Source of the DNA: Segatella paludivivens DSM 17968 = JCM 13650
Lineage (GTDB): Bacteria > Bacteroidota > Bacteroidia > Bacteroidales > Bacteroidaceae
Direction of reading: 5' to 3'
Length of the DNA stretch: 64,000 nt
Assembly: GCF_000373185.1 (NCBI RefSeq)
Contig: NZ_KB890649.1
Coordinates: forward strand, 1 to 64,000
The notes under the pieces were generated by a model that did no database searches, was not told the DNA's origin, and was given only the letters and a program-made list of their open reading frames with translations. This document shows positions 1-64,000 of this stretch, in pieces; positions within the stretch are counted from its first letter, which is position 1, and each line of letters starts with the position of its first letter. The position numbers were made by a program, and so were the translations under genes.

Positions 1-190
1 CATTACGACGATTGGTTTTATTCAAAGGCTTGGTTGCCTCAAGATGATTATCCAACTCTCCTTCAAGAGCGGCATTAAGAAAATCTTCCAATACACGGTG
101 AAAAGCACCATCTTTACCAAACAAGGCGGTGCCACTCTTAAACTGATCTTTTGCCTGAGATAACATCTCAGAATACTCTTCTTGTGTCAT
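1..190 (-). CDS. IS256 family transposase, N-terminal part only
   Basis: The minus strand reads from an ATG at 190 into an open frame that runs off the left edge (63 codons visible). The visible protein starts MTQEEYSEMLSQAKDQF and contains DGAFHRVLEDFLNAALEGEL, then DNHLE and NRRN. This is the characteristic N-terminus of mutator/IS256-type DDE transposases, in which an ELDxHLG-like motif is followed by an NRRNG-like motif. The catalytic DDE residues lie outside the window, so intactness cannot be judged. It would catalyse cut-and-paste or circle-mediated movement of its own element. Family assignment rests on these motifs alone. Confidence 0.8.
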   Translation of the reverse strand, partial: MTQEEYSEMLSQAKDQFKSGTALFGKDGAFHRVLEDFLNAALEGELDNHLEATKPLNKTNRRN

Positions 191-271
191 TTTGATAACA
201 TTATTATACTGTAAAAACAGCGATTAATACTTTTTATTGTATTAACTCATGACACAGTTGAAATGACATCC
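1..271 (-). mobile_element. IS256-type insertion sequence, 5' end (cut by window edge)
   Basis: The first bases hold the start of an IS256-type transposase gene reading leftward out of the window. Upstream of its start codon, at about 250-271, lies TGACACAGTTGAAATGACAT followed by CC. Read on the minus strand this gives a GG-TGTCA-like end of the kind found as terminal inverted repeats of IS256-family elements, so the element probably ends near 271. The other end and the target duplication cannot be seen, so the exact boundary is inferred. The element lies just downstream of the efflux operon and reads in the same direction. Confidence 0.6.
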
Positions 272-416
272 TCTCTTGTTTTCCTATTTTGTGTGCAAAA
301 TTACATCTATATGTTGAAAAAAAAGTATCTACATGAAATATTTTCCATTTTTTAACGCCCTGTATATGTTGTGATAACACATTGTTTATAGGCTATCTTT
401 AAGGTATTTACGTGTA

Positions 417-596
417 TTATTTTTTCTTTTTTAATATCAAATCTAATGGGCAGAACTTCGTAAACGATGATTGCAATAAATTGATACCAACAAAAAGTGG
501 AAGTAATAACCAAAGTATAGATACAAAATATGCCAGCACGACGCCAACTATAATCATAATTCCGGCTATTCTTCTGATAATATATTCTTTTTCCAT
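417..596 (-). CDS. Small DUF2892-like (YgaP-type) membrane protein
   Basis: This 59-residue ORF starts at ATG 596 and ends at TAA 417-419. It begins MEKEYIIRRIAGIMIIVGVV and continues with a second hydrophobic stretch and the motif GINLLQSSFTKFCPLDLIL. That pattern (RxxG, two short membrane helices, NLLQSxFTxFCPL) is the DUF2892 module known as the membrane part of YgaP-like rhodanese proteins. No rhodanese domain is attached here. It is the last gene of the efflux/thioredoxin operon, 13 bases after the PII-like gene. The conserved Cys49 in FCPL might take part in sulfur or redox chemistry, which is inference. The plus-strand frame over the same DNA is a shadow. Confidence 0.8.
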   Translation of the reverse strand: MEKEYIIRRIAGIMIIVGVVLAYFVSILWLLLPLFVGINLLQSSFTKFCPLDLILKKKK

Positions 597-608
597 AATG
601 ATAGTATT

Positions 609-926
609 TTATAATAATATTGAATTCTTCTCTACATCAATAACAAATGCGTGAGCAGGAAAGCTAAATTCTGAATCCATATTGCATTGGTTAACTTTCT
701 CTATTACAAGTGATGATTCTTCTTCTGTAGTAAAGCAGAAAAACAGAATGGAATTGGTTTTTGCATTACCCGAATTTTCTCCGAACCAATTTAATAGTTG
801 AGAGCTCTTGTTCTTTTTAAATCCGGTTATATCTATTGTGCTAAACCTCTTCACGCCAGCTTGATCAAGTAGCTGGGCTACTTGGTCATGGCTTTCTTTG
901 ATACTTAATATGATTGTCAGTTTCAT
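609..926 (-). CDS. PII-like / DUF3240-like small protein linked to RND pump
   Basis: This 105-residue soluble protein has no signal peptide. It starts MKLTIILSIKESHDQVAQLL and contains GVKRFSTIDITGFKK, then a strand-rich half ending in AFVIDVEKN. The alternation of an opening beta strand, a helix and a flexible GF-type loop resembles the ferredoxin-like fold of PII, CutA and DUF3240 proteins. PII-like proteins in metal and RND efflux loci bind small ligands and regulate the neighbouring transporter. The gene lies 7 bases downstream of the RND permease, so the two are surely co-transcribed. The fold call comes from pattern reading, and the ligand and partner are unknown. Confidence 0.5.
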   Translation of the reverse strand: MKLTIILSIKESHDQVAQLLDQAGVKRFSTIDITGFKKNKSSQLLNWFGENSGNAKTNSILFFCFTTEEESSLVIEKVNQCNMDSEFSFPAHAFVIDVEKNSILL

Positions 927-933
927 AATTCTG

Positions 934-3900
934 TTACTTTACTTTGTTTTTTAGCATTTTAAAGTATAATAGTGGAACTACAATTAAAGTGAGCACTGTT
1001 GATGTGATAGTTCCTCCGATGAGAGATATTGCCAATCCTTGGAAAATAGGATCGAAGAGTATTACAATTGCACCTATCACAACACCTCCAGCTGTGAGTA
1101 GGATAGGGGTGGTTCTTACTGCTCCTGATTCCACAATCGCCTGTTTAAGTGGAATTCCTTCTTTTAATCGTAGGTCGATGAAGTCAATTAGCAGTATAGA
1201 GTTACGCACCATAATACCCGCTAGGGCAATAAAGCCGATCATGGATGGGGCGCTGAAGTATGCTCCCATGATCCAGTGTCCCAAGATAATACCAATTAGA
1301 GATAGCGGTATAGCCGATAATTGTACTAGAGGCGTTATGAAGTTTTGGAACCATGCCACAATCAGTACATAGATAATAATCAATACGAATAGGAATGCGA
1401 CTCCTAAATCGCGGAATACTTCGTAGGTTATCTGCCATTCTCCATCCCATTTCAGCGTGAAGTTATCTTCTTTGCTTGGTTGCTTGTTGTACTCTTCGTT
1501 TAGCTTATAACCTTCTGGCAATTTTACTTTTGATAGATTTTTTGATACATCAGACATTGCATATATTGGACTTTCCAATTTTCCAGCGACATCAGTTGTT
1601 ACATAGACCACTCTTTTCTGATCTTTGCGGTTAATGCTTTTATCTTTTGGTCCTTCAGTTACTTTTACCAAATCTCCAATAGGTATAGCCATGCCTTGCT
1701 TGTTTACAATTTTCATGCTCAGGACATCTTCTATACTAGACTTGTCTTTTTCTGGCATTTGTAATACGATGCCAATTTGATCTACACTAGATGGGCGATG
1801 CAATATACCAATCTGCATACCTGCTAAAGCAGCATTGACGTTTTGTAGCACTTGTGCCTCTGGTATTCCCAGTTTCATCGCTTTGTCTTTATCCACTACG
1901 AATTTATACTCAGTCTGATTATCTTCTACAGTCCAGTCAGCATCTACAACATTGTCTGTTTTTGACAAGATGTCTTTAACCTGACTGGCAACATTGATTT
2001 GTTTCTCATAATCAGGACCATAAATCTCGGCTACGATGGTTGACATAACAGGAGGACCAGGTGGAACTTCAACGACTTTCACATTTGCGTTATATCTTTT
2101 ACCGATAGCCTGCAAGTCTGCACGCATTGATTTTGCAATGTCGTGACTTTGCTCGCTACGTTTTCCCTTGTCAATCAAGTTGACCTGTATGTCAGCTATA
2201 TTATTGCCTGAGCGCAAATCGTAATGGCGTATCAGTCCATTAAAGCTTATAGGTGCTGATGTACCTACATAGGTTTGATAGTTGGTCACCTTGTCGTTTT
2301 TGCTTACATATAGTCCAAGTTCTTTGGCTACCGCAGATGTACGTTCCAAAGTTGTTCCTTCAGGCATGTCAACAACAATCTGGAATTCATTCTTGTTATC
2401 AAATGGTAGCATCTTTACAGGTACTGATTTCGTAAAGAACAGTACGAATGTTGCTAGCAGAATGACGGTTAATGACACCATGAAAGTCCATCTTCTTTTT
2501 CTGCTCTCAAGAAATGGTGTTGTTATTTTAGAATATACTTTATATATAAATGTCTCATGCAATTCGGTAGATGACTTCTCTTCTGCCGCACCGTTGCTCT
2601 TTTTCTCTTTAAATCTTAAGAAGTGATATCCGAAATATGGTGTTAACGTTAATGCAATCAATAGCGAGAATGTCATCGCAATAGCTGCACCGATAGGCAT
2701 CGGACTCATGTATGGCCCCATCATTCCTGATACAAATGCCATTGGCAATACGGCAGCGATAACCGTTAATGTGGCAAGAATAGTAGGGTTGCCGACTTCG
2801 TTGATAGCAAAGAGTGCTGCTTGAAGTGGCGGTAGATTTTTCATCTTAAAATGTCTGTGCATGTTTTCTGCAATGACTATAGAGTCGTCTACTACAATAC
2901 CCGTGACAAAGACAAGGGCGAAAAGCGTAATTCTATTCAGTGTATACCCCAGAAAGTAGTAGGCAAACAGCGTTAGTGCAAATGTGATTGGGACAGACAA
3001 GAATACGACTAGTCCTCCGCGCCATCCCATAGCGAGCATTACAAACAAGGTAACAGCGACAATAGCAATAACCAAGTGCATTAACAGTTCAGATACTTTG
3101 TGAGATGCTGTTTCGCCATAGTTGCGTGTTACATCTACGTGGATGTCATTTGTGATAACATTCTCTTTCAACTGGTTTACCTTGTTAATAACAGTTTCTG
3201 CCAGTTTCATCGCATCTGATCCTTTTTTCTTGGCGATAGATATCGTTATGGCAGAATAATCATCTGGCATATTAGCTTTCTCCTTTGCCTCGGCTGCTCC
3301 ATAACTGAATGAAACATATTGCTTAGGAGTTTCAGGTCCGTCTTCAACGTCTGCAATTTGATAAAGATATACAGGCTGATTGCCATTTGTACCGACAATC
3401 ATATTCTTAACTTCGTCCTTATTAGCAAAGAAGTTTCCTGTTTGAACAGAGTAGGTCTTATCTCCGGTAACGATATTACCGCTTTGCATCTGGACATTGT
3501 TTGCCTGAAGAGATTGTGAAATAGTCCCGAAGTCTACATGACTTTCAGCCATCTTGTCTTTGTCAAGTATCACTCTTACCTGACGGCTTTGCCCCCCAAT
3601 AACTTTTACTTGTGCAACATCCGGTATTTTTTTGACTTCGTTACCTACAACCTCAGATACCTGTCTTAGTTCATATCCGCTCATCTTATTGCTCCATAGC
3701 GTGAATGCCAAAGCTGGAACATCATCAATTGAACGTGTTTTAACGAGAGGTATCGTTGTACCTTGTGGCATGCGGTCCATGTTTTTCATGATCTCGTTGT
3801 ACAATTTTACTAAAGACCGTTCTGAGTCTTCGCCAACGTAGAATTGTACGGTGAGCATACCCATGCCATTCATAGAGGTAGAATATACGTGTTCCACTCC

Positions 3901-4140
3901 CTTGATGTTTGATACAATCTTTTCCATCGGTTGTATCACTCCAGATTCCACTTCTTTCGGTGTAGCGCCTGGGTATCCGATCATAATGTCCGCTGTAGGA
4001 ACTTCTATTTGAGGATCCTCTTCGCGTGGAATATAATATATGCTGAATATGCCTAAAAGCAAAAATGCAAAAACGAGCAATATGCTTAGCTTGGATTTGA
4101 TAAATGCATTGGCTATCTTTCCTGAAATTCCATTTTCCAT
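934..4140 (-). CDS. RND-family efflux permease (inner-membrane pump)
   Basis: This is a 1068-residue inner-membrane proton-driven exporter of the AcrB/HAE1 superfamily and the motor of a tripartite pump. The N-terminal helix (IANAFIKSKLSILLVFAFLL) is followed by the LGIFSIYYIPREEDPQIEVP segment typical of the family. Helix 4 carries GIVVDDSIVIAEN near residues 412-424, with the double aspartate of the proton relay. Helix 10 or 11 carries GIMVRNSILLIDF near residue 975. The Asp-Asp pair argues for a drug or organic-molecule exporter rather than a CusA-type metal pump, though substrate cannot be read from sequence. It sits 10 bases after the adaptor gene and is full length for the family. Confidence 0.93.
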   Translation of the reverse strand: MENGISGKIANAFIKSKLSILLVFAFLLLGIFSIYYIPREEDPQIEVPTADIMIGYPGATPKEVESGVIQPMEKIVSNIKGVEHVYSTSMNGMGMLTVQFYVGEDSERSLVKLYNEIMKNMDRMPQGTTIPLVKTRSIDDVPALAFTLWSNKMSGYELRQVSEVVGNEVKKIPDVAQVKVIGGQSRQVRVILDKDKMAESHVDFGTISQSLQANNVQMQSGNIVTGDKTYSVQTGNFFANKDEVKNMIVGTNGNQPVYLYQIADVEDGPETPKQYVSFSYGAAEAKEKANMPDDYSAITISIAKKKGSDAMKLAETVINKVNQLKENVITNDIHVDVTRNYGETASHKVSELLMHLVIAIVAVTLFVMLAMGWRGGLVVFLSVPITFALTLFAYYFLGYTLNRITLFALVFVTGIVVDDSIVIAENMHRHFKMKNLPPLQAALFAINEVGNPTILATLTVIAAVLPMAFVSGMMGPYMSPMPIGAAIAMTFSLLIALTLTPYFGYHFLRFKEKKSNGAAEEKSSTELHETFIYKVYSKITTPFLESRKRRWTFMVSLTVILLATFVLFFTKSVPVKMLPFDNKNEFQIVVDMPEGTTLERTSAVAKELGLYVSKNDKVTNYQTYVGTSAPISFNGLIRHYDLRSGNNIADIQVNLIDKGKRSEQSHDIAKSMRADLQAIGKRYNANVKVVEVPPGPPVMSTIVAEIYGPDYEKQINVASQVKDILSKTDNVVDADWTVEDNQTEYKFVVDKDKAMKLGIPEAQVLQNVNAALAGMQIGILHRPSSVDQIGIVLQMPEKDKSSIEDVLSMKIVNKQGMAIPIGDLVKVTEGPKDKSINRKDQKRVVYVTTDVAGKLESPIYAMSDVSKNLSKVKLPEGYKLNEEYNKQPSKEDNFTLKWDGEWQITYEVFRDLGVAFLFVLIIIYVLIVAWFQNFITPLVQLSAIPLSLIGIILGHWIMGAYFSAPSMIGFIALAGIMVRNSILLIDFIDLRLKEGIPLKQAIVESGAVRTTPILLTAGGVVIGAIVILFDPIFQGLAISLIGGTITSTVLTLIVVPLLYFKMLKNKVK

Positions 4141-4150
4141 AGCTCGTGTT

Positions 4151-5224
4151 TTAGTTTGTTATGATAATTTTTTGTCCATTGTATAGTTTCACATGAGCGC
4201 TCTCTATCACTCGGTCGGTTTCACTAAGACCAGACAATACGATTACTTGATCTCCTGTTTCCTTGCCGAGACGCACCCAATGCAAAATAGCTTTGTTGTC
4301 TTTACCTGCAACATAAATACCAGTGAGTTGATCTTTTGTTACGATAGATGATTTATTGACAAGTATTTGTGACGTACCTCCAGCTGCTTTCTTATTTTGA
4401 ATATGGATTCCGGCATACATACCAGCACGTAGTTTGGCCTTGTCACTCTGACTGATAGAGATTTTTATCCCATATTGTCCTCCTGTCATTGTTGCAGATG
4501 GACTTAGTTCGCTGACGATACCGTTTATATTGATACTCAAAGATTTGATATCAATCTTTACATGGTCGCCAACATGTATATACGCTACATAGTTTTCAGG
4601 AACAGATGCGGTTACATTCATATCTCCGGATTGTTCTACTGAGAGCAGTGGCATTCCTGGATTGGCAATAGTGCCTTCATCTACCATTTTCTGTGTAACG
4701 ACTCCAGAGAAAGGTGCCCTTATATTGGTATAAGCGAGCATTGATTTCACTTCTGTTAATCCCTGTCTTGCCATTTGCAGACGCGCTTTAGCCGAAGTGT
4801 TTTTTAGTGCAACGTTTTCCAGTTCTTTATCAGAAACACTCTTTTCTTCGTGCAGTACTTTATATCTTTGGTAATCTCGCTGAGCATCTTTTGCGGCAGC
4901 GTTTGCCTCGATAATCATAGCCCTGACCTGAGCTTCTTTAGCTTTTATATCACTACTGTTTATGATTAAAAGAGTCTGACCTTTTTTAACCATGTCACCT
5001 TGCTTCACATAAATCTTATCAATGTATCCCATCACCTTTGTGCTGATTACAGCAGTCTGTTTGGCAGATACCATACCACTGATAAAGATTTCTTCTCTGT
5101 TAGTACTTGTAGGATAATAGGTATTTACTCGTACCGCACTCTCTTCTTTTTCTTTATTTGATTTAGATGAGCATGATGCAAGCACCGCAATTGCTGCTAT
5201 GTATAAAAATGTATGTACTTTCAT
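4151..5224 (-). CDS. RND efflux periplasmic adaptor lipoprotein (HlyD/AcrA type)
   Basis: This 357-residue membrane fusion protein would bridge the RND permease to the TolC channel. The signal peptide ends in a lipobox (VLASC, Cys18), so it should be lipid-anchored. Residues about 55-100 form a biotinyl-lipoyl half (VMGYIDKIYVKQGDMVKKGQ), followed by a helical hairpin at about 95-155 (EAQVRAMIIEANAAAKDAQR) and the second lipoyl half (NIRAPFSGVVTQKMVDEGT). A beta-barrel and a membrane-proximal domain follow, ending GQKIIITN. It lies between tolC and the permease with 10- and 23-base gaps, the usual pump order. Confidence 0.93.
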   Translation of the reverse strand: MKVHTFLYIAAIAVLASCSSKSNKEKEESAVRVNTYYPTSTNREEIFISGMVSAKQTAVISTKVMGYIDKIYVKQGDMVKKGQTLLIINSSDIKAKEAQVRAMIIEANAAAKDAQRDYQRYKVLHEEKSVSDKELENVALKNTSAKARLQMARQGLTEVKSMLAYTNIRAPFSGVVTQKMVDEGTIANPGMPLLSVEQSGDMNVTASVPENYVAYIHVGDHVKIDIKSLSININGIVSELSPSATMTGGQYGIKISISQSDKAKLRAGMYAGIHIQNKKAAGGTSQILVNKSSIVTKDQLTGIYVAGKDNKAILHWVRLGKETGDQVIVLSGLSETDRVIESAHVKLYNGQKIIITN

Positions 5225-5247
5225 TGTTATAACTGATTTGATGTGAA

Positions 5248-6570
5248 TTAATAATTTGATGTAAGTAATTCTGTATAATATTTCGTGATATTATATGACA
5301 TGATTGTCTGGGCTAAAGCAATTCTCTGCTGAGAGAGTTGTGCTTGGGCTGTGAGAACATCTGTGGTGCTGGCAAGTCCCTCTTTATATCTGTTGTTTAA
5401 AATTCTGAGAGCTTCGGTTGCTTGTGCCACACTTGTATCGTGTTTCTTGATTTCAATTTGCAAATCATTCAAATCTCGTCGTGTTTTGTTAAGTTCTAAT
5501 CGGCTTTCATCAATAAATTGATTCAATTCTTTATTTATCTTGCTAGTTGTATAATTAGCAGATTTTATCTTACTATGGTTCTGATTTCCAGAGAATAGGT
5601 TCCATGATAGAGAAATACCAGCCATATAAGAGTTTTTATTAAAGCCAAAAACTTTATTATCATTCAGTTGATAACTACCAAATGCGTTTACTTTAGGTAG
5701 GAGAGCCATCTCTGATGATTTAGCCATCATCTTTGATGCGTTAAGAGCAGTTTTCATTGCCATGATGTCTGATCGTGTTTCAGAAAGCTCTTTGTTTTCA
5801 AATCCGATAATCTCCTGTGTCAGAGAATCAGTAGAATACAGGCTTTGCTTGTCTTGAGGATTTCCAGCGATGAGGTTCAGTCTTTCAGATGCGTTCTCTA
5901 TATTACTTGTTGCCTTAGAGAGTGCGCTTTCTACCGTATTTAATTGCACTTCTGCATTCAGTACATCAGATTTTTGTACTAATCCCTGTTTGTAGAAGTT
6001 GTTAACTGATTGATTAATTTGTTTTATATCAATCAAAGTTCCTTGTAATATCTGTATCAACTGATATGCAAACTGTAGTTGGGTATAGGCTTTCTTAACT
6101 TCAAATGTTATATAATTTTTAGTATATGCCGATTTATATTTGTATACATCTTGCTGAAGTTTTGCGCCTTTGCGTGCATAAATCATATCAAGATTGAATA
6201 TAGGGAGTTTGGCATCGAGAGAAGTTCCGTAGTTATGTGTCGCTCCTGGATTGTTCAATTTTGAAGGTTCGAAATCTTGTGATGTAGCAATACCTTGCTG
6301 CAGTAGGAATCCGAATGCATTCAAGGGATTGTTGGTAACCATAGCTGTATAATTGACAGACAGCTGAGGTAAAAATACAGCGTCTGTTTGATGATAGTTT
6401 GCGTTAGATATCCGGTAATCAAGTTCCGCTATCTGTATGTTGGCGTTATTCTTTGCGGCAATAGCAACAGCGTTTTCCATAGAAATATGATTTTCTGGTT
6501 GTGCGCTCATTGCTATTGAGTTCATAAGAATATACCCGGCTGCAATCAAAAAAAACTTTATTTTATTCAT
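5248..6570 (-). CDS. TolC-family outer membrane efflux protein
   Basis: This 440-residue outer membrane channel is the exit duct of the tripartite pump. An N-terminal signal peptide (MNKIKFFLIAAGYILMNSIA...) is followed by two homologous, mainly alpha-helical halves. The first begins ISMENAVAIAAKNNANIQIA near residue 30. The repeat is seen again near DIMAMKTALNASKMMAKSSE, with PKVNAFGSYQL and the strand motif SLSWNLFSGNQ, and the C-terminal helix carries NNRYKEGLASTTDVLTAQAQ. These are diagnostic of the OEP/TolC family. It is translated 23 bases before the adaptor gene and 36 bases after thioredoxin. Confidence 0.92.
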   Translation of the reverse strand: MNKIKFFLIAAGYILMNSIAMSAQPENHISMENAVAIAAKNNANIQIAELDYRISNANYHQTDAVFLPQLSVNYTAMVTNNPLNAFGFLLQQGIATSQDFEPSKLNNPGATHNYGTSLDAKLPIFNLDMIYARKGAKLQQDVYKYKSAYTKNYITFEVKKAYTQLQFAYQLIQILQGTLIDIKQINQSVNNFYKQGLVQKSDVLNAEVQLNTVESALSKATSNIENASERLNLIAGNPQDKQSLYSTDSLTQEIIGFENKELSETRSDIMAMKTALNASKMMAKSSEMALLPKVNAFGSYQLNDNKVFGFNKNSYMAGISLSWNLFSGNQNHSKIKSANYTTSKINKELNQFIDESRLELNKTRRDLNDLQIEIKKHDTSVAQATEALRILNNRYKEGLASTTDVLTAQAQLSQQRIALAQTIMSYNITKYYTELLTSNY

Positions 6571-6605
6571 CTTTTTTCTTGTATGGGGGTTAAAAAGTAA
6601 TCTTC

Positions 6606-6968
6606 TTATTTAGCGAGTAGAATATCTTTGATAGCTTTCTCAAAGCCACTTTTTGGCATGGCTCCGACAGACATTTGTGGTGCATTGTTCATCGGAATGA
6701 ACAATACTGATGGTATGGATCTTATTCCAAAGACAGCTGCGAGGTCTTCCTCTTGTTCCGTGTCTACCTTATATATGTAGATACTGTCTTTATATTCTTC
6801 AGCCAGTTCTTCCATAATAGGACTTACTGCCTTGCACGGACCGCACCACGTTGCATAAAAATCAATTATTGCTGGTTTGTCACCAAGGTAATCCCATGTT
6901 GCAGGATTATGCTCGAAGTCTGCTACTTTTTTAAGAAACTCCTCTTTAGTCAATTGAATTGCTTTCAT
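6606..6968 (-). CDS. Thioredoxin (WCGPC) within efflux operon
   Basis: This 120-residue cytoplasmic thioredoxin has the active site FYATWCGPCKAVSP (WCGPC at residues 41-45) and the cis-proline loop GIRSIPSVLF (Pro86). There is no signal peptide. It would reduce disulfides using thioredoxin reductase. The placement is notable: it lies between a small DUF2892-like membrane protein and the TolC gene, so it is expressed with an efflux pump. This suggests the pump's regulation or substrate is tied to thiol, sulfur or nitrosative stress, which is inference. It is one of probably several thioredoxins in the genome, so no gene symbol is assigned. Confidence 0.9.
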   Translation of the reverse strand: MKAIQLTKEEFLKKVADFEHNPATWDYLGDKPAIIDFYATWCGPCKAVSPIMEELAEEYKDSIYIYKVDTEQEEDLAAVFGIRSIPSVLFIPMNNAPQMSVGAMPKSGFEKAIKDILLAK

Positions 6969-7020
6969 ATATGCTGTGTTTAAATGTTTATATACTGTTA
7001 TTTATTCTTTAATGATAATG

Positions 7021-7281
7021 CTATTTCTTTGGTTTGTATGGTTTTATAATGTCTTTGTAAACTTGTCTTTTATCGTTTGACAAAGAGCAGCCTCCTGCTC
7101 CGCAACACGATAAATTAAATATCCCTTGGAACATAAGCAATGCACCGAAAAGTGTTATTACATTCTCTTTAGAAGTTATGCCCATTACGCATAGGCCTAT
7201 TCCAAAAATCATTCGAATGATACGTGATATGTTCCAATCAACGAGTATTCTGTTCATCCATTTAAAAGTACTCTCTTTCAT
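7021..7281 (-). CDS. DUF2892-like small membrane protein with CC/C motif
   Basis: This 86-residue protein starts at ATG 7281 (MKESTFKWMNRILVDWNISR). The longer frame to 7356 would begin inside the promoter region and is rejected. Two hydrophobic segments (IIRMIFGIGLCVMGI and VITLFGALLMFQGIFN) are followed by a cysteine cluster, LSCCGAGGCS. The layout resembles DUF2892/YgaP membrane modules, and the cysteine cluster could bind metal or take part in sulfur or redox exchange. It is the first gene of the pump operon, 52 bases ahead of thioredoxin, with a good promoter upstream. A second DUF2892-like gene closes the same operon at 417-596. Confidence 0.7.
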   Translation of the reverse strand: MKESTFKWMNRILVDWNISRIIRMIFGIGLCVMGITSKENVITLFGALLMFQGIFNLSCCGAGGCSLSNDKRQVYKDIIKPYKPKK

Positions 7282-7340
7282 ATTCGTTTTTATTATATTG
7301 TTCGTGATTTCTTTCTGATTATAATTCCTTGAGATATATG

Positions 7341-7403
7341 TTCCTTTGGAAAACAATGCAAATATAAGCTATGTTTTCTATAAAACAAAATTTCCAGAGG
7401 AAA
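7341..7403. promoter_or_regulatory. Paired TTCC-GGAA palindromes flanking the operon promoter
   Basis: Two short palindromes of the same type bracket the promoter: TTCCTTTGGAA at 7341-7351 (around the predicted start of transcription) and TTTCCAGAGGAAA at 7391-7403 (just upstream of the -33 box). Their centres are 51 bases apart, close to five helical turns. This layout would suit a dimeric repressor or redox-sensing regulator acting by occlusion or looping. No regulator gene is adjacent, so its identity is unknown. Confidence 0.4.
7359..7389 (-). promoter_or_regulatory. Promoter of the efflux/thioredoxin operon
   Basis: Minus-strand Bacteroidetes promoter: the -7 box TATATTTG lies at 7359-7366 and the -33 box TTTG at 7386-7389, with a 19-base spacer. 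Transcription would start near 7352-7356, about 70-75 bases before the ATG at 7281. It supports the shorter start chosen for the first gene. Confidence 0.75.
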
Positions 7404-7582
7404 ATATCGTATTTGTATGTAATGTTTTCTGCTTATTTTACAATATTACTTAATTTCAATGCACATAGAACATAAACTATGGTTTTCAATAAAATATTTA
7501 ATTCTTTATCTTTGTGCTATTTTTAATGTAATCTAGCAACGATAATGTAATATTCCATTCTGTAAAATATAACACGTTTTAT

Positions 7583-7613
7583 TTTGCTTTTCCACTCGTT
7601 TGCAGTATCTTTG
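7583..7613 (+). promoter_or_regulatory. Promoter of the lone lipoprotein gene
   Basis: TTTG at 7583-7586 and TATCTTTG at 7606-7613 are separated by 19 bases, a near-perfect Bacteroidetes -33/-7 pair. The start codon of the next gene follows at 7642. Confidence 0.8.
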
Positions 7614-7641
7614 CATAATATAATAATTTAAGGCAAGCAAA

Positions 7642-8214
7642 ATGAAGACATGTTATGTTGCGGCATTGGCATTAGCTATAGCTGTTGTATCTTGCAAGCA
7701 AGACAAACGAACCGGTGATATAATAACTAAAAAACCGGTAGCTGAAGTTCAGAAGACAATTCAAAAAACTGGCGATTATTCTCAGACACGTCAGGTGAAT
7801 TGGCTTGGGAATAATTATTCTATTGTAGTACAACGAATGGCAGAAACATCTTCGACAGTTGTTGATGATGCTTCAGGAAACAAATATTATGATAATAAGA
7901 TTATTGTAAGAATATTGAGAACAGATGGCACCGAATTCTTTAAACGTGAATTTAAAAAGTCAGATTTCTCTTCGTATATTGATAATTCTTATAATGAAAA
8001 AGGTGTGCTTTTGGGTGTAGTCTTTGATAGGGCAGAAGGAGACAATATGTATTTTGCTGCAAGTGTAGGCTCACCGGACAAATTGAGTGATGAGTATATT
8101 CCACTTGAGGTAAAAGTATCAAGAACTGGTAGTGTCTCTATTTTAAAGGATACACAGCAGGATACAGGAAGTCAACAGCAAAAAGGCGATGATGAAGAAA
8201 TGACTGAAGACTAA
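7642..8214 (+). CDS. Lipoprotein of unknown function (DUF4738-like)
   Basis: This 190-residue protein has a lipoprotein signal ending AVVSC (Cys18). The mature part carries WLGNNYSIVVQRMAETSSTV and VVDDASGNKYYDNKIIVRIL, then GTEFFKREFKKSDFSSYI. This resembles the DUF4738 lipoproteins of Bacteroidetes, which are small beta-rich envelope proteins without a known role; that family name is given from memory with moderate trust. The C-terminus is an acidic, Gln-rich tail (QQDTGSQQQKGDDEEMTED) that is probably disordered. It has its own promoter and is followed by a strong hairpin terminator, so it is a single-gene unit. Confidence 0.6.
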   Translation: MKTCYVAALALAIAVVSCKQDKRTGDIITKKPVAEVQKTIQKTGDYSQTRQVNWLGNNYSIVVQRMAETSSTVVDDASGNKYYDNKIIVRILRTDGTEFFKREFKKSDFSSYIDNSYNEKGVLLGVVFDRAEGDNMYFAASVGSPDKLSDEYIPLEVKVSRTGSVSILKDTQQDTGSQQQKGDDEEMTED

Positions 8215-8235
8215 ATGATATTGATTATACAACAT

Positions 8236-8277
8236 AAGAAAAAGAGATTAAGGAAATACCTTAATCTCTTTTTTCTT
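8236..8277. terminator. Bidirectional intrinsic terminator
   Basis: AAGAAAAAGAGATTAAGG at 8236-8253 pairs almost perfectly with CCTTAATCTCTTTTTTCTT at 8259-8277 around a five-base loop. The A-rich left flank and T-rich right flank would stop transcription of the lipoprotein gene from the left and of the SusC/SusD operon from the right. Confidence 0.85.
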
Positions 8278-8292
8278 GTTATTAGGAGTTGA

Positions 8293-10374
8293 TTAATATC
8301 CTTTATTCTGCCAGAAACCAGTAGTGCTGTTTTCATCTGTTGTCAAATTGGTAACAGAGTTTGTTTCTGCATCTGGTATTGGACGATATAAATGATGACT
8401 GTCAATGTTGGCAGATCCCTGCGCATTATATTTCTTCACGTATTCAACGAGTTTACCTGTACGCTTAAGGTCGAACCAACGTTGGAATTCACCACAGAGT
8501 TCAACACCACGTTCCTCAAGAATATCGTCGATAGAAGATATGCTGCTTAAAGAGTTATCTTGTCCTGATATAGCACGAGCCTTACGAAGTGCATTGATAG
8601 TTGTAAGAGCATCTGTGGCACCACCTGATCCAAGCTGACCTTCAGCCTTGATGAGATACATCTCTGCTAAACGAAGAACGAAAAAATCACGATAAGAGAT
8701 GTCGTAAGTTGGATAAGTCTTGTCATAAACATTATCCAGGAACTTAGATATACATGGGAAAGAACGATATCCTTCAATCTTTGGATCATTATAGCGTCCA
8801 TCACCATATACATCAGATACTGTTTTTCCACCAGTTGTAGGAAGAGCTTTTGACTCGTCGGTAGATGTATAGACAGGAATATCTCCACCTATGGCGAATT
8901 GAATGCGATAGCGATTTTTTGCCCGAGCCTGTAAAACCTTACCATCTTGCGAGTCTCCGTCTAAGATGCTATAGTAGATAGCTGTATCACGGAACGCTTG
9001 TAGTTTACTGGCATCAGTGATATTTTTATCAGCCCATGCACCCATCTTGGTATAGTTCTTTGCATTTTGTGAAAGGTCATGATTTGCAATGCGATATGCA
9101 TCAAGCATTGTTCCCTGATAACGTTGATCAGTAGTCTGATGCTTTGCAAGTATACGCCATAAGTGTAAAGACGGAAGATAGCGAGTAAAGCCACGACCGT
9201 AAGGTGAATATGCTGCAGCTACAGCAACATTCTGTCCTGTTTTCTTACTTGTTATTGTATTCCCGTCATCTGTTGCACGATAGAATACGCATGTGTTCTT
9301 TGTTCCGTTTCCACCAAGATCATTACATCCATTGTTCCAGAGAGGTACAAACATCAGCAACATAGAACTACCACCACGAGTGTAACCTGTACGTGTGATA
9401 AGGCTGTTGTATTCTGTGTTGCTTCCATAACGTGGAGGTATACAGTTTACAGTAGATTGCAAATCATTTGAATATGAAACTCCAAACAATGCCTCATTAT
9501 TTTTTGTCCAGTCCTCATTATTCATAGACCATAAATCGCTGTAGTTAGAATATAGAGTAGCTCCACTTCCGGTGATGACAGCGTCAGCCTCTGTAGCTGC
9601 AGCTGAATAAAGAGCTTTAGAATCCATGTTTGAATACTTGTCGTTTCCTGCTACTTGTTTATTGAGTTGCCCATTTATCCATGATGCAGCATACAATAGA
9701 ACACGAGCTTTCAATGCACGTGCAGACCATACTGTGGCATGTCCGCTAGCCTTTGTTGTAACTGCAGCTAAGTCAGTAATGGCATTGTCTAAATCTGCTA
9801 GAATCTTACCATATACTTCGTTTTCTGGCATACGTATAGGATTAGTGTTCTGGGCAGTGATTGGTGCGTCATTGTATGGAATGGCACCCCACATGTTTAC
9901 CATATTAAAATATGTGAGTGCTCTTAAAAATTCAGCTTCACCCTTATACTTGGCTTTGGTTGCATCATCAATCTGTGAACATTCTGCCACATATTTTAAT
10001 GCATTGTTGCATACATCAATACCAGCATAGCCCATTTCCCAATATTGATCAAGGCAAGGATTGTCATTTACATTATCGTCTAGCGATACAGAAGATATGT
10101 TGTATGAGTTCATTGACTTCTGCTTATTATCAAAACCATAATAGAATAAGTCTGTTCCACCTTCTGTAAGACCTAAAGCTGGTTCTTTTCCATACCATCC
10201 ACGCTGGAATGCGTAGCATGAAGAAATCAATCCCTCAATACCAGATTTCGTAGCATAAGTGATGTCTGCTGTTTCACCAGTCTTGTTCTTTTCATCTAGA
10301 AAGTCTGAACAGGACGTTGTTCCAAATAGTAATGATGATGAAACGGCTATATATAATAATACTTTTGTTTTCAT
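8293..10374 (-). CDS. SusD/RagB-family outer membrane nutrient-binding lipoprotein
   Basis: This 693-residue surface lipoprotein captures a nutrient, usually a glycan, and hands it to the SusC channel. The signal ends at lipobox Cys22 (GTTSCSDFLDE), which is typical of SusD proteins. Family hallmarks are KYKGEAEFLRALTYFNMVNM, ATVWSARALKARVLLYAASW (TPR-like scaffold) and, near the end, RLAEMYLIKAEGQLGSGG followed by a LEERGVELCGEFQRWFDLKR stretch. It lies 12 bases downstream of susC. At nearly 700 residues it is on the long side for the family (about 500-650). No glycoside hydrolase, sulfatase or sensor gene lies alongside, so the substrate cannot be inferred. Confidence 0.93.
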   Translation of the reverse strand: MKTKVLLYIAVSSSLLFGTTSCSDFLDEKNKTGETADITYATKSGIEGLISSCYAFQRGWYGKEPALGLTEGGTDLFYYGFDNKQKSMNSYNISSVSLDDNVNDNPCLDQYWEMGYAGIDVCNNALKYVAECSQIDDATKAKYKGEAEFLRALTYFNMVNMWGAIPYNDAPITAQNTNPIRMPENEVYGKILADLDNAITDLAAVTTKASGHATVWSARALKARVLLYAASWINGQLNKQVAGNDKYSNMDSKALYSAAATEADAVITGSGATLYSNYSDLWSMNNEDWTKNNEALFGVSYSNDLQSTVNCIPPRYGSNTEYNSLITRTGYTRGGSSMLLMFVPLWNNGCNDLGGNGTKNTCVFYRATDDGNTITSKKTGQNVAVAAAYSPYGRGFTRYLPSLHLWRILAKHQTTDQRYQGTMLDAYRIANHDLSQNAKNYTKMGAWADKNITDASKLQAFRDTAIYYSILDGDSQDGKVLQARAKNRYRIQFAIGGDIPVYTSTDESKALPTTGGKTVSDVYGDGRYNDPKIEGYRSFPCISKFLDNVYDKTYPTYDISYRDFFVLRLAEMYLIKAEGQLGSGGATDALTTINALRKARAISGQDNSLSSISSIDDILEERGVELCGEFQRWFDLKRTGKLVEYVKKYNAQGSANIDSHHLYRPIPDAETNSVTNLTTDENSTTGFWQNKGY

Positions 10375-10386
10375 GTTCTATTTCTT

Positions 10387-13300
10387 TTAGAATTCGAGAT
10401 TAATACCGATAACTGCTTGCTTGGCAAGAGGGAATGAAAAACCACCACCAGCTTCAGGATCGAAGTTGTCTATGTGAGAGAATGTAATGAAGTTCTTTAA
10501 GGAACCATAGATTCTTGCATTGCTCAGACCAATTTTTGTAATCCACGCTTTCGGTAGACTGTATGATAGCGTGATATCCTTAATCTTGAGGAAGTCGGCT
10601 TTCTCATATAGTAATGATGAACCGTAAGTGGTGTAGATAGACTTGTCAGCTCCAGGACTTGGGAATTTAGCATTTTGATTTGTATAAGTCCAATAGTCTG
10701 TGCATCCGCCGCCCCAGTTGGCCGTCTCATAATCAAGTCGGTTATTCATTGCGTATGGTATATAGCCACCAAGGCGTGCCATAAGCTGAACGCTAAGAGA
10801 GAAGTTCTTGTATGTGAACGTATTGTTCATACCAAAGAGGTCTTTTGGATCAGCATTGTAAACTTTGCGGTCATCGGCTGATAACTTTCCATCGTTATTG
10901 CGATCTGAGATTTTAAGTGTACCTGGATCTCCGTATCCAGAAGGATAACTTGCTGCAACTTCATTACCGTTACTGTCATAGAACTTATGGCTTGCTATGT
11001 AGTTAGCGAATTCGCCCACACCCCATGTGCCATAAGTCTCATAGTCTAGATATGTGTTGACGCGTTCGCCTACGATTCTTGCACCATTATTATTACCAGT
11101 TTCATATTTGTTAATGCCACCTGTCAATTCTGTAATCTTATCAGACATGTGAGAATATGACCAGTTAATATTCCAACTGAAGTTCTTCGAACTAATGACA
11201 AGAGTGTTTAGTTGAAGTTCTATACCTGAACCCTTGGTCTTACCGATATTAGATATAACACTTGGGAATACAGAAGAAGTAGGAGCAGACTTGTAGAACA
11301 ATAAATCATTAGTTTTGCTGAAATACATATCAACGCTACCGTTTATTCTGTTGTTTAAGAACCCAAAGTCTAAACCTACATCAAAAGAAGAAGTCTTCTC
11401 CCATTTAAGGTCAGGATTACCCATGTGACTAGGTATCTTACCAGCAACATCGTTACCAGCAAAATTGTAGTAGATTGACGAGGAGTTCAATGTAGACAAA
11501 GTCTGATATGCATCAATGGCTGAGTTACCAGATAAACCCCATGACAAACGTAGTTTTAAGTTGTCTAACCATGATTTTGTTCCTGCCATGAATTTCTCCT
11601 CTGTAATACGCCATCCTAATGCTGCAGAAGGAAAATATCCCCATTTGTGACCTTCTGCAAGTTGTGATGCTCCATCAGCACGAAGTGATAATGTTGCCAA
11701 ATACTTGCTATCATAAGAATAGTTCACACGTGAGAAGAATGACAGCATACTATTCTTTGTATATCCGTTTCTAATTGTAGGAGACGCGATTTTTGATAAG
11801 TCATAGAAAGAACTTTCATAATAATGTGTTGTTCCTGCGTCACCGAATATATTAGTAGATTCATATACAGACTGCAACAGTTCATGACCAACTAATGCTG
11901 TTAAGTCACTTTTTGAACCACCAAAATTAGTATTGTAGTTGATGGTGTTATCCCATGTCAGGGCTGTTGTGTTGTATTTGTTTGATGAAATATAATTAGT
12001 ATGAGGGCTCTGATAGCGAGTTGTACTTTCATAATCCTGATACAAACCATCGCGAGCATCTGAACGATCAACATTAAATAATGAGCGATACATCAGACCT
12101 TTGAATGGGGTGAACTCAACGTATGCATTTCCAAAGAAACGTGTTGTTTCTATATTATGCTGGAAACGACCGTCTACCATGTCAAGAAGAGGATTGCTGT
12201 GAGCAGCATACCATGGGTTAGGAGTTGTGTTGATGCTTCCGTCTGATAGATAGGCGTGAGTTATTGTTGTCATCTTCAATGCTTGAGCAAATACTCCAGA
12301 ATTGGCTTTGTCGTTATTCTTATAAGAGAACATTAGACTACCGCCAATCTTAAACATATTGTTGATTTTGTGGTCTATATTTACTTTACCGTTATAACGG
12401 CTCAATTTATCCTGATCCATAAGACCATTATCATACATTGCACCGAGAGAAACATTGAAGTTCGTTTTTTCGTTACCACCAGATACTGCAAGATCGTAGT
12501 TCTGTGATGCAGAGTTCTTTAGAATAAGGTCGCCCCAGTTTGTGTAAGACTTGTCCTGATAAATGCTGTAAGTCTCGGTACCGTCATCAAGTTTATATCC
12601 TGCTGTTACTTGTTCAGCTGTGGCATTTGAAGTACCCCATTTACCACTTGTCTTATCTGCAATGTAGTTGGCCTTGTCAATCAGTCGATTCATTTCGGTG
12701 TCACCATACATTGACGTTGGAGTACTTGTAGGACTGTTGAATGAGTTGTAGACATTAAGGTTTACCTTTGTTTTTCCAGCTTTACCATGTTTTGTTGTTA
12801 TGATGATTACACCATTTGCACCTCTACTACCATAGATTGCAGTTGATGAAGCATCCTTCAATACTTCCATTGACTCTATGTCATCAGTGTTGATATCAAT
12901 AGTTGAACCATATTGAACTCCGTCAACAAGAACTAATGGACCGTTTTGTGCCAAGAGAGAGCGAGTTCCACGCAACGTCATGTTTAGACTGCCACCAGCC
13001 TGACCAGAAGATTGTGTAATGTCTAGTCCTGGAATCTTTGCCTGCATGGCCTGCATAGCATTTGCTGAAGCAACTTTTTCCAAATCAGATGATTTGATAG
13101 ATGATATTGATCCTGTCAAATCACGTTTTTTCATTACGCCATAACCAACGACAACCAATTCATCAAGTGTCTTGTCATCGCTTTGCATAACGATATTAAA
13201 TTTAGTTTGGTTGCCTACTTTTATGGACTGTTTCTTGTAACCAACATAAGAGAATTTAAGGATAGTACCGTCGTTGACATTGGTGAGAGTAAAATCACCG

Positions 13301-13470
13301 TTAAGGTCTGTTACTGTACCACCAGTGTTTCCGCTGACTATGCTTACGCCAATAAGTGGTTCTCCAGTGTTGTCTTTGACTGTACCTTGAATGGTTTTTT
13401 GTGCAAAAGAAGCCATACAAAGCATGCTCAAAAGCAAAGCCAATGAGACTTTTCTTAATTTTAAATACAT
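10387..13470 (-). CDS. SusC/RagA-family TonB-linked outer membrane transporter
   Basis: This 1027-residue outer membrane importer is energised by TonB and pairs with the SusD lipoprotein downstream. The order is: signal peptide to about residue 24 (MLCMASFAQ), carboxypeptidase-like regulatory domain at 26-105 (QGTVKDNTGEPLIGVSIV), the SusC signature DELVVVGYGVMKKRDLTGSI, and a plug domain with VDGVQYGSTIDINTDDIESM and the SMEVLKDASSTAIYGSRGAN motif near 205-225. A long beta-barrel follows, ending in KQAVIGINLEF with a terminal Phe. It is full length. Transcription probably starts from the weak TAAATTTG element upstream. Confidence 0.95.
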   Translation of the reverse strand: MYLKLRKVSLALLLSMLCMASFAQKTIQGTVKDNTGEPLIGVSIVSGNTGGTVTDLNGDFTLTNVNDGTILKFSYVGYKKQSIKVGNQTKFNIVMQSDDKTLDELVVVGYGVMKKRDLTGSISSIKSSDLEKVASANAMQAMQAKIPGLDITQSSGQAGGSLNMTLRGTRSLLAQNGPLVLVDGVQYGSTIDINTDDIESMEVLKDASSTAIYGSRGANGVIIITTKHGKAGKTKVNLNVYNSFNSPTSTPTSMYGDTEMNRLIDKANYIADKTSGKWGTSNATAEQVTAGYKLDDGTETYSIYQDKSYTNWGDLILKNSASQNYDLAVSGGNEKTNFNVSLGAMYDNGLMDQDKLSRYNGKVNIDHKINNMFKIGGSLMFSYKNNDKANSGVFAQALKMTTITHAYLSDGSINTTPNPWYAAHSNPLLDMVDGRFQHNIETTRFFGNAYVEFTPFKGLMYRSLFNVDRSDARDGLYQDYESTTRYQSPHTNYISSNKYNTTALTWDNTINYNTNFGGSKSDLTALVGHELLQSVYESTNIFGDAGTTHYYESSFYDLSKIASPTIRNGYTKNSMLSFFSRVNYSYDSKYLATLSLRADGASQLAEGHKWGYFPSAALGWRITEEKFMAGTKSWLDNLKLRLSWGLSGNSAIDAYQTLSTLNSSSIYYNFAGNDVAGKIPSHMGNPDLKWEKTSSFDVGLDFGFLNNRINGSVDMYFSKTNDLLFYKSAPTSSVFPSVISNIGKTKGSGIELQLNTLVISSKNFSWNINWSYSHMSDKITELTGGINKYETGNNNGARIVGERVNTYLDYETYGTWGVGEFANYIASHKFYDSNGNEVAASYPSGYGDPGTLKISDRNNDGKLSADDRKVYNADPKDLFGMNNTFTYKNFSLSVQLMARLGGYIPYAMNNRLDYETANWGGGCTDYWTYTNQNAKFPSPGADKSIYTTYGSSLLYEKADFLKIKDITLSYSLPKAWITKIGLSNARIYGSLKNFITFSHIDNFDPEAGGGFSFPLAKQAVIGINLEF

Positions 13471-13546
13471 AGAATTTGTTTTAGTTTGACATGTTACTAT
13501 TTATATTAGATATAAGTGAATTGTTTTTCCGGTACTTAAGATTGAC

Positions 13547-13554
13547 CAAATTTA
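13547..13554 (-). promoter_or_regulatory. Possible -7 box for the SusC/SusD operon
   Basis: The minus strand reads TAAATTTG here, matching TAnnTTTG, 77 bases before the SusC start. No TTTG is seen 19-21 bases further upstream, so the promoter may need an activator or may be weak. Confidence 0.45.
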
Positions 13555-13641
13555 GTGATTATTCTCAGATTTTATTAAAATGCCATCTGTTTTCTCGTTT
13601 ATTTAATAATGTTATACGGTTTTTTTAATTAGTTAACAAAA

Positions 13642-13674
13642 AAAAGCTGCATCATTATAATGATGCAGCCTCTT
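13642..13674 (-). terminator. Intrinsic terminator after the TPR-ribH unit
   Basis: A perfect palindrome, GCTGCATCATTA / TAATGATGCAGC (13646-13669), is followed on the minus strand by an uninterrupted run of nine Ts. It lies 19 bases past the stop of the gene at 13693 and closes that operon ahead of the SusC promoter. Confidence 0.9.
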
Positions 13675-13692
13675 ACTTAACTTATATATCTT

Positions 13693-14073
13693 TTACTCTC
13701 TAAGCAATGCTTGATGAGCCTTCTCAAACGCTTGAGGATATCTTCCAAGGAAGCACATGTTAACTAAGCAATTTGCTAATATCTCTATATCATTGAGGTC
13801 TACACCTTTTTCACGAGATACGTCTTTGCCAAGTGTTACTTCCCATGGACCATTGAAGCATGAATCTTCGGCACCCATGTATTGTTCTTCACCTTTGCCC
13901 TTGTTCAGCTTATATTTAATACTCTTAGAAGAAGCTACAGGACGTATAGAAACCATAATGTTGTAGGCTTCATTTAATGGATCACGAAATTGAGCCGTAC
14001 CTGGAAACATATCGTTAATGACAGGCATTATCTCGTCAAACTCGTATGCTTTTATTAATTGGTGAAGTTTCAT
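13693..14073 (-). CDS. Conserved hypothetical protein, 126 residues
   Basis: This soluble protein starts MKLHQLIKAYEFDEIMPVIN and contains DMFPGTAQFRDPLNEAYNIM, then WEVTLGKDVS and LNDIEILANCLVNMCFLGRY. It has no signal peptide or membrane segment and looks mostly alpha-helical at both ends. It is recalled as a conserved small protein of Bacteroides and Prevotella (possibly DUF6557), but no function is known. It is the third gene of a TPR-ribH unit, 13 bases after ribH and just ahead of a strong terminator. Confidence 0.7.
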   Translation of the reverse strand: MKLHQLIKAYEFDEIMPVINDMFPGTAQFRDPLNEAYNIMVSIRPVASSKSIKYKLNKGKGEEQYMGAEDSCFNGPWEVTLGKDVSREKGVDLNDIEILANCLVNMCFLGRYPQAFEKAHQALLRE

Positions 14074-14086
14074 ATTCTGTATTTAT

Positions 14087-14563
14087 TTAGAATTTAGCCA
14101 TTTTAATGGCATCTATGGCACATTCGTCACCCTTGTTTCCAAGTGAACCACCACTTCTATCCTTAGCCTGTTGCAAGTCATTTGTTGTTAACAAGCCGTA
14201 GATGACTGGTATTTCCTGAGTTGCATTGAGTCTTGCTATACCATAAGTTACCCCCTGACATATATAATCAAAGTGTGGTGTCTCGCCTCTGATAACACTT
14301 CCGAGGATGATGACAGCATCATATCCTCCATGAAGAACCATTTGGCGTGCTCCATAAACAAGTTCAAAACTTCCAGGAACTGTTCTTACATGAATATTCT
14401 CTGGCAGAGTTCCGTGCTTTTTCAAAGTGCTCACCGCTCCGTCGAGGAGAGCCCCTGTTATATCTGGATTCCATTCAGCAACAACAATGCCGAAACACAT
14501 ATTGCTGGCATCAGGTATCTTACTTAAGTCGTATTCTGAGAGGTTATGTAATGCTGTTGCCAT
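14087..14563 (-). CDS. ribH: 6,7-dimethyl-8-ribityllumazine synthase
   Basis: This 158-residue enzyme catalyses the penultimate step of riboflavin synthesis, joining 5-amino-6-ribitylamino-uracil and dihydroxybutanone phosphate. Family motifs are [16 protein letters not shown] (substrate pocket), [37 protein letters not shown] (catalytic His near 95) and a C-terminal [14 protein letters not shown]. Length and motifs are standard, and the protein normally forms an icosahedral capsule. Its ATG overlaps the stop codon of the TPR gene by one base (TAATG), implying translational coupling. The other riboflavin genes are not in the window. Confidence 0.96.
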
Positions 14564-15261
14564 TATCTTGATGCTCTTTCTATATATTTGTCTATATCCT
14601 GACTCTGAACAAGTGGAGAGTTGACGTATTTAGATTTAATGTTTTGATAAATCTCCAATGCGTCTTCTTTCTTTCCCTGACTTTCTAGAAGTATTCCTGC
14701 CTGAAGGCGGAATGTAGGAGCCAAACTGTTGTTTACTCCATTTTTACCTTCGCCGTCAGCCATATCTGCAGCTTTCTTAAGACTTGTTATTGCCTTATCC
14801 AATTGGTTTACGTGTGCATAAGCATTGCCAAGTGCAGCAACAGCAGCTGGGCTAACCATTGCGTCGTTTGATGGTGAATACTCATCAAGATATTTCACAG
14901 CATCATTCCACTTGTTAAGATTTGCATAACTTAATCCAGCATAAAGATTAGCCAAATTAGCAGCATCAGTTCCACCATAGTTGTTTATGATATTAACGAA
15001 ACCGGTAAATCCTGCACCGTCGCCGTTAAGAGCTTTGTCAAACTGTTCTGCATTGAAATATTCTTGTCCCTTTGCTAATTCTGTAGAAGCCTTTTCTTCA
15101 CGAGGACCACCTACATAAGCTTTGTAAATAAAGAATCCTGCGATAATTACGATAATTGCCAATACAGCAATGAGGACAACTTTCTTGTATTTATCGAAGA
15201 AAGTCTCTGAATTTGAGAGGGAATCATTACTATATACCCTCTGTTGGTTTTTGTTTGCCAT
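14563..15261 (-). CDS. Membrane-anchored tetratricopeptide repeat protein
   Basis: This 232-residue protein has a cytoplasmic N-terminus, one membrane helix at about 28-48 ([20 protein letters not shown]) and a TPR-rich outer domain. Repeats include [40 protein letters not shown] and [20 protein letters not shown]. The layout (N-terminal helix followed by TPRs) is like YfgM/BamD-type ancillary proteins of the periplasm. In Bacteroidetes it commonly precedes ribH, as here. It probably scaffolds protein interactions, and no specific partner can be named. A promoter matching the consensus lies at 15332-15339. Confidence 0.8.
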
Positions 15262-15331
15262 TATTATTTGTTTTTTTATTTTTATTTCTTTTTCAGTATC
15301 CCATCCAAATTGGATAAGTGGTATAACGTCG

Positions 15332-15363
15332 CAAAATTACGTAAATAATCTCACATATTGAAA
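15332..15363 (-). promoter_or_regulatory. Promoter of the TPR-ribH operon
   Basis: The minus strand carries TAATTTTG at 15332-15339 and a TTTC (one mismatch to TTTG) at 15360-15363 with a 20-base spacer. It is divergent from the recF promoter, whose -7 box lies 65 bases to the right. Confidence 0.6.
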
Positions 15364-15403
15364 TTTATTTCCTTTTTTTTTCGTTTTTACGTTATAAAAC
15401 CGA

Positions 15404-15411
15404 TAACTTTG
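15404..15411 (+). promoter_or_regulatory. -7 box of recF, unusually close to the start codon
   Basis: TAACTTTG at 15404-15411 matches the consensus. The recF ATG at 15423 follows after only 11 bases, so the messenger would have almost no leader. An earlier ATG at 15415 is closed by a stop after three codons. Confidence 0.65.
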
Positions 15412-15422
15412 CAAATGCTATT

Positions 15423-16526
15423 ATGATACTGAATAAACTTTCCATAATAAATTATAAGAATATCCGAGAGACAACTGTATGTCTGTCGCCAAAATTGAAT
15501 TGTTTTATTGGTAGTAATGGAGTAGGGAAGACCAATTTTTTGGATGCTGTTTACTATCTTTCTTTTTGTCGAAGTGCGTTCAATCCGATAGACTCACAAG
15601 TTATTACTCATGATCAGGAATTCTTTGTCCTTGACGGAAGTTATGTGACCGATAAGGGTGATATAGAGAATATTTATTGTGGAATGAAGCGTGGAATAAA
15701 AAAACATTTCAAGCGGAATAAGAAAGAATATAGACGTTTGTCTGAGCATATTGGACTGATTCCGCTTATATTTGTTTCTCCGTCAGATTCTGTTCTTATC
15801 GAAGGTGGAAGTGAAGAACGCAGAAGGCTTATGGATATGGTTATTTCGCAATACGATAATTCATATATAGAGGCTTTATCTTCATATAATAAGTCTTTAC
15901 AACAGCGTAATGCATTGTTGAAAATGGATGACGAACCAGATGCCGCTATCATGGAAATATGGGAAGAGCAGATGGCGGTAAATGGTGAAATTATTTATCA
16001 TAAGCGCGATGAGTTTGTAAAGTTGCTTGTTCCTATTTTCCAAGATATATATAATCGAATATCAGGTAATCATGAAACTGTTTCATTGAATTATATATCT
16101 CATTGTCAACGTGGCGATCTACTTGATGTTATTCGTCGAGACCGTTACAAAGACAGAGCTGTAGGTTATTCTTTGCACGGAGTGCATCGTGATGATTTGG
16201 AAATGCTTATTGATGGCTATCAAATGAAACGTGAGGGAAGTCAAGGGCAGCACAAAACTTTTGCATTAGCACTGAAACTTGCTCAATTTGATTTCTTAAA
16301 GCGTACATCTTCTAACACGACACCACTGTTGTTGCTGGATGATATTTTTGATAAACTTGATGCAAATAGAGTGGAACAGATTGTAAATCTTGTTGCTGGA
16401 GATAACTTTGGACAGATTTTTATTACAGATACTAATCGTGATCACCTTGATAAAATATTAGCAAGTGGTGAGTTTGATTATAAATTGTTTTCCGTTAATG
16501 ACGGTGAAATAGAAATTAAAGATTGA
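15423..16526 (+). CDS. recF: DNA replication and repair protein RecF
   Basis: This 367-residue SMC-like ATPase loads RecA at single-strand gaps with RecO and RecR. The N-terminus MILNKLSIINYKNIRETTVC leads into Walker A FIGSNGVGKTNF (about 30-37). The ABC signature region is REGSQGQHKTFALALKLAQF (about 272-291), and Walker B is TPLLLLDDIFDKLDANRVEQ (about 300-320). The length is typical. The stop overlaps the start of the DUF721/DciA-like gene by four bases (ATGA). No dnaA or dnaN lies nearby, so it is not at the origin-type cluster. Confidence 0.96.
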   Translation: MILNKLSIINYKNIRETTVCLSPKLNCFIGSNGVGKTNFLDAVYYLSFCRSAFNPIDSQVITHDQEFFVLDGSYVTDKGDIENIYCGMKRGIKKHFKRNKKEYRRLSEHIGLIPLIFVSPSDSVLIEGGSEERRRLMDMVISQYDNSYIEALSSYNKSLQQRNALLKMDDEPDAAIMEIWEEQMAVNGEIIYHKRDEFVKLLVPIFQDIYNRISGNHETVSLNYISHCQRGDLLDVIRRDRYKDRAVGYSLHGVHRDDLEMLIDGYQMKREGSQGQHKTFALALKLAQFDFLKRTSSNTTPLLLLDDIFDKLDANRVEQIVNLVAGDNFGQIFITDTNRDHLDKILASGEFDYKLFSVNDGEIEIKD

Positions 16527-16816
16527 TGTTTAAACGCGATGTAAAAACATTGGATGAAATCTTGAAGCGCCTTTTGCGCTCTGAAGGTTTTGAAACGCCT
16601 CTTCTACAGAAGCGCCTTGTTGATTCGTGGGATTCTGTAGTTGGCAGTTCTATTGCAAAGTATACTGGTGAAAAGTTTATAAAAAATCAAACTCTATTTG
16701 TGAAAATACTCAATCCTGCTTTGCGCCAAGATCTTAGCATGATGCGGTCACGAATTGTTAAACATCTTAATGAAAAGGTTGGGGCAATGATTATTACTGA
16801 TATAAAATTCTTCTAG
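16523..16816 (+). CDS. DciA-like DUF721 protein
   Basis: This 97-residue protein starts MMFKRDVKTLDEILKRLLRS and carries VDSWDSVVGSSIAKYTGEKF and the C-terminal LNPALRQDLSMMRSRIVKHL. This is the DUF721 core (W..vvG..i...t......L.v....). DUF721 proteins include DciA, which loads the replicative helicase DnaB, and many Bacteroidetes encode a short version immediately after recF, as here. The four-base overlap with recF implies translational coupling. Its stop codon shares a CTAG with the convergent folate gene. Confidence 0.85.
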   Translation: MMFKRDVKTLDEILKRLLRSEGFETPLLQKRLVDSWDSVVGSSIAKYTGEKFIKNQTLFVKILNPALRQDLSMMRSRIVKHLNEKVGAMIITDIKFF

Positions 16817-17349
16817 CAGATTACTTCGTCCATTTTTATATCAGTTTCCTCTGTTGGTACAACATCTGTTTTTTGAAAATTAAAACATATACCAATCTTG
16901 TATGTTTGTGGTATTTGGCTAAGAAATCTGTCATAATACCCTTTACCACGTCCTAATCTGTTTCCATAATCATCGAAACTCATACCAGGCACAACTACAA
17001 CATCTATATTCTTGTAGTCAGCATACTTTTTACCTATAGGTTCCATTATGTGGTAGGCCATACCTTCTCTAAGGTCATTTTTATCTTTGTACTCTCTAAT
17101 CTCGAGCTCTTCTCCGTTTATAACAACAGGAAGTAATACTTTCTTGCCCATAGCAACCAATGTATCTACAACATTGTGTGTATTAACTTCGTCGGGCATA
17201 GAATAGTACATTAGAATAGTTCTTGCCTTTTTTATTTTCTCATTTTCAAGGAGTTTATTAATAAGCATAAGCGACAGCTCACCTAGCTTTTGGCTAGTGA
17301 ACTGTCGCTTGCGCTCTCTAATATCTTTTCTTAATTCCTTTTTAAGCAT
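16813..17349 (-). CDS. 5-formyltetrahydrofolate cyclo-ligase
   Basis: This 178-residue enzyme makes ATP-dependent 5,10-methenyltetrahydrofolate from 5-formyl-THF. It starts at ATG 17349 (MLKKELRKDIRERKRQFTSQ), and a TTG two codons earlier is possible. Diagnostic elements are ILMYYSMPDEVNTHNVVDTL, the MSFDDYGNRLGRGKGYYDRF substrate/ATP loop, and IGICFNFQKTDVVPTEETDI with the closing MDEVIC. The first codons overlap the end of the S41 protease gene by eight bases. The stop codon TAG lies inside the same CTAG that ends the DciA-like gene on the other strand. Confidence 0.94.
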   Translation of the reverse strand: MLKKELRKDIRERKRQFTSQKLGELSLMLINKLLENEKIKKARTILMYYSMPDEVNTHNVVDTLVAMGKKVLLPVVINGEELEIREYKDKNDLREGMAYHIMEPIGKKYADYKNIDVVVVPGMSFDDYGNRLGRGKGYYDRFLSQIPQTYKIGICFNFQKTDVVPTEETDIKMDEVIC

Positions 17350-19054
17350 TTGCAATGAAGTTTCTCCTTAGTCCAACATTATCAAAATGTTTACCAATCA
17401 TTGCTACCTTTTGCCCTTTCAAAACTTTTTTCACAGGTTTCTTTGGGAAAGCAGACTTATTTTTGAATACTCTCATAGCCGATAATACTACAGGATCGTC
17501 TTGATTTATGTATTCATTCCAAGCCTCTTCGTCAAGCATGTTGTAGACTATTCTACTATTGATGTAGCGTTCTAGCAACTTATGGCTCTTCATAATCATA
17601 AGGTTACGTCGCTGTAGTCCATGATGGTCTGCATAACCAGCAAACTTCTCAACTGTATTCTGCTTTGTTAGATAGTCGCTGAGTTCCATCATCTCCTTAA
17701 AGTTGTTCAACTTAGGACGATTATCATCAGTGTATGTAAATGCAAATTGCAGAATTAGTCCGCTCATAGATGCCTGTTTGTAGTATGATGTGATGCCTGT
17801 AGTGTCTTCTGGCACAAATATATCCGGAGTTATACCACCACCACCATAAACAGTACGTCCGTTTGCTGTGTGATATGCTGGACCTGTATGTTTAATGCTA
17901 TCTTGAGAGAAGAATTCTCCGTGTAGATATCTACTCATAAGATCTTGTTGATATTCTGGATCTTCACCATTTACATAAGGTTTCTGTATACAACGTCCAG
18001 AAGGAGTATAGTATCTGGCTATTGTAAGTCTGATCATGCTTCCGTCAGGGAATCCAATCTGTTGCTGAACAAGTCCCTTACCAAATGAGCGACGACCGAT
18101 GATAGTAGCACGGTCATTATCCTGCATCGCACCAGCGAAAATTTCGGAAGCTGAAGCTGAACCCTCGTTAATCAAAACTACCAATGGTATATTCTGGTAT
18201 GTACCCTTACCATCAGAACGATAGTCTTGTCTTGGACTCTTTCTACCCTGAGTATACACAATTAGTTTATTCTTAGGAAGGAATTCATTGGCAATTTGTA
18301 CGGCACTATTAAGGTAGCCACCGGTGTTATCGCGCAAATCTATTACTAGATTGCTGAAACCTTCTTGAGAAAGTTTAGCCAATGCAATTAGCATTTCTGG
18401 ATAAGTTGTTTCTCCAAAGTTCTTTATTCTGATGTAACCAGTTTCATCGTTAATCATGTAAGTAGCAGAAATACTCTTCTGTGGTATTTCACCTCTTGTA
18501 ACAGTGAAATATTTAACAGCTTTCTGTCCAAATCTCTCTACTCCAATCTTTACTTTTGTATCTTTAGGACCTTTAAGTCTATGCTGTGCTTCTTCGTTAG
18601 TAACTATCTTACCAACAAATCTCTTACCGTCTACATTTACAATTTTGTCACCAGCTAATATTCCAGCACGTTCTGCAGGTCCGTTTTTGATGACATTCTG
18701 TACATGTATAGTGTCTTCCCGAATGGTAAATTCGATGCCGACACCAGAGAAAGAACCTTTCAGATCATCATTTGCTGCTTGTACATCCTTTGCACTGATA
18801 TACACAGAATGTGGATCTAACTCTGATAGAATCTGTGGAATTGCCTTGTCGACAAGTGAGTCGATGTTAACTTTGTCAACATACTGATCATCAATAATGT
18901 GCAACAGATTGTTTAGTCTGTTACTTCCTGAATTGATGATATTCAGTCTGTTACCCGAAAAATGATTAGCATAAAACGTTCCGATAAAGATACCTGCCAC
19001 AACGCATAATGCCATGATAATTGGCATCCATCGGTTATTTCTTTTCTGCTCCAT
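17342..19054 (-). CDS. S41 family carboxy-terminal processing protease
   Basis: This 570-residue periplasmic serine protease is related to CtpA/Prc. A signal anchor lies at about 12-30 (IIMALCVVAGIFIGTFYANH). A PDZ domain follows at about 95-180 (GVGIEFTIREDTIHVQNVIK, GPAERAGILAGDKIVNVDGK). The peptidase core has NLVIDLRDNTGGYLNSAVQI, the nucleophile loop LINEGSASASEIFAGAMQD (Ser near 296) and the lysine loop RRSFGKGLVQQQIG. A C-terminal extension (about 420-570) is typical of Bacteroidetes homologues. It would trim or degrade envelope proteins. It is followed by the folate cyclo-ligase gene with an eight-base overlap. Confidence 0.94.
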   Translation of the reverse strand: MEQKRNNRWMPIIMALCVVAGIFIGTFYANHFSGNRLNIINSGSNRLNNLLHIIDDQYVDKVNIDSLVDKAIPQILSELDPHSVYISAKDVQAANDDLKGSFSGVGIEFTIREDTIHVQNVIKNGPAERAGILAGDKIVNVDGKRFVGKIVTNEEAQHRLKGPKDTKVKIGVERFGQKAVKYFTVTRGEIPQKSISATYMINDETGYIRIKNFGETTYPEMLIALAKLSQEGFSNLVIDLRDNTGGYLNSAVQIANEFLPKNKLIVYTQGRKSPRQDYRSDGKGTYQNIPLVVLINEGSASASEIFAGAMQDNDRATIIGRRSFGKGLVQQQIGFPDGSMIRLTIARYYTPSGRCIQKPYVNGEDPEYQQDLMSRYLHGEFFSQDSIKHTGPAYHTANGRTVYGGGGITPDIFVPEDTTGITSYYKQASMSGLILQFAFTYTDDNRPKLNNFKEMMELSDYLTKQNTVEKFAGYADHHGLQRRNLMIMKSHKLLERYINSRIVYNMLDEEAWNEYINQDDPVVLSAMRVFKNKSAFPKKPVKKVLKGQKVAMIGKHFDNVGLRRNFIANA

Positions 19055-19140
19055 ATTGTTTAATATTGTTTCTCTTTTTTGCAGTTACCTGCCTACTTAA
19101 TAAAACCCTCTCTTGCCATATAGACAAGGATGATGTCTCT

Positions 19141-19572
19141 CTATTCTTTTTCTCCTAAATAAATAACTTCAATACCTGCTTTTTTCATCAGGTTTATACC
19201 GTCTTCAAGTCGATATTTCTCACCATAAACTACGCGCTTTATTCCTGATTGTATAATCAGTTTTGAGCATTCAATACAAGGCGATGCCGTGACATAAAGG
19301 GTACTGCCGTCACTGTTGTTATTGCTTCGTGCCAGTTTGGTAATGGCATTAGCTTCAGCGTGCAATACATATGGAAGAGTGACATTGTTAGCATCTTCAC
19401 ACAAGTTTTCAAATCCACTTGGCGTTCCATTATATCCGTCACTGATAATCATCTTGTCTTTTACGACAAGTGCACCTACCTGTCTACGTTTGCAGTATGA
19501 GTTCTCAGCCCATATCCTTGCCATACGCAGGTATCTGTAGTCTAACTTCTCTTGTTTTTCCTCAGCAGTCAT
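19141..19572 (-). CDS. Deoxycytidylate (dCMP) deaminase
   Basis: This 143-residue zinc enzyme converts dCMP to dUMP for thymidylate synthesis. Zinc ligands and the catalytic Glu are in VLHAEANAIT (HAE motif) and TASPCIECSKLIIQSGIKRV (PCxxC motif). DGYNGTPSGFENLCED is the substrate loop of ComEB-type dCMP deaminases rather than cytidine or guanine deaminases. Length is standard. It sits between the M3 peptidase and S41 protease genes on the same strand with gaps of 27 and 86 bases, so it could belong to one transcript. Confidence 0.93.
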   Translation of the reverse strand: MTAEEKQEKLDYRYLRMARIWAENSYCKRRQVGALVVKDKMIISDGYNGTPSGFENLCEDANNVTLPYVLHAEANAITKLARSNNNSDGSTLYVTASPCIECSKLIIQSGIKRVVYGEKYRLEDGINLMKKAGIEVIYLGEKE

Positions 19573-19599
19573 ATTGGTTATATTTATTTAGTAGTAAAA

Positions 19600-21678
19600 C
19601 TATTCTTTTATTCCGTTTCTTTTCAATAATGCCTCAATAGTCGGTTCCTGTCCTCTGAATCTCTTATAGAGTGCCATAGGATGTTCGGTTCCGCCCTTTG
19701 AGAGGATATTGTTTCTGAAGCTTTTTGCTGTATTCTTGTCAAATATACCATTCTTCTTGAATACGCTGAAAGCATCAGCATCTAATACTTCTGCCCATTT
19801 GTAGCTATAGTATCCAGCTGCATATCCACCAGCCATGATATGACTGAACTGTACGGTCATACATGTATTTGGTAGTTGTTCAGACAGCATAGCCTTTTCC
19901 CAAGCTTTCTTTTCAAATGGGATTATATCTTCATTAAACTCGTCCTTCTTAGTGTAGTATGCCATGTCAAGGAGTCCAAAGCTTACTTGTCTCATGCAGC
20001 CGTAAGCAGCCATGAAATTTCTGCTCTTAACGATTCTGTCTATCAGTTCGTCTGGAATAGGTTCACCTGTTTGATAATGGAATGCGAATGTGCGCAAGAA
20101 ATCTTTCTCTACAGCATAGTTTTCCATGAACTGTGAAGGTAGTTCTACAAAATCCCACCATACGTTTGTACCGCTTAAACTCTCAAAGCGTGTGTTTGCG
20201 AACATACCATGTAGTGAGTGTCCGAATTCATGTAGAAATGTTTCAACTTCGCCAAGTGTAAGCAATGCAGGTTTATCATCAGTTGGTTTCGTCAAGTTCA
20301 TGACAAGACTCACGTGTGGTCTACTATTGTTTCCCTTGTGGTCTATCCATTGTCCCTTGAATTCTGTCATCCAAGCTCCACCTTGCTTACCGTTTCTAGG
20401 ATGGAAATCAGCATATAGCACAGCTAGGAAGCTGTTGTCTTCGTCAAACACTTCATAGGCTTTCACGTCTTGGTTATAAACCGGTATATCGTTATTTTCC
20501 TTGAATGTTATTCCGTATAGTTTTGTTGCAAGTCCGAATACACCTTTTATTACATTTGATATTTCAAAATACGGTCTTAGCATTTCTGCGTCTAGATTGT
20601 ATTTTTCCATTTGTAGTTTGTGTGAGTAGAAGCTGAAGTCCCATGGTTCTAGTTTGAAGTCTTTTCCTTCAACCTTCTTTGCCATAGCTTCAATCTCTCC
20701 AACCTCATTTTGTGCAGTTGGTTTATATGCATCTATTAGGTCGTTGAGCAGCTTATATACATTATCTGTATTGCTAGCCATTCTATGTTTCAATACATAG
20801 TCTGCGAATGTATCAAAGCCTAGTAGTTGTGCTATTTCCCTTCTAAGGTTTATGAGTTTCTTGCATATTTCCAGATTGTTTTCACTATTGTCGTGAGTAC
20901 ATTCTGTATTCCTTGCCATATACATATCCTTACGTAGATTACGCATTGTGGAATATGTCATGAATGGACTATAGCTAGGATAATCCAATGTAAATATCCA
21001 ACCCTCTTTGTCTTTTTCTTTTGCTGTTAGTGCAGCTGCCTCTTTTGCTGTGTCTGGCAGACCGTTAAGCTCATCTTCATTTTTAATATGTAGTTCGTAA
21101 GCCTTAGTCTCTTTCAATAAGTTCTGTGAAAATTGCAATGACATCATGCTTGCTTCCTCAGTGAGTTTGCGCAATCTATCCTTGTCTGCATCATTCAGCA
21201 AAGCACCGCTTCTGACAAAGCCATCATAGCTTTTGTCTAATAGCATCTGTTCTTCTGCTGTTAGTTCGCGATGATGCTCATGCACATATTTTATTTTCTC
21301 AAAAAGTTTCTTGTTAAGACTAACGTCATTTGAATGCTTGGTGAGTATAGGACTTAATTTTTGCGCAAGTGCGTCCATCTCGTCGTTTGTATCAGCACTA
21401 AGCATGCATGAAAAAACATTTGATACTCTATCTAATAGGTCGTAGTAATGTTCACCTTTCTCGTTGTCAACTCTTGCAATTGTATTATCAAATGTTGGTT
21501 CAGCTGTATCGTTGATGATTTTATCTATTTCTTCATCATCACGCTTAATGCCCTCCATAAATGCCTCTTCGTAATCAGAGGTTTTTATGCGTTCAAATGG
21601 AACAGTATAATGTGGTGTTCCGTAGTCTTCAAAAAATGGATTTATTCTTTTTGTATTATGTTTATTATTCTCAATCAT
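19600..21678 (-). CDS. M3 family metallopeptidase (oligopeptidase A / Dcp type)
   Basis: This 692-residue zinc peptidase degrades short peptides. The catalytic site is VETFLHEFGHSLHGMF (HExxH near residue 483), with the third ligand in FVELPSQFMEN. Other family marks are NPFFEDYGTPHYTVPFERIK at the N-terminus, FHPRNGKQGGAWM upstream of the zinc site, and MAGGYAAGYYSYKWAEVLDA near the end. There is no signal peptide, so it probably acts in the cytoplasm. The length agrees with the Dcp/PrlC group (about 680-700). The gene follows the Crp/Fnr regulator by 27 bases on the same strand. Confidence 0.94.
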   Translation of the reverse strand: MIENNKHNTKRINPFFEDYGTPHYTVPFERIKTSDYEEAFMEGIKRDDEEIDKIINDTAEPTFDNTIARVDNEKGEHYYDLLDRVSNVFSCMLSADTNDEMDALAQKLSPILTKHSNDVSLNKKLFEKIKYVHEHHRELTAEEQMLLDKSYDGFVRSGALLNDADKDRLRKLTEEASMMSLQFSQNLLKETKAYELHIKNEDELNGLPDTAKEAAALTAKEKDKEGWIFTLDYPSYSPFMTYSTMRNLRKDMYMARNTECTHDNSENNLEICKKLINLRREIAQLLGFDTFADYVLKHRMASNTDNVYKLLNDLIDAYKPTAQNEVGEIEAMAKKVEGKDFKLEPWDFSFYSHKLQMEKYNLDAEMLRPYFEISNVIKGVFGLATKLYGITFKENNDIPVYNQDVKAYEVFDEDNSFLAVLYADFHPRNGKQGGAWMTEFKGQWIDHKGNNSRPHVSLVMNLTKPTDDKPALLTLGEVETFLHEFGHSLHGMFANTRFESLSGTNVWWDFVELPSQFMENYAVEKDFLRTFAFHYQTGEPIPDELIDRIVKSRNFMAAYGCMRQVSFGLLDMAYYTKKDEFNEDIIPFEKKAWEKAMLSEQLPNTCMTVQFSHIMAGGYAAGYYSYKWAEVLDADAFSVFKKNGIFDKNTAKSFRNNILSKGGTEHPMALYKRFRGQEPTIEALLKRNGIKE

Positions 21679-21705
21679 ACTAACTTGTGTTATTATATAT
21701 CTATA

Positions 21706-22401
21706 TTATATTGTAAACTCTTTCGCCTGCATCATTGCAGTTTCAATCTTTTCAATATAAATGTAACCACGTTTAAGTTTCAAAATTCCTTTTTCTTCCA
21801 TTCTGTTCAATGCCTTTGACACATCCAGTCTGCTATCGTTTATTTCCTTCGCAAGTTGTGTCATCTTGATGTTGATGATTTTTCTTCCTGCTGGTCTAAG
21901 GCATCTGTCAGAGATAAATCTTATAATCCTGCTTTCCAGATTGTCGGGATACTTGCGTAGCAATTGCCTTTCTTGCTTTTGTATAATTGTTGACAGCATA
22001 TTCATAATATTAATTCTGAATATCATGTATTTGTCACTAAGTCTCATCACCTCGCTCTTGTCGATTTTCAATATTCTGCAAGTTGTCTTTGCTTTGAAAG
22101 TCTTTGTATAATTTTGTATCAGACCGAATAATCTTTCAGGCTGTAGAATCTCTGGTGATGAAATGTCTTCAATAATTTGGTAGCAATGATCCGCAGCAAT
22201 AGTAACAACTTCTGCAATTCCGTTTAGAAGAAACATAAGATGATTACAGTTCTCGTTCTCGTCTATGATAGTTTCTTCTGGCTCGTATTTATGGAAATCG
22301 AATTTCGTATGTGCCACAACATCTCCAAGGTCTGCTTTTCCAAGTCCTTGAAATAAAGGCAGAGTTAAAAGCTTGTTGTATAATTGAAATTCGTTCTCCA
22401 T
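21706..22401 (-). CDS. Crp/Fnr family transcriptional regulator
   Basis: This 231-residue regulator has an N-terminal cyclic-nucleotide-binding-like beta barrel (about 10-130; FHKYEPEETIIDENENCNHL, then a FLLNGIAEVV strand), a long dimer helix (MRLSDKYMIFRINIMNMLST) and a C-terminal winged helix (about 150-225). The winged helix contains MTQLAKEINDSRLDVSKALN and EEKGILKLKRGYIYIE. FNR-type N-terminal cysteines for an Fe-S cluster are absent, so it is not a classical oxygen-sensing Fnr. It is four bases downstream of apbE, at the end of an envelope gene string. It is a possible reader of the palindrome in front of the RIC gene at 29.9 kb, which is inference. Confidence 0.87.
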   Translation of the reverse strand: MENEFQLYNKLLTLPLFQGLGKADLGDVVAHTKFDFHKYEPEETIIDENENCNHLMFLLNGIAEVVTIAADHCYQIIEDISSPEILQPERLFGLIQNYTKTFKAKTTCRILKIDKSEVMRLSDKYMIFRINIMNMLSTIIQKQERQLLRKYPDNLESRIIRFISDRCLRPAGRKIINIKMTQLAKEINDSRLDVSKALNRMEEKGILKLKRGYIYIEKIETAMMQAKEFTI

Positions 22402-22405
22402 ATCT

Positions 22406-23440
22406 TTATTTCTCTATCTTTTTCTGTAATGCCGAAGAATACCACACTTTGTTTTTGCCGTCTTTCCCTACATAGATAAAGTATGCCATCAATTCAGGAT
22501 GTCTTTTCAATACTGCTTCAGATTTTTCTACTCCCAAAACCATGAATGCAGTTGCATAGGCGTCAGCTTCAGCACATCTGTTTGCCAAAACGGTTGATGA
22601 TAGAAGACTATGTTGAACAGGTCTACCAGTCTTCGGGTCTATTTCATGTGCGTATTTCTTGCCATTTTTATAGTAGAAATTACGATAGTTTCCACTTGTA
22701 GCCATTGCCTTGTCTGTGATATTCAACACAGTTTGAAGTTGCTGATTTGTGTTCAGACTGTCATCGGTAGGTTGGGTGACTCCAATCTTCCAAGGTAATC
22801 TCTTTTCGCTCAGACCGCTTGTAACTACTTCTCCACCAATCTCCACCATATAGTTCTTTATGTCATGGCGTCTCATTACGGTTGCTACAGCGTCACTGCC
22901 AAATCCCTTAGCAACAGCACTGAAATCAAGCATCATGTTTTTAAGTTTCTTAGAAAGATATGTCTTTCCGCTCAACTTCTCCACGTTGATGTTTTGCATT
23001 CCTACGAGTTTCCTCAGACTGTCTACCTGTTGCTGATCTGGCATCTTCTGGTGTTTGAATCCAAATCCCCATGCGTTTACAAGAGGAGCTACAGTAATAT
23101 CAAAAGCTCCATTTGTGTTCTTGCTCACGTCTTGTGACAATGTCAGCACATTCATAAACATATCACTGGCCTCTACTTTTTTGCCATTGTTGAAAGCTGC
23201 TACAGTAGATTTCTTATTGAACATTGAAAATTCACCATCAACTTTGTTAAGTTCAGCTAATATTTCATTGTTTAGATCCTTGTTATATTGATATGTAACG
23301 TGATACACCGTTCCGAAGATAAAACCCTCATCTTTCTGATAAGGCATATCCCTCTGTTGCTTTACGATAAGAACCGTACCGACTATAAGAGCCAGTAAAA
23401 ATGCAACTTGTGCGTAAGTTTTCTTTTTTCCTTTCATCAT
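22406..23440 (-). CDS. apbE: FAD:protein FMN transferase (ApbE family)
   Basis: This 344-residue periplasmic enzyme attaches FMN covalently to threonine residues of redox proteins, such as NQR/RNF subunits. A membrane anchor lies at about 10-27 (AQVAFLLALIVGTVLIVKQQ). Motifs are FIFGTVYHVTYQYN, FDITVAPLVNAWGFGFKHQK, MLDFSAVAKGFGSDAV, YMVEIGGEVVTSGLS, HEIDPKTGRPVQHSLLSSTV, and the metal-binding AEADAYATAFMVLG at the C-terminal part. There is no lipobox, unlike many ApbEs. Its start overlaps the end of the upstream DUF6048-like gene by four bases. Confidence 0.94.
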   Translation of the reverse strand: MMKGKKKTYAQVAFLLALIVGTVLIVKQQRDMPYQKDEGFIFGTVYHVTYQYNKDLNNEILAELNKVDGEFSMFNKKSTVAAFNNGKKVEASDMFMNVLTLSQDVSKNTNGAFDITVAPLVNAWGFGFKHQKMPDQQQVDSLRKLVGMQNINVEKLSGKTYLSKKLKNMMLDFSAVAKGFGSDAVATVMRRHDIKNYMVEIGGEVVTSGLSEKRLPWKIGVTQPTDDSLNTNQQLQTVLNITDKAMATSGNYRNFYYKNGKKYAHEIDPKTGRPVQHSLLSSTVLANRCAEADAYATAFMVLGVEKSEAVLKRHPELMAYFIYVGKDGKNKVWYSSALQKKIEK

Positions 23441-24138
23441 AGTTCAAATGTTATGTTAAATTCTCCACCAAGTCGGCTGTTGCCGCTTTTACCGTAACCT
23501 GGCACATACCATGCTTCTCCGATGTCTCCGTGTGTATGAAATAGTCTGCGCTTGTATCTCATGCTCCATCCCATTCTCACAGGTCCAAATATCTTTGCGT
23601 CAATAGTGAATACAGCTTCAAGCCAGTGATAAGTGCAACTTACGTCTTTAGCATTGAAGTCTGTCTTGTCGCCCCATATTGGATCAACGATCCCTGGGCT
23701 GTTTACGTCGTATTTAAAAGATGTATAAGCATATCTGAAACCTCCGTACACACGATATATATCATGTTTGTTTTTGCTAAGATTCCAGTCCATACCTATT
23801 CTGCCGTATGGGGCAGTTGATTTATATGTCAATTTTGTTGTAACATCCTCTGCGTTAGCTTTTCCTATACCTAGCTCTATGATAGGAAACCATTTGTCTT
23901 TAAGATTCACTCTCATTGCAGCTTGATATTGTCCATAGCTGCCGAATGCCAATTGAGCAGGTCCTACAAGATCTGTAGAAACGGCTATGCCTCTGAATAG
24001 TGGAATTGTATCAGGAGCAACTGTCGTCATGACTTTCTTTCTGCCTTGTTGTGCGTTAGCAGTAAGGAAAGTAAGCATGATAACACTAATTACTGCTGCT
24101 ATTCTTGAAATGTATGAGGAATGTACTCTTTGTAGCAT
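23437..24138 (-). CDS. Predicted outer membrane beta-barrel protein (DUF6048-like)
   Basis: This 233-residue secreted protein has a signal peptide (MLQRVHSSYISRIAAVISVI... ending TANAQQ). The mature protein has amphipathic strand patterns such as FRGIAVSTDLVGPAQLAFGS, RVNLKDKWFPIIELGIGKAN and GPVRMGWSMRYKRRLFHTHG, and ends in FNITFEL with a terminal aliphatic or aromatic strand. This is consistent with an 8-12-stranded barrel. It is recalled as DUF6048, regularly paired with DUF6452 in Bacteroidetes. Its start lies 53 bases inside the upstream gene, an unusually long overlap. Function unknown. Confidence 0.72.
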   Translation of the reverse strand: MLQRVHSSYISRIAAVISVIMLTFLTANAQQGRKKVMTTVAPDTIPLFRGIAVSTDLVGPAQLAFGSYGQYQAAMRVNLKDKWFPIIELGIGKANAEDVTTKLTYKSTAPYGRIGMDWNLSKNKHDIYRVYGGFRYAYTSFKYDVNSPGIVDPIWGDKTDFNAKDVSCTYHWLEAVFTIDAKIFGPVRMGWSMRYKRRLFHTHGDIGEAWYVPGYGKSGNSRLGGEFNITFEL

Positions 24139-24589
24139 CGTAAGTTACGTTTGGATTATTTATGACAATTGTGTCTATTCTGTTCTTGGTGTATTTTACA
24201 CCAGTTACAACGTGGAAGATGGCTGGATTACAATCCACTGCTTCAAAATGAGGACTATTTGTCTTGGTCACCTTTATTGTATCAAACTGAGAATCCGTGG
24301 AATTCTTTATTTCCATAAAGTATACGTCTTCGTTGCGTTGATAACTCATTGGTAGTTGAAAACTGTCTGTATTTACCGATTTGTTAATGATAACAGAGTC
24401 GTTACCGTCACCTAGGTTTGCCGACAAGGTTAGCGAGTCTGCCAGTGATTTAATACTACCTGCCAGTTTGTATTTTGCGTACACACGATTATTCAGCGGA
24501 CAATCAATGCTCGAACATCCTGCTACGACAAACAGCGTTATCAATATGTATAGGGATAATTTTAAATCCCATCCTCCGTTTTTCTTCAT
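24086..24589 (-). CDS. Lipoprotein of unknown function (DUF6452-like)
   Basis: This 167-residue lipoprotein has a signal ending FVVAGC (Cys25). The mature part begins SSIDCPLNNRVYAKYKLAGS, the CPL-N-x-V-x-x-xY pattern recalled for DUF6452 proteins, and continues as a beta-sandwich-like sequence (SDSLTLSANLGDGNDSVIIN, QLPMSYQRNEDVYFMEI). The partner downstream is a predicted barrel protein, and the pairing suggests a lipoprotein-barrel complex in the outer membrane. That is inference. One base separates it from the glycosyltransferase stop, and its 3' end overlaps the next gene by 53 bases. Confidence 0.72.
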   Translation of the reverse strand: MKKNGGWDLKLSLYILITLFVVAGCSSIDCPLNNRVYAKYKLAGSIKSLADSLTLSANLGDGNDSVIINKSVNTDSFQLPMSYQRNEDVYFMEIKNSTDSQFDTIKVTKTNSPHFEAVDCNPAIFHVVTGVKYTKNRIDTIVINNPNVTYDATKSTFLIHFKNSSSN

Positions 24590-24590
24590 T

Positions 24591-25541
24591 CTATATTTCT
24601 TTCTCTACTTGATAGTCGTTCCTTGAAGGGTTCTGTCTGCTTATAAGATCACCAAGAAATCCGGCTAGGAAAAATTGGCTACCTAAAAGCATTGTTGTAA
24701 GTGCTATATAGAAATATGGCGACTCTGTTATAAGTCTTTGTGGAATACCGTTGTATAAAGCGTATGCTTTGTCGGCACCTATGCATATAACAGCGAATAA
24801 ACCAATCATGAACATTATCGAACCAAGGAATCCAAAGACGTGCATAGGCTTCTTTCCGAAGTTGCTGAGAAACCAGAGAGTTATCAAGTCAAGATAACCA
24901 TTGAAGAAACGGTTAAGCCCGAATTTACTACTTCCGTATTTTCTCGCCTGATGTTGTACCACCTTTTCTCCGATTTTATCGAATCCTGCGCTCTTTGCAA
25001 GATATGGTATATATCTGTGCATTTCTCCATATACCTCAATGTTTTTAACAACATCCTTGCGATATGCTTTAAGTCCGCAGTTGAAATCGTGCAGATTGTG
25101 AACTCCGCTTATCTTTCTTGCCGTGGCGTTGAAAAGCTTTGTAGGTAGAGTCTTTGTGATAGGATCGTATCTCTTCTGCTTGTAGCCCGAAACAAGATCA
25201 AATCCATCTTCTGTTATCATTTTGTATAGTCCAGGTATTTCATCTGGAGAATCCTGCAAATCTGCGTCCATAGTGATTACTACGTCACCTTGTGCTTTTG
25301 CGAATCCACAATATAGTGCTGGACTTTTTCCGTAGTTTCTGCGGAACTTTAATCCCTTTACATTCTCGTCTTTTTTAGCTAAATTCTCAATCACATTCCA
25401 TGACTTGTCGGTACTTCCGTCGTTCACGAATATTATTTCATAGCTATAGTTATTGGCTTTCATCACGCGCTGTATCCACGCGTGTAGTTCTGGCAATGAT
25501 TCTTCCTCGTTGTAAAGAGGAATTACAATAGTTATATTCAT
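24591..25541 (-). CDS. Family 2 glycosyltransferase (dolichol-P-mannose synthase-like)
   Basis: This 316-residue membrane enzyme starts at ATG 25541 (MNITIVIPLYNEEESLPELH). The longer frame to 25592 would run into the upstream gene and lacks family similarity. Motifs are IIFVNDGSTDKSWNVIENLA, the metal-binding VVITMDADLQDSPDEIPGLY and LHDFNCGLKAYRKDVVKNIE. Two C-terminal membrane helices follow (VFGFLGSIMFMIGLFAVICI and YIALTTMLLGSQFFLAGFLG), as in GtrB/DPM-like enzymes that load sugars on polyprenyl phosphate. It forms an operon with the upstream DUF4199 gene (16-base gap). Confidence 0.93.
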   Translation of the reverse strand: MNITIVIPLYNEEESLPELHAWIQRVMKANNYSYEIIFVNDGSTDKSWNVIENLAKKDENVKGLKFRRNYGKSPALYCGFAKAQGDVVITMDADLQDSPDEIPGLYKMITEDGFDLVSGYKQKRYDPITKTLPTKLFNATARKISGVHNLHDFNCGLKAYRKDVVKNIEVYGEMHRYIPYLAKSAGFDKIGEKVVQHQARKYGSSKFGLNRFFNGYLDLITLWFLSNFGKKPMHVFGFLGSIMFMIGLFAVICIGADKAYALYNGIPQRLITESPYFYIALTTMLLGSQFFLAGFLGDLISRQNPSRNDYQVEKEI

Positions 25542-25557
25542 CTTGTTCTCAAACTTT

Positions 25558-26079
25558 TTATTTCTTAACTTTAAATCTTCCGAATGCTGCAATGAATATT
25601 GAGCATATCCAACCTATTATCAGATTGTATACCATTATCATAAATGATAGTTCAAGAGGCGTCATTTTGTTGATAAGTGTCATTGCGTCGTTGATTTCTT
25701 TTGTGTCAACGCCGTTTTGCTTATATGCAGTTTGCATTGCTAGCATCATCGTACTTATTGTTCCCATGAATCTTCCTTGGTCAAGAAACCTGAAATAGAG
25801 AAATTGTGCTACTCCGAATATCAGCGAACTGTAAAAAAAAGTATACATGCAGTACACAAGTGCTCTCCTGTAAGATATGGTACCTTCTAGAGCGTAGTTC
25901 TTGAAACTTATCATTCGCCATGCTACAAAGAATGGTGTTGACAAAGCTAGTAATCCACCAATGCTTGATTGTGGAGTGAAAATAGTAAATGCAAATGCTG
26001 AAATCCACAACAATGAGAGCAATGCTCCATCCTGTCGTGCGAATGCCTTTGTCTGATTTATGGCACTAATATTAATCAT
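25558..26079 (-). CDS. DUF4199 domain membrane protein
   Basis: This 173-residue integral membrane protein has four hydrophobic segments: ALLSLLWISAFAFTIFT, GLLALSTPFFVAWRMISF, VYCMYTFFYSSLIFGVAQFL, and a C-terminal SFMIMVYNLIIGWICSIFIA. The spacing and the region LDQGRFMGTISTMMLAMQ match DUF4199, a Bacteroidetes family commonly encoded just before a family 2 glycosyltransferase, as seen here. Function unknown, possibly an auxiliary of lipid-linked sugar handling. It is the first gene of the minus-strand string to 21.7 kb, with a -7 box at 26107-26114. Confidence 0.85.
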   Translation of the reverse strand: MINISAINQTKAFARQDGALLSLLWISAFAFTIFTPQSSIGGLLALSTPFFVAWRMISFKNYALEGTISYRRALVYCMYTFFYSSLIFGVAQFLYFRFLDQGRFMGTISTMMLAMQTAYKQNGVDTKEINDAMTLINKMTPLELSFMIMVYNLIIGWICSIFIAAFGRFKVKK

Positions 26080-26106
26080 TAACTGAATTTATGTTTATAA
26101 ACAGTG

Positions 26107-26114
26107 CAAAGATA
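26107..26114 (-). promoter_or_regulatory. -7 box of the DUF4199-glycosyltransferase string
   Basis: The minus strand reads TATCTTTG, 28 bases before the DUF4199 start codon. No clear TTTG is seen 19-21 bases upstream. It is divergent from the mutS2 promoter. Confidence 0.65.
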
Positions 26115-26222
26115 ATTATTTTCTATCATATAAATTCATAACAAGATTACTTTTTGGCTTATTTTTACTTTTTAAACGTAAAACTTTCGTTATCTGTCGG
26201 GTAACTTTAAACTTTAAAGCTA

Positions 26223-26252
26223 TTTGCATTCTACCAAAAAGTTGTATCTTTG
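26223..26252 (+). promoter_or_regulatory. Promoter of mutS2
   Basis: TTTG at 26223-26226 and TATCTTTG at 26245-26252 have an 18-base spacer. This rules out the longest reading frame of mutS2, whose first codons would lie upstream of the transcript, and leaves a leader of only about 5-15 bases. Confidence 0.75.
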
Positions 26253-26271
26253 CACCAAAGTAATGTCATTT

Positions 26272-28836
26272 ATGATTTATCCTGATAATTTTGAAGATAA
26301 AATCGGTTTTACCGATATACGTAATATGCTGCGTGAACGTTGTTTGTCCACGCTTGGAAAGTCACAGGTTGACGCTATGGAATTTTCGTCAGACCATTCG
26401 TTAATCAATGAACTTCACGACCAAACTCGTGAGTTAGCGGCACTTCTTGAAGAAAATTCTGATTTCCCATTGGGGAATATATACGATATGCGTGAGAGCT
26501 TGAAGCGTGCTCGTATTGCCAATACTCATCTTGAGGAAGAAGAATTTTTCAACCTCCGCCAAAGTCTTGACACGATCAACAGGATTGTTGGTATTTTGCA
26601 TCCTGATGAAATAGAAAATGCGCCAGGAAAGGCTCTGTTTCTTTTGTCAGATGGCATTGCTACGTTTCCTAATCTTATTCAACGTATTGATCAGGTTATA
26701 GATAAGTTTGGACACATGCGTGACAACGCTTCTCCAGAATTACTTAGACTTCGTCGTGAACTTGCTAAGGCTGAAGGTTCGGTGTCTCGTACTTTGTATG
26801 GAATTTTACGTTCTGCACAGGCCGAAGGTGTTGTTGATAAGGACGTAACTCCAACAATGCGTGATGGTAGACTTGTGATACCTGTTGCTCCAGGTTTGAA
26901 ACGACGTATAAACGGTATTGTGCATGATGAAAGTGCTACTGGTAAAACTGTCTTTGTAGAACCTGCTGAGGTTGTTGAGGCAAATAATAAAATTCGAGAA
27001 TTAGAAGCTGAAGAGCGTCAAGAGGTTATCAGAATACTCATCGCTATAACCGATCATGTACGACCTAATGTTAGAGAAATCCTTGACTCATTTAATTTCC
27101 TTGGCATAATGGATTCCATAAATGCCAAAGTTGAGTTGGGAAAGAGTCTTCATGCCATTTATCCTGAAGTTAAGTCGTCACCATATATGGATTGGATAGA
27201 GGCTAGACACCCTTTATTAGAAAAACGTTTATCTGCTCATGGTGGTAAAATTGTATCGTTGGGTATAACTCTTAATTCAGATAAGCATATTCTTATTATT
27301 TCTGGTCCTAATGCTGGTGGTAAATCAGTCTGTCTTAAAACTGTAGGACTATTGCAGTATATGTTGCAGTGTGGTCTGCCTATTCCTGTCAGCGAACGTT
27401 CCACTTGTGGAATCTTCGATGATATGATGATGGATATTGGAGACGAGCAGAGCCTTGAAAACGATTTGTCTACATATTCTTCTCATTTGTTGAATATGAA
27501 GAATATGATGAAGCAGTCTTCGGATCGTACCCTTATCCTTATTGATGAATTCGGTACAGGTACTGAACCGCAGATAGGTGGTGCTATTGCCGAGAGTGTT
27601 TTGGATAAGTTTTGTTCAAAGGGTGCATGGGCTGTAATCACAACCCATTATCAGAATCTTAAGCATTTTGCCGATTCTCATCCTGGAGTTGTAAATGGTG
27701 CAATGTTATATGATCGCCATGAGATGCGTGCGCTCTTCCAACTTGCTATAGGAAGACCAGGTAGTAGTTTCGCTATTGAAATAGCACGCAAGATAGGACT
27801 TCCTGAAGACGTCATCTCTGAAGCTTCAGAGATAGTTGGAAGCGACTATATACAAAGTGATAAGTATCTGCAAGATATTGTTCGTGATAAGCGTTACTGG
27901 GAAGCCAAGCGACAATCTATCCATCAACGTGAAAAAGATATAGAGAAGACAATCTCTAAATATGAACAAGAAATTGAGGAACTGCAAAGCCAGAGGCGTG
28001 ATATTGTAGCAAAGGCTAAAGCTGAAGCTGGAGAATTGTTGAAGGAAAGTAACAAACGAATTGAGAACGCTATTCGTGAAATAAAGCAGAATCAGGCTGA
28101 AAAAGAAGCTACACGTAAGATTCGTGAGGAACTGCGTGACTTTGAAACAGCTGTTAGTGAAGGAAATACCGCTGCGGGGAAACAGTCTCATGGAATTATT
28201 TCTGATGATGATTTCGAAAAGAAAATGAAGCAGATTGAGCAGCGTCGTCAACGCAAGGAACAGCGTAAGAAAGAAAAAGCTGATAAGAAAAGCAGTCAAC
28301 CTGTTTCTGATTCTGATAAGCCAATCAATATAAATATGTCTGTCGTTGATAGTTCAACAGGAGCTATTGGAATTGGTTCAACGGTACGTATAAAAGGGTT
28401 GTCTTCAACAGGAACAATTGAGTCCGTTGATGGAAAGATGTGTACAGTTATATTTGGCGGTATGCGCTCAAAGATGCGCCTTGATCGTTTGGAAGCTGCA
28501 AGTGGAGTAGGGAATAAAGAAAATGATGAGGCTGCTGATAACTCATATCAGGTAAGCCGTGCTACCCGTGCCACAATAGATGATCATAAGAAAAACTTTC
28601 ATCAGGATTTGGATGTCAGGGGAATGCGTGGTGATGAGGCACTTAATGCCGTTCAGTATTTCATAGATGATGCAATACTTGTAGGCATGAGCAGAGTGCG
28701 TATCTTGCATGGAAAGGGAAACGGAATCCTTCGTAGTCTTATAAGGCAATATCTTGCCGGGATTCCTAATGTCACCCATTATGCAGATGAGCATGTGCAG
28801 TTTGGTGGTGCTGGAATAACGATAGTAGATTTCTAA
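26272..28836 (+). CDS. mutS2: MutS2-type ATPase/endonuclease with Smr domain
   Basis: This 854-residue protein acts on recombination intermediates or stalled ribosomes. The start is ATG 26272 (MIYPDNFEDKIGFTDIRNML); ATG 26263 is an alternative. Middle: LDSFNFLGIMDSINAKVELG. ATPase: Walker A LIISGPNAGGKSVCLKTVGL (about 342-361), then DIGDEQSLENDLSTYSSHLL and Walker B TLILIDEFGTGTEPQIGGAI, with ITTHYQNLK. A charged coiled coil (about 535-690) leads to a KOW-like segment (IGSTVRIKGLSSTGTIESVD). The C-terminal Smr domain is QDLDVRGMRGDEALNAVQYF and VRILHGKGNGILRSLI. It is full length and has its own promoter. Confidence 0.95.
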   Translation: MIYPDNFEDKIGFTDIRNMLRERCLSTLGKSQVDAMEFSSDHSLINELHDQTRELAALLEENSDFPLGNIYDMRESLKRARIANTHLEEEEFFNLRQSLDTINRIVGILHPDEIENAPGKALFLLSDGIATFPNLIQRIDQVIDKFGHMRDNASPELLRLRRELAKAEGSVSRTLYGILRSAQAEGVVDKDVTPTMRDGRLVIPVAPGLKRRINGIVHDESATGKTVFVEPAEVVEANNKIRELEAEERQEVIRILIAITDHVRPNVREILDSFNFLGIMDSINAKVELGKSLHAIYPEVKSSPYMDWIEARHPLLEKRLSAHGGKIVSLGITLNSDKHILIISGPNAGGKSVCLKTVGLLQYMLQCGLPIPVSERSTCGIFDDMMMDIGDEQSLENDLSTYSSHLLNMKNMMKQSSDRTLILIDEFGTGTEPQIGGAIAESVLDKFCSKGAWAVITTHYQNLKHFADSHPGVVNGAMLYDRHEMRALFQLAIGRPGSSFAIEIARKIGLPEDVISEASEIVGSDYIQSDKYLQDIVRDKRYWEAKRQSIHQREKDIEKTISKYEQEIEELQSQRRDIVAKAKAEAGELLKESNKRIENAIREIKQNQAEKEATRKIREELRDFETAVSEGNTAAGKQSHGIISDDDFEKKMKQIEQRRQRKEQRKKEKADKKSSQPVSDSDKPININMSVVDSSTGAIGIGSTVRIKGLSSTGTIESVDGKMCTVIFGGMRSKMRLDRLEAASGVGNKENDEAADNSYQVSRATRATIDDHKKNFHQDLDVRGMRGDEALNAVQYFIDDAILVGMSRVRILHGKGNGILRSLIRQYLAGIPNVTHYADEHVQFGGAGITIVDF

Positions 28837-28872
28837 TAGATGTTAAAATCGTAAAATAGTTTATGTATTTTT

Positions 28873-28902
28873 TTTGCTATTCAAAAAAAACATTTACTTT
28901 TG
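28873..28902 (+). promoter_or_regulatory. Promoter of the SRP RNA-tRNA-Thr transcript
   Basis: TTTG at 28873-28876 and TACTTTTG at 28895-28902 with an 18-base spacer. A nearly identical TACTTTTG box drives tRNA-Ser at 30.6 kb, suggesting a shared strong promoter type for stable RNAs. Confidence 0.75.
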
Positions 28903-28921
28903 CACCCGCTTAACAAAAGCA

Positions 28922-29023
28922 ACATGGGCAAGTCCCTTACGGTCTGCTCCCTTGGAATCCCCCAGGACGGGAACGTAGCAAGGGTACTTGGTCGAAGCGT
29001 CGCGATAAGGATCGCTTGCCCAC
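28922..29023 (+). ncRNA. ffs: Signal recognition particle RNA, small bacterial type
   Basis: This RNA of about 100 bases has the SRP helix 8 core: CAGG-ACG-GGAA-CGT-AGCA, in which a GGAA tetraloop is closed by a short stem and flanked by the conserved CAGG/AGCA asymmetric and symmetric loops that bind Ffh. The outer stem pairs GGGCAAG (28926-28932) with CTTGCCC (29015-29021). It guides ribosomes making membrane proteins to FtsY. The 3' end is only about four bases before tRNA-Thr, so the two are probably cut from one transcript by RNase P. The exact ends are inferred from pairing. Confidence 0.88.
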
Positions 29024-29025
29024 CC

Positions 29026-29099
29026 GCCTCTTTAGCTCAGTTGGCCAGAGCACGTGATTTGTAATCTCGGGGTCGTTGGTTCGAATCCGACAAGAGGCT
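29026..29099 (+). tRNA. tRNA-Thr (UGU anticodon)
   Basis: This 74-base cloverleaf has acceptor stem GCCTCTT/AAGAGGC, D-arm GCTCAGTTGGCCAGAGC, anticodon loop TTTGTAA (anticodon TGT, reading ACA threonine codons) and T-arm GTTGGTTCGAATCCGAC. The anticodon stem as aligned has one T-T mismatch in the middle. The CCA end is not encoded. It lies directly after SRP RNA and before a strong terminator. Confidence 0.95.
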
Positions 29100-29101
29100 C
29101 A

Positions 29102-29144
29102 AAAAAAAAGAAGGATGTAGTTTTCACTACATCCTTTTTTTTTT
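29102..29144. terminator. Bidirectional intrinsic terminator
   Basis: AAGGATGTAG (29111-29120) pairs perfectly with CTACATCCTT (29127-29136) around TTTTCA. T-runs flank it on the right and A-runs on the left. It ends the SRP-tRNA transcript and, on the other strand, the WG-repeat gene whose stop codon is at 29143-29145. Confidence 0.92.
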
Positions 29145-29817
29145 ATGCTTGTTTAGCTCCGTATCTGTCTATAAGTATATGTTTCTTACCTTGTATACCT
29201 TCGAAATAAGGTGGCTCGCATCTTAGTTGCATGTCATCATAAATAAACTCTGCAATAACAGTGTCTTTTCCGTCAGGTAGTATTAGTCCCATTTTGCCGT
29301 TCTTCTTTGCGATGACAGGCATCATGCATAAGTCATCAACATATACGTATGGTGTCCTCAAAAAATCATAGAGTGGGTGTATGAGGATTTTTCCTTCATG
29401 ATCTTTAATACCAAACTTTTCATTTTCTTCAAACACACTATGAAACTTGATATATTTTCTTTTTATTCGCTGTAAGTAAGCTACCGTCTTTCTTGGATTG
29501 CTTATCATTCTATGCCAGTAACTGTATGTGTCACAGTAGTTGGCTGCAGCCCTCGCAATCACCATCTTCCAGTCAAGTCCACTAATGGCTTTTCTGTTAA
29601 GGTCTATGTATTTAGCAATGGCTTTTTCCTTTTCTGGAACACTTAGCTTCGACAGCGATTCCTCAAATCTCACCATAATGGTTTTTGAACCCGACATGCC
29701 TTTTATGTATCTGTGTATCTGTCTTGACATTTCACAGCATACAAATTTGTCTATTTCCGCCAACTCAATTTTGTCAACGTATAGCTCATCGAAATTATCA
29801 GCTGTTATTTTTTTCAT
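29143..29817 (-). CDS. WG repeat-containing protein
   Basis: This 224-residue soluble protein has an alpha-helical N-terminal half that starts MKKITADNFDELYVDKIELA and contains RHMI-type helices (YCDTYSYWHRMISNPRKTVA). It is followed by WG-like repeats: KFGIKDHEGKILIHPLYDFL, then KNGKMGLILPDGKDTVIAEF with IYDDM. The repeat unit (K-x-G-hydrophobic x4 G-K x3-4 P-x-Y-D) is a beta-repeat of unknown role common in Bacteroidetes. A strong Shine-Dalgarno (GGAGG at 29824-29828) precedes the ATG, uncommon in this phylum. No function can be assigned. Confidence 0.8.
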   Translation of the reverse strand: MKKITADNFDELYVDKIELAEIDKFVCCEMSRQIHRYIKGMSGSKTIMVRFEESLSKLSVPEKEKAIAKYIDLNRKAISGLDWKMVIARAAANYCDTYSYWHRMISNPRKTVAYLQRIKRKYIKFHSVFEENEKFGIKDHEGKILIHPLYDFLRTPYVYVDDLCMMPVIAKKNGKMGLILPDGKDTVIAEFIYDDMQLRCEPPYFEGIQGKKHILIDRYGAKQA

Positions 29818-29823
29818 TGTATT

Positions 29824-29844
29824 ACCTCCGTTTCTCCAAAAATA
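29824..29844 (-). promoter_or_regulatory. -7 box and canonical Shine-Dalgarno of the WG-repeat gene
   Basis: The minus strand carries TATTTTTG at 29837-29844, then CGGAGGT at 29823-29829, then ATG at 29817. A canonical GGAGG six bases before the start is unusual among the genes here, most of which have only A-rich leaders. Confidence 0.5.
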
Positions 29845-29931
29845 CGAACTTTTCTTGATTCAGAAAAATTTTTAATTGGGAAATTGCTAAAACTATGTTA
29901 TAAAACACGTCTTAACTAATATTAACCACGG

Positions 29932-29953
29932 TAAGGTAACAAATGTTACCTTA
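29932..29953 (+). promoter_or_regulatory. Crp/Fnr-like operator upstream of the RIC gene
   Basis: This is a perfect inverted repeat: TAAGGTAACA (29932-29941), AA, TGTTACCTTA (29944-29953). The length of 22 bases and two-fold symmetry are those of Crp/Fnr-family sites. Its centre lies about 41 bases before the transcription start predicted from the -7 box at 29973, the class II activator position, and its right arm covers the place of the missing -33 box. Activation of an iron-sulfur repair gene by a nitric-oxide-responsive Crp/Fnr regulator (HcpR or DNR type) is a reasonable inference. Confidence 0.75.
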
Positions 29954-29972
29954 TTATATAATCGTTTTCTTC

Positions 29973-29980
29973 TATCTTTG
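29973..29980 (+). promoter_or_regulatory. -7 box of the RIC gene
   Basis: TATCTTTG at 29973-29980, 25 bases before the ATG at 30006. No TTTG exists 19-21 bases upstream, which agrees with dependence on an activator bound to the palindrome at 29932-29953. Confidence 0.75.
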
Positions 29981-30005
29981 CCAAAAATAATAAAACGTAG
30001 AAAAT

Positions 30006-30542
30006 ATGAATACTATTTATTCTTTTGAACAATGGGATATTGATTTATTGGTTGATTACATTCAGAAAGTTCATCATCGTGGGATACGAGAAAAAGGGCC
30101 AAAGGTGCTAGATAAACTAATTGCTGTGGCAGAAGTCCACAAGGCAGACGCTCCAAATCTTCTAAAGGTAACAGATCATTTCCGTAATTCTCTCTATGAT
30201 CTTGATGTGCATTGCAGTAAGGAAGACAACATTCTCTATCCTTATGTTTTAGAGATGTACGAGGCTTATGCACAAGGTCACAGTGTTCCGCCGTTTCATT
30301 GCGGAAGCGTTCAGAGTCCAATCAGTGCAATGATGGCTGATCACGACGAAGAAGTGTCACGTCATAACCGCATAGCTGAATTGACTAACAATTATACTGC
30401 TCCAGATTCTTCAGATAATGATTATGTAGAAGCAATGCAATTATTGCGCGAATTTCGTCAGGCATTGGATGAACATGTGGCGATTGAAAACAATGTTCTT
30501 TTCCCGATGGCTGTTAAATTAGAGACAATGGTACAGCGTTAG
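30006..30542 (+). CDS. Hemerythrin-domain iron-sulfur repair protein (RIC/YtfE-like)
   Basis: This 178-residue protein is an all-helical di-iron domain. Candidate iron ligands are His24 (YIQKVHHRG), His69 and Glu73 (LDVHCSKEDNILYP), His113 (MMADHDEEVSRHNR) and His157 with Glu161 (LDEHVAIENNVLFPMAVKLE). This His/Glu pattern is the C-terminal domain of RIC proteins (YtfE, ScdA), which restore iron-sulfur clusters after nitric oxide or peroxide damage. The N-terminal ScdA_N module of longer RICs is absent. The upstream Crp/Fnr-type palindrome supports induction by nitrosative or oxygen-related signals. Confidence 0.85.
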   Translation: MNTIYSFEQWDIDLLVDYIQKVHHRGIREKGPKVLDKLIAVAEVHKADAPNLLKVTDHFRNSLYDLDVHCSKEDNILYPYVLEMYEAYAQGHSVPPFHCGSVQSPISAMMADHDEEVSRHNRIAELTNNYTAPDSSDNDYVEAMQLLREFRQALDEHVAIENNVLFPMAVKLETMVQR

Positions 30543-30619
30543 AAAACGCCTTAAAAGGCAATAAAACGGCAATTATTTTTAAAGAAAAGCGATTTTTTTT
30601 GAAAAAAGTTTCAGAAATA

Positions 30620-30651
30620 TTTGGAGGTTTAAAAAATATCCATTACTTTTG
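30620..30651 (+). promoter_or_regulatory. Promoter of tRNA-Ser
   Basis: TTTG at 30620-30623 and TACTTTTG at 30644-30651 with a 20-base spacer, matching the consensus and resembling the SRP RNA promoter. Confidence 0.8.
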
Positions 30652-30686
30652 CACTCGCTTTAAGAAACCAAGCTAACATCATCAAT

Positions 30687-30771
30687 GGAGAGATGGTAGA
30701 GCGGTCGATTACAGCAGTCTTGAAAACTGCCGTACCGAGAGGTACCGGGGGTTCGAATCCCTCTCTCTCCG
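30687..30771 (+). tRNA. tRNA-Ser (UGA anticodon)
   Basis: This 85-base class II tRNA has acceptor stem GGAGAGA/TCTCTCC, anticodon loop CTTGAAA (anticodon TGA, reading UCA), a long variable arm GTACCGAGAGGTAC and T-arm GGGGGTTCGAATCCCTC. The discriminator is G, normal for serine. The CCA end is not encoded. It is followed at once by a terminator. Confidence 0.96.
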
Positions 30772-30772
30772 C

Positions 30773-30812
30773 AAAGTCCTCAGTATTATTACTGAGGACT
30801 TTTTTTATTTTG
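30773..30812 (+). terminator. Intrinsic terminator of tRNA-Ser
   Basis: AAAGTCCTCAGTA and TACTGAGGACTTT form a perfect stem around TTAT, followed by a T-run. Confidence 0.93.
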
Positions 30813-30957
30813 CTCTATGTAAATTATTATGGCTAAGTTCGGGCGACTCAGTGCCTACTGATATACATGTAATATCAATAAGTACGTTTCTTTAATTTAA
30901 ATAGACCTCACATTCAATTTATTATACTGAAATGATTGACATTTCGAGAATATTTTG

Positions 30958-30965
30958 TATCTTCG
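30958..30965 (+). promoter_or_regulatory. -7-like box directly before the DUF1304 start codon
   Basis: TATCTTCG at 30958-30965 has one mismatch to TAnnTTTG. The only sensible start codon, ATG 30970, follows after four bases, so a transcript from here would be leaderless or nearly so. The box may instead be coincidental. Confidence 0.4.
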
Positions 30966-30969
30966 CTTT

Positions 30970-31335
30970 ATGAATATTCTAACAGATATTTTTGTGGTGC
31001 TTGTGGCCATAGAGTTCGTATATATCTTCTATCTCGAAACTATTGTTACAACATCAAAGAAAACTTCCGAGACCTTTGGTATAACCAAGAAGGCATTGGA
31101 GGATAAGAATGTGAATGTACTTCTTAAAAATCAGGGAGTGTACAACCTTCTTATTGCCGTGATGCTATTGATTGCGTTGTTTATCATGCACTCGGAAGAA
31201 ACGATAGTCCTTCTGTTGAGCTATATTATAATTGTAGCTGCTTACGGAGCCGTTAGTTCTAACCCGAAAATTTTCCCTAAACAGGGTGGATTGGCACTTA
31301 TCGCGCTTATATTATTATTGATCTTCGGTATATGA
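30970..31335 (+). CDS. DUF1304 family membrane protein
   Basis: This 121-residue protein starts at ATG 30970 (MNILTDIFVVLVAIEFVYIF); the frame extends five codons upstream through a promoter-like box, which is unlikely to be coding. There are four hydrophobic helices: residues 6-22, a central NLLIAVMLLIALFIM, TIVLLLSYIIIVAAYGAV and the C-terminal GLALIALILLLIFGI. The pattern FVYIFYLETI, then KNQGVYNLLIA and the GAVSSNPKIFPKQG loop match DUF1304, a small integral membrane family of unknown function. It is a single gene between tRNA-Ser and the accessory stretch. Confidence 0.85.
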   Translation: MNILTDIFVVLVAIEFVYIFYLETIVTTSKKTSETFGITKKALEDKNVNVLLKNQGVYNLLIAVMLLIALFIMHSEETIVLLLSYIIIVAAYGAVSSNPKIFPKQGGLALIALILLLIFGI

Positions 31336-31448
31336 TTTGAGAGAAGAGTAGTTTGATATTTGGCTGTTGATAAGTGAAGCCAGTACGACAGTAACTGCCC
31401 ACTAGTGTGAAATAAAGATATAAAAATCAGCATTATAAGATTTCCTAT

Positions 31449-32456
31449 ATGAATAACAAAGACAAGAAGAAAGGATTACAGATTTTCTCAAATATCCATC
31501 AGAGGGTTTGTCTGTTAAGCCTTCCTTGTATGTGTACAGGCTGTTCTGAGCCTTCAATAAATTCTCATCTATTACAGAAGAAAGGTATATTGTCTAAGGT
31601 TTTTGAAAGTGGGCACATGTATGAACCGAGACCATCAAATATATTCCAAGAAAAGTTCATTCACAATCCTTCAGAATTAAAGAGGGTTGGAGTCGAACAA
31701 GCTTTGAGTGTACATACTTTCTGTAAGACCCATGACGAAAATATATTTGGGGAAATAGAGAAGGGTAATTTGGAGCTAAACAATTACAGGCATTGTCTTT
31801 TGTTGTCATATCGAGCAGTCTGTGCTGAAGCTAGAAGAAAGGAATATGAAGTAGAAGTATATAGAAGGTTTATTGAGTCCAACACAATAAGACAAATGGT
31901 TAATGCAAAGCAACTTGATGATCTTGAAAAATTTCGATGTAGTTTTAAGTTAGGGCAGAGAGACTTATTATCTCATCGTTCGAAAATAGAAAAAGAATTA
32001 GAGCAACCAAAAAATGAATACATGTTCTATCATAAAGAATTTTCTATCTCTGGCATATATTGCTCTACTACTCTTTCTTTGGGTAACTTTTTAGACACAA
32101 ATTTGGAAAAGCCACTAGACCTGTTTCTTTTGCATGTTATTCCAACAGAAAATAAAACACATATTTTGTTAGGTTTTGACAAGAATTGCGAGAGTAATTG
32201 GGCAAAGTTATATTTCCAAGAACTGATGTCAAAAGACGATAATACGATTGAGGAATATCTGACATCGTTGTTAATAAGAACTAATGGATGGGGAATATCA
32301 CCATCAGTATATGAGGAACTAAGCAAGGATAAAATTACCCAGTTCTTCAAATTGTATGACGAAGATAGGGACGCTTTCATTTCTCAAAGATATGAGAATT
32401 TTAATCTTTTCGATGGAGTCTTACTTGAAACTTACAGGAATAATCATTCTTCTTAG
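31449..32456 (+). CDS. Putative zinc-binding accessory protein of unknown function
   Basis: This 335-residue soluble protein has an N-terminal Cys/His cluster: CMCTGCSEPSINSHLLQKKG (Cys29, Cys32, His40) and, further on, VHTFCKTHDENIFGEIEKGN (Cys92, His95). The spacing of a CxxC, a SH, and a later FCxxHD resembles a treble-clef/HNH-like zinc site, as in a scattered family with a SHxxQK...FCxxHD pattern. The middle is helical and charged, with NYRHCLLLSYRAVCAEARRK, and the C-terminal half is beta-rich (ISGIYCSTTLSLGNFL). No HNH catalytic triad can be confirmed. Neighbours are also poorly known accessory genes. The leader is long, without a clear promoter. Confidence 0.55.
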   Translation: MNNKDKKKGLQIFSNIHQRVCLLSLPCMCTGCSEPSINSHLLQKKGILSKVFESGHMYEPRPSNIFQEKFIHNPSELKRVGVEQALSVHTFCKTHDENIFGEIEKGNLELNNYRHCLLLSYRAVCAEARRKEYEVEVYRRFIESNTIRQMVNAKQLDDLEKFRCSFKLGQRDLLSHRSKIEKELEQPKNEYMFYHKEFSISGIYCSTTLSLGNFLDTNLEKPLDLFLLHVIPTENKTHILLGFDKNCESNWAKLYFQELMSKDDNTIEEYLTSLLIRTNGWGISPSVYEELSKDKITQFFKLYDEDRDAFISQRYENFNLFDGVLLETYRNNHSS

Positions 32457-32714
32457 ATAGATTGACATGACAAATCGGTTATACCTTCTCTGCTATAATG
32501 CATTATCTCACCTCATGAGCTTGCTATTTTCCCATCGAATAATAATATAAGGTATCTTGAGTTGTAATAATCAATAGGGACTAGCCTACGCTGTTGGTAA
32601 AGAGTTGTTCAGAAATCGTGCAAGCACATCAACTTGATAATAACTAGAATGTCCTCTATGGGCATGTCCTCGAGATTGAGTTAAATACTATTTTAGAATA
32701 AAATAAATATAATT
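32457..32714. other. Intergenic stretch without recognised features
   Basis: These 258 bases separate the zinc-binding-type protein from the MPG-like gene. No ORF with a plausible start, no tRNA, no obvious consensus promoter and no strong hairpin is visible. The segment ends in an A-rich leader before ATG 32715. Confidence 0.5.
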
Positions 32715-33455
32715 ATGAAAGAATTAGAAGACCTTCTTGGCAAGGCAAAATTAATAATGAAAGAAGAAGATGCCCAAAGTGTCTTTGAAAAGATCGCAAA
32801 AGGTCTTTTCAATAATTTCTGCTTCAAGAAAGGAAATGTTGAATTCCGATTCCTTGAGATTGAGTTCTATTATTATTCCCAATGCCATAAAGACTTGGTT
32901 TATAATGAAAAGAATGAGCCAAAGCCTTTTGTGTATCCACGGGCATGCACGAAGGATGGACAGTTTCTGCTCCATGCCAGCGGCTTGGACATCTGCTTTA
33001 AAGGAACTCTGGTCGATAAAGAAAATGGTGAGGGTGGTGGCATATTGGTTCGTTCCCTGCTTATGATTGAGGAAGGTAAGGAAGATAAACTTGTTGCAGG
33101 TCCTTGGGATTGTTATTCAACTCTTTTCAGCTATACTGACAATGATAATCATCTACAGCTGGAATTGCTTCCTGAAGACGCAAGGAATAAAGCTAAGGTT
33201 ACCTCATTCACTAGAAAGATTGGTGAGCCAAAACTAAAGGATGATAAGTCGGGGTATACTAAGACTTATACCATGGCAAATAAACCTTATGCCTTCTATG
33301 ATGCAGGGTATGTGAAAGACGACAAATTCATGCAGAACGATAAGCCTATTGAACGATACGACTACCAAATTCCCGGCAATAAGAAAAAATCTCAATATTA
33401 TCTCCACATCGAAAAAAGAAATAAAGATAATGCTGCTCTCCAACGAAACAAATAA
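32715..33455 (+). CDS. Unknown protein with methylpurine-glycosylase-like motifs
   Basis: This 246-residue soluble protein has an N-terminal helical part (MKELEDLLGKAKLIMKEEDA). It is followed by FRFLEIEFYYYSQCHKDLVY, ACTKDGQFLLHASGLDICFK and EGGGILVRSLLMIEEG. The order (RxLEIExY, an aromatic and His-rich loop, then G-G-I-L-V-R-S/A-L) resembles the core of the alkyladenine/3-methyladenine DNA glycosylase fold, where similar strands line the base-flipping pocket. This is only a motif likeness, and the protein may have another role. Its 3' end overlaps the deiminase gene by 26 bases in another frame, so the two are probably co-expressed. Confidence 0.45.
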   Translation: MKELEDLLGKAKLIMKEEDAQSVFEKIAKGLFNNFCFKKGNVEFRFLEIEFYYYSQCHKDLVYNEKNEPKPFVYPRACTKDGQFLLHASGLDICFKGTLVDKENGEGGGILVRSLLMIEEGKEDKLVAGPWDCYSTLFSYTDNDNHLQLELLPEDARNKAKVTSFTRKIGEPKLKDDKSGYTKTYTMANKPYAFYDAGYVKDDKFMQNDKPIERYDYQIPGNKKKSQYYLHIEKRNKDNAALQRNK

Positions 33456-34266
33456 GGTGTACTTCTCTAATTGCTTGGAAAGTCATTGTGGCGATTTTTT
33501 CAAGCGGATTAAGGCAGTATTGGAACAGTATAGTATAGAGGTTGGTGTGCTCCAGAATACAGAGGACTATTGGTGTCGCGACTATATGCCTTTGCAGGTA
33601 GCTGAGGATAGATTCGTGAAATATAGATATTTCCCCAACTATCTTGATAAGCCTTATGTTTGTGGCTACAGAACCGAGGTGGAAAAGCCTTGGAGTCATC
33701 TAGGTATTGATGATAAGTTTCTGGTGGATTTAAGCGACATCACTCTTGATGGTGGCAACATGGTGAAGACACCCTACCACGTCATCATGACCGACAAAAT
33801 CTTCACTGAAAACAAAAACTTTAAGCGTAACGTCCTCATCAGACGACTTGAGGATGCTTTCCAAAATGAGGTGCTGATAGTGCCATGGTACGATCCCCAA
33901 AAAGATCTTTGCGGACATACTGACGGTATGGTGAGATACATAAAAGGCTGTGAACTTCTCACAGATAATTACTCTAAGTTTAATGCACCATTTGCCGAGC
34001 GTCTTTACAATATATTGGAACAAAAAGGATATAATGTGAATGAGTTGGAATTGCCTTATGTTTCCGACTATTCTTGGGCGTACATCAACTTCCTGCAGAC
34101 CTCCAAGGTGATAGTTATTCCTAAGTTGAACTTATTGTCTGATGCATCTGCTCACGAGGATCTATCTTCTTTTTTCGACATTCCCGTGTTGCAAGTCAAG
34201 GCTCCAACTCTTATCAAAAAATATGGTGGTGCTTACAACTGCATGAGCTGGAATATCAAAGGATAA
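33430..34266 (+). CDS. Short agmatine/peptidylarginine deiminase-family protein
   Basis: This 278-residue protein starts at ATG 33430 (MLLSNETNKVYFSNCLESHC), inside the previous gene. Guanidine-deiminase motifs are all present: YWCRDYMPLQ (Trp48, Arg50, Asp51), ITLDGGNMVKT, LCGHTDGMVRYI (His and Asp of the catalytic set) and the catalytic cysteine in KYGGAYNCMSWNIKG (Cys271). It is 60-90 residues shorter than classical agmatine deiminases and lacks their PxEWxP N-terminus, so substrate preference is open: free arginine derivative, agmatine or peptidyl-arginine. There is no signal peptide, unlike secreted Porphyromonas PAD. Confidence 0.8.
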   Translation: MLLSNETNKVYFSNCLESHCGDFFKRIKAVLEQYSIEVGVLQNTEDYWCRDYMPLQVAEDRFVKYRYFPNYLDKPYVCGYRTEVEKPWSHLGIDDKFLVDLSDITLDGGNMVKTPYHVIMTDKIFTENKNFKRNVLIRRLEDAFQNEVLIVPWYDPQKDLCGHTDGMVRYIKGCELLTDNYSKFNAPFAERLYNILEQKGYNVNELELPYVSDYSWAYINFLQTSKVIVIPKLNLLSDASAHEDLSSFFDIPVLQVKAPTLIKKYGGAYNCMSWNIKG

Positions 34267-35155
34267 ATTAATTCTTTTTGTAGAAATATCGCTCGCTTAT
34301 CCCTTATAAACAAAGGTTTTGTGACATAAGTGACATTAAAAAAACTTTTTTATGCTTGAATGCTAACCCTCATTTATCTTTAGCCAGAATAGGTTTATAG
34401 AGAATATCCCCCACAAAAACTGCTGAAGAGCTTATTTGTACATAGGTTTTGTAAATAAACTAGCGTCGAAACGTCTATCCGCTGTCTATCAGTACGTTAG
34501 ATGCACTTTTTTCAAAAACAAAGTGTCGCGAAAACGTCAATTTGCATTTCCGTTTCTATATAGAAACGCAAACTTTACATCGTAGAAACGCAAACTTCGT
34601 GTCGTAGCAACAGAAACGTTTCCACGTAATAACGCAAACGTTACGTCGTGGAAACGTATTTTCGATAAAAAATAACAATAAAATAGAATCGAACTATCAA
34701 AAATAAATGTCTTGTATAAAACAAAAAACGAAATCAAGCAAAAAATGAAGAGTCTTGACGATCTGTTATTTAAAATATTTTCATCTATCTTGCAAACCAA
34801 AAAGAGATTGCAACAAACGACACAGTGGTGACACTTGATTAATTCAGATTGGAGATGCAACATACTGATATTCAGAGCATAGACACTTCGACACTGGTAT
34901 TTTTGAAAAACCCTATGTATGCGCGCGCGTGAGGATGGTGTTAAAGATGGCTTGAATGCGTTGGAGGGACTCTCGCTGATAGATGTCTGCGATCATCAGC
35001 GAAATCTGCGAGAGATATATGGGTTTCCTTTGTGCAGACAGATTGAGTACTCTTGCGTGTTATTCTCTCGCAGATAAGGCAGAGGTCGCAGAGGAATGCA
35101 GCAAGCCTGCTGCATTTATTTCGCAGATGTTTGTATCTTTATTGGTTTATGAAAA
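34267..35155. other. Gene-free region with repeats and relic-like sequence
   Basis: These 889 bases have no credible gene. They hold, in order: a GTGACATAAGTGACATT motif near 34320; a 22-bp tandem repeat at 34561-34664 with palindromes; a GCGCGCGCG tract at 34921-34929 just after CCCTATGTAT; and CTCTCGC (34970-34976) with its inverse GCGAGAG (35008-35014), plus further CTCTCGCAGAT-like words to 35070. The frame 34983-35213 is considered chance. The mix looks like decayed mobile-element or primase-flanking DNA, but that is only an impression. Confidence 0.5.
34561..34664. repeat. 22-bp degenerate tandem repeat, 4.7 copies
   Basis: Units of exactly 22 bases start at 34561, 34583, 34605, 34627 and 34649 (partial, 16 bases). 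Each begins TA-x-x-AAC (TG in the last) and ends in CG; the common core is AACGCAAAC followed by a variable T/C-rich end. The first unit overlaps a perfect palindrome, CGTTTCTA-TA-TAGAAACG (34551-34568). Units 3 and 5 carry CGTTTCCACG (34617-34626) and its inverse CGTGGAAACG (34647-34656). Exact two-turn spacing suggests phased protein binding sites. Confidence 0.75.
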
Positions 35156-37960
35156 TCAGTTGTTCTTCTTTGGGTTAATGTTAAATCGCCAAGCAAGTGA
35201 AAGCATTACATAACGAGGAATGCTGTTGTGCCATACTTCTGTTCGGCCCTGTGCATTCATGGCATATTGCGTGCTTGAAAGCTCATGTAGTAAATCAAAG
35301 CCTTGTAGCTTAGCTAGTAGTTTACCTTTGACGAAACTGCGGGTGAGCTGAGCATTCCAAACCCAATCTGTGGTATTCATCTCGGCTTGCTGATATCCTC
35401 TGCGTGCAAACATGGTCATGTCGGTAGAAATCTGGAAGTTCCACGGTAGACTTAACGTGGTGTTTAGTCCCACGTTATAGTCGCCTGCATGGATGTTGCT
35501 GAATCCCTCACGTTGGCTATTGATAAGATAGTAGTTGCCACCACCATGAAGTGTGAACTCATAATCGTCGCTGGCATGAAAAATCAACTTAGTTTCGCCG
35601 CCCATCTTCCAGTTGTTTACAATGCTGCGTTGAGTCGTTGTGAGTCCGCTCACTGAAGCTAAATCTACATTGTGATAGTAATTAATCCATAGCAGATTAT
35701 CGGTGGTAAACTTCTGAGCATTATCTAAGGTGCGCGTGTAGCCCATTCCTCCATTGGCATCCCAATTGCCGTTAACACTCATAGGGCGGAGGGTAGAGAT
35801 ACCTGTTGATTTATCGTAAGTGAGTTGGTAGGCTGTACTGTTGTCGGTCTTGTGCCAAGTAGTCCATAGGCTAAACGCCCGTTGATGTGGTCCGTGGAAT
35901 GTGGTATTGGCCTCTATACTGTATCGATGGATATCCTTTAAATCGGAGTTGCCTTCTTTGATATAAAGTGGTTCGCTGTCGTCGCGATAGTCGGTCATGG
36001 CTGTAAGGTCGGGAAGGTCAGACTGCAATTCTGCTGTTAGTCTCCATTCAGTTTTGTTGCTCTGATGGTGAATATAGAGCGAAGGTTCGAAAAACACACT
36101 CTTGCGCATCACGTCGTGACGCCCCATACGCTCATAATAGAGGTTAGCGTTGACTATGCGTATCGGCATTTTTAGCTGTACATCCGCTTTGAGGAGCTTA
36201 CAGCTAAGATCTTGATAAAAGAGGCTGAACTCATGTTGGTTGCGGTATTCGTGGTAACGGTAGCTGTTTTCTCCGTCAAGAGAACCGGCTAGTGCATTCA
36301 CCGCTGATGGCAATATATCAAATCTGCTACTATCTCTGCCTGCCAGTTTGTCTAATCGATAAAACAGATTAGAAGCCTTGTTGTAAGAATAGGTATAAGT
36401 ATATTCGGGCATGATAGACTTTTCACGGAACTGAAAGGTGTAGTTTGTATTGCCAGAGAGTTTAAGATGCTGATTGGGAGCATTGGTATATGGATTGCGA
36501 TAGTCTCTAGATGGAGTGCCTTGCAGATATTGTATATCTTGCATGGCAAATGTTTTTTGAGTGTTGCGGTTGTATTCTACAGACAGACCTAGACGCCACA
36601 TGTCGGTAACAAAGACCCGTAGTCCGCTTTCGGATTCTGCTCTGAAGTTGAATTCGCTCGATTCAATACTGTTTTCTGCAAGCAAACGGTTGACGACAGA
36701 AGTTGAGTCAAGTGTTTCCGTGTTCATATTTCCTCTGCCATTGGTGTGCTGATAGGAGAGGTTGAGGGAGTTGTGTGTGAAGACACCATCATGCCACAGG
36801 TTGAATACAGTATTATTTTTCCACAGATCTCTACTTTGCAAGTCCTTGGCATAGCTATTCTTGTAGGCGTCGCCACCAGGTAGGAAGGTCTGCGCGTTTT
36901 GCTTTGTTACATTGTCAGATGAAGTATGCGTATAGGTTATGTCACTGCTTAGCCATGTATCCATGCCATTGAGGAAGTTGAGATAGGAGAGTCCTGCTGT
37001 CTTAGTAGCCAATAGTCCATTGGGCATATCCTGTGGTTTCCATTCACCATTAAGTTCGGCGCGCTGATTGTCGTTGAGGTTATTGATGTTGACAAAAGTT
37101 CCGATTCTCTCTTTATTAGAGAATTTCATACCAAAGCCTCGCACTTGATAACGATCTTTAGTACCCATTCCGGTTTCTAGATTACTCATGTATCCAGTGG
37201 CATATTCACGTTTTAATCTTACATCCATCACATAACTTTGATCACCCATGTTACGCCCCATCATCACAGAGGCGGCACCTGCTTTATTAAACACCTTTAT
37301 CTTATTCACGGTGTAGGCAGGAAGATTCTCTAAAGCTAGTTTCGGATTGCCAGAAAAAAACTCATGACCGTTGACAAGAAGGCTCTCGACGTATTTCCCA
37401 TTAACATAGATTTGTCCATCTTTATTAAGTTTGGCACCGGGCAATTTAGCGATTAATGCATCGAGCATACTGCCATTGGCTAAGTTGAAAGCATTGGCAT
37501 TGTAGACTATCGTGTCGCCCTGCATCACCATTTTCAGCTTAGTAGCTTTAACAAGGACTTCAGGAAGTTCGTGAAAAACCTTCATCATGCGAATGGGCTT
37601 GGCAAAGATCGCAGACTGACGATTACTTCGTAGCTCACAATCAGTATAGGTATCGCTATAATTCTCCATCACAGCCTTAATGATGTATCGTCCCTTCTGG
37701 TTAATCTTATAAAAAATATAGCTTCCTATTTTACCACCTGTATAGGGGTTATCTTCAAGTTCAGCGGTAGTCGTGTCTATCACTACGCTATCCGCAGTCA
37801 TCAGTATAATTTTTGGGGTAAGCCCATCTCCGCTGATATTGTCCATTACAAGTCCTTCTATTTCATGGTCATAGTTCTTGCTCATAGCTTGAATGTTGGT
37901 GATGGCTATTACTAAAAGTGTGAAAAAGAAACGGGCGTGTAGAAATCTGAATTTAGTCAT
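35156..37960 (-). CDS. TonB-dependent receptor-like outer membrane beta-barrel protein
   Basis: This 934-residue protein has a signal peptide (FFFTLLVIAITNIQAMS), then a carboxypeptidase-regulatory-like beta domain (EIEGLVMDNISGDGLTPKII) and a plug-like region with ELPEVLVKATKLKMVMQGDT, IVYNANAFNLANGSMLDALI and LPGAKLNKDGQIYVNGKYVE. A large barrel full of amphipathic strands follows, ending AWRFNINPKKNN. This is the OMP_b-brl_3 group common in Bacteroidetes, related to TonB-dependent receptors but without a SusD partner. It follows, by 97 bases, a 66-residue peptide gene that has its own good promoter, so the two may form one transcript. The substrate is unknown. Confidence 0.85.
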   Translation of the reverse strand: MTKFRFLHARFFFTLLVIAITNIQAMSKNYDHEIEGLVMDNISGDGLTPKIILMTADSVVIDTTTAELEDNPYTGGKIGSYIFYKINQKGRYIIKAVMENYSDTYTDCELRSNRQSAIFAKPIRMMKVFHELPEVLVKATKLKMVMQGDTIVYNANAFNLANGSMLDALIAKLPGAKLNKDGQIYVNGKYVESLLVNGHEFFSGNPKLALENLPAYTVNKIKVFNKAGAASVMMGRNMGDQSYVMDVRLKREYATGYMSNLETGMGTKDRYQVRGFGMKFSNKERIGTFVNINNLNDNQRAELNGEWKPQDMPNGLLATKTAGLSYLNFLNGMDTWLSSDITYTHTSSDNVTKQNAQTFLPGGDAYKNSYAKDLQSRDLWKNNTVFNLWHDGVFTHNSLNLSYQHTNGRGNMNTETLDSTSVVNRLLAENSIESSEFNFRAESESGLRVFVTDMWRLGLSVEYNRNTQKTFAMQDIQYLQGTPSRDYRNPYTNAPNQHLKLSGNTNYTFQFREKSIMPEYTYTYSYNKASNLFYRLDKLAGRDSSRFDILPSAVNALAGSLDGENSYRYHEYRNQHEFSLFYQDLSCKLLKADVQLKMPIRIVNANLYYERMGRHDVMRKSVFFEPSLYIHHQSNKTEWRLTAELQSDLPDLTAMTDYRDDSEPLYIKEGNSDLKDIHRYSIEANTTFHGPHQRAFSLWTTWHKTDNSTAYQLTYDKSTGISTLRPMSVNGNWDANGGMGYTRTLDNAQKFTTDNLLWINYYHNVDLASVSGLTTTQRSIVNNWKMGGETKLIFHASDDYEFTLHGGGNYYLINSQREGFSNIHAGDYNVGLNTTLSLPWNFQISTDMTMFARRGYQQAEMNTTDWVWNAQLTRSFVKGKLLAKLQGFDLLHELSSTQYAMNAQGRTEVWHNSIPRYVMLSLAWRFNINPKKNN

Positions 37961-38057
37961 AATAAATGGGATTGGATTTTATTAGTGAAATTTAGCGTAA
38001 TTGAGAAACATACCATTATATGTCTCTGTTGAGGTTTATGAACTTCTTAACAAAGTA

Positions 38058-38258
38058 TTAGCCTCCCAACATGTAAGGCCATAACGGAATGAATGGTATT
38101 GACTTTTTTGATGATTTTCTTTTAGGAATATAAGCACAATAATCTTCTAGAGAAGTATATTTATTAATGTTTTTACGGCCGCTATATATTTGCCTAAATA
38201 CCATTTTTATTGGTGAGTTACCAATATAAGTAAAAGTCCTTGATACGTTTTTTTTCAT
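38058..38258 (-). CDS. Small peptide gene ending in Gly-Gly, upstream of the barrel protein
   Basis: This ORF of 66 codons starts at ATG 38258 (MKKNVSRTFTYIGNSPIKMV); the frame extends further up but across the promoter. The peptide is basic (SGRKNINKY, PKRKSSKKS), has no signal peptide, and ends in an unusual hydrophobic, proline-rich tail, IPFIPLWPYMLGG, with two terminal glycines. The promoter at 38292-38324 fits it well and lies 34 bases before the start. Not recognised. It may be a leader peptide, a substrate or regulator of the barrel protein gene downstream, or a small structural protein. Confidence 0.55.
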   Translation of the reverse strand: MKKNVSRTFTYIGNSPIKMVFRQIYSGRKNINKYTSLEDYCAYIPKRKSSKKSIPFIPLWPYMLGG

Positions 38259-38286
38259 AGTTAAAGTTGTAAATGTCAATAGATTA

Positions 38287-38318
38287 TTGCACAAAGATAC
38301 TAAAAAATCATATCTTTG
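38287..38318 (+). promoter_or_regulatory. Promoter of the esterase gene (divergent pair, right arm)
   Basis: TATCTTTG at 38311-38318 with a partial TTG at 38287-38289, 21 bases upstream. Both -7 boxes sit within the other promoter's spacer, so the two promoters cannot easily be used at the same time. Confidence 0.6.
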
Positions 38319-38325
38319 TACAAAA
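38292..38325 (-). promoter_or_regulatory. Promoter of the small peptide gene (divergent pair, left arm)
   Basis: The minus strand carries TATCTTTG at 38292-38299 and TTTTG at 38321-38325, with a spacer of 21 bases. It overlaps face to face with the plus-strand promoter at 38287-38318. Confidence 0.75.
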
Positions 38326-38432
38326 TAAATTAGAAAAAACACTATTTCCCTGTATAAATCACTGATAGTGTTTGTAAATCAATATGAACATATATAATGT
38401 ATCGGCATTGATATGATAAATAAAAATGAAAA

Positions 38433-39215
38433 ATGAATAAGTCAAGAATAGAGAAAGTTATAATTCAAAGTAGAAGTTTAAATAAAGAGATGTCTATGCT
38501 CGTATATTTACCTTGTGGATATGATGAAGGTGAGGCTTTTCCTACATTATATTTCATGCACGGCAGAAGCGGCAATGAGAACTTTATGACACACATAGAT
38601 TTGAATGTTGTTTCTGACAGACTGATAGAAGCTAACAGAATACGTCCTATGATTATTGTCTGCCCAAATATGGATAATAGTCGAGGAATAAATTCATCAT
38701 TGGACAGCAAAGAAGTCCTTGATTCATTGAATAGAACAATAAATATTGGCATGTATGAAGATTATTTTATCAATGAGGTAATCCCTGAAATAGACAAACG
38801 GTATAAGACGATAAAAAATAGAGACGGTAGATATGTTGGAGGAGCTTCAGCTGGGGGATATATTGCTCTTCATAATGCTTTTAGGCATGCAGATATGTTT
38901 TCAAAGATAGGTGGGCATATGCCTGCTGTAGAGTTACAGTTAGAAGATGAAGATAAAGCTTATTTTCAACACCAAGGAGACTGGGATAAATACGACCCAA
39001 TCACAATTGCGAAAGAAATGACGTGTGCCGATTTTAAGGTTTATCTTGATGCAGGAGACAAAGACGAAGGTGGCTTTTATGAAGGCTGTTTAATTCTAAA
39101 TAATATATTAAAAGAAAAGGGGATTGAATCTCAGAATCATGTTTTTGAAGGACATCATAACGTTGAATATATCAAATCAAATATAGAAAAGTATATGCTG
39201 TTCTATGGAAATTAA
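38433..39215 (+). CDS. Putative esterase (alpha/beta hydrolase, D-type)
   Basis: This 260-residue hydrolase belongs to the esterase-D/feruloyl esterase-like group. SLNKEMSMLVYLPCGYDEGE opens the fold, followed by TLYFMHGRSGNENFM (oxyanion strand). The nucleophile elbow is VGGASAGGYIALHNAFRHAD (GxSxGG), the acid lies in YLDAGDKDEGGFYEG, and the catalytic His is in VFEGHHNVEYIKSN. There is no signal peptide, so it is probably cytoplasmic, unlike polysaccharide-acting secreted esterases. The leader is about 110 bases from the -7 box. It is a single gene, divergent from the peptide/barrel unit. Confidence 0.85.
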   Translation: MNKSRIEKVIIQSRSLNKEMSMLVYLPCGYDEGEAFPTLYFMHGRSGNENFMTHIDLNVVSDRLIEANRIRPMIIVCPNMDNSRGINSSLDSKEVLDSLNRTINIGMYEDYFINEVIPEIDKRYKTIKNRDGRYVGGASAGGYIALHNAFRHADMFSKIGGHMPAVELQLEDEDKAYFQHQGDWDKYDPITIAKEMTCADFKVYLDAGDKDEGGFYEGCLILNNILKEKGIESQNHVFEGHHNVEYIKSNIEKYMLFYGN

Positions 39216-39390
39216 TGTGAAGAGTTTGAAACTAATGCAGCTTTGATTAACAGGGCAAACGGTATATCGTTGATTGCTAGGAAATATTGCTGTATTGCAA
39301 TAGATAGTGCAGAGTAATTTGCAGGATAACAAAAGGGGAATGAAATCTAACTTTTTTGTGGATAATAATAATAAACCGAAGTATTTTTAT

Positions 39391-39398
39391 TAATTTTG
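39391..39398 (+). promoter_or_regulatory. -7 box of fmt
   Basis: TAATTTTG at 39391-39398, 20 bases before the ATG at 39419. No TTTG is seen at the standard -33 position. Confidence 0.6.
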
Positions 39399-39418
39399 CG
39401 CTATAAACATAGAATCAG

Positions 39419-40396
39419 ATGAAAAAGGAAGACTTACGAATCATATTTATGGGTACACCCGAATTTGCGGTGGAATCATTGAAAAGCCTTGTTGAAGGTG
39501 GATATAATGTTGTGGCTGTTGTAACACAACCTGATAAAGCGGTGGGAAGACACCAAGACCAACTGCAACCGTCACAAGTGAAACAATATGCAGTGGAACA
39601 CAATCTGCCGATTCTGCAACCAGTGAAGATGAAAGACCCAGAATTTGTAGAGTCGTTACGTTCATATAAAGCAGACTTACAGGTGGTTGTGGCTTTCCGT
39701 ATGCTTCCAGAGGTTGTATGGGATATGCCACGCTTCGGCACGTTTAATGTTCATGCAGCATTGTTGCCACAATATCGTGGTGCAGCACCTATCAACTGGG
39801 CTGTTATCAATGGTGAGACAGAAACAGGAGTTACAACATTCTTTCTTGACAAAGATATTGATACAGGTAAGATTATTATGCAAAAACATTTCCCAATTCC
39901 TGATGACGCAGACGTTGAATACGTGTATGACGGATTGATGAAACTCGGTGCAGAGGCAGCAAAGGAAACAATTGACTTGATTCTGGCAAACGAAGGAAAT
40001 GTCGACGCAATGGAACAGTCTCAGTTTGCCGGTTCTGAATGTGGAGAATTGAAAGCTGCTCCAAAAATATTCAAGGAAACATGCCAAATTGATTGGAATA
40101 AAACAGCAAAGGAAGTACATGATTTCGTGCGTGGGCTAAGTCCTTATCCCGGAACATGGACAAACATGACAGAAGGTGAGGACAAAACTTCGGTGCTGAA
40201 GATTTTCAAGACAGCGAAAACTGATATCCATGAAGATGCCAAACCTGGAACTGTATTCAAGGAGAAAAATTCACTATACGTGATGTGCGGTGACTGCCGC
40301 CTAGAAATCAAGGAACTGCAAATGGCAGGCAAAAAGAGGATGGATGCAAAGGCTTTCCTGAATGGTATGCGAGACAAGACATTCACCCTTGAATAA
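39419..40396 (+). CDS. fmt: Methionyl-tRNA formyltransferase
   Basis: This 325-residue enzyme formylates initiator Met-tRNA using 10-formyl-THF. The start is MKKEDLRIIFMGTPEFAVES. The catalytic region is FNVHAALLPQYRGAAPINWA with the essential Asn/His, and the Asp is in TGVTTFFLDKDIDTGKIIMQ. The C-terminal OB-like domain (about 210-325) has FVRGLSPYPGTWT. It is full length. The next gene, a threonylcarbamoyl-AMP synthase, also serves translation (tRNA modification) but has its own promoter. Confidence 0.96.
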   Translation: MKKEDLRIIFMGTPEFAVESLKSLVEGGYNVVAVVTQPDKAVGRHQDQLQPSQVKQYAVEHNLPILQPVKMKDPEFVESLRSYKADLQVVVAFRMLPEVVWDMPRFGTFNVHAALLPQYRGAAPINWAVINGETETGVTTFFLDKDIDTGKIIMQKHFPIPDDADVEYVYDGLMKLGAEAAKETIDLILANEGNVDAMEQSQFAGSECGELKAAPKIFKETCQIDWNKTAKEVHDFVRGLSPYPGTWTNMTEGEDKTSVLKIFKTAKTDIHEDAKPGTVFKEKNSLYVMCGDCRLEIKELQMAGKKRMDAKAFLNGMRDKTFTLE

Positions 40397-40463
40397 ACGC
40401 TAAGTTTAAAGATAATATTAGTAATTTCATTATTTTTGTAGCGGTAAAATAAGTTTAAAGTAA

Positions 40464-40495
40464 TTTGGCAGTTCAAACTTTTTACTATATATTTG
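40464..40495 (+). promoter_or_regulatory. Promoter of the threonylcarbamoyl-AMP synthase gene
   Basis: TTTG at 40464-40467 and TATATTTG at 40488-40495 with a 20-base spacer. It fixes the start of the next gene downstream, at ATG 40523, not at the earlier in-frame codon at 40493. Confidence 0.8.
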
Positions 40496-40522
40496 CGCTT
40501 GAAAAGATTTATAAATAAAAAG

Positions 40523-41092
40523 ATGACACAACAGGAAGACATTAAGAATGCCATTGAATGTATGAGACATGGCGGAGTAATTCTTTATCCTACTGACACA
40601 GTTTGGGGGATAGGATGTGATGCTACTAACGAAAAGGCTGTAGCTAAAGTTTATGAAATTAAGCAACGTGACGATTCTAAGGCTCTTATCTGCCTTGTTG
40701 ATTCTGACAACCGAATGCAGAAATATTTCAGAAATGTGCCTAAGGTTGCATGGGAACTCGTTGAAGCAGCTGTAAAGCCAACAACAATTATTCTTGATGA
40801 CGCTGTTAATGTAGCTGATAATTTGATTGCCGAAGACGGAAGTCTCGCAATGCGCATTACACAGGAAGCATTTAGCAAGGAACTATGCTATAAGTTTCAG
40901 AAACCAATTGTAAGTACTAGTGCCAACGTAAGTGGCGAGCCAGCAGCTTCAAACTATTGTGATATCAGCGAGGAAATACTCAATGCTGTTGACTATGTTT
41001 GCTGGACTCGCAGACAAGAGCATAATCCACACGCTCCAAGCTCAATTATCAAATTGGGAAAAAACGGAGAAGTTACTATCATCAGAAAATAA
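40523..41092 (+). CDS. L-threonylcarbamoyladenylate synthase (Sua5/YrdC/YwlC family)
   Basis: This 189-residue enzyme makes threonylcarbamoyl-AMP from threonine, bicarbonate and ATP for t6A37 in ANN-decoding tRNAs. The start is ATG 40523 (MTQQEDIKNAIECMRHGGVI). Motifs are VILYPTDTVWGIGCDATNEK, IKQRDDSKALICLVDSDNRM, KPTTIILDDAVNVADNLI, MRITQEAFSKELC and PIVSTSANVSGEPA. There is no C-terminal Sua5 domain, so it is the short YrdC type. The ClC gene follows after 39 bases. Confidence 0.93.
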   Translation: MTQQEDIKNAIECMRHGGVILYPTDTVWGIGCDATNEKAVAKVYEIKQRDDSKALICLVDSDNRMQKYFRNVPKVAWELVEAAVKPTTIILDDAVNVADNLIAEDGSLAMRITQEAFSKELCYKFQKPIVSTSANVSGEPAASNYCDISEEILNAVDYVCWTRRQEHNPHAPSSIIKLGKNGEVTIIRK

Positions 41093-41131
41093 AGTTATAG
41101 GAAAACGCAAATAAAGAAAGACAAAATAATT

Positions 41132-42907
41132 TTGGAAACAGAAAAAATATTGAAGTGGAGAAAAGAACATCTGTCTGACAGGCAGATGACACTCATCTTA
41201 TCGTTTGTTATTGGTTTCTTCGCTTCTGTTGCCGGTTATATCCTGCATTGCATAATCAAGGAAATACAGCATTTGCTAACTGCAGGATTTGATCACACAA
41301 CATACAACTGGCTTTACTTGCTGTTTCCTATTGTTGGTATATATCTCACATCACTTTTTGTGAGATATATTGTTAAAGATAATATTTCACATGGTATCAC
41401 ACGTGTGCTTTATGCCATTGCTACAAAGAGTTCGAGACTTAGAGCACACAATTGTTGGTCGTCGGTAATAGCATCAAGTATAACGATTGGATTTGGTGGT
41501 TCGGTAGGTGCTGAGGCGCCTATTGTGCTTACTGGTTCAGCAATAGGAAGTAATCTTGGCAAATTGTTTAAGATGGATCCTAGAACTGTAATGCTGCTTG
41601 TGGGATGTGGTGCTTCTGCAGCCATTGCTGGTATATTCAAGGCACCGATCGCAGGACTGGTTTTTACACTGGAAGTGCTGATGCTAGACCTGACAATGGC
41701 TTCGCTGCTACCTATTCTTATTGCTAGTGTCACTGCAACATGCTTTACCTATGTATTTGCTGGTAGTGAATCTTTGTTTACTTTTCACATGGACAACGCA
41801 TGGGTGATACAACGTGTACCGCCATGTATTCTGTTGGGTATATTCAGTGGTGTAGTGGGATTGTATTTCATGAGGACTATGACAGCATGTGAAAACGTGT
41901 TTGCTAGGTTGAAAAACCATACTTATGTGAAACTTATTCTGGGTGGAGTGATGCTTAGTAGTCTGATCTTCATCTTCCCGTCATTATATGGTGAAGGCTA
42001 TAGTGCAGTAAATGTATTGCTTGATGGGAGTACAGTCGCTGACTGGGGTAAGGTGATGAATGGCTCTATATTTTATGGTCATAGTGAATTGCTTGTGCTA
42101 TATATAGGATTGGTAGTGTTGACAAAGGTATTTGCTACATCAGCTACTAACGGTGCTGGAGGCTGTGGTGGTACATTTGCTCCATCACTTTTTATCGGAG
42201 GCTTTGCAGGTTTCTTCTTCTCTCGTCTATGGAATATGTATCAAATTGGAACATATATACCAGAGAAGAACTTCACGTTAATGGGTATGGCTGGAGTGAT
42301 GGCTGGAGTCATGCAAGCACCCCTTACCGGTATATTCCTTATTGCTGAACTAACAGGTGGATATGAGTTGTTTATTCCGTTGATGATAGTATGTATAAGT
42401 GCATATCTAACTATAAATATATTTGAACCCCACAGTATTTATGGTATGCGACTGGCGCGTGAAGGAAAATTGCTCACGCACCATACTGATCAGTCTATTT
42501 TGACATTGATGAGTCTTGACAGTATCATTGATAGACAGTTTACTTCTGTAACTCCCGATATGCAGTTGGGACAGTTGATAAACTACATAAGTAAGAGTCA
42601 TACAAGTTTTCTACCAGTTCTTGATAATGCAGGCGATTTGCTTGGAGAAATTGATATCACCAAGATACGACATATCATGTTTCGCAATGAACTGTACACC
42701 AGATTTACTGTGAAAGACATTATGACACCTGTTCCAGCAACACTCGTAAAAGAGGACAAGATGATAGACGTGATGCACAAGTTTGAAAAGGCTAACTGCA
42801 ACTATCTTCCTGTTGTTAATGTAACTGGTCAACTGGAAGGTTATGTGTCACGAACTCGTATGTATAGCATGTATCGCCACATGGTAGCGGATTTCAGTTC
42901 AGAATGA
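41132..42907 (+). CDS. ClC-family chloride channel/antiporter with CBS pair
   Basis: This 591-residue membrane protein is predicted to start at TTG 41132 (METEKILKWRKEHLSDRQMT); no ATG precedes the first helix. ClC signatures are IGFGGSVGAEAPIVLTGSAI (the gating Glu), GCGASAAIAGIFKAPIAGLV and ATNGAGGCGGTFAPSLFIGG. It has 10-12 helices to about residue 430, then two CBS domains (about 455-580: SFLPVLDNAGDLLGEIDI, KDIMTPVPATLVKEDKMIDV) that would bind nucleotides and control gating. It is likely to exchange chloride for protons in acid or osmotic stress. Confidence 0.93.
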   Translation: METEKILKWRKEHLSDRQMTLILSFVIGFFASVAGYILHCIIKEIQHLLTAGFDHTTYNWLYLLFPIVGIYLTSLFVRYIVKDNISHGITRVLYAIATKSSRLRAHNCWSSVIASSITIGFGGSVGAEAPIVLTGSAIGSNLGKLFKMDPRTVMLLVGCGASAAIAGIFKAPIAGLVFTLEVLMLDLTMASLLPILIASVTATCFTYVFAGSESLFTFHMDNAWVIQRVPPCILLGIFSGVVGLYFMRTMTACENVFARLKNHTYVKLILGGVMLSSLIFIFPSLYGEGYSAVNVLLDGSTVADWGKVMNGSIFYGHSELLVLYIGLVVLTKVFATSATNGAGGCGGTFAPSLFIGGFAGFFFSRLWNMYQIGTYIPEKNFTLMGMAGVMAGVMQAPLTGIFLIAELTGGYELFIPLMIVCISAYLTINIFEPHSIYGMRLAREGKLLTHHTDQSILTLMSLDSIIDRQFTSVTPDMQLGQLINYISKSHTSFLPVLDNAGDLLGEIDITKIRHIMFRNELYTRFTVKDIMTPVPATLVKEDKMIDVMHKFEKANCNYLPVVNVTGQLEGYVSRTRMYSMYRHMVADFSSE

Positions 42908-42933
42908 TTTTCAGCAATTATTCTCATTGAAAA

Positions 42934-42965
42934 TTTGCGTGTGTGGTATAAAATCAATATCTTTG
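42934..42965 (+). promoter_or_regulatory. Promoter of the ROK kinase gene
   Basis: TTTG at 42934-42937 and TATCTTTG at 42958-42965 with a 20-base spacer, a consensus promoter. The leader to ATG 43057 is about 85 bases. Confidence 0.85.
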
Positions 42966-43056
42966 CACGGATGCAATCATATAGTTTTATGACAAATAAA
43001 TATTGATTGCTAGACTGACCAAATGCATTAAATAACTAACAATTAAATAGAAAAAC

Positions 43057-44043
43057 ATGAATTCAAATGAAACCATGAAACCGTATGTTATCGGTTTAGA
43101 TCTTGGAGGAACCAATTCTGTATTTGGAATTGTAGATTCTCGTGGTGAAATAAAGGCTCAAATAGCTATAAAAACACAGGGATATGATAAGGTTGAAGAT
43201 TATGTTAATGCCTCTATAGACGCATTGATGATTATCATTGATCAAGTAGGTGGACTTGACAAAATCAAGGCTATGGGTATCGGTGCTCCAAATGGTAACT
43301 ACTACAAGGGTACCATAGAATTTGCTCCAAATCTTTCATGGGGACATAATGGTATCGTTCCATTAGCAGAATTGTTCAGCAAGAAACTTAATAATATTCC
43401 TGTTGGTCTTACAAACGACGCTAATGCCGCAGCAATCGGCGAGATGACTTATGGTGTAGCAAGAGGATTGAAGAATTTTATCGTTATCACTCTTGGTACA
43501 GGTGTAGGTTCTGGTATTGTGATCAACGGACAGATGGTTTATGGTTGCGATGGTTTCGCAGGTGAACTTGGTCATACAACAATGCGCCCTGACGGTCGTT
43601 TATGCGGTTGTGGAAGAAAGGGATGCCTTGAGGCTTATTGCTCTGCAACAGGCGTGGCAAGAACAGCTCGTGAATTTCTTGAAAAGACAGATGAAGACTC
43701 TTTGCTGAGAGCTTTGAAGTCTGAGGATATCACTTCTCTTGATGTAAGTATTGCTGCATCAAAGGGTGACAAGTTGGCCAATAAAGTATATGAATTTACT
43801 GGTGAGATGCTAGGAGAGGCTTGTGCCAACTTCACTGTATTCTCTAGCCCTGAGGCATTTATATTCTTTGGTGGACTTACAAAATCTGGTGACTTGCTGA
43901 TGAAACCATTAGTAAAAAGTTATAATGAGCATGTTTTGAAAGTTTTCAAGGACAAGGCTAAGTTCCTTATCAGTGGTTTGGAAGGTTCAAGCGCTGCAGT
44001 TCTCGGAGCCAGTGCAATTGGTTGGGAATTATCAGAAAAATAA
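43057..44043 (+). CDS. ROK-family sugar kinase, probable glucokinase
   Basis: This 328-residue kinase phosphorylates a hexose with ATP. The phosphate-1 loop is VIGLDLGGTNSVFGIVDSRG. Substrate-side NDANAAAIGEMTYG (with catalytic Asp) is followed by VITLGTGVGSGIVINGQMVY and the zinc motif GRLCGCGRKGCLEAYCSATG. There is no DNA-binding N-terminus, so it is a kinase and not a NagC-type regulator. The sugar preference is most likely glucose, but mannose or N-acetylglucosamine cannot be excluded. A terminator follows at 44068. Confidence 0.9.
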   Translation: MNSNETMKPYVIGLDLGGTNSVFGIVDSRGEIKAQIAIKTQGYDKVEDYVNASIDALMIIIDQVGGLDKIKAMGIGAPNGNYYKGTIEFAPNLSWGHNGIVPLAELFSKKLNNIPVGLTNDANAAAIGEMTYGVARGLKNFIVITLGTGVGSGIVINGQMVYGCDGFAGELGHTTMRPDGRLCGCGRKGCLEAYCSATGVARTAREFLEKTDEDSLLRALKSEDITSLDVSIAASKGDKLANKVYEFTGEMLGEACANFTVFSSPEAFIFFGGLTKSGDLLMKPLVKSYNEHVLKVFKDKAKFLISGLEGSSAAVLGASAIGWELSEK

Positions 44044-44067
44044 ACTAATGATATATTAAATAGAATA

Positions 44068-44101
44068 AAGTGTGGATAAAATTTTTATTCACACTTTTTT
44101 G
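44068..44101 (+). terminator. Intrinsic terminator after the ROK kinase gene
   Basis: AAAGTGTGGATAAAA and TTTTTATTCACACTTT pair with a single mismatch, followed by a T-run. Confidence 0.85.
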
Positions 44102-44173
44102 TATTTAACAAGTTGTTATCTACCTAGAAAACAGATGATGTATATAATGTGAAATAAAATATAACTGCTTTTT

Positions 44174-44205
44174 TTTGGAAAATTCAATGCTTTGCAGTAA
44201 CTTTG
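44174..44205 (+). promoter_or_regulatory. Promoter of the LysE-family gene
   Basis: TTTG at 44174-44177 and TAACTTTG at 44198-44205 with a 20-base spacer. The first ATG (44215) comes after nine bases and the second (44221) after fifteen, so the leader is almost absent. Confidence 0.8.
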
Positions 44206-44214
44206 CAGGCTAAT

Positions 44215-44898
44215 ATGGGCATGTCATTTCCTTTTCAAATAAATATATTGGAACTCATTTTAAAGGGGATTCTGATTGGCATACTTGCGTCGGCCCCAAT
44301 GGGACCAGTAGGTATCTTATGTATCAACCGTACCCTCAAAAAAGGACGTTGGTATGGTTTTGTAACCGGATTGGGTGCAGCGGTAAGCGACCTTATATAT
44401 GCGGTTCTCACAGGTGTGGGAATGAGTTTTGTAATGGATATCGTAAGTAATCAGCAGACAAAATTTTATTTGCAGATTTTCGGCGGAATACTGTTGCTTG
44501 CTTTTGGTATATACAGTTACCGTAGTAATCCTATGCAAAAAGCTCATCCCGGCGGTGGTTCGGGCAGAGGTTCATTGCTTCATAATGCAATAACGGCATT
44601 CTTTGTTACTTTTTCTAATGTACTTATCGTACCGTTCTTTATGATGCTATTTGCATTGTTCTCTTTTGTTATTCCCGATCATCCAGTTGAGATGTGCATA
44701 GGATATTCTAGTATTATCTTTGGTGCTTTGTTGTGGTGGTATGGACTTACTTGGCTTATCAATAAAGTAAGATCTAAGTTTGACGATAACGGTATTCTGA
44801 TAATCAACAAAATTATTGGAAGCATAGTAATAATATTCTCTATAATCGCTCTTATCGGAACGATTTTCAATTTATATCATCTCCCAGAGTTGGCTTAA
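44215..44898 (+). CDS. LysE-family amino acid exporter
   Basis: This 227-residue membrane protein is placed at ATG 44215 (ATG 44221 is equally possible; the TTG at 44203 lies inside the promoter). It has six helices. The family signature GILIGILASAPMGPVGILCI is followed by LKKGRWYGFVTGLGAAVSDL and ILLLAFGIYSYRSNPM, a loop with HPGGGSGRGS, and later helices such as VTFSNVLIVPFFMMLFALFS. Relatives export lysine, threonine, homoserine or other small polar molecules. The substrate is unknown. It is followed after 35 bases by a DUF4924 gene. Confidence 0.88.
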   Translation: MGMSFPFQINILELILKGILIGILASAPMGPVGILCINRTLKKGRWYGFVTGLGAAVSDLIYAVLTGVGMSFVMDIVSNQQTKFYLQIFGGILLLAFGIYSYRSNPMQKAHPGGGSGRGSLLHNAITAFFVTFSNVLIVPFFMMLFALFSFVIPDHPVEMCIGYSSIIFGALLWWYGLTWLINKVRSKFDDNGILIINKIIGSIVIIFSIIALIGTIFNLYHLPELA

Positions 44899-44933
44899 TG
44901 CCGACGTATTGGATAACATAATAATTTTACGAC

Positions 44934-45488
44934 ATGTTTATAGCTAAGGAATTAAGAAAGAAGTCAATTGCCGAATACTTGCTCTATATGTGGCAGATTG
45001 AGGATATGATACGAGCTATGGGATGCTCGCTTCCACTCATTAAAAAGGCTTATGTAAGTAAGTTTACTGATTATACTGAAGACCAGAAAGAGGAAGAACT
45101 GGATTGGTTTGGTAATCTTGTCAGGATGCTTAATGAAGAAGGCAAGCGTGAACAGGGACATCTGGATATCAATATAATTGTTGTAAAGGATATGGTTGAC
45201 TTGCACAACAGGATGCTTCAAAGTAATAAGTTTCCGATTTACAGTGCAGAATACTATAAAGTGTTGCCGTTTATTGTAGAATTGCGCAATAGGGGAGATA
45301 AAGACGTGAATGAGATAGAAACATGTCTTGATGCACTTTATGGCATAATGATGCTGCGTATGCAGAAGAAGGAGATAACTCCTGAAACAGAACATGCAAT
45401 AACTGAGATTTCAACCTTTATTGGTTTACTCAGCGATTATTATATCAAGGATGAAAAAGAAGGCCTTGATTTTGGAGAAGACGAATAG
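44934..45488 (+). CDS. DUF4924 family protein
   Basis: This 184-residue soluble, largely helical protein starts MFIAKELRKKSIAEYLLYMW, contains EELDWFGNLVRMLNEEGKRE and QGHLDINIIVVKDMVDLHNR, and has an acidic end. These elements are recalled for DUF4924, a family nearly restricted to Bacteroidetes with no known activity. It lies between LysE and rfbD with short gaps (35 and 76 bases) on the same strand, so it may be co-transcribed. Confidence 0.8.
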   Translation: MFIAKELRKKSIAEYLLYMWQIEDMIRAMGCSLPLIKKAYVSKFTDYTEDQKEEELDWFGNLVRMLNEEGKREQGHLDINIIVVKDMVDLHNRMLQSNKFPIYSAEYYKVLPFIVELRNRGDKDVNEIETCLDALYGIMMLRMQKKEITPETEHAITEISTFIGLLSDYYIKDEKEGLDFGEDE

Positions 45489-45564
45489 AACATAATATTT
45501 AACATGCAGCGCGTCTGTTTCTCGTGTTGGGCGAGGCGGCATGCTATAAGTTAATATAGAAAAA

Positions 45565-46443
45565 ATGAATATTTTAGTAACAGGAGCCAACGGACAGTTG
45601 GGAAATGAAATTCAGCTCACATCAAAAAACAGTAAGGATACTTATATATTCACTGATGTTTGTGATGGATATTGCAAATTGGATATCACTAATATTGAGG
45701 ATATCAGAAAAGCTGTAGCCGAAAACAGTATCGAATGTATCATTAACTGTGCTGCATGGACCAACGTAGATTCTGCTGAAAGTGCAGGCGAAATCGTGGA
45801 AACGCTTAATGCCAAGGCTCCTGAAAATTTAGCAATTGCTATGAAGGAAGTTGGTGGACTGCTTGTTCACGTCAGTACAGACTATGTATTTGGCGGTGAC
45901 CCATACAACGTTCCTTGTAAGGAAGACCAAAAGGGTACTCCTACAGGTGTGTATGGTTTGACAAAACTTCATGGCGAGCAGAACATACAGAACAGCGGAG
46001 CAAAATATATTATTATACGCACTTCATGGCTTTATTCAGAGTTTGGTAAAAACTTTGTTAAAACAATGATGAACCTTACTGCTACTAAGCCTGAACTGAA
46101 GGTGGTATTTGACCAATGTGGTACGCCAACATACGCAGGAGATCTGGCTTCAGTGATATTCGATATTGTTGAAAACAGAAAGTATGAAGGTAATGATGGT
46201 ATATATCATTTTAGCAATGAAGGAGTATGCTCTTGGTATGATTTCACTATAAAAATAGCAGAGTTGGCTGGAAACACTAAATGCAACATACAACCATGCC
46301 ATAGTGATGAATTTCCTTCTCCAGTTAAACGCCCTTCTTATTCTGTTCTTGACAAAACTAAACTAAAGGAAACCTTTGGTATAAAGATACCTTATTGGAC
46401 TGACAGTCTGAAGAAATGCATTAGCAATATGCTTAAGGCATGA
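45565..46443 (+). CDS. rfbD: dTDP-4-dehydrorhamnose reductase
   Basis: This 292-residue NAD(P)H-dependent reductase performs the last step of dTDP-L-rhamnose synthesis. It has an N-terminal Rossmann motif (MNILVTGANGQLGNEIQLTS), then INCAAWTNVDSAESAGEIVE, VHVSTDYVFGGDPYNVPCKE (catalytic Thr) and GVYGLTKLHGEQNI (catalytic YxxxK). The C-terminal substrate domain has NEGVCSWYDFTIKIAELAG and PVKRPSYSVLDKTKLKETFG. The first gene of the pathway (rfbA) is 4.6 kb away on the other strand; rfbB and rfbC are not in the window. Confidence 0.95.
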   Translation: MNILVTGANGQLGNEIQLTSKNSKDTYIFTDVCDGYCKLDITNIEDIRKAVAENSIECIINCAAWTNVDSAESAGEIVETLNAKAPENLAIAMKEVGGLLVHVSTDYVFGGDPYNVPCKEDQKGTPTGVYGLTKLHGEQNIQNSGAKYIIIRTSWLYSEFGKNFVKTMMNLTATKPELKVVFDQCGTPTYAGDLASVIFDIVENRKYEGNDGIYHFSNEGVCSWYDFTIKIAELAGNTKCNIQPCHSDEFPSPVKRPSYSVLDKTKLKETFGIKIPYWTDSLKKCISNMLKA

Positions 46444-46498
46444 TGACTGGAACAATGTTGTCGGTCTGTATTTAAAAATTATATATTAGATTTTATTC

Positions 46499-48085
46499 AT
46501 GAATGAAATTCAGAGGCGAAGAACCTTCGCCATAATATCTCACCCAGATGCCGGTAAGACAACTCTTACCGAAAAATTTCTTCTGTTTGGTGGACAGATT
46601 CAGGTTGCTGGAGCGGTAAAGAATAATAAAATTCGCAAAACTGCTACTTCTGACTGGATGGATATAGAGAAACAGCGTGGTATCTCTGTTTCAACTTCTG
46701 TAATGGAGTTTGACTATCTTCCTGATGGTCAGACTGGTGAAACCTATAAGGTGAATATCCTTGATACTCCAGGACACCAGGATTTTGCAGAAGATACATA
46801 TAGAACTCTTACTGCGGTTGATTCTGCTATTATCGTAGTTGACGGCGCGAAAGGTGTAGAGGCACAGACAAGAAAATTAATGGAAGTATGCCGTATGCGC
46901 AATACTCCTGTTATTATATTCATTAACAAGATGGATCGTGAAGGTCGTGATCCTTTTGACTTGCTTGATGAACTTGAAGAAGAACTGAGTATAAAGGTTC
47001 GCCCTTTGTCATGGCCTATCGGTCAAGGACTACGCTTTAAGGGTGTATATAATATTTATGAGCAACAGTTGAACTTGTTTACTCCTAATAAACAGAGAGT
47101 TACAGAAAAGGTAACTGTTGACGTAGCATCAAAGGAACTTGACGCACAAGTGGGAGAGCGTGAGGCCCAACAACTTCGTGAAGATTTGGAATTGGTTGAC
47201 GGTGTTTATCCTGAATTCGAGAAAGAGACTTATAGAAGCGCTGAAGTTGCACCAGTATTCTTTGGATCTGCACTTAATAATTTCGGTGTTCAGGAATTAC
47301 TTGATTGTTTTGTTGATATCGCTCCAAGTCCTCGCCCAACAAAGGCTGAAGAGAGAATGGTGGAAGCTACCGAACCTAAGTTTACAGGATTCATATTCAA
47401 AATTACTGCTAATATTGATCCTAATCATAGAAGCTGTATAGCATTCTGTAAAGTATGCTCAGGAAAGTTTGTTAGAAATCAGCCATATCTGCACGTACGT
47501 CAAGGTAAGACTGTAAGATTCTCTTCTCCTACGCAGTTCATGGCTCAACGCAAGAATACTGTTGAAGAGGCTTATCCTGGTGACATTGTTGGTTTGCCAG
47601 ATAATGGTATTTTCAAGATTGGAGATACACTAACAGAAGGCGAAATACTCCATTTCCGTGGATTGCCAAGTTTTTCTCCGTTATTGTTTAAATACATCGA
47701 GAATAATGACCCGATGAAGAGTAAGCAATTTCAGAAAGGTATTGAGCAACTTATGGATGAAGGTGTAGCTCAGTTGTTTGTAAATCAGTTTAACGGTAGA
47801 CGTGTTGTCGGTACTGTAGGACAGTTGCAATTCGAGGTTATAGAGTATCGTCTGGAACATGAATATAATGCAAAGTGTCGTTGGGAACCTGTACATCTGC
47901 ATAAAGCTTGTTGGGTGGAGTCTGATGATGCTGAAGAACTGGACAATTTTAAAAAGAGAAAATATCAGTATATGGCTAAGGATACAGAAGGTCGCGATGT
48001 ATTTTTGGCTGATAGTGGTTATGTGCTTAGTATGGCACAGCAAGACTTTAAACATATTAGGTTCCATTTCACTAGTGAATTCTAA
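46499..48085 (+). CDS. prfC: Peptide chain release factor 3
   Basis: This 528-residue translational GTPase recycles RF1/RF2 after peptide release. G1 is [20 protein letters not shown], switch [22 protein letters not shown]2/G3 [15 protein letters not shown] and [20 protein letters not shown], and G4 [20 protein letters not shown]. Domains II and III (about 280-528) contain [20 protein letters not shown] and [20 protein letters not shown]. Length and motifs match RF3, not EF-G. UpxY follows after 17 bases. Confidence 0.96.
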
Positions 48086-48102
48086 TTTTTCTATTGCATA
48101 CC

Positions 48103-48708
48103 ATGGACAAAGATAAAAATATAGTATCTACCAATATGGAAGATATTGATGCTCATAATTATGCTGTTGGTGAAGACGAACAGCATCGTTATCCTTGGTA
48201 TGCAATAAGATTATATGGTTTTAGTCAGAAAAAGGTTGAGGAATACTTAGCTGATAATGGTCTTGAGACATTTATTCCACAGGAGTATGTTGATGAAGAA
48301 GATCGTGAGCACAAAGTAAAGCATATTTTGCGTCCGGTAGTGAAAAATCTTATATTTCTCAAAAAGACAAAGGATGATGCTGATATCAAGAAAATAATCA
48401 GCTCTTCAAATATTAAGATGAGTATCATTACGGTAAGCAAAATTGACAAGAGGTATTGTGAAATACCTGCAGGACAAATGGACGAGTTTATGATGATGTG
48501 CAATCCTGATATATCACTTAAAAAGTTTATTAGTGAAGAACAGGCACACCTAAAGACAGGCACTCTAGTAAGAGTAAAACGAGGTCCATTGCAGGGACTT
48601 TCTGGTAAGCTTGTTAGAGCTAATAAAAACTACTACTTATTGAAGGATGTTCCTGGAATGGCTGTGTTGTTGAAGGTAACTAAATGGTGTTGTGTGGCTT
48701 TAGAATAA
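48103..48708 (+). CDS. UpxY-family transcription antiterminator (NusG-like)
   Basis: This 201-residue NusG paralogue starts at ATG 48103 (MDKDKNIVSTNMEDIDAHNY). After an extra acidic N-terminus comes the NGN domain (RYPWYAIRLYGFSQKKVEEY, ETFIPQEYVDEEDREHKVKH, RPVVKNLIFLKKTKDDADIK). A KOW domain closes the protein (GTLVRVKRGPLQGLSGKLVR). UpxY/LoaP-type proteins ride with RNA polymerase through one neighbouring long operon, usually for capsule. Here the genes downstream encode a secreted T9SS-type protein and a tiny peptide, while the sugar genes are on the opposite strand. Confidence 0.88.
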   Translation: MDKDKNIVSTNMEDIDAHNYAVGEDEQHRYPWYAIRLYGFSQKKVEEYLADNGLETFIPQEYVDEEDREHKVKHILRPVVKNLIFLKKTKDDADIKKIISSSNIKMSIITVSKIDKRYCEIPAGQMDEFMMMCNPDISLKKFISEEQAHLKTGTLVRVKRGPLQGLSGKLVRANKNYYLLKDVPGMAVLLKVTKWCCVALE

Positions 48709-48724
48709 ATAGATTAAAATAAAA

Positions 48725-49936
48725 ATGAAACACGAACTAAAATTACTACTATATTTAATGTTACTATCACTTAATTGTGTTGCGGAATCAAGCGATATTC
48801 AAAAAATTAATAGCGAAACAGAACTTGTTGACGGAAATATATATATTCTACGTGGATTTAACTCTGATGTAAATGTTAGCTACACATTTGATGGGTGGCA
48901 CGTCATTAATGATGATTCTATTTATCAATTTAAGCGAATTGATGAATTGAGCATAACTGAAAATAAGTCTATAGGTTACAGTAATTTGTGGAAATTGTGT
49001 AAAATCAATGGTCAATGGGGACTTATGAACTTAAACTTCGGTAGTAGATTTTTAAGTTCTTCACCAAATGATTATAATAATTCTTATACATACCTTAAAA
49101 AGACTTTTGATAATTCTTGTTATGTGAAATTTATTGGTTCGGGTGAAGATCTGAAAATAAATGTTGGAGGTAAAGACCTTGTATATTTTAACAATACCTA
49201 TTATACTTTTAATCCACCAAGTCTAAAAAAATGTGTAAATGTGCAGATTTGCAGAATGGATGATCCAGTAATCCTTGTTGATGAAAATAGAGACTTAGAA
49301 AAAATAAGTCCTGTTGTCGTTAGTATTAAATTGGCTAGAACATTGAAGGACAATGAAGTTAATACGTTTGTTATTCCATTTGATATACCTGATTATAAAA
49401 ACATTTTAGGTGCCAATGCTCATGTATATCTTCCAACTGATTATGCAGATTATAACATAATATTCACAGAATTGAGCGATAATGATATTATTAAAGCCAA
49501 TACACCTTATATAATAAAGGGAACGTTCAATTCAAATGGATATGTTGTCAATAATGTACAGTTAGATTTTAGTGGTGAAGGGGAATGTATTTATAAGGTG
49601 GGTGAACTGACTATTCACGGATTGTATAAAAGTGAGAATATAGGAATGAAAGATTCATATATCTTTCAGGGTGATCACATATGCAAATGCTGTAATACGC
49701 AGCACGTTTATATATCTCCATATAGATGGTATTTTACTTCTGATAAAGAGCAACTTGATAATATGTTAATGAAATTAATTTATGATAAAGGTGAAGTTAC
49801 TGTGATAAACACTCCGTATGCTGATAGTCAGATGAAAAATGAAATTTACAGTCTGGATGGTGTAAAAATGAATTGTGACGATAGACAACTCCAACACGGA
49901 ATTTACATTATCAATGGAAGAAAAATAATGAAATAA
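48725..49936 (+). CDS. Secreted protein with T9SS-like C-terminal tail, function unknown
   Basis: This 403-residue exported protein has a signal peptide (ELKLLLYLMLLSLNCVAE). The body is beta-rich with no recognised enzyme motif (GWHVINDDSIYQFKRIDELS, SNLWKLCKINGQWGLMNLNF, VNTFVIPFDIPDYKNILGAN). The end reads EIYSLDGVKMNCDDRQLQHG followed by IYIINGRKIMK, the Prevotella-style C-terminal signal (IYsLdG...GIYIinGrKvmK) for type IX secretion. It would therefore be transported across the outer membrane and probably cell-attached. It sits 16 bases after UpxY and 34 bases before a 51-residue peptide gene. Confidence 0.7.
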   Translation: MKHELKLLLYLMLLSLNCVAESSDIQKINSETELVDGNIYILRGFNSDVNVSYTFDGWHVINDDSIYQFKRIDELSITENKSIGYSNLWKLCKINGQWGLMNLNFGSRFLSSSPNDYNNSYTYLKKTFDNSCYVKFIGSGEDLKINVGGKDLVYFNNTYYTFNPPSLKKCVNVQICRMDDPVILVDENRDLEKISPVVVSIKLARTLKDNEVNTFVIPFDIPDYKNILGANAHVYLPTDYADYNIIFTELSDNDIIKANTPYIIKGTFNSNGYVVNNVQLDFSGEGECIYKVGELTIHGLYKSENIGMKDSYIFQGDHICKCCNTQHVYISPYRWYFTSDKEQLDNMLMKLIYDKGEVTVINTPYADSQMKNEIYSLDGVKMNCDDRQLQHGIYIINGRKIMK

Positions 49937-49970
49937 GCATATAGACTATTTGAAATAGTAAACAACTAAG

Positions 49971-50126
49971 ATGAAAAACAACTATATAAAACCACAAATA
50001 AAAAATATTAGAATTATAGAGAATTCATTATTGATGAGTGCATCAATAAATCCTTCTAAACAAGATGTTATCAATTTTACTCCTGATATTATTCCTGATG
50101 CAGAAGAGGGTATGGAGGCATCATAA
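49971..50126 (+). CDS. 51-residue peptide of the MKxxYIKPxI type
   Basis: ATG 49971 to TAA 50126. The peptide starts MKNNYIKPQIKNIRIIENSL, then LMSASINPSKQDV, and ends in an acidic tail (PDIIPDAEEGMEAS). The outline (MKKxYxxPxI, a short beta-prone stretch, a LLxxS motif, then a polar tail) is shared by many tiny, unnamed Prevotella and Bacteroides proteins. It lacks a signal peptide. It lies at the end of the UpxY-secreted protein unit, just before a hairpin terminator, so it is probably co-transcribed. Its role is unknown. Confidence 0.65.
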   Translation: MKNNYIKPQIKNIRIIENSLLMSASINPSKQDVINFTPDIIPDAEEGMEAS

Positions 50127-50131
50127 AAGGA

Positions 50132-50181
50132 TAATGCAGTTAATGGCATCATAAAATAATTATGTCACATTAACTGCATTA
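50132..50181. terminator. Hairpin terminator between convergent units
   Basis: TAATGCAGTTAATG (50132-50145) pairs perfectly with CATTAACTGCATTA (50168-50181) around a 22-base loop. GGCATCATAAAA occurs twice (50117-50128 and 50145-50156). The loop is long and a T-run is weak on the plus strand, so termination is probable but not certain. Confidence 0.6.
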
Positions 50182-50202
50182 ATTATATATATCTTGTTAT
50201 TA

Positions 50203-51081
50203 TCATTTATTGCTAGCGATCTCCATTAAGTATTTGCCATATTCATTTTTAAGCATCGGCTTAGCATCATCTATTAGTTGCTGGATGTCAATCCAACCTT
50301 GTCTGTAAGCTATCTCTTCAAGACATGCAACTTTCAGTCCTTGACGCTTCTCTATAACCTCAATGAATGTGCTTGCTTCAGACAAACTGTCATGAGTACC
50401 TGTGTCCAACCATGCAAAACCGCGTTGAAGAGGTTGCACTTTCAAACTTTTGAGATTAAGGTATTCTTGATTAACGGTGGTAATCTCTAGTTCGCCTCTT
50501 GCGCTAGGTTTGATGTTCTTAGCTATGTTAACAACACTGTTTGGATAGAAATACAGTCCTACAACAGCGTAGTTGCTCTTAGGATTTTCTGGCTTTTCCT
50601 CAATGCTAAGACAGTTGCCTTTCTTATCAAATTCTGCCACACCATATCTTTCCGGATCGTTAACGTAATATCCAAACACGCTAGCCTGATTGTTCTTTTC
50701 TGCATCAACGACACATTCTTTTAAAATACTACTGAATCCCGCACCGTGAAATATATTGTCACCTAATACGAGGCAAACAGAATCATTTCCAATAAATTCT
50801 TCACCTATAATAAAAGCTTGAGCTAGTCCATCAGGACTAGGCTGCTCTGCATACTGAAAATTCACTCCTATATCTTTTCCATCACCAAGTAGTCGCTTAA
50901 ATCCTGGAAGATCAAAAGGGGTAGATATAATCAATATATCCTTTATTCCAGCAAGCATTAATACTGAAATAGGATAGTATATCATCGGTTTGTCGAAAAT
51001 AGGTATAAGTTGCTTGCTTATGCCTTTTGTGATAGGGTAGAGGCGAGTGCCAGAACCACCTGCTAAAACAATGCCTTTCAT
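50203..51081 (-). CDS. rfbA: Glucose-1-phosphate thymidylyltransferase
   Basis: This 292-residue enzyme makes dTDP-glucose, the first step of dTDP-rhamnose synthesis. The N-terminal nucleotidyl loop is [20 protein letters not shown], then [60 protein letters not shown] and [20 protein letters not shown]. Length and motifs are those of RmlA (long type). It lies 19 bases downstream of an undecaprenyl-phosphate sugar transferase gene on the same strand. rfbD is at 45.6 kb on the other strand. Confidence 0.96.
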
Positions 51082-51100
51082 TTATATTTGTCTTTATATA

Positions 51101-52507
51101 TTAATATGCGCACTTGTCTGGTATAATGACACTCTTAATTGTCTTGTAAATTATTTTGATGTCAAGCATAAATGTCCAATGCTCAATATACCAGATGTCT
51201 CTTTCAACTCTTTCTTCCATTTGCCAGAGTTCTTTTGTTTCACCACGAAATCCTGTAACCTGTGCCCAGCCTGTTATTCCTGGTTTACAGAAATGGCGAA
51301 CCATATATTTATCAATTAGCTCACTGTATATCTGTGTGTGGTGTAGCATGTGAGGGCGCGGACCAACAATACTCATGTCTCCCTTCAATACATTCAAGAA
51401 CTGAGGAAGCTCGTCAATATTGGTCTTTCTCATAAAATTTCCAAAAGAAAATTTTCGTGGATCGTTTTTCGTTGCCTGTGCAGTATCTGCGTCTTTATTT
51501 ACATGCATGCTGCGGAACTTATAGCAGTAGAAAGTCTTTCCCTCGAATCCAGTACGTTCCTGTTTAAAGAATATAGGACCAGGACTTTGAATCTTAATAA
51601 TTAAAGCGATAATCGGTATTATCGGAATCATACAGATGCAGCAAAATATACTTACTGTGACATCAAACAATCTTTTGATTAACTTGTTTGTTGTACATGA
51701 AAGTGGTTCCAAATGATTTGTATATGTCAAAGTATCACCCATCATTTCAGGCTTTAGTCTTAGTCGGTAGTTACCAAACATACGTGGAATATAATAGAAG
51801 TGTATTAAATGTGAGTCGCAGAATTTCATTATTCGGGCAATTTCATCATTATAGTCATGGCTTAGACTGCAGAATACATCGTCTATTGACGTGTCTGGAC
51901 TACTTTCCATTTTATGATATAGAGCCTTAATGTCACCTAAATAATTTAGGATTTGTGGATTACTGGCAATAATATTATCGCTGTAATATCCTTTAACTCG
52001 ATAACCTGTTGTAGGATCTCCAATCATGGTATTATATAAGTTTACCAATGCTGGGTCATTACCTATCATTATAACACTTCTCGTATTTCTTCCCAACTGT
52101 CGGATATGCCTTAGTAATTTCCTTTCGAAAAAGCGAGCTAGCATTATGACTGAGTAAATGGATATTCCATAGATGATTGAGAATTTGAAATACGAGGTGA
52201 TGTCGCTAAGATAACTTAATAGTATAACCATTGACACAACGTGCGTTAATACGAGTTTTGCAACCCTAGCAGATACTTCTTCAAAACTGATTTTACGATA
52301 ATGGATTTTGGTCTGGAAAAAATATTGACCAATTGCCATCGCAAAATTAGCAGTTAGAATAGTTATTTTTGTTGCGCTATGGAAGTACCCTGGAACGAAA
52401 TCAGGAGTCAGTAAAATGTAACATAATAATATAATATTAATAATCACGAAATCACTACCAATTACTAATTTCCTTGCAAGATCATTCCCACTTAAGTTCT
52501 GTTTCAT
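51101..52507 (-). CDS. Undecaprenyl-phosphate glucose phosphotransferase (WcaJ/PglC type)
   Basis: This 468-residue polyprenyl sugar-1-P transferase starts a surface glycan. The N-terminal half has four membrane helices (for example VIINIILLCYILLTPDFV, MARFFER) and a Rossmann-like cytoplasmic domain (SVIMIGNDPALVNLYNTMIG). The C-terminal catalytic domain has KRLFDVTVSIFCCICMIPII, PGPIFFKQERTGFEGKTFYC, YKFRSMHVNKDAD, DELPQFLNVLKGDMSIVGPR and ITGWAQVTGFRGETKELWQM. It probably loads glucose-1-P or a related hexose on undecaprenyl phosphate. Downstream is rfbA (19 bases). Confidence 0.93.
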   Translation of the reverse strand: MKQNLSGNDLARKLVIGSDFVIINIILLCYILLTPDFVPGYFHSATKITILTANFAMAIGQYFFQTKIHYRKISFEEVSARVAKLVLTHVVSMVILLSYLSDITSYFKFSIIYGISIYSVIMLARFFERKLLRHIRQLGRNTRSVIMIGNDPALVNLYNTMIGDPTTGYRVKGYYSDNIIASNPQILNYLGDIKALYHKMESSPDTSIDDVFCSLSHDYNDEIARIMKFCDSHLIHFYYIPRMFGNYRLRLKPEMMGDTLTYTNHLEPLSCTTNKLIKRLFDVTVSIFCCICMIPIIPIIALIIKIQSPGPIFFKQERTGFEGKTFYCYKFRSMHVNKDADTAQATKNDPRKFSFGNFMRKTNIDELPQFLNVLKGDMSIVGPRPHMLHHTQIYSELIDKYMVRHFCKPGITGWAQVTGFRGETKELWQMEERVERDIWYIEHWTFMLDIKIIYKTIKSVIIPDKCAY

Positions 52508-52563
52508 TTGAATGTCTTTTCTCTAAAGGTTTGTATCAGATCACCAAAATACTGATTATTTCG

Positions 52564-52571
52564 CAAAGGTA
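52564..52571 (-). promoter_or_regulatory. -7 box of the sugar transferase-rfbA unit
   Basis: The minus strand reads TACCTTTG, 57 bases upstream of the start codon at 52507. No -33 TTTG is evident. Confidence 0.6.
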
Positions 52572-52677
52572 GTAAAAATAATATTAAAAACATTCATCCA
52601 TGCTATCCTTTTTTTTTAATAATGTTTCTGTCATTGTTATTAGCTTAAAAAAATTAGGTTTATTGGATAAAAATATC

Positions 52678-52685
52678 TATCTTTG
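52678..52685 (+). promoter_or_regulatory. -7 box of the unknown gene at 52731
   Basis: TATCTTTG at 52678-52685, 45 bases before ATG 52731. It supports the shorter start over the in-frame TTG at 52719. Confidence 0.65.
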
Positions 52686-52730
52686 CACAAACGTAAACTA
52701 TTTTAAGAAAAAGTATTATTGAAAAAACGT

Positions 52731-53357
52731 ATGGAAATATTTTCTAAACTATTTAGTAAAAAAGATAAAGAAGTGAAAGTTGGCGGCATGGAAGACTTTA
52801 TGACTCTCATCAGGGTTTACTTTCAGGCTTCATTAGCAGCTAATATTGGTATTAATAATCTTGGAATGTTGCCAGATTTAAGAACTTTTAAGGCAACACT
52901 TCATGTTCCAACATTAAATAATAAATTGGGATTAGGTGAAAGAAATCATTGTAAAAAAATGATGAAAGAAATTTATGGACTAAAAGATGATTTCTTTAAG
53001 GAAATAGATTTAAGCATTCGTAAGAATTGTCATAAATTACAGGATGTACAACCTTATATGATTCAGTTTCAAGGATTCTCTCAGGATCTTATGATGCTAA
53101 TGGGAAACTTGATGAAATTTAAATTGAGACTTCCTTCTTTCATGAAGAAATTACTTTATTCCATGACAGAAAAGACCGTGAAAAATTTGTTTGCGAAAAA
53201 TGATTATAGCGATCCTAGTGTTATAAAAGCAGTTATGGCAATAAGACAATATGAAAAACGTCTAGGTTTCAGCGAAAAATGGATTACTGAATTTGTGTTT
53301 AATGTCGTAATGTTAGCAAAGAAAGAACCTAAACCTGATACAGAAACAAAGAAATAG
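52731..53357 (+). CDS. Conserved hypothetical helical protein
   Basis: This 208-residue soluble protein is placed at ATG 52731 (MEIFSKLFSKKDKEVKVGGM). It is helix-rich: MTLIRVYFQASLAANIGINN, GERNHCKKMMKEIYGLKDDF, FQGFSQDLMMLMGNLMKFKL, PSFMKKLLYSMTEKTVKNLF. It has no signal peptide, no membrane helix and no enzyme motif that can be named. A good -7 box stands ahead of it. It precedes the zapA-rny cluster, but a separate promoter lies between them. Function unknown. Confidence 0.7.
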   Translation: MEIFSKLFSKKDKEVKVGGMEDFMTLIRVYFQASLAANIGINNLGMLPDLRTFKATLHVPTLNNKLGLGERNHCKKMMKEIYGLKDDFFKEIDLSIRKNCHKLQDVQPYMIQFQGFSQDLMMLMGNLMKFKLRLPSFMKKLLYSMTEKTVKNLFAKNDYSDPSVIKAVMAIRQYEKRLGFSEKWITEFVFNVVMLAKKEPKPDTETKK

Positions 53358-53435
53358 AATAGTTTTTAAGTTGATATCCAATTGAAACTTAATATCGGTT
53401 TTTTGTTTATGATTAAACAGAAACTTTAAGTAAAA

Positions 53436-53467
53436 TTTGGATATTTCAATTTATTAAACTAAATTTG
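53436..53467 (+). promoter_or_regulatory. Promoter of the coiled coil-zapA-rny operon
   Basis: TTTG at 53436-53439 and TAAATTTG at 53460-53467 with a 20-base spacer, 18 bases before ATG 53486. Confidence 0.8.
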
Positions 53468-53485
53468 TAACCAAATTGTATATTT

Positions 53486-53779
53486 ATGACCGCTACTGAG
53501 GATACTTTAAACCTTTTTTCTACCAGAGTGAGGCAGATGATTCTTCAATACAAGGAATTGAAGAAAGAAAATGCTGAATTATATTCTATGGTTGAAGAGA
53601 AAGATAAGCAGGTGGAAAAGCTGAATGCTCAGATTACTCAGGCGCAAAATGATTACAATAGTTTGAAGATGGCTAAGATGCTGGAGATTACAGACGGCGA
53701 TATGGAAAACGCTCAGAAACGATTGCAGAAGCTAGTCCGAGACGTAAACAAGTGTATAACGCTACTGAGTGAAAAATGA
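53486..53779 (+). CDS. Small coiled-coil protein upstream of ZapA
   Basis: This 97-residue protein is almost wholly a heptad-rich coiled coil (MILQYKELKKENAELYSMVE, EKDKQVEKLNAQITQAQNDY), ending in a helical RLQKLVRDVNKCITLLSEK. Similar short coiled coils are encoded before zapA in other Bacteroidetes and resemble ZapB in outline. A role at the division ring with ZapA is inferred from context only. It overlaps zapA by four bases (ATGA), so translation is coupled. Confidence 0.75.
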   Translation: MTATEDTLNLFSTRVRQMILQYKELKKENAELYSMVEEKDKQVEKLNAQITQAQNDYNSLKMAKMLEITDGDMENAQKRLQKLVRDVNKCITLLSEK

Positions 53780-54087
53780 CAGAAGCGATGGCTGAAGATA
53801 ACAAAAACAAGTTACATATAAGATTACACGTATATGATACAGAAATGTCCGTGAACGTTGTTCGCGAGGAAGAGAAAATGTATCGTGACGCAGCTAAACT
53901 TATAACAGATACTGTAAATACTTATGCAGACGTTTTCAAAGGACGTAAGAGTGATAAGGATTTATTGTATATGGCTCTTATTGATATTGCGCTTAGATAT
54001 GAAAAAGAATCTACACGTAATGATACAGGACCTTATAGTGATATTCTTGGAAAGTTGACTTCAGAAATCGAAGATGTATTGAAGTAA
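53776..54087 (+). CDS. zapA: Cell division protein ZapA
   Basis: This 103-residue protein stabilises FtsZ bundles. It starts at ATG 53776 (MTEAMAEDNKNKLHIRLHVY). The globular part is RLHVYDTEMSVNVVREEEKM and YRDAAKLITDTVNTYADVFK, and the C-terminal helix is DKDLLYMALIDIALRYEKES. These are the ZapA-family elements. It is flanked by a coiled-coil gene (overlap) and rny (27 bases), the usual Bacteroidetes order. Confidence 0.88.
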   Translation: MTEAMAEDNKNKLHIRLHVYDTEMSVNVVREEEKMYRDAAKLITDTVNTYADVFKGRKSDKDLLYMALIDIALRYEKESTRNDTGPYSDILGKLTSEIEDVLK

Positions 54088-54114
54088 GAAGAATATTATT
54101 AATTACATAAAACT

Positions 54115-55650
54115 ATGATAGAATCAATAATAATTGCATTAGTCGCACTCTTTATAGGAGGTGCTGTTGGCTATGCTTTTTTCCGTTATGTTGTAAAGGG
54201 AAAATATAAAGAAATGGTTGATGCTGCCGCTAAGGAAGCTGAAGTTCTAAAGGAAAAGAAGCTCTTGGAAGTAAAAGAGAAATTTCTTAATAAGAAGAGT
54301 GAACTGGAAAAAGAAGTTCAGCAGCGCAATATGAAAATCCAACAGAGTGAAAATCGCTTGAAACAGCGTGAAATTTCACTTAATCAGCGTCAGGAAGAAA
54401 TTGGAAGAAGAAAGTCTGAAGTAGAACTGGGACAGCAGAGAATTGACAATGAAAAGAAATTGTTGTCTGTTAAGCAACAGGAACTTGAAAAGATGCAGAA
54501 GCAGGAACAGGCTAAGTTAGAGGAACTTTCTGGACTTAGTGCTGATGAAGCTAAAAGCAGACTTGTTGAGAGTCTTAAAGACCAAGCAAAACTTGATGCA
54601 GCAAGTTATATTAATGAGATTATTGACGATGCTAAGCTAAATGCTAACCAGCAAGCTAAGAAAGTTGTAATCCAGACTATACAGAGAGTTGCTACTGAGG
54701 CTGCAATCGAAAACTCTGTAAGTGTTTTCCATATAGAAAACGATGAGGTAAAGGGTCGCATTATTGGTCGTGAGGGTAGAAATATTCGTGCTCTTGAAGC
54801 TGCAACAGGTGTAGAAATCGTTGTTGATGACACTCCTGAGGCAATTGTAATAAGTGCATTCGATCCTATTCGTCGTGAGATATGTCGTCTTGCTCTTCAT
54901 CAACTTGTTGCTGATGGTCGTATTCATCCAGCACGTATTGAGGAGGTTGTTGCTAAAGTTAAGAAGCAACTTGAAAATGAAGTTATCGAAACTGGTAAGC
55001 GTACTGCTATAGACCTTGGTATTCATGGTTTGCATCCAGAACTTATCCGTATTATCGGTAAGATGAAATATCGTTCAAGCTATGGACAGAACTTGTTGCA
55101 GCATGCTCGTGAGACTGCCAATCTTTGTGCTGTAATGGCAAGTGAGCTAGGACTTAATCCAAAGAAAGCTAAACGTGCAGGATTACTTCATGATATTGGT
55201 AAGGTGCCAGATGAGGAGAGTGAATTGCCACACGCATTGTATGGCGCTAAGATAGCTGAGAAATATAAGGAGAAACCAGATATTTGTAATGCTATTGGAG
55301 CTCACCATGATGAAGAGGAAATGACAACATTGCTTGCTCCTATTGTTCAGGTTTGTGATGCTATTTCTGGTGCTCGTCCTGGTGCTCGTCGTGAAATCGT
55401 AGAGGCTTACATCAAGCGTCTTAATGATTTGGAGGCTATTGCAATGAGTTATCCTGGAGTTACTAAGACTTACGCTATTCAGGCTGGTCGTGAACTTCGT
55501 GTCATTGTTGGCGCAGATAAGATGAATGATGACGAAAGTCTTAAGTTGAGTGATGAAATCGCAACTAAGATTCAGAATGAAATGACTTACCCAGGACAAG
55601 TTAAGATTACTGTTATTCGTGAGACACGTTCTGTAGCATACGCTAAATAA
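54115..55650 (+). CDS. rny: Ribonuclease Y
   Basis: This 511-residue endoribonuclease initiates mRNA decay at the membrane. It has an N-terminal helix ([20 protein letters not shown]), a long coiled coil (about 30-170), a KH domain ([40 protein letters not shown]) and an HD domain with [20 protein letters not shown] and [20 protein letters not shown], ending [10 protein letters not shown]. Full length. An intrinsic terminator follows at 55675. Confidence 0.96.
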
Positions 55651-55674
55651 AAGAAAACTATATTTATAATATAC

Positions 55675-55710
55675 AAATCCTCCCTCATTATTGTGGGAGG
55701 ATTTTTTTTG
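55675..55710 (+). terminator. Intrinsic terminator of the zapA-rny operon
   Basis: AAATCCTCCC (55675-55684) and GGGAGGATTT (55695-55704) form a perfect stem, followed by a run of Ts. Confidence 0.93.
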
Positions 55711-55756
55711 TTTAAATCACAATTTTTAGGTATTGCAAATCACTTGATTTTGTAGT

Positions 55757-55764
55757 TAACTTTG
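55757..55764 (+). promoter_or_regulatory. -7 box of the porin-like gene
   Basis: TAACTTTG at 55757-55764 with a partial TTG 21 bases upstream (55733-55735); the ATG follows at 55789. Confidence 0.65.
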
Positions 55765-55788
55765 CAGCTGTAAAGAATTTAATAATTT

Positions 55789-56793
55789 ATGGCACATGTA
55801 AGGTTAGTATTGTTTGTATTTTTTTTGTATTGTGATAATAAGGTTTTTGCTCAAAATGATTCATTGCATCCTGTTGTTTTTACTGGTGTAGCAAATATGG
55901 AAGTTCGTTTTGGTCCAAATTGTATGGGTAATGAACAGGCATCCTTGAGTTGCCCACATATCATAATAGGTGGTAGGTTAAGTCTTTTAAATGGATGGTC
56001 TTTTACATCTGAATTTGAGTATGAACATTTGTATGATAATCATGCATGGAGTCATAATTTAAATAACGAATTTTGCACTAATGCGCTATATGTTATTAAA
56101 AGTTTTACAGATGCCTTAAATGTAAAGGCTGGTATAGTTGACATTCCTGTAGGTATGACAAATAGTAGAGGACCTGCACTTACGATAGATGATCCAGAGA
56201 GTGAAGCAGATATGCTTCCAATGGTGTGGCATGAATCAGGTATATCTTTATTTGGTGAGTATAAAAGGTTGGCATATTCTGTAACAGCGACTTCTTATCT
56301 TAATAAATTTGAGGTGCTGGGATTAGCCGCTCGAGCAGATTATCGTGTTGCTGAATCTTTAAGATTGGGCTTTAGTGGGTATACCGGAAAGAGGTGTCAT
56401 GGAATGATAGGTAGAGAAACCTCAAAACAATATTCATGTGCATCATTGAATTATCTTTCACTTGATATGAATTATTCTGTTAATGGTTTTTTATTAGACG
56501 GTTCAATGATATATTGCAGCGAAGGTAACGGTAACTCTTTTGGGTGTGAATGTGGATATGACCTCATGTTTAATAGTGATGATTCTAAATTCCGTTCTCA
56601 AATAATTTCTTTCTTACGTTATGACTATGTATGTAGTAAGCTTTTGAATAACACAAAAAAATATACGATAGGAATGAATATAGTTCCGATTCCAAATCTA
56701 ATATTCAAGGCAGAGTATGGTATCCGTGATTATGATTGTTTAGAAACTAGTACTCAATTTGCTTTAAGTCTAGGGTATACCGTCAGCTTCTGA
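55789..56793 (+). CDS. Porin-like outer membrane beta-barrel protein
   Basis: This 334-residue protein has a signal peptide (VRLVLFVFFLYCDNKVFAQN) and then alternating-strand sequence: IIIGGRLSLLNGWSFTSEFE, NVKAGIVDIPVGMTNSRGPA, LRLGFSGYTGKRCHG, and a C-terminal strand ending LSLGYTVSF with terminal Phe. The end KYTIGMNIVPIPNLIFKAEY is closely similar in outline to the barrel at 63446-64000 (G-x-N-x-x-P-I-P-x4-KAEY), so the two are paralogues. Unusually Cys-rich for a barrel (about ten Cys). It is convergent with the imelysin cluster. The transported molecule is unknown. Confidence 0.75.
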   Translation: MAHVRLVLFVFFLYCDNKVFAQNDSLHPVVFTGVANMEVRFGPNCMGNEQASLSCPHIIIGGRLSLLNGWSFTSEFEYEHLYDNHAWSHNLNNEFCTNALYVIKSFTDALNVKAGIVDIPVGMTNSRGPALTIDDPESEADMLPMVWHESGISLFGEYKRLAYSVTATSYLNKFEVLGLAARADYRVAESLRLGFSGYTGKRCHGMIGRETSKQYSCASLNYLSLDMNYSVNGFLLDGSMIYCSEGNGNSFGCECGYDLMFNSDDSKFRSQIISFLRYDYVCSKLLNNTKKYTIGMNIVPIPNLIFKAEYGIRDYDCLETSTQFALSLGYTVSF

Positions 56794-56819
56794 TGAAAGT
56801 TTATTTATCTCATTAAACC

Positions 56820-56872
56820 AGAAAATTCACGAAGTGATATCTATTGATAACATCATTTCATGAATTCTTTTT
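56820..56872. terminator. Imperfect hairpin between convergent genes
   Basis: AAAATTCACGAAGTGATATC and GATAACATCATTTCATGAATT form a long stem with a few mismatches, with an A-run on the left and T-run on the right. It would serve both the barrel gene and the Rid-like gene. Confidence 0.6.
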
Positions 56873-56909
56873 TAATATTTTGTTTATGTGTTTAGTTTAA
56901 AAACACATT

Positions 56910-58064
56910 TTAAAATGTCTTGAATTGTTTGTTTACAAAATCTTTAACGCCAATACATTCCATTTCGATTAACCAACCAGGTCTGCATACAGATGCATGG
57001 ACAATTATGCATGGAATGTTTTTAAATTTATGGTTGAACATCTTTTTAACTGTTGCGAAATCTGCGATATCACGTAAATATGCAATCATTACACCTATAT
57101 CTGTAAAGCCCATATCAGCTTCTTGTAATAAGGCTTCTACATTTTCAAGCATGCGTAGAGTCTGTTGTTGTATATTTCCTACATGTAGTATATTACCTTT
57201 GTTATCAATGCTTGCTGTTCCAGAGATATAAATATGTCGTCTGTCTCCATAGTCAATATATGTACCTCGTTCAAAGCTTACACCATATTCGCTTGTGGGG
57301 TTCATATGATTTGGTGCATAAACGTATTTCATTTGACCTTGCTTTAATCCGTTTATAGAATATGCGTCCATTTGGACTAATATTTTATGATTTGATTGCC
57401 GTCCACCAATCCCTGTACTTGATATGTAATGCGAATGGGGTGTCAGATTTTGAGTCATGAAAATGTCATTACGAGCTTTTACTACTCCATTATAATTATT
57501 ATCAATATCATTTATAAAGAACCAAGTCCTTACGCAATTATCAGCAAGAGTACATCCTGTTTCAATAAGTTTCATTACGTAATTTTGAAGTATAATGCGT
57601 GTTTGATATTCTGAATTGAATTCTAGTTTGTTGTAATTCCCTAACCAGAGATGTGTATACGTATTGTGTTCAACTCTATATAATCCATTTTGTAAAACAC
57701 GCGTCTTAACTCCTGTTATCATATAAGTCCAGAGTGCTACTTTGCTTCCATCAATAGGTGGTTGCTGAATTACAGAAATAGCACAGTCACTAGTTTCCAT
57801 GTTGAATACATCGTTTTCTTGATTTGCGGAATCACTGAGAAAGTATCTCTTAAAAACGGCAACTGCATTGCCTGAAATATTAATTCTAACTTCATTGTAT
57901 GTGTTAATCAATGTTTCAAGTTGTTGTTTGAAATTTAGTTCAGTATTTGTTACATGAACCATAATATGATATTCTCTAGCTTCCGTGTTGTTTGCAAAGC
58001 AGAATACTTCTGCATACGCATCTTTTAGTTTTACTGTTTCTTTGAATGATTTTTCTTGTAGCAT
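56910..58064 (-). CDS. Rid-family protein with long N-terminal domain (chorismatase-like)
   Basis: This 384-residue cytoplasmic protein has an N-terminal part (about 1-190) that is not clearly assigned. The C-terminal half is of the YjgF/Rid type: NNYNGVVKARNDIFMTQNLT, YISSTGIGGRQSNHKILVQM, HIYISGTASIDNKGNILHVG and AYLRDIADFATVKKMFNHKF. The N-x-x-Y, ARNDIF and TGIGG features resemble the FkbO/Hyg5/XanB2 chorismate-cleaving group, whose fold is also Rid-like. Either an imine deaminase or a chorismatase is thinkable. It is the last gene of the imelysin/CcsBA cluster, 33 bases after ccsBA. Confidence 0.6.
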   Translation of the reverse strand: MLQEKSFKETVKLKDAYAEVFCFANNTEAREYHIMVHVTNTELNFKQQLETLINTYNEVRINISGNAVAVFKRYFLSDSANQENDVFNMETSDCAISVIQQPPIDGSKVALWTYMITGVKTRVLQNGLYRVEHNTYTHLWLGNYNKLEFNSEYQTRIILQNYVMKLIETGCTLADNCVRTWFFINDIDNNYNGVVKARNDIFMTQNLTPHSHYISSTGIGGRQSNHKILVQMDAYSINGLKQGQMKYVYAPNHMNPTSEYGVSFERGTYIDYGDRRHIYISGTASIDNKGNILHVGNIQQQTLRMLENVEALLQEADMGFTDIGVMIAYLRDIADFATVKKMFNHKFKNIPCIIVHASVCRPGWLIEMECIGVKDFVNKQFKTF

Positions 58065-58097
58065 ATTGTTGTTGTTTATTTATTAATAAAGTTACGT

Positions 58098-60347
58098 TTA
58101 GGCATAAGAGTGCATACCTCCTAAAAAATAGTTTACTCCGAAATACGTCATGAGTATCATTGCAAATGCAACCGTAGTGTATATATGATAAGATAATGGA
58201 CTATTGAATACAGGTAATGATTTTTTGTGTAATACAATTGCATAAAACATAAATGTAATCAAAGCCCATACTTCTTTTGGATCCCAACTCCAATATTGTC
58301 CCCACGAAATATTAGCCCAAATTGCACCCACGAAGATTCCTATTCCCAATGTAGACATTGCAGGATATAATAATATTTTTGATAGTAAGTATAATGATGA
58401 TAGTTGATTATCAATTATAGTCTTTTCATCATGCTTTATTCTATGTGTAACATATAATATCAACGCTGTCAACCCGCATATAAATGTAAGTGACAGAAGA
58501 GCGAATGACATCATAATTATTGATACGTGGATGCTTAATAATGGTGATGACAATACAGGCATGATGGGAGTAATCTGAGGATCCATTTGTCCTATATGTG
58601 ATACAAGAAGAAAGAAGCCAGACATAAGGAATCCGAAAGTTATAAGAATTTTAAATCTATGATAAAAAATTAGTGAGAACAGCATAACAAACCAAGCCAA
58701 TAATAGCATCGTTTCGTATCCATTTGCCATAGGTATATTTTTACTAATTATCCATCTTAATATTTCACAATATGTTAATGCTATAAACGATAAAAGCATT
58801 ATTATAATAGATGTGTAAGATATTATTTTATTAGTTGTATGTCTGTTGTTTTTTATACTTGTCAATCTGTATATATAATAGAATAGAGTTATAAATCCCA
58901 TTGTAATATTGATCATAAATAGGATATTGGCAAATGGAATTCTATTATAAGTAAGTTCCGCTATAACCTGTGTTACTGAGGGTAATGTATTTCCTCCGTT
59001 TTGTTCTTGATATATCCTTATTTTAGCAATCAACGAGTTGAATTGATTATAGTCTCCTGAATGTGCAGACTGATTTAATAATGTGAATATATTTTTGACA
59101 AACATAGACTTGTCTGTATCCATACTCTTCGGAACTTGCGCTTTAGGACTATACCATATAATATTATTCCCTTTGCCGTAAGGGAATATTTTAAATGGTT
59201 CTCCATGTCGTAACGACATTATCAGTTGCACCTTATCATCAATTTCAACTACAGCTTTATGCAGTTTGTCATGATTACCTTGATAGTATTCCTGAACAGC
59301 CGGTCCGAGTATGTAACCACCTAAATTCTTATTGAAAAGTTGATTGATTGAAATGTATTTTGGTAATCCAAAATACTTTCTAAGCGTATTGTCTTTTATT
59401 TTAATAATTGGTTCATTCTTCCATTCATCATTCCAAAATATAAATCCTGTCAAGACTTGCTCTGCTGAATAGTCATTATACGATGAGCTTCCATAAAGTT
59501 TTTCAGTAAAATCTATTGCAAATGTCTGAATCGGACATATCCTATTGTTGTACATAATGTCTAGTTTGCCAAATTTATTAGCAGTGATATCAGGTAGCGT
59601 TGATGTGGCTTGTGTAACAGAAGAAAATCCGCCTAGAAACACAATGCACAACATGCCTTTTTTAAGCAAAGGAGATTTAAGCAGTTTTCGATAAGAACCA
59701 TTTGGATCTATTAGTAGCCATATTAACGAAAAGAAAAGTAATGCATAGCCTGTATATGAAATAGCTATTCCGTAAGGATCAGAGTTTATAGTGAGATACG
59801 TTCCGTTTCCATCATCGTCGTATGAAGTTTGGTATAACCTTACGAAATTATATGTAAAAATGTTGTTAATAGAAATATATCCATCTTTACTTTGTTTGTC
59901 ATTCGTAATAGTGATATACGAAATATAATCTTTGGGTGCTGATGTGCCATTATTATATATAATATTAAAATTGTTTAGACGTATGTTGAATGGCAGAGTT
60001 TTTATTTCTTTGCCATTGTTCACTATATATTGATTTGTCGTTATCCCCTTTCTTATATGGACAAGCCCTTTAATTGCAAACAAATGTGTGATGAGTGCAC
60101 CTGTCAATATCACGATAAATGAAGTATGTAGTAGCAATAGTGTTACAGAATGCATGCGCATCTTTATTATATATGTTATTGTGCCTATGGCTAATGCAGC
60201 CCAAAGCACACAAAACCACCATGAACCGTAAATATGTGTTGAGACAAATTGTGTACCTTTTGAATATTCAATGAATGTAGCTAGAGCCATGACGATGATG
60301 ATAGTAACATATAATGTAGTGATAGATCTTTTAATTTTTTGCCTCAT
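58098..60347 (-). CDS. Fused cytochrome c maturation protein CcsBA (System II)
   Basis: This 749-residue membrane protein is placed at ATG 60347 (MRQKIKRSITTLYVTIIIVM). The N-terminal CcsB/ResB-like half has helices at about 10-30 and 55-100 and a large periplasmic domain. The C-terminal CcsA half has several helices and the haem-handling WWD motif: ANISWGQYWSWDPKEVWALI (Trp-rich, WxWD). It exports haem and attaches it to CxxCH proteins. It directly follows the gene for a two-CxxCH lipoprotein, so it probably matures that partner. Full length for the fused type. Confidence 0.88.
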   Translation of the reverse strand: MRQKIKRSITTLYVTIIIVMALATFIEYSKGTQFVSTHIYGSWWFCVLWAALAIGTITYIIKMRMHSVTLLLLHTSFIVILTGALITHLFAIKGLVHIRKGITTNQYIVNNGKEIKTLPFNIRLNNFNIIYNNGTSAPKDYISYITITNDKQSKDGYISINNIFTYNFVRLYQTSYDDDGNGTYLTINSDPYGIAISYTGYALLFFSLIWLLIDPNGSYRKLLKSPLLKKGMLCIVFLGGFSSVTQATSTLPDITANKFGKLDIMYNNRICPIQTFAIDFTEKLYGSSSYNDYSAEQVLTGFIFWNDEWKNEPIIKIKDNTLRKYFGLPKYISINQLFNKNLGGYILGPAVQEYYQGNHDKLHKAVVEIDDKVQLIMSLRHGEPFKIFPYGKGNNIIWYSPKAQVPKSMDTDKSMFVKNIFTLLNQSAHSGDYNQFNSLIAKIRIYQEQNGGNTLPSVTQVIAELTYNRIPFANILFMINITMGFITLFYYIYRLTSIKNNRHTTNKIISYTSIIIMLLSFIALTYCEILRWIISKNIPMANGYETMLLLAWFVMLFSLIFYHRFKILITFGFLMSGFFLLVSHIGQMDPQITPIMPVLSSPLLSIHVSIIMMSFALLSLTFICGLTALILYVTHRIKHDEKTIIDNQLSSLYLLSKILLYPAMSTLGIGIFVGAIWANISWGQYWSWDPKEVWALITFMFYAIVLHKKSLPVFNSPLSYHIYTTVAFAMILMTYFGVNYFLGGMHSYA

Positions 60348-60361
60348 TTTGTTTGTATTTA

Positions 60362-60390
60362 AGCCCGCCAATATATATTGACGGGCCTTA
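60362..60390 (-). promoter_or_regulatory. Hairpin between di-heme and ccsBA genes
   Basis: The minus strand forms GCCCGTCAATATATATTGGCGGGC (in pieces: GCCCG-TCAATA and TATTGGCGGGC), a stable stem between the stop at 60404 and the ATG at 60347. No T-run follows, so it may lower rather than stop readthrough, or protect the upstream message end. Confidence 0.5.
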
Positions 60391-60403
60391 TAGTTAATTT
60401 TGA

Positions 60404-62113
60404 TTATATTGCATTTATGAAACTCACAACGGCATCTCTGTCATCTTTGGGTAGATTATAGAATTTTTGTGAAGCTCTGTATGCATCACTGTTCTTACTG
60501 TATCCATGCCACATAATCGCTTCAACTACGTTCCTGGCTCTACAATCGTGCAGCCTGTCATGAGCACCAGTTTCCTGATAGCTAAGTCCTCTTCCCCATA
60601 AAGGAGTTGTTCGACACCAGCCAGAGCGTATGTCATTTTCCATGTGTAATCTGTGTTGAACCATGTCTGTATATGGCCATATCTTCTGATGTGCATATCT
60701 TGGTAACGGTCCTTGATTCCTAACAATGTAGTCTTTCCAATATTCGTCATTACCAGTAGTCCATGATGGACGGTGGCAAGCAGTGCATCCCATAGAATAA
60801 AATAGAGTTTTGCCTCTTTTTACTTTATCTGTATTCAGACCACGTGCTTTTGGTACAGCTAGTCCTCTATGCCATACCATAAAGTCATAATAGTCTTGGT
60901 CACTCATTTCCTCGCCTTTACTATCGTTGTTAACAAAGTATTTTTCGTAGGTCTGTGAGTCAGATTTAGAGTTTAGTCCTAGTAATAGGTTTACTAGATA
61001 ACTCACGCTATCCTTGCTTCCGTCTGCATAATACGGATGTAGAAGAGATGTTTTTGTAGCACCTTTATCTTGAATATACTTTATGACATTTGGATTTTCA
61101 GACATTGCTTTTGCCCATGCTTTTGTTGTGTATAGATAATGTCTGTCACTGCGTGTCACGTTTGTTATATTCCACATGGCATTAGCTCCAGGTCCATCCT
61201 GTAATGATCCACGTGTCAAAGCATACGTGAACTTTTTAATACGTTTGTCTCCATCCGCAAGTGTATACCATGCATTAGAAGCCCACGTCTTTGATGCAGC
61301 GTCCCACATTGTTGGATTTAATGTAACGTAAGGTGATTCGTGAGCATACTGCATTTGCAGCGAATCATCAGGAATTGCATCTAGAAGTGCTGTTCCATAA
61401 ATGCCTATAGTTGATTCGAGACGAACTTCATAGTTGTCTGGCTTAGGATCAGTGTTAAATGCAGATTGAGGAATAGTCACATCTGGATATATGAGATCAT
61501 AACTTTCACCGTCTGGAAATTTATTATTGTGTTCGTCGGTAGCTTTCTTCCATTTTATACTAATCTGACTTTCGTCGATAGGAGCGAGGAATGGGTCCAT
61601 CGCTTTTGTCTGAGGCATACCTGTAACCTCCGAAATATAACTGTTTGCTGCATACGCATTACCGTTAATATCTGTTCCTGCTGTAAGATGATACACAACA
61701 AGTAGATATCCATTTCCCATATCATTAGCTTGATAACGTTCCATTCGTTTACCATGACCGTATGATGGATGACAATACATGCAGCTGGATCTTACCCATG
61801 CTGGTCCTAAGCCACGACGTGGCTGCGTGTTCAGTGTAAAGTCGTTCTCGAAAAATGTTTCTCCCTTTTTAAACGTTTGATACATTCCGTTGTTTTCTAC
61901 ATACGGAGACGGATTGGAATAACATCCCTCTTCATTTGATGTTGTTCCAAGTTCTCCGCCTGGATTCCATTCTGCAGCCGTAAACACATTGTTTGCTGAA
62001 TCTACACCTGCGTTTGGATTGACAATATCAGCAGTGTCATTGTCAGTGCATGAGAATATAGCTACTGTTGACAGTCCTAAGAATAAAGTTTTGCTGATTT
62101 TTGATAATTTCAT
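60404..62113 (-). CDS. Di-heme c-type cytochrome lipoprotein (DUF1111/di-heme oxidoreductase-like)
   Basis: This 569-residue lipoprotein is placed at ATG 62113 (MKLSKISKTLFLGLSTVAIF) with lipobox Cys22 (IFSCTDND). Two haem-attachment sites are seen: WVRSSCMYCHPSYGHGKRME (near residue 110) and SMGCTACHRPSWTTGND (near residue 441). GRGLSYQETGAHDRLHDCRA and EAIMWHGYS near the end are like the DUF1111 (putative peroxidase/oxidoreductase) family. It would sit in the outer or periplasmic leaflet and transfer electrons. It follows imelysin and precedes ccsBA, its likely maturation factor. Confidence 0.88.
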   Translation of the reverse strand: MKLSKISKTLFLGLSTVAIFSCTDNDTADIVNPNAGVDSANNVFTAAEWNPGGELGTTSNEEGCYSNPSPYVENNGMYQTFKKGETFFENDFTLNTQPRRGLGPAWVRSSCMYCHPSYGHGKRMERYQANDMGNGYLLVVYHLTAGTDINGNAYAANSYISEVTGMPQTKAMDPFLAPIDESQISIKWKKATDEHNNKFPDGESYDLIYPDVTIPQSAFNTDPKPDNYEVRLESTIGIYGTALLDAIPDDSLQMQYAHESPYVTLNPTMWDAASKTWASNAWYTLADGDKRIKKFTYALTRGSLQDGPGANAMWNITNVTRSDRHYLYTTKAWAKAMSENPNVIKYIQDKGATKTSLLHPYYADGSKDSVSYLVNLLLGLNSKSDSQTYEKYFVNNDSKGEEMSDQDYYDFMVWHRGLAVPKARGLNTDKVKRGKTLFYSMGCTACHRPSWTTGNDEYWKDYIVRNQGPLPRYAHQKIWPYTDMVQHRLHMENDIRSGWCRTTPLWGRGLSYQETGAHDRLHDCRARNVVEAIMWHGYSKNSDAYRASQKFYNLPKDDRDAVVSFINAI

Positions 62114-62134
62114 AATGTGGGTATTTAATAGTTT

Positions 62135-62170
62135 AAAGGAGAATGCCATATTAAATGGCAAACTCCTTTT
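62135..62170 (-). promoter_or_regulatory. Interrupted perfect hairpin between imelysin and di-heme genes
   Basis: AAAGGAG-AA-TGCCAT (62135-62149) pairs with ATGGCA-AA-CTCCTTT (62155-62169), with two symmetric AA bulges. It lies in the leader of the di-heme gene and ends 21 bases before its ATG, without a T-run. It may act as an attenuator or as an RNA-processing site that balances the two products. Confidence 0.55.
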
Positions 62171-62195
62171 CTAAATATAAAATAATTATGATGGG

Positions 62196-63404
62196 TTATT
62201 TATTTGTTTTCTGTACAAACTGGTCTGCCGCACTTAATGCATCGCTAAGTTCCTGACATGCAGAAATAGCTTTAGCACATTGTGCATTCTTATAATTATT
62301 TACGAATGGTGCAGGGATTGCTTTTATTTGTGCCAATGCATTCGTTATGGCTGTTTCAACACGCTTACCAGTTTCTGCGTCATATTTAGCAAAATAATCA
62401 TGGAATGATTTTCCGTTGCTGCGATTATTTGCAGTTCCACCATACCAAATGTTTTCAATACTGTGTATGTTGTTTTGGAAATCAATAAGTGAATGTTGAC
62501 TATATGGTGATTCAATGTAGCTAACGTCAGCACCAGAGTATGGGTTGTTAATCTTCGTGTTACCCACTTCATCTGCAATTCCTGCTGCTCCATGATCACC
62601 GCTAAGAATAGCACTTACTGCTGCTTTGACAGATGTATATGTACTACCTGTGTTTCCTGCATTCTGTAGGTCATATCCGTATGACTTTTCAAGGTCAGTT
62701 GTGTATGCCTTTCCAAGATTGTCTAGTTTGTCGAAATGACTTTTTGATGCGTTTTCGTTCCAAGAGCATTCCAATTGATAAACACTGTTGCGTAAGTCTT
62801 CTGACACAGCAGTTGCAAATTCAATCTCTCGGCTACCACTTACTGTGGTGAAATCCATTCCGTCTTGATTGTATGTATCTTTACTGTTTAGCTCTTGTGC
62901 ATTTCTGCTTTTTCCGTCACGGAATAATATAAACTCGATTCCATGAAAGCCGATAAGACTTTGATCGTAATTGCTTGCAGTTGCAATGCTGTTATTACTT
63001 GTTAGCAACTTTTGTAAAGAAGCAAGGTCCAGCGGCCATGAGTCAATATGTGGATCAATGCTGAAGTGTGAAGCTGCACCAAGTAAGAAAGCCTCGCTGC
63101 GTTCATAATTGCTTCGTGCATTTAGAAATATCTTGCATGCGGCATCTACTTGTGTCTGAGTAATGTTGCCTGTTTTCATTGCAGCCAGTGCCTCGTAAAG
63201 TTGAGAACAACTATCAGCAAGAGCCTTGTATGTAGGATTAATTGTGTTGTTCACGTCTGCGGCTATAGCTTGTTGCAGCAGTTGGTCTCCTTCACTTAAT
63301 GTGGTAGATGATGTTTTGTTATCATCATCAGAACAAGATGACATTCCGAGTGTAAATACAGAACTTAGTAGTAATGCTATTGAATAGCTTGCTAATTTTT
63401 TCAT
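62196..63404 (-). CDS. Imelysin-family lipoprotein (IrpA/EfeO-like)
   Basis: This 402-residue outer-membrane or periplasmic lipoprotein has lipobox Cys24 (LGMSSCSDDDNK). The conserved GxHxxE signature is IGFHGIEFILFRDGK (near residues 149-163). Other segments are YERSEAFLLGAASHFSIDPH, SWPLDLASLQKLLTSNNS and the C-terminal DAETGKRVETAITNALAQIK. Imelysin-like proteins (IrpA, EfeO M75 domains, ICMP) act in iron uptake, and the peptidase activity is doubtful in most. It lies between a porin-like barrel gene upstream and the di-heme lipoprotein gene. Confidence 0.9.
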   Translation of the reverse strand: MKKLASYSIALLLSSVFTLGMSSCSDDDNKTSSTTLSEGDQLLQQAIAADVNNTINPTYKALADSCSQLYEALAAMKTGNITQTQVDAACKIFLNARSNYERSEAFLLGAASHFSIDPHIDSWPLDLASLQKLLTSNNSIATASNYDQSLIGFHGIEFILFRDGKSRNAQELNSKDTYNQDGMDFTTVSGSREIEFATAVSEDLRNSVYQLECSWNENASKSHFDKLDNLGKAYTTDLEKSYGYDLQNAGNTGSTYTSVKAAVSAILSGDHGAAGIADEVGNTKINNPYSGADVSYIESPYSQHSLIDFQNNIHSIENIWYGGTANNRSNGKSFHDYFAKYDAETGKRVETAITNALAQIKAIPAPFVNNYKNAQCAKAISACQELSDALSAADQFVQKTNK

Positions 63405-63445
63405 TTTCTTTGTTTTAAATTATTATAATTGATTATATATATTCT

Positions 63446-64000
63446 TTATAGGAAGAAACCTTCGTATGCTATTCCGATAGAAATAGAAGGTTCGTCGTTA
63501 TATCCGCTTTTCAGGAATCTTTTTGAGTACTCTGCTTTTAAAGCAATTTGTGGAATAGGGTAGTAGTTGACTCCAAAGGCCATACGATTCTTTTTTGTAT
63601 ATGGATAAGCAGGTTCTTCTGATGTAGGTATATATGAGTTGTAATATTCATAATGTCCGAATACATAGAATTTTTGTTTATCTTGTCTTAGTTTTTGAAT
63701 CTGTGAAAACACATCCCATCCAGCCTCAATGCCAGTAGCGATTGCAGCTTTGCCTACATAATCTCGATTGAATGGAGATGTTTTGGTCTGTCTTCCGGTA
63801 AGCAGTCTCACGTCGTTAGCATCGCCCAGATGTCCGTAGTCAAAGTTTCCTCTCACAATCCAGTTGTGGGCATTGTATGTAAAATCAAATGTACCTATTG
63901 TCACCGCTCCTTTTAGGTTTCTTGAACTAGCCTCTTTACTTGCTTCGCGACCTAGCGAGTTATCAATGCTATGACCGTAATATCCGCTTACGCCAAGTCT
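63446..64000 (-). CDS. Porin-like outer membrane barrel protein (N-terminus outside window)
   Basis: The reading frame is open to the right edge (185 codons visible); the GTG at 63904 is internal, not the start. The C-terminal barrel strands include FDFTYNAHNWIVRGNFDYGH, AAIATGIEAGWDVFSQIQKL, KFYVFGHYEYYNSYI and RMAFGVNYYPIPQIALKAEY, ending SISIGIAYEGFFL. The last strands match the barrel protein at 55789-56793. It is 41 bases upstream of the imelysin gene, so it is the first visible member of that operon and could be the outer membrane pore for iron or haem uptake. Confidence 0.75.
   Translation of the reverse strand, partial: RLGVSGYYGHSIDNSLGREASKEASSRNLKGAVTIGTFDFTYNAHNWIVRGNFDYGHLGDANDVRLLTGRQTKTSPFNRDYVGKAAIATGIEAGWDVFSQIQKLRQDKQKFYVFGHYEYYNSYIPTSEEPAYPYTKKNRMAFGVNYYPIPQIALKAEYSKRFLKSGYNDEPSISIGIAYEGFFL

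Follow-up and report, generated by a model that had tools for sequence, protein, structure and literature searches.

Why would Segatella paludivivens encode an outer-membrane barrel, an imelysin lipoprotein, a DHOR (DUF1111-type) di-haem lipoprotein, a fused CcsBA and a 384-aa Rid-type protein, in this order, as a single operon? The window analysed here, a stretch of 64,000 nucleotides, carries all five genes that the initial annotation had described as a same-strand cluster with short gaps; they lie on the minus strand with 32–41 bases between the ORFs (Table 1). Our data suggest, with a probability of about 0.6, that this is an iron-starvation-response operon whose products carry iron across the outer envelope, with a redox step by DHOR and a maturase of its own. 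For DHOR and CcsBA the annotated TTG starts probably lie too far upstream; in-frame ATGs occur further on. The first barrel ORF (438 aa) extends past the window end and scores 17.9 bits against Porin_O_P, under the 20.9-bit cut-off. The second barrel, POR2, is 25% identical to it and bears the same promoter box upstream as the operon barrel.

Table 1. Features of the operon and its surroundings, in window positions unless stated.
Feature	Position	Strand	Evidence
Chorismatase-like protein with Rid-type C-terminal domain, 384 aa	56910..58064	-	PF01042, 66 bits
Fused System II cytochrome c synthase CcsBA	58098..60371	-	PF01578, 112.6 bits; PF05140, 69.4 bits
DHOR (DUF1111-type) di-haem lipoprotein	60404..62161	-	PF06537, 104.3 bits
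DHOR haem motif 1, CMYCH, residues 127-131	61769..61783	-	Cys and His invariant in 58/58
DHOR haem motif 2, CTACH, residues 459-463	60773..60787	-	Cys and His invariant in 58/58
Imelysin (M75, IrpA-type) lipoprotein with GxHxxE	62196..63404	-	PF09375, 158.3 bits
Outer-membrane barrel, operon gene 1	63446..64000 (whole ORF, contig 63446-64762)	-	Weak Porin_O_P
Second barrel POR2, convergent with the operon	55789..56793	+	ORF; own copy of the promoter box
Promoter box AGGTATTG-N-TAACTTTGC ahead of POR2	55728..55765	+	Box pattern match

The arrangement is strongly conserved among relatives. We examined 107 loci, of which 105 had a called DHOR (none was called in L081 and L091) and 103 were non-redundant after removal of two duplicates (L070 and L086). 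The imelysin gene lies immediately upstream of DHOR in 93 of the 94 testable loci, and the barrel is within three genes in all 94. In 89 of 97 loci CcsBA lies no more than four genes downstream, and in the other 8 it is missing from that range; the grouping is more than chance would give. A second imelysin occurs in some loci only (L059, L061), and a second variant of the cluster contains an extra porin and a one-haem lipoprotein, both absent from the window operon.

Both lipoproteins are recognisable members of their families. The imelysin matches PF09375 and carries GxHxxE, a motif kept in 102 of 103 called imelysins, and 3n8u and 4ecg are among its relatives. An imelysin is also present in a Prevotella proteome with acetate or valerate, reported without its gene context in the available text (PMC7709123). 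DHOR exceeds the curated PF06537 cut-off (104.3 versus 22 bits), with the best stretch at the C-terminus, residues 330–498 of 499. Of the 108 DHOR ORFs called, 107 have two CxxCH motifs and the last is a fragment. No relative of solved structure was found for DHOR by sequence at 1e-3, and a profile search gave unspecific matches only. The DHOR model falls into the di-haem peroxidase/MauG fold class, the best forty entries having Z scores of 10.7–14.5; the second-ranked is 6e1c (Z 13.3), a MauG-like protein linked to copper homeostasis, and MauG entries score about 12. The fold does not point to one reaction, as peroxidase, MauG, MbnH-like and hydrazine synthase chains give like scores. A raw CxxCH scan of the genome returned 445 matches compared to 177 in a reversed control, and searches with PF06537, PF02335, PF03150 and PF13442 suggest, but do not prove, that DHOR is the only c-type cytochrome of the genome.

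The maturase is a fused, divergent member of System II. It has ResB and CcsA parts, with WWD and the conserved histidines all present; among 60 selected members the WWD residues and H615, H729 and H754 are kept in every one and H82 in 55. Its ResB match spans only profile positions 150–272 of 486, and it misses the TIGR03144 equivalog cut-off (151.4 versus 187.6 bits). The initial annotation had placed a maturase beside its likely client, and the gene order across loci agrees. From profile searches, CcsBA looks private to DHOR because it is the only PF01578 (CcsA-family) match in the genome and no NrfA or CCP profile match was found there. Similarly, 13 of the 21 genomes with a linked CcsBA lack any further PF01578 gene as well as NrfA and CCP matches, while a second CcsA adjoins NrfA in six of the 21 and a CCP gene in one. 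Counting against this reading, a PF01578 gene lies within 5 kb of only 13 of 22 NrfA matches in the sampled genomes, and DHOR occurs without a linked intact CcsBA in four genomes (G018, G032, G038 and G055). No description of a maturase partition was found in the published literature searched.

A candidate promoter box, AGGTATTG-N19-21-TAnnTTTGC, is common to the operon, flavodoxin, TonB receptors, FeoAB and a hemerythrin-LuxR regulator. Among the 94 full-length sequences of 98 barrel upstream regions, the box stands ahead of the barrel in 39, compared to 9 of 1026 controls, and those nine are mostly iron-type or system genes; the shuffle control was a simple two-base block shuffle. When the gene next to the box was surveyed across 30 genomes, it belonged to the iron-starvation class or to the DHOR operon in 22 cases, or 23 including one by resemblance. 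Two of the neighbouring genes had no Pfam match (L217, L226), two boxes had no gene within 700 bases (L218, L228), and one with a doubtful ORF only (L224) was left out of the scan. The regulator, a 318-aa protein with a hemerythrin domain and a LuxR helix-turn-helix, is encoded next to the operon, and we infer that it controls the box. The mean box count is 3.6 in 31 regulator-bearing genomes of the genus and 0, 1, 1, 0 and 1 in five genomes without the regulator, a comparison confounded by completeness; one genome (G053) has the fused regulator type and lacks the strict box. The regulator, a DUF4153 gene and the second barrel all show apparent links to the operon. The box was not found in the literature searched, whose coverage was partial, so that its absence from print is not established, and no literature combining hemerythrin, LuxR and Bacteroides was found. 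Furthermore, the operon has a predicted structured leader RNA. The leader match at L076 (E 0.037) is no better than the antisense match (E 0.039); therefore, five leaders were counted. No Rfam family matched the leader up to E 1, and it was not found in the published literature searched.

The last gene is the least constant part of the cluster, being called in 10 of 107 loci, one of them a duplicate. Its product has a C-terminal third that matches Rid families and a profile match to Hyg5 and FkbO, and the model takes the chorismatase fold over the whole chain (Z 33.1, rmsd 2.5, 299 aligned residues). These results support the chorismatase-like assignment and speak against a plain Rid deaminase; the suggested role in nitrogen detoxification is unsupported because the chorismatase fold covers all 384 residues. 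A hand alignment built from the profile match to Hyg5/FkbO, with residues as named in the literature, shows that the catalytic Glu334 and the Gly, Gly and Cys marks of CH-II, the 3-hydroxybenzoate-forming enzymes, are kept, and E367, C360, G282 and G218 are invariant in 27 of 27. The gene context was analysed in 20 of the 27 genomes with strong homologues, own genome excluded; no chorismatase ORF was called at L183. Outside the own family, 10 of 20 loci show the gene linked to DHOR. When DHOR genomes with a strong homologue were sampled, the gene was on another contig in 7 of the 13. The protein appears to be cytosolic, as it has no evident signal peptide. It probably converts chorismate to a hydroxybenzoate used in the iron-starvation response; a link between chorismatases and such operons was not found in the published literature searched.

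The preferred mechanism can be put as follows. The barrel would admit iron or a weak iron chelate, and the imelysin lipoprotein would bind what is admitted. DHOR would then oxidise or reduce the metal or its ligand, allowing the iron to go on to a permease whose gene lies elsewhere. CcsBA would attach the haems of DHOR and be reserved for it, so that DHOR could be produced while other cytochrome c operons are silent, and the chorismatase-like enzyme may convert chorismate to a hydroxybenzoate acting, for example, as a ligand, reductant or peroxidase co-substrate. In this scheme we infer the transport direction, the redox reaction and the aromatic product. In S. paludivivens itself, the one pointer to iron regulation is the shared box; that flavodoxin, FeoAB and TonB receptors share it, and that low-iron induction is reported for a similarly ordered Bacteroides locus in the available text of PMC10434189, supports the iron link first proposed for the cluster. 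To call the unit self-contained was too strong, because no inner-membrane iron permease is found among the cluster proteins scanned and the regulator, the DUF4153 gene and the second barrel appear connected.

An unlikely alternative is peroxide defence, with DHOR as a periplasmic H2O2 reductase, imelysin sequestering loose iron and iron control being secondary. The placement of the DHOR model in the di-haem cytochrome c peroxidase/MauG class is consistent with this, as is a Leptospira imelysin/thiol-peroxidase operon that rises with peroxide according to the available text of PMC7567364. However, the reaction cannot be told from the fold, the genes sharing the box are those of iron acquisition and flavodoxin, and the available text of PMC10434189 names the Bacteroides locus in connection with low iron. 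It is less probable again that a MauG/MbnH-like DHOR oxidises a residue of imelysin or the barrel and so creates a metal site, instead of acting on iron. MbnH modifies its partner protein, and the rank of 6e1c, the MauG scores and the adjacency of the DHOR and imelysin genes would fit such a role, but cytochrome c peroxidases score alike against the model and no residue is predicted to be modified.

We find it hard to believe that the two end genes are there by coincidence, with CcsBA maturing the cell's cytochromes in general and the Rid-type gene simply encoding a common deaminase. The Rid match of the last protein, the few DHOR genomes without a linked CcsBA and the often unlinked strong homologues of the Rid-type gene would suit this idea; against it stand the position of CcsBA after DHOR in most loci, the second CcsA genes beside NrfA or a CCP gene, and the whole-chain chorismatase fold. 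A bolder form of the iron-starvation reading is speculative and on the doubtful side: an iron-scavenging unit with its own aromatic helper, in which 3-hydroxybenzoate made from chorismate in the cytosol would assist a DHOR–imelysin pair with a private maturase in the envelope, whether as ligand, reductant or co-substrate, with the hemerythrin-LuxR iron sensor at the AGGTATTG box as the switch and the structured leader RNA as a second control.

The mechanisms that regulate how Bacteroidetes adapt to iron are still poorly known, according to the available text of PMC10434189. A strongly conserved operon now has a proposed mechanism testable gene by gene and, unexpectedly, a chorismatase as a possible partner, and a candidate iron-starvation promoter box comes with its target genes. 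If that partnership is true, an aromatic metabolite joins iron acquisition in common gut bacteria. Duplicated cytochrome maturases may also find an explanation, one tracking iron starvation and the other nitrite reductase.

Several known systems are close to the operon. In Bacteroides thetaiotaomicron, BT2473–BT2482 (porin, thiol oxidoreductase, peptidase M75, CcsA) is 63–324-fold up in low iron, and by annotation, as far as the available text of PMC10434189 gives it, the locus has the same kinds of genes in the same order as our second cluster variant: a hypothetical protein (perhaps the first barrel), peptidase M75, thiol oxidoreductase, porin, a hypothetical protein and CcsA. The window operon differs from this locus, likened by annotation alone, in having neither the extra porin nor the one-haem lipoprotein; the locus as listed there includes a fimbrillin and a helix-turn-helix regulator and no Rid or chorismatase gene, unlike the window operon. 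The same text describes a CdhR/hemerythrin regulator in P. gingivalis, fused in P. intermedia, the pair being iron-regulated; our 318-aa protein resembles it in domain make-up but, unlike that pair, is encoded beside the DHOR operon. A point against the iron reading is that it is peroxide to which the imelysin and thiol-peroxidase genes of Leptospira respond (PMC7567364, available text). The chorismatase-like protein shares with Hyg5/FkbO (5a3k, 5ag3, 4bps) the whole fold, as modelled, the catalytic Glu and the three CH-II residues, whereas identity is only 14–19% and the gene sits in an iron-type operon, not in a polyketide cluster. The EfeUOB ferrous iron transporter resembles the operon in that an imelysin domain is proposed to work together with a haem peroxidase; membership is rejected, as neither an EfeU/Ftr1-type permease nor a DyP-type EfeB was found among the cluster proteins scanned. 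Finally, the link between imelysin and DUF1111 and its iron role are already published, as the available text of PMC3143127 indicates for P. aeruginosa PA4370–PA4373, which shares a GxHxxE imelysin adjoining a DUF1111 di-haem protein, the adjacency seen here, in a putative outer-membrane cluster without EfeU. Compared to that cluster, ours includes a barrel and a linked cytochrome maturase, joined in some genomes by the chorismatase-like gene, and the best reading is that the operon is a variant of the published imelysin/DUF1111 systems.

The final 7 kb of the window hold a single minus-strand operon encoding the barrel POR, the imelysin lipoprotein IMEL, the DUF1111-type di-haem lipoprotein DHOR, the fused cytochrome c synthase CcsBA and a 384-aa protein. 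The window edge cuts POR, which has 438 aa in the contig; the S. paludivivens genome comprises 3.46 Mb in 61 contigs. Gene order was compared over 107 loci (26 from sampled relatives, 80 named and the window locus), with DHOR called in 105 and 103 non-redundant. The nearest DHOR among the named loci belongs to a Prevotella MAG (L060, 95% identical). Apart from L125, every testable locus has IMEL directly upstream of DHOR (93 of 94). A barrel no more than three genes from DHOR is present in 94 of 94, and in 89 of 97 CcsBA follows DHOR within the next four genes; these counts are inflated by kinship of the genomes. CcsBA is absent from this interval at L036, L041, L053, L074, L080, L106, L120 and L122, and operon gaps have a median of about 40 bases across the compared loci. 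Loci L059 and L061 each carry an additional imelysin gene, placed between DHOR and CcsBA.

The hemerythrin–LuxR fusion HEM has an N-terminal part resembling the iron–sulfur repair protein RIC. It is found within six genes in 26 of the 74 loci having sufficient flank, and in 16 of the 27 DHOR genomes among the 60 sampled it lies no more than 12 kb from DHOR, tallies likewise raised by kinship. HEM matches at E 1e-30 or better occur in 43 of the 60 genomes, singly in all but one of them, and at L099 and L129 HEM or LuxR genes sit inside the operon.

Features of the operon, its flanks and related loci
Feature	Location	Strand	Remark
DUF4153 gene, HEM (318 aa, hemerythrin + LuxR), LuxR-type protein, phospholipase D-like gene	upstream of POR		
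HEM	contig 67215-68168 (L003:4215-5168)	+	
POR2, second barrel	opposite end of operon		convergent with operon
Own-genome box, one of 12	window 55728-55765		candidate iron-starvation promoter box
Structured leader RNA, ~220 nt	contig 64763-64985, upstream of POR (L003:1763-1985)	minus	folding z -5.9
Second cluster variant, full-length DHOR	L170-L177 (except L172, L174), L181, L184, L188, L189; also L034, L035		

The upstream regions were searched for a candidate box, [AG][AG]GTATTG, 14-22 bases, TAnnTTTG, the last part of which, TAnnTTTG, corresponds to the Bacteroidetes -7 element. The box precedes POR in 39 of 94 upstream regions versus 9 of 1026 control upstreams. Of these nine, three belong to POR2, two each to the DUF4153 gene and to flavodoxin-like genes, and one each to a methyltransferase-like gene and a CcsBA. 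Upstreams shuffled in blocks gave a mean of 0.02 matches per 94. In the own genome, GTATTG-N19-21-TAnnTTTGC has 12 matches versus 0 for the reversed pattern, lying before a flavodoxin, an adjoining enolase, a methyltransferase, four receptor-like proteins (of which two proved to be TonB plug proteins), POR2, POR, the DUF4153 gene and a membrane protein, with no gene called at the remaining one. The pattern AGGTATTG gave 114 matches in 36 genomes of the genus versus 1 in the control, and 11 in 24 other genomes versus 0. When the next gene was surveyed in 30 of the 42 matching genomes, at one locus each, it was a TonB receptor in seven, a flavodoxin in four, the barrel operon in four (one by place), a methyltransferase in three (plus one by resemblance), DUF2023 in two, and FeoAB and HEM in one each, together 22 or 23 of 30. 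The remaining seven comprise five genes without assignment, one for a lipid kinase and one for a heavy-metal-associated domain protein. In PMC10434189, the P. intermedia genes listed as rising under low iron include TonB-dependent genes, a methyltransferase and a flavodoxin with DUF2023.

The leader, which separates the box from the POR start codon, has a folding energy of -53.1 kcal/mol; the nine leaders of at least 100 nt have z from -5.9 to -0.9. Of 35 pairs compared across four related leaders, 10 have changed on both sides and still pair (3.7 on average after shuffling, with 1 of 500 shuffles reaching 10), the double changes coming mostly from one sequence, L063; sliding controls were far lower. 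The four-leader model matches a leader in the same place in Hoylesella shahii (L079:7026-7227, E 2.7e-4 over 36 sources). The window leader itself has no match in Rfam up to E 1.

For the 384-aa protein, a 27-member profile matches the chorismatases Hyg5 (5ag3, E 4.3e-11, positions 175-370) and FkbO (4bps, E 1.2e-6), along with many Rid proteins. Its model (mean pLDDT 93.7) has chorismatases at Foldseek ranks 1-7, and aligns to them with Z 33.1 and an rmsd of 2.5 across 299 residues; the entries that follow reach at most Z 14.8. According to PMC7170507, Glu334 of Hyg5 is catalytic and a Gly, Gly, Cys set marks the 3-hydroxybenzoate-forming class CH-II. By profile alignment these correspond to E367, G218, G282 and C360, and all 27 sequences keep the four residues unchanged, the three class marks having been placed in Hyg5 numbering by our own mapping, as an offset from a homologue's numbers.

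Among the 60 sampled genomes, strong chorismatase homologues (at least 360 bits) are present in 13 of the 27 with DHOR versus 1 of the 33 others (p 4e-5), and within the genus in 12 of 22 versus 1 of 14 (p 0.005), both values being uncorrected for kinship. Tight coupling of the two genes is argued against by 7 of those 13 genomes, in which the homologue lies on a different contig from DHOR. In other Bacteroidales families, we found a second variant running barrel, imelysin, full-length DHOR, Porin_O_P barrel, one-haem lipoprotein and chorismatase, with CcsBA adjoining in several loci; the Porin_O_P barrel and one-haem lipoprotein were called in most, and the latter has exactly one CxxCH in 9 of 9 called. 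DHOR lies within 4.3 kb of the chorismatase gene in 10 of 20 fetched loci of these families, the remainder having a POR-family barrel only (one), no cluster gene nearby (eight) or no ORF called (one). In G030 (C140:31623-33937), a chorismatase-like gene on a contig other than that of DHOR is divergent from a hemerythrin–LuxR gene, with 255 bases between the matches, and at L170:4058-7736 a LuxR-type gene is flanked by two chorismatase-like genes. A second, lower-scoring chorismatase-like group (135-260 bits) occurs off the DHOR contigs in G009, G011, G019, G022, G028 and G034.

The DHOR model, built from a 58-sequence alignment (mean pLDDT 89.4), gave weak Foldseek matches only, the best being a bacterial di-haem cytochrome c peroxidase (E 3.5e-4). 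With VIA-align, the forty best entries (Z 10.7-14.5) are all di-haem peroxidase, MauG, MbnH-like or hydrazine synthase chains. On the predicted structure, the fold class is clear and does not single out a reaction.

The operon's CcsBA is the sole PF01578 match in the own genome, where family searches gave no match to NrfA, CCP_MauG or Cytochrome_CBB3. DHOR is present in 27 of the 60 sampled genomes, of window type in 25, and CcsBA is linked to it in 21 of these 25 (G030's is cut by a contig end), the others being G018, G032, G038 and G055. By hand tally, 13 of the 21 have no PF01578 match besides the linked CcsBA, nor any match to NrfA or CCP; in six, additional PF01578 genes adjoin NrfA, and G043 and G031 each have one extra, beside a CCP gene and without assignment, respectively. 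The G043 gene, a short CcsA adjoining a CCP/MauG-family gene (C8:5838-7391), is another maturase beside a likely client. Over all 60 genomes, PF01578 lies within 5 kb of NrfA in 13 of the 22 with an NrfA match, and all 60 selected CcsBA sequences retain the WWD residues and three histidines. In B. thetaiotaomicron under low iron, PMC10434189 gives BT2475 (CcsA) as up 104-fold, a set with NrfAH, CcsA and ResB as down 30-36-fold, and another ResB/CcsA pair, BT1604-5, as up only 2.3-fold. These responses suggest a possible rationale for separate maturases.

The chorismatase link, maturase partition, box and leader were not found in the literature searched, a limited collection. The imelysin/DUF1111 pair is a known core (PMC3143127), and the likely B. 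thetaiotaomicron counterpart operon responds to low iron with strong induction (PMC10434189). The window operon is a Bacteroidales operon built round this known pair, with the B. thetaiotaomicron locus as its likely counterpart.
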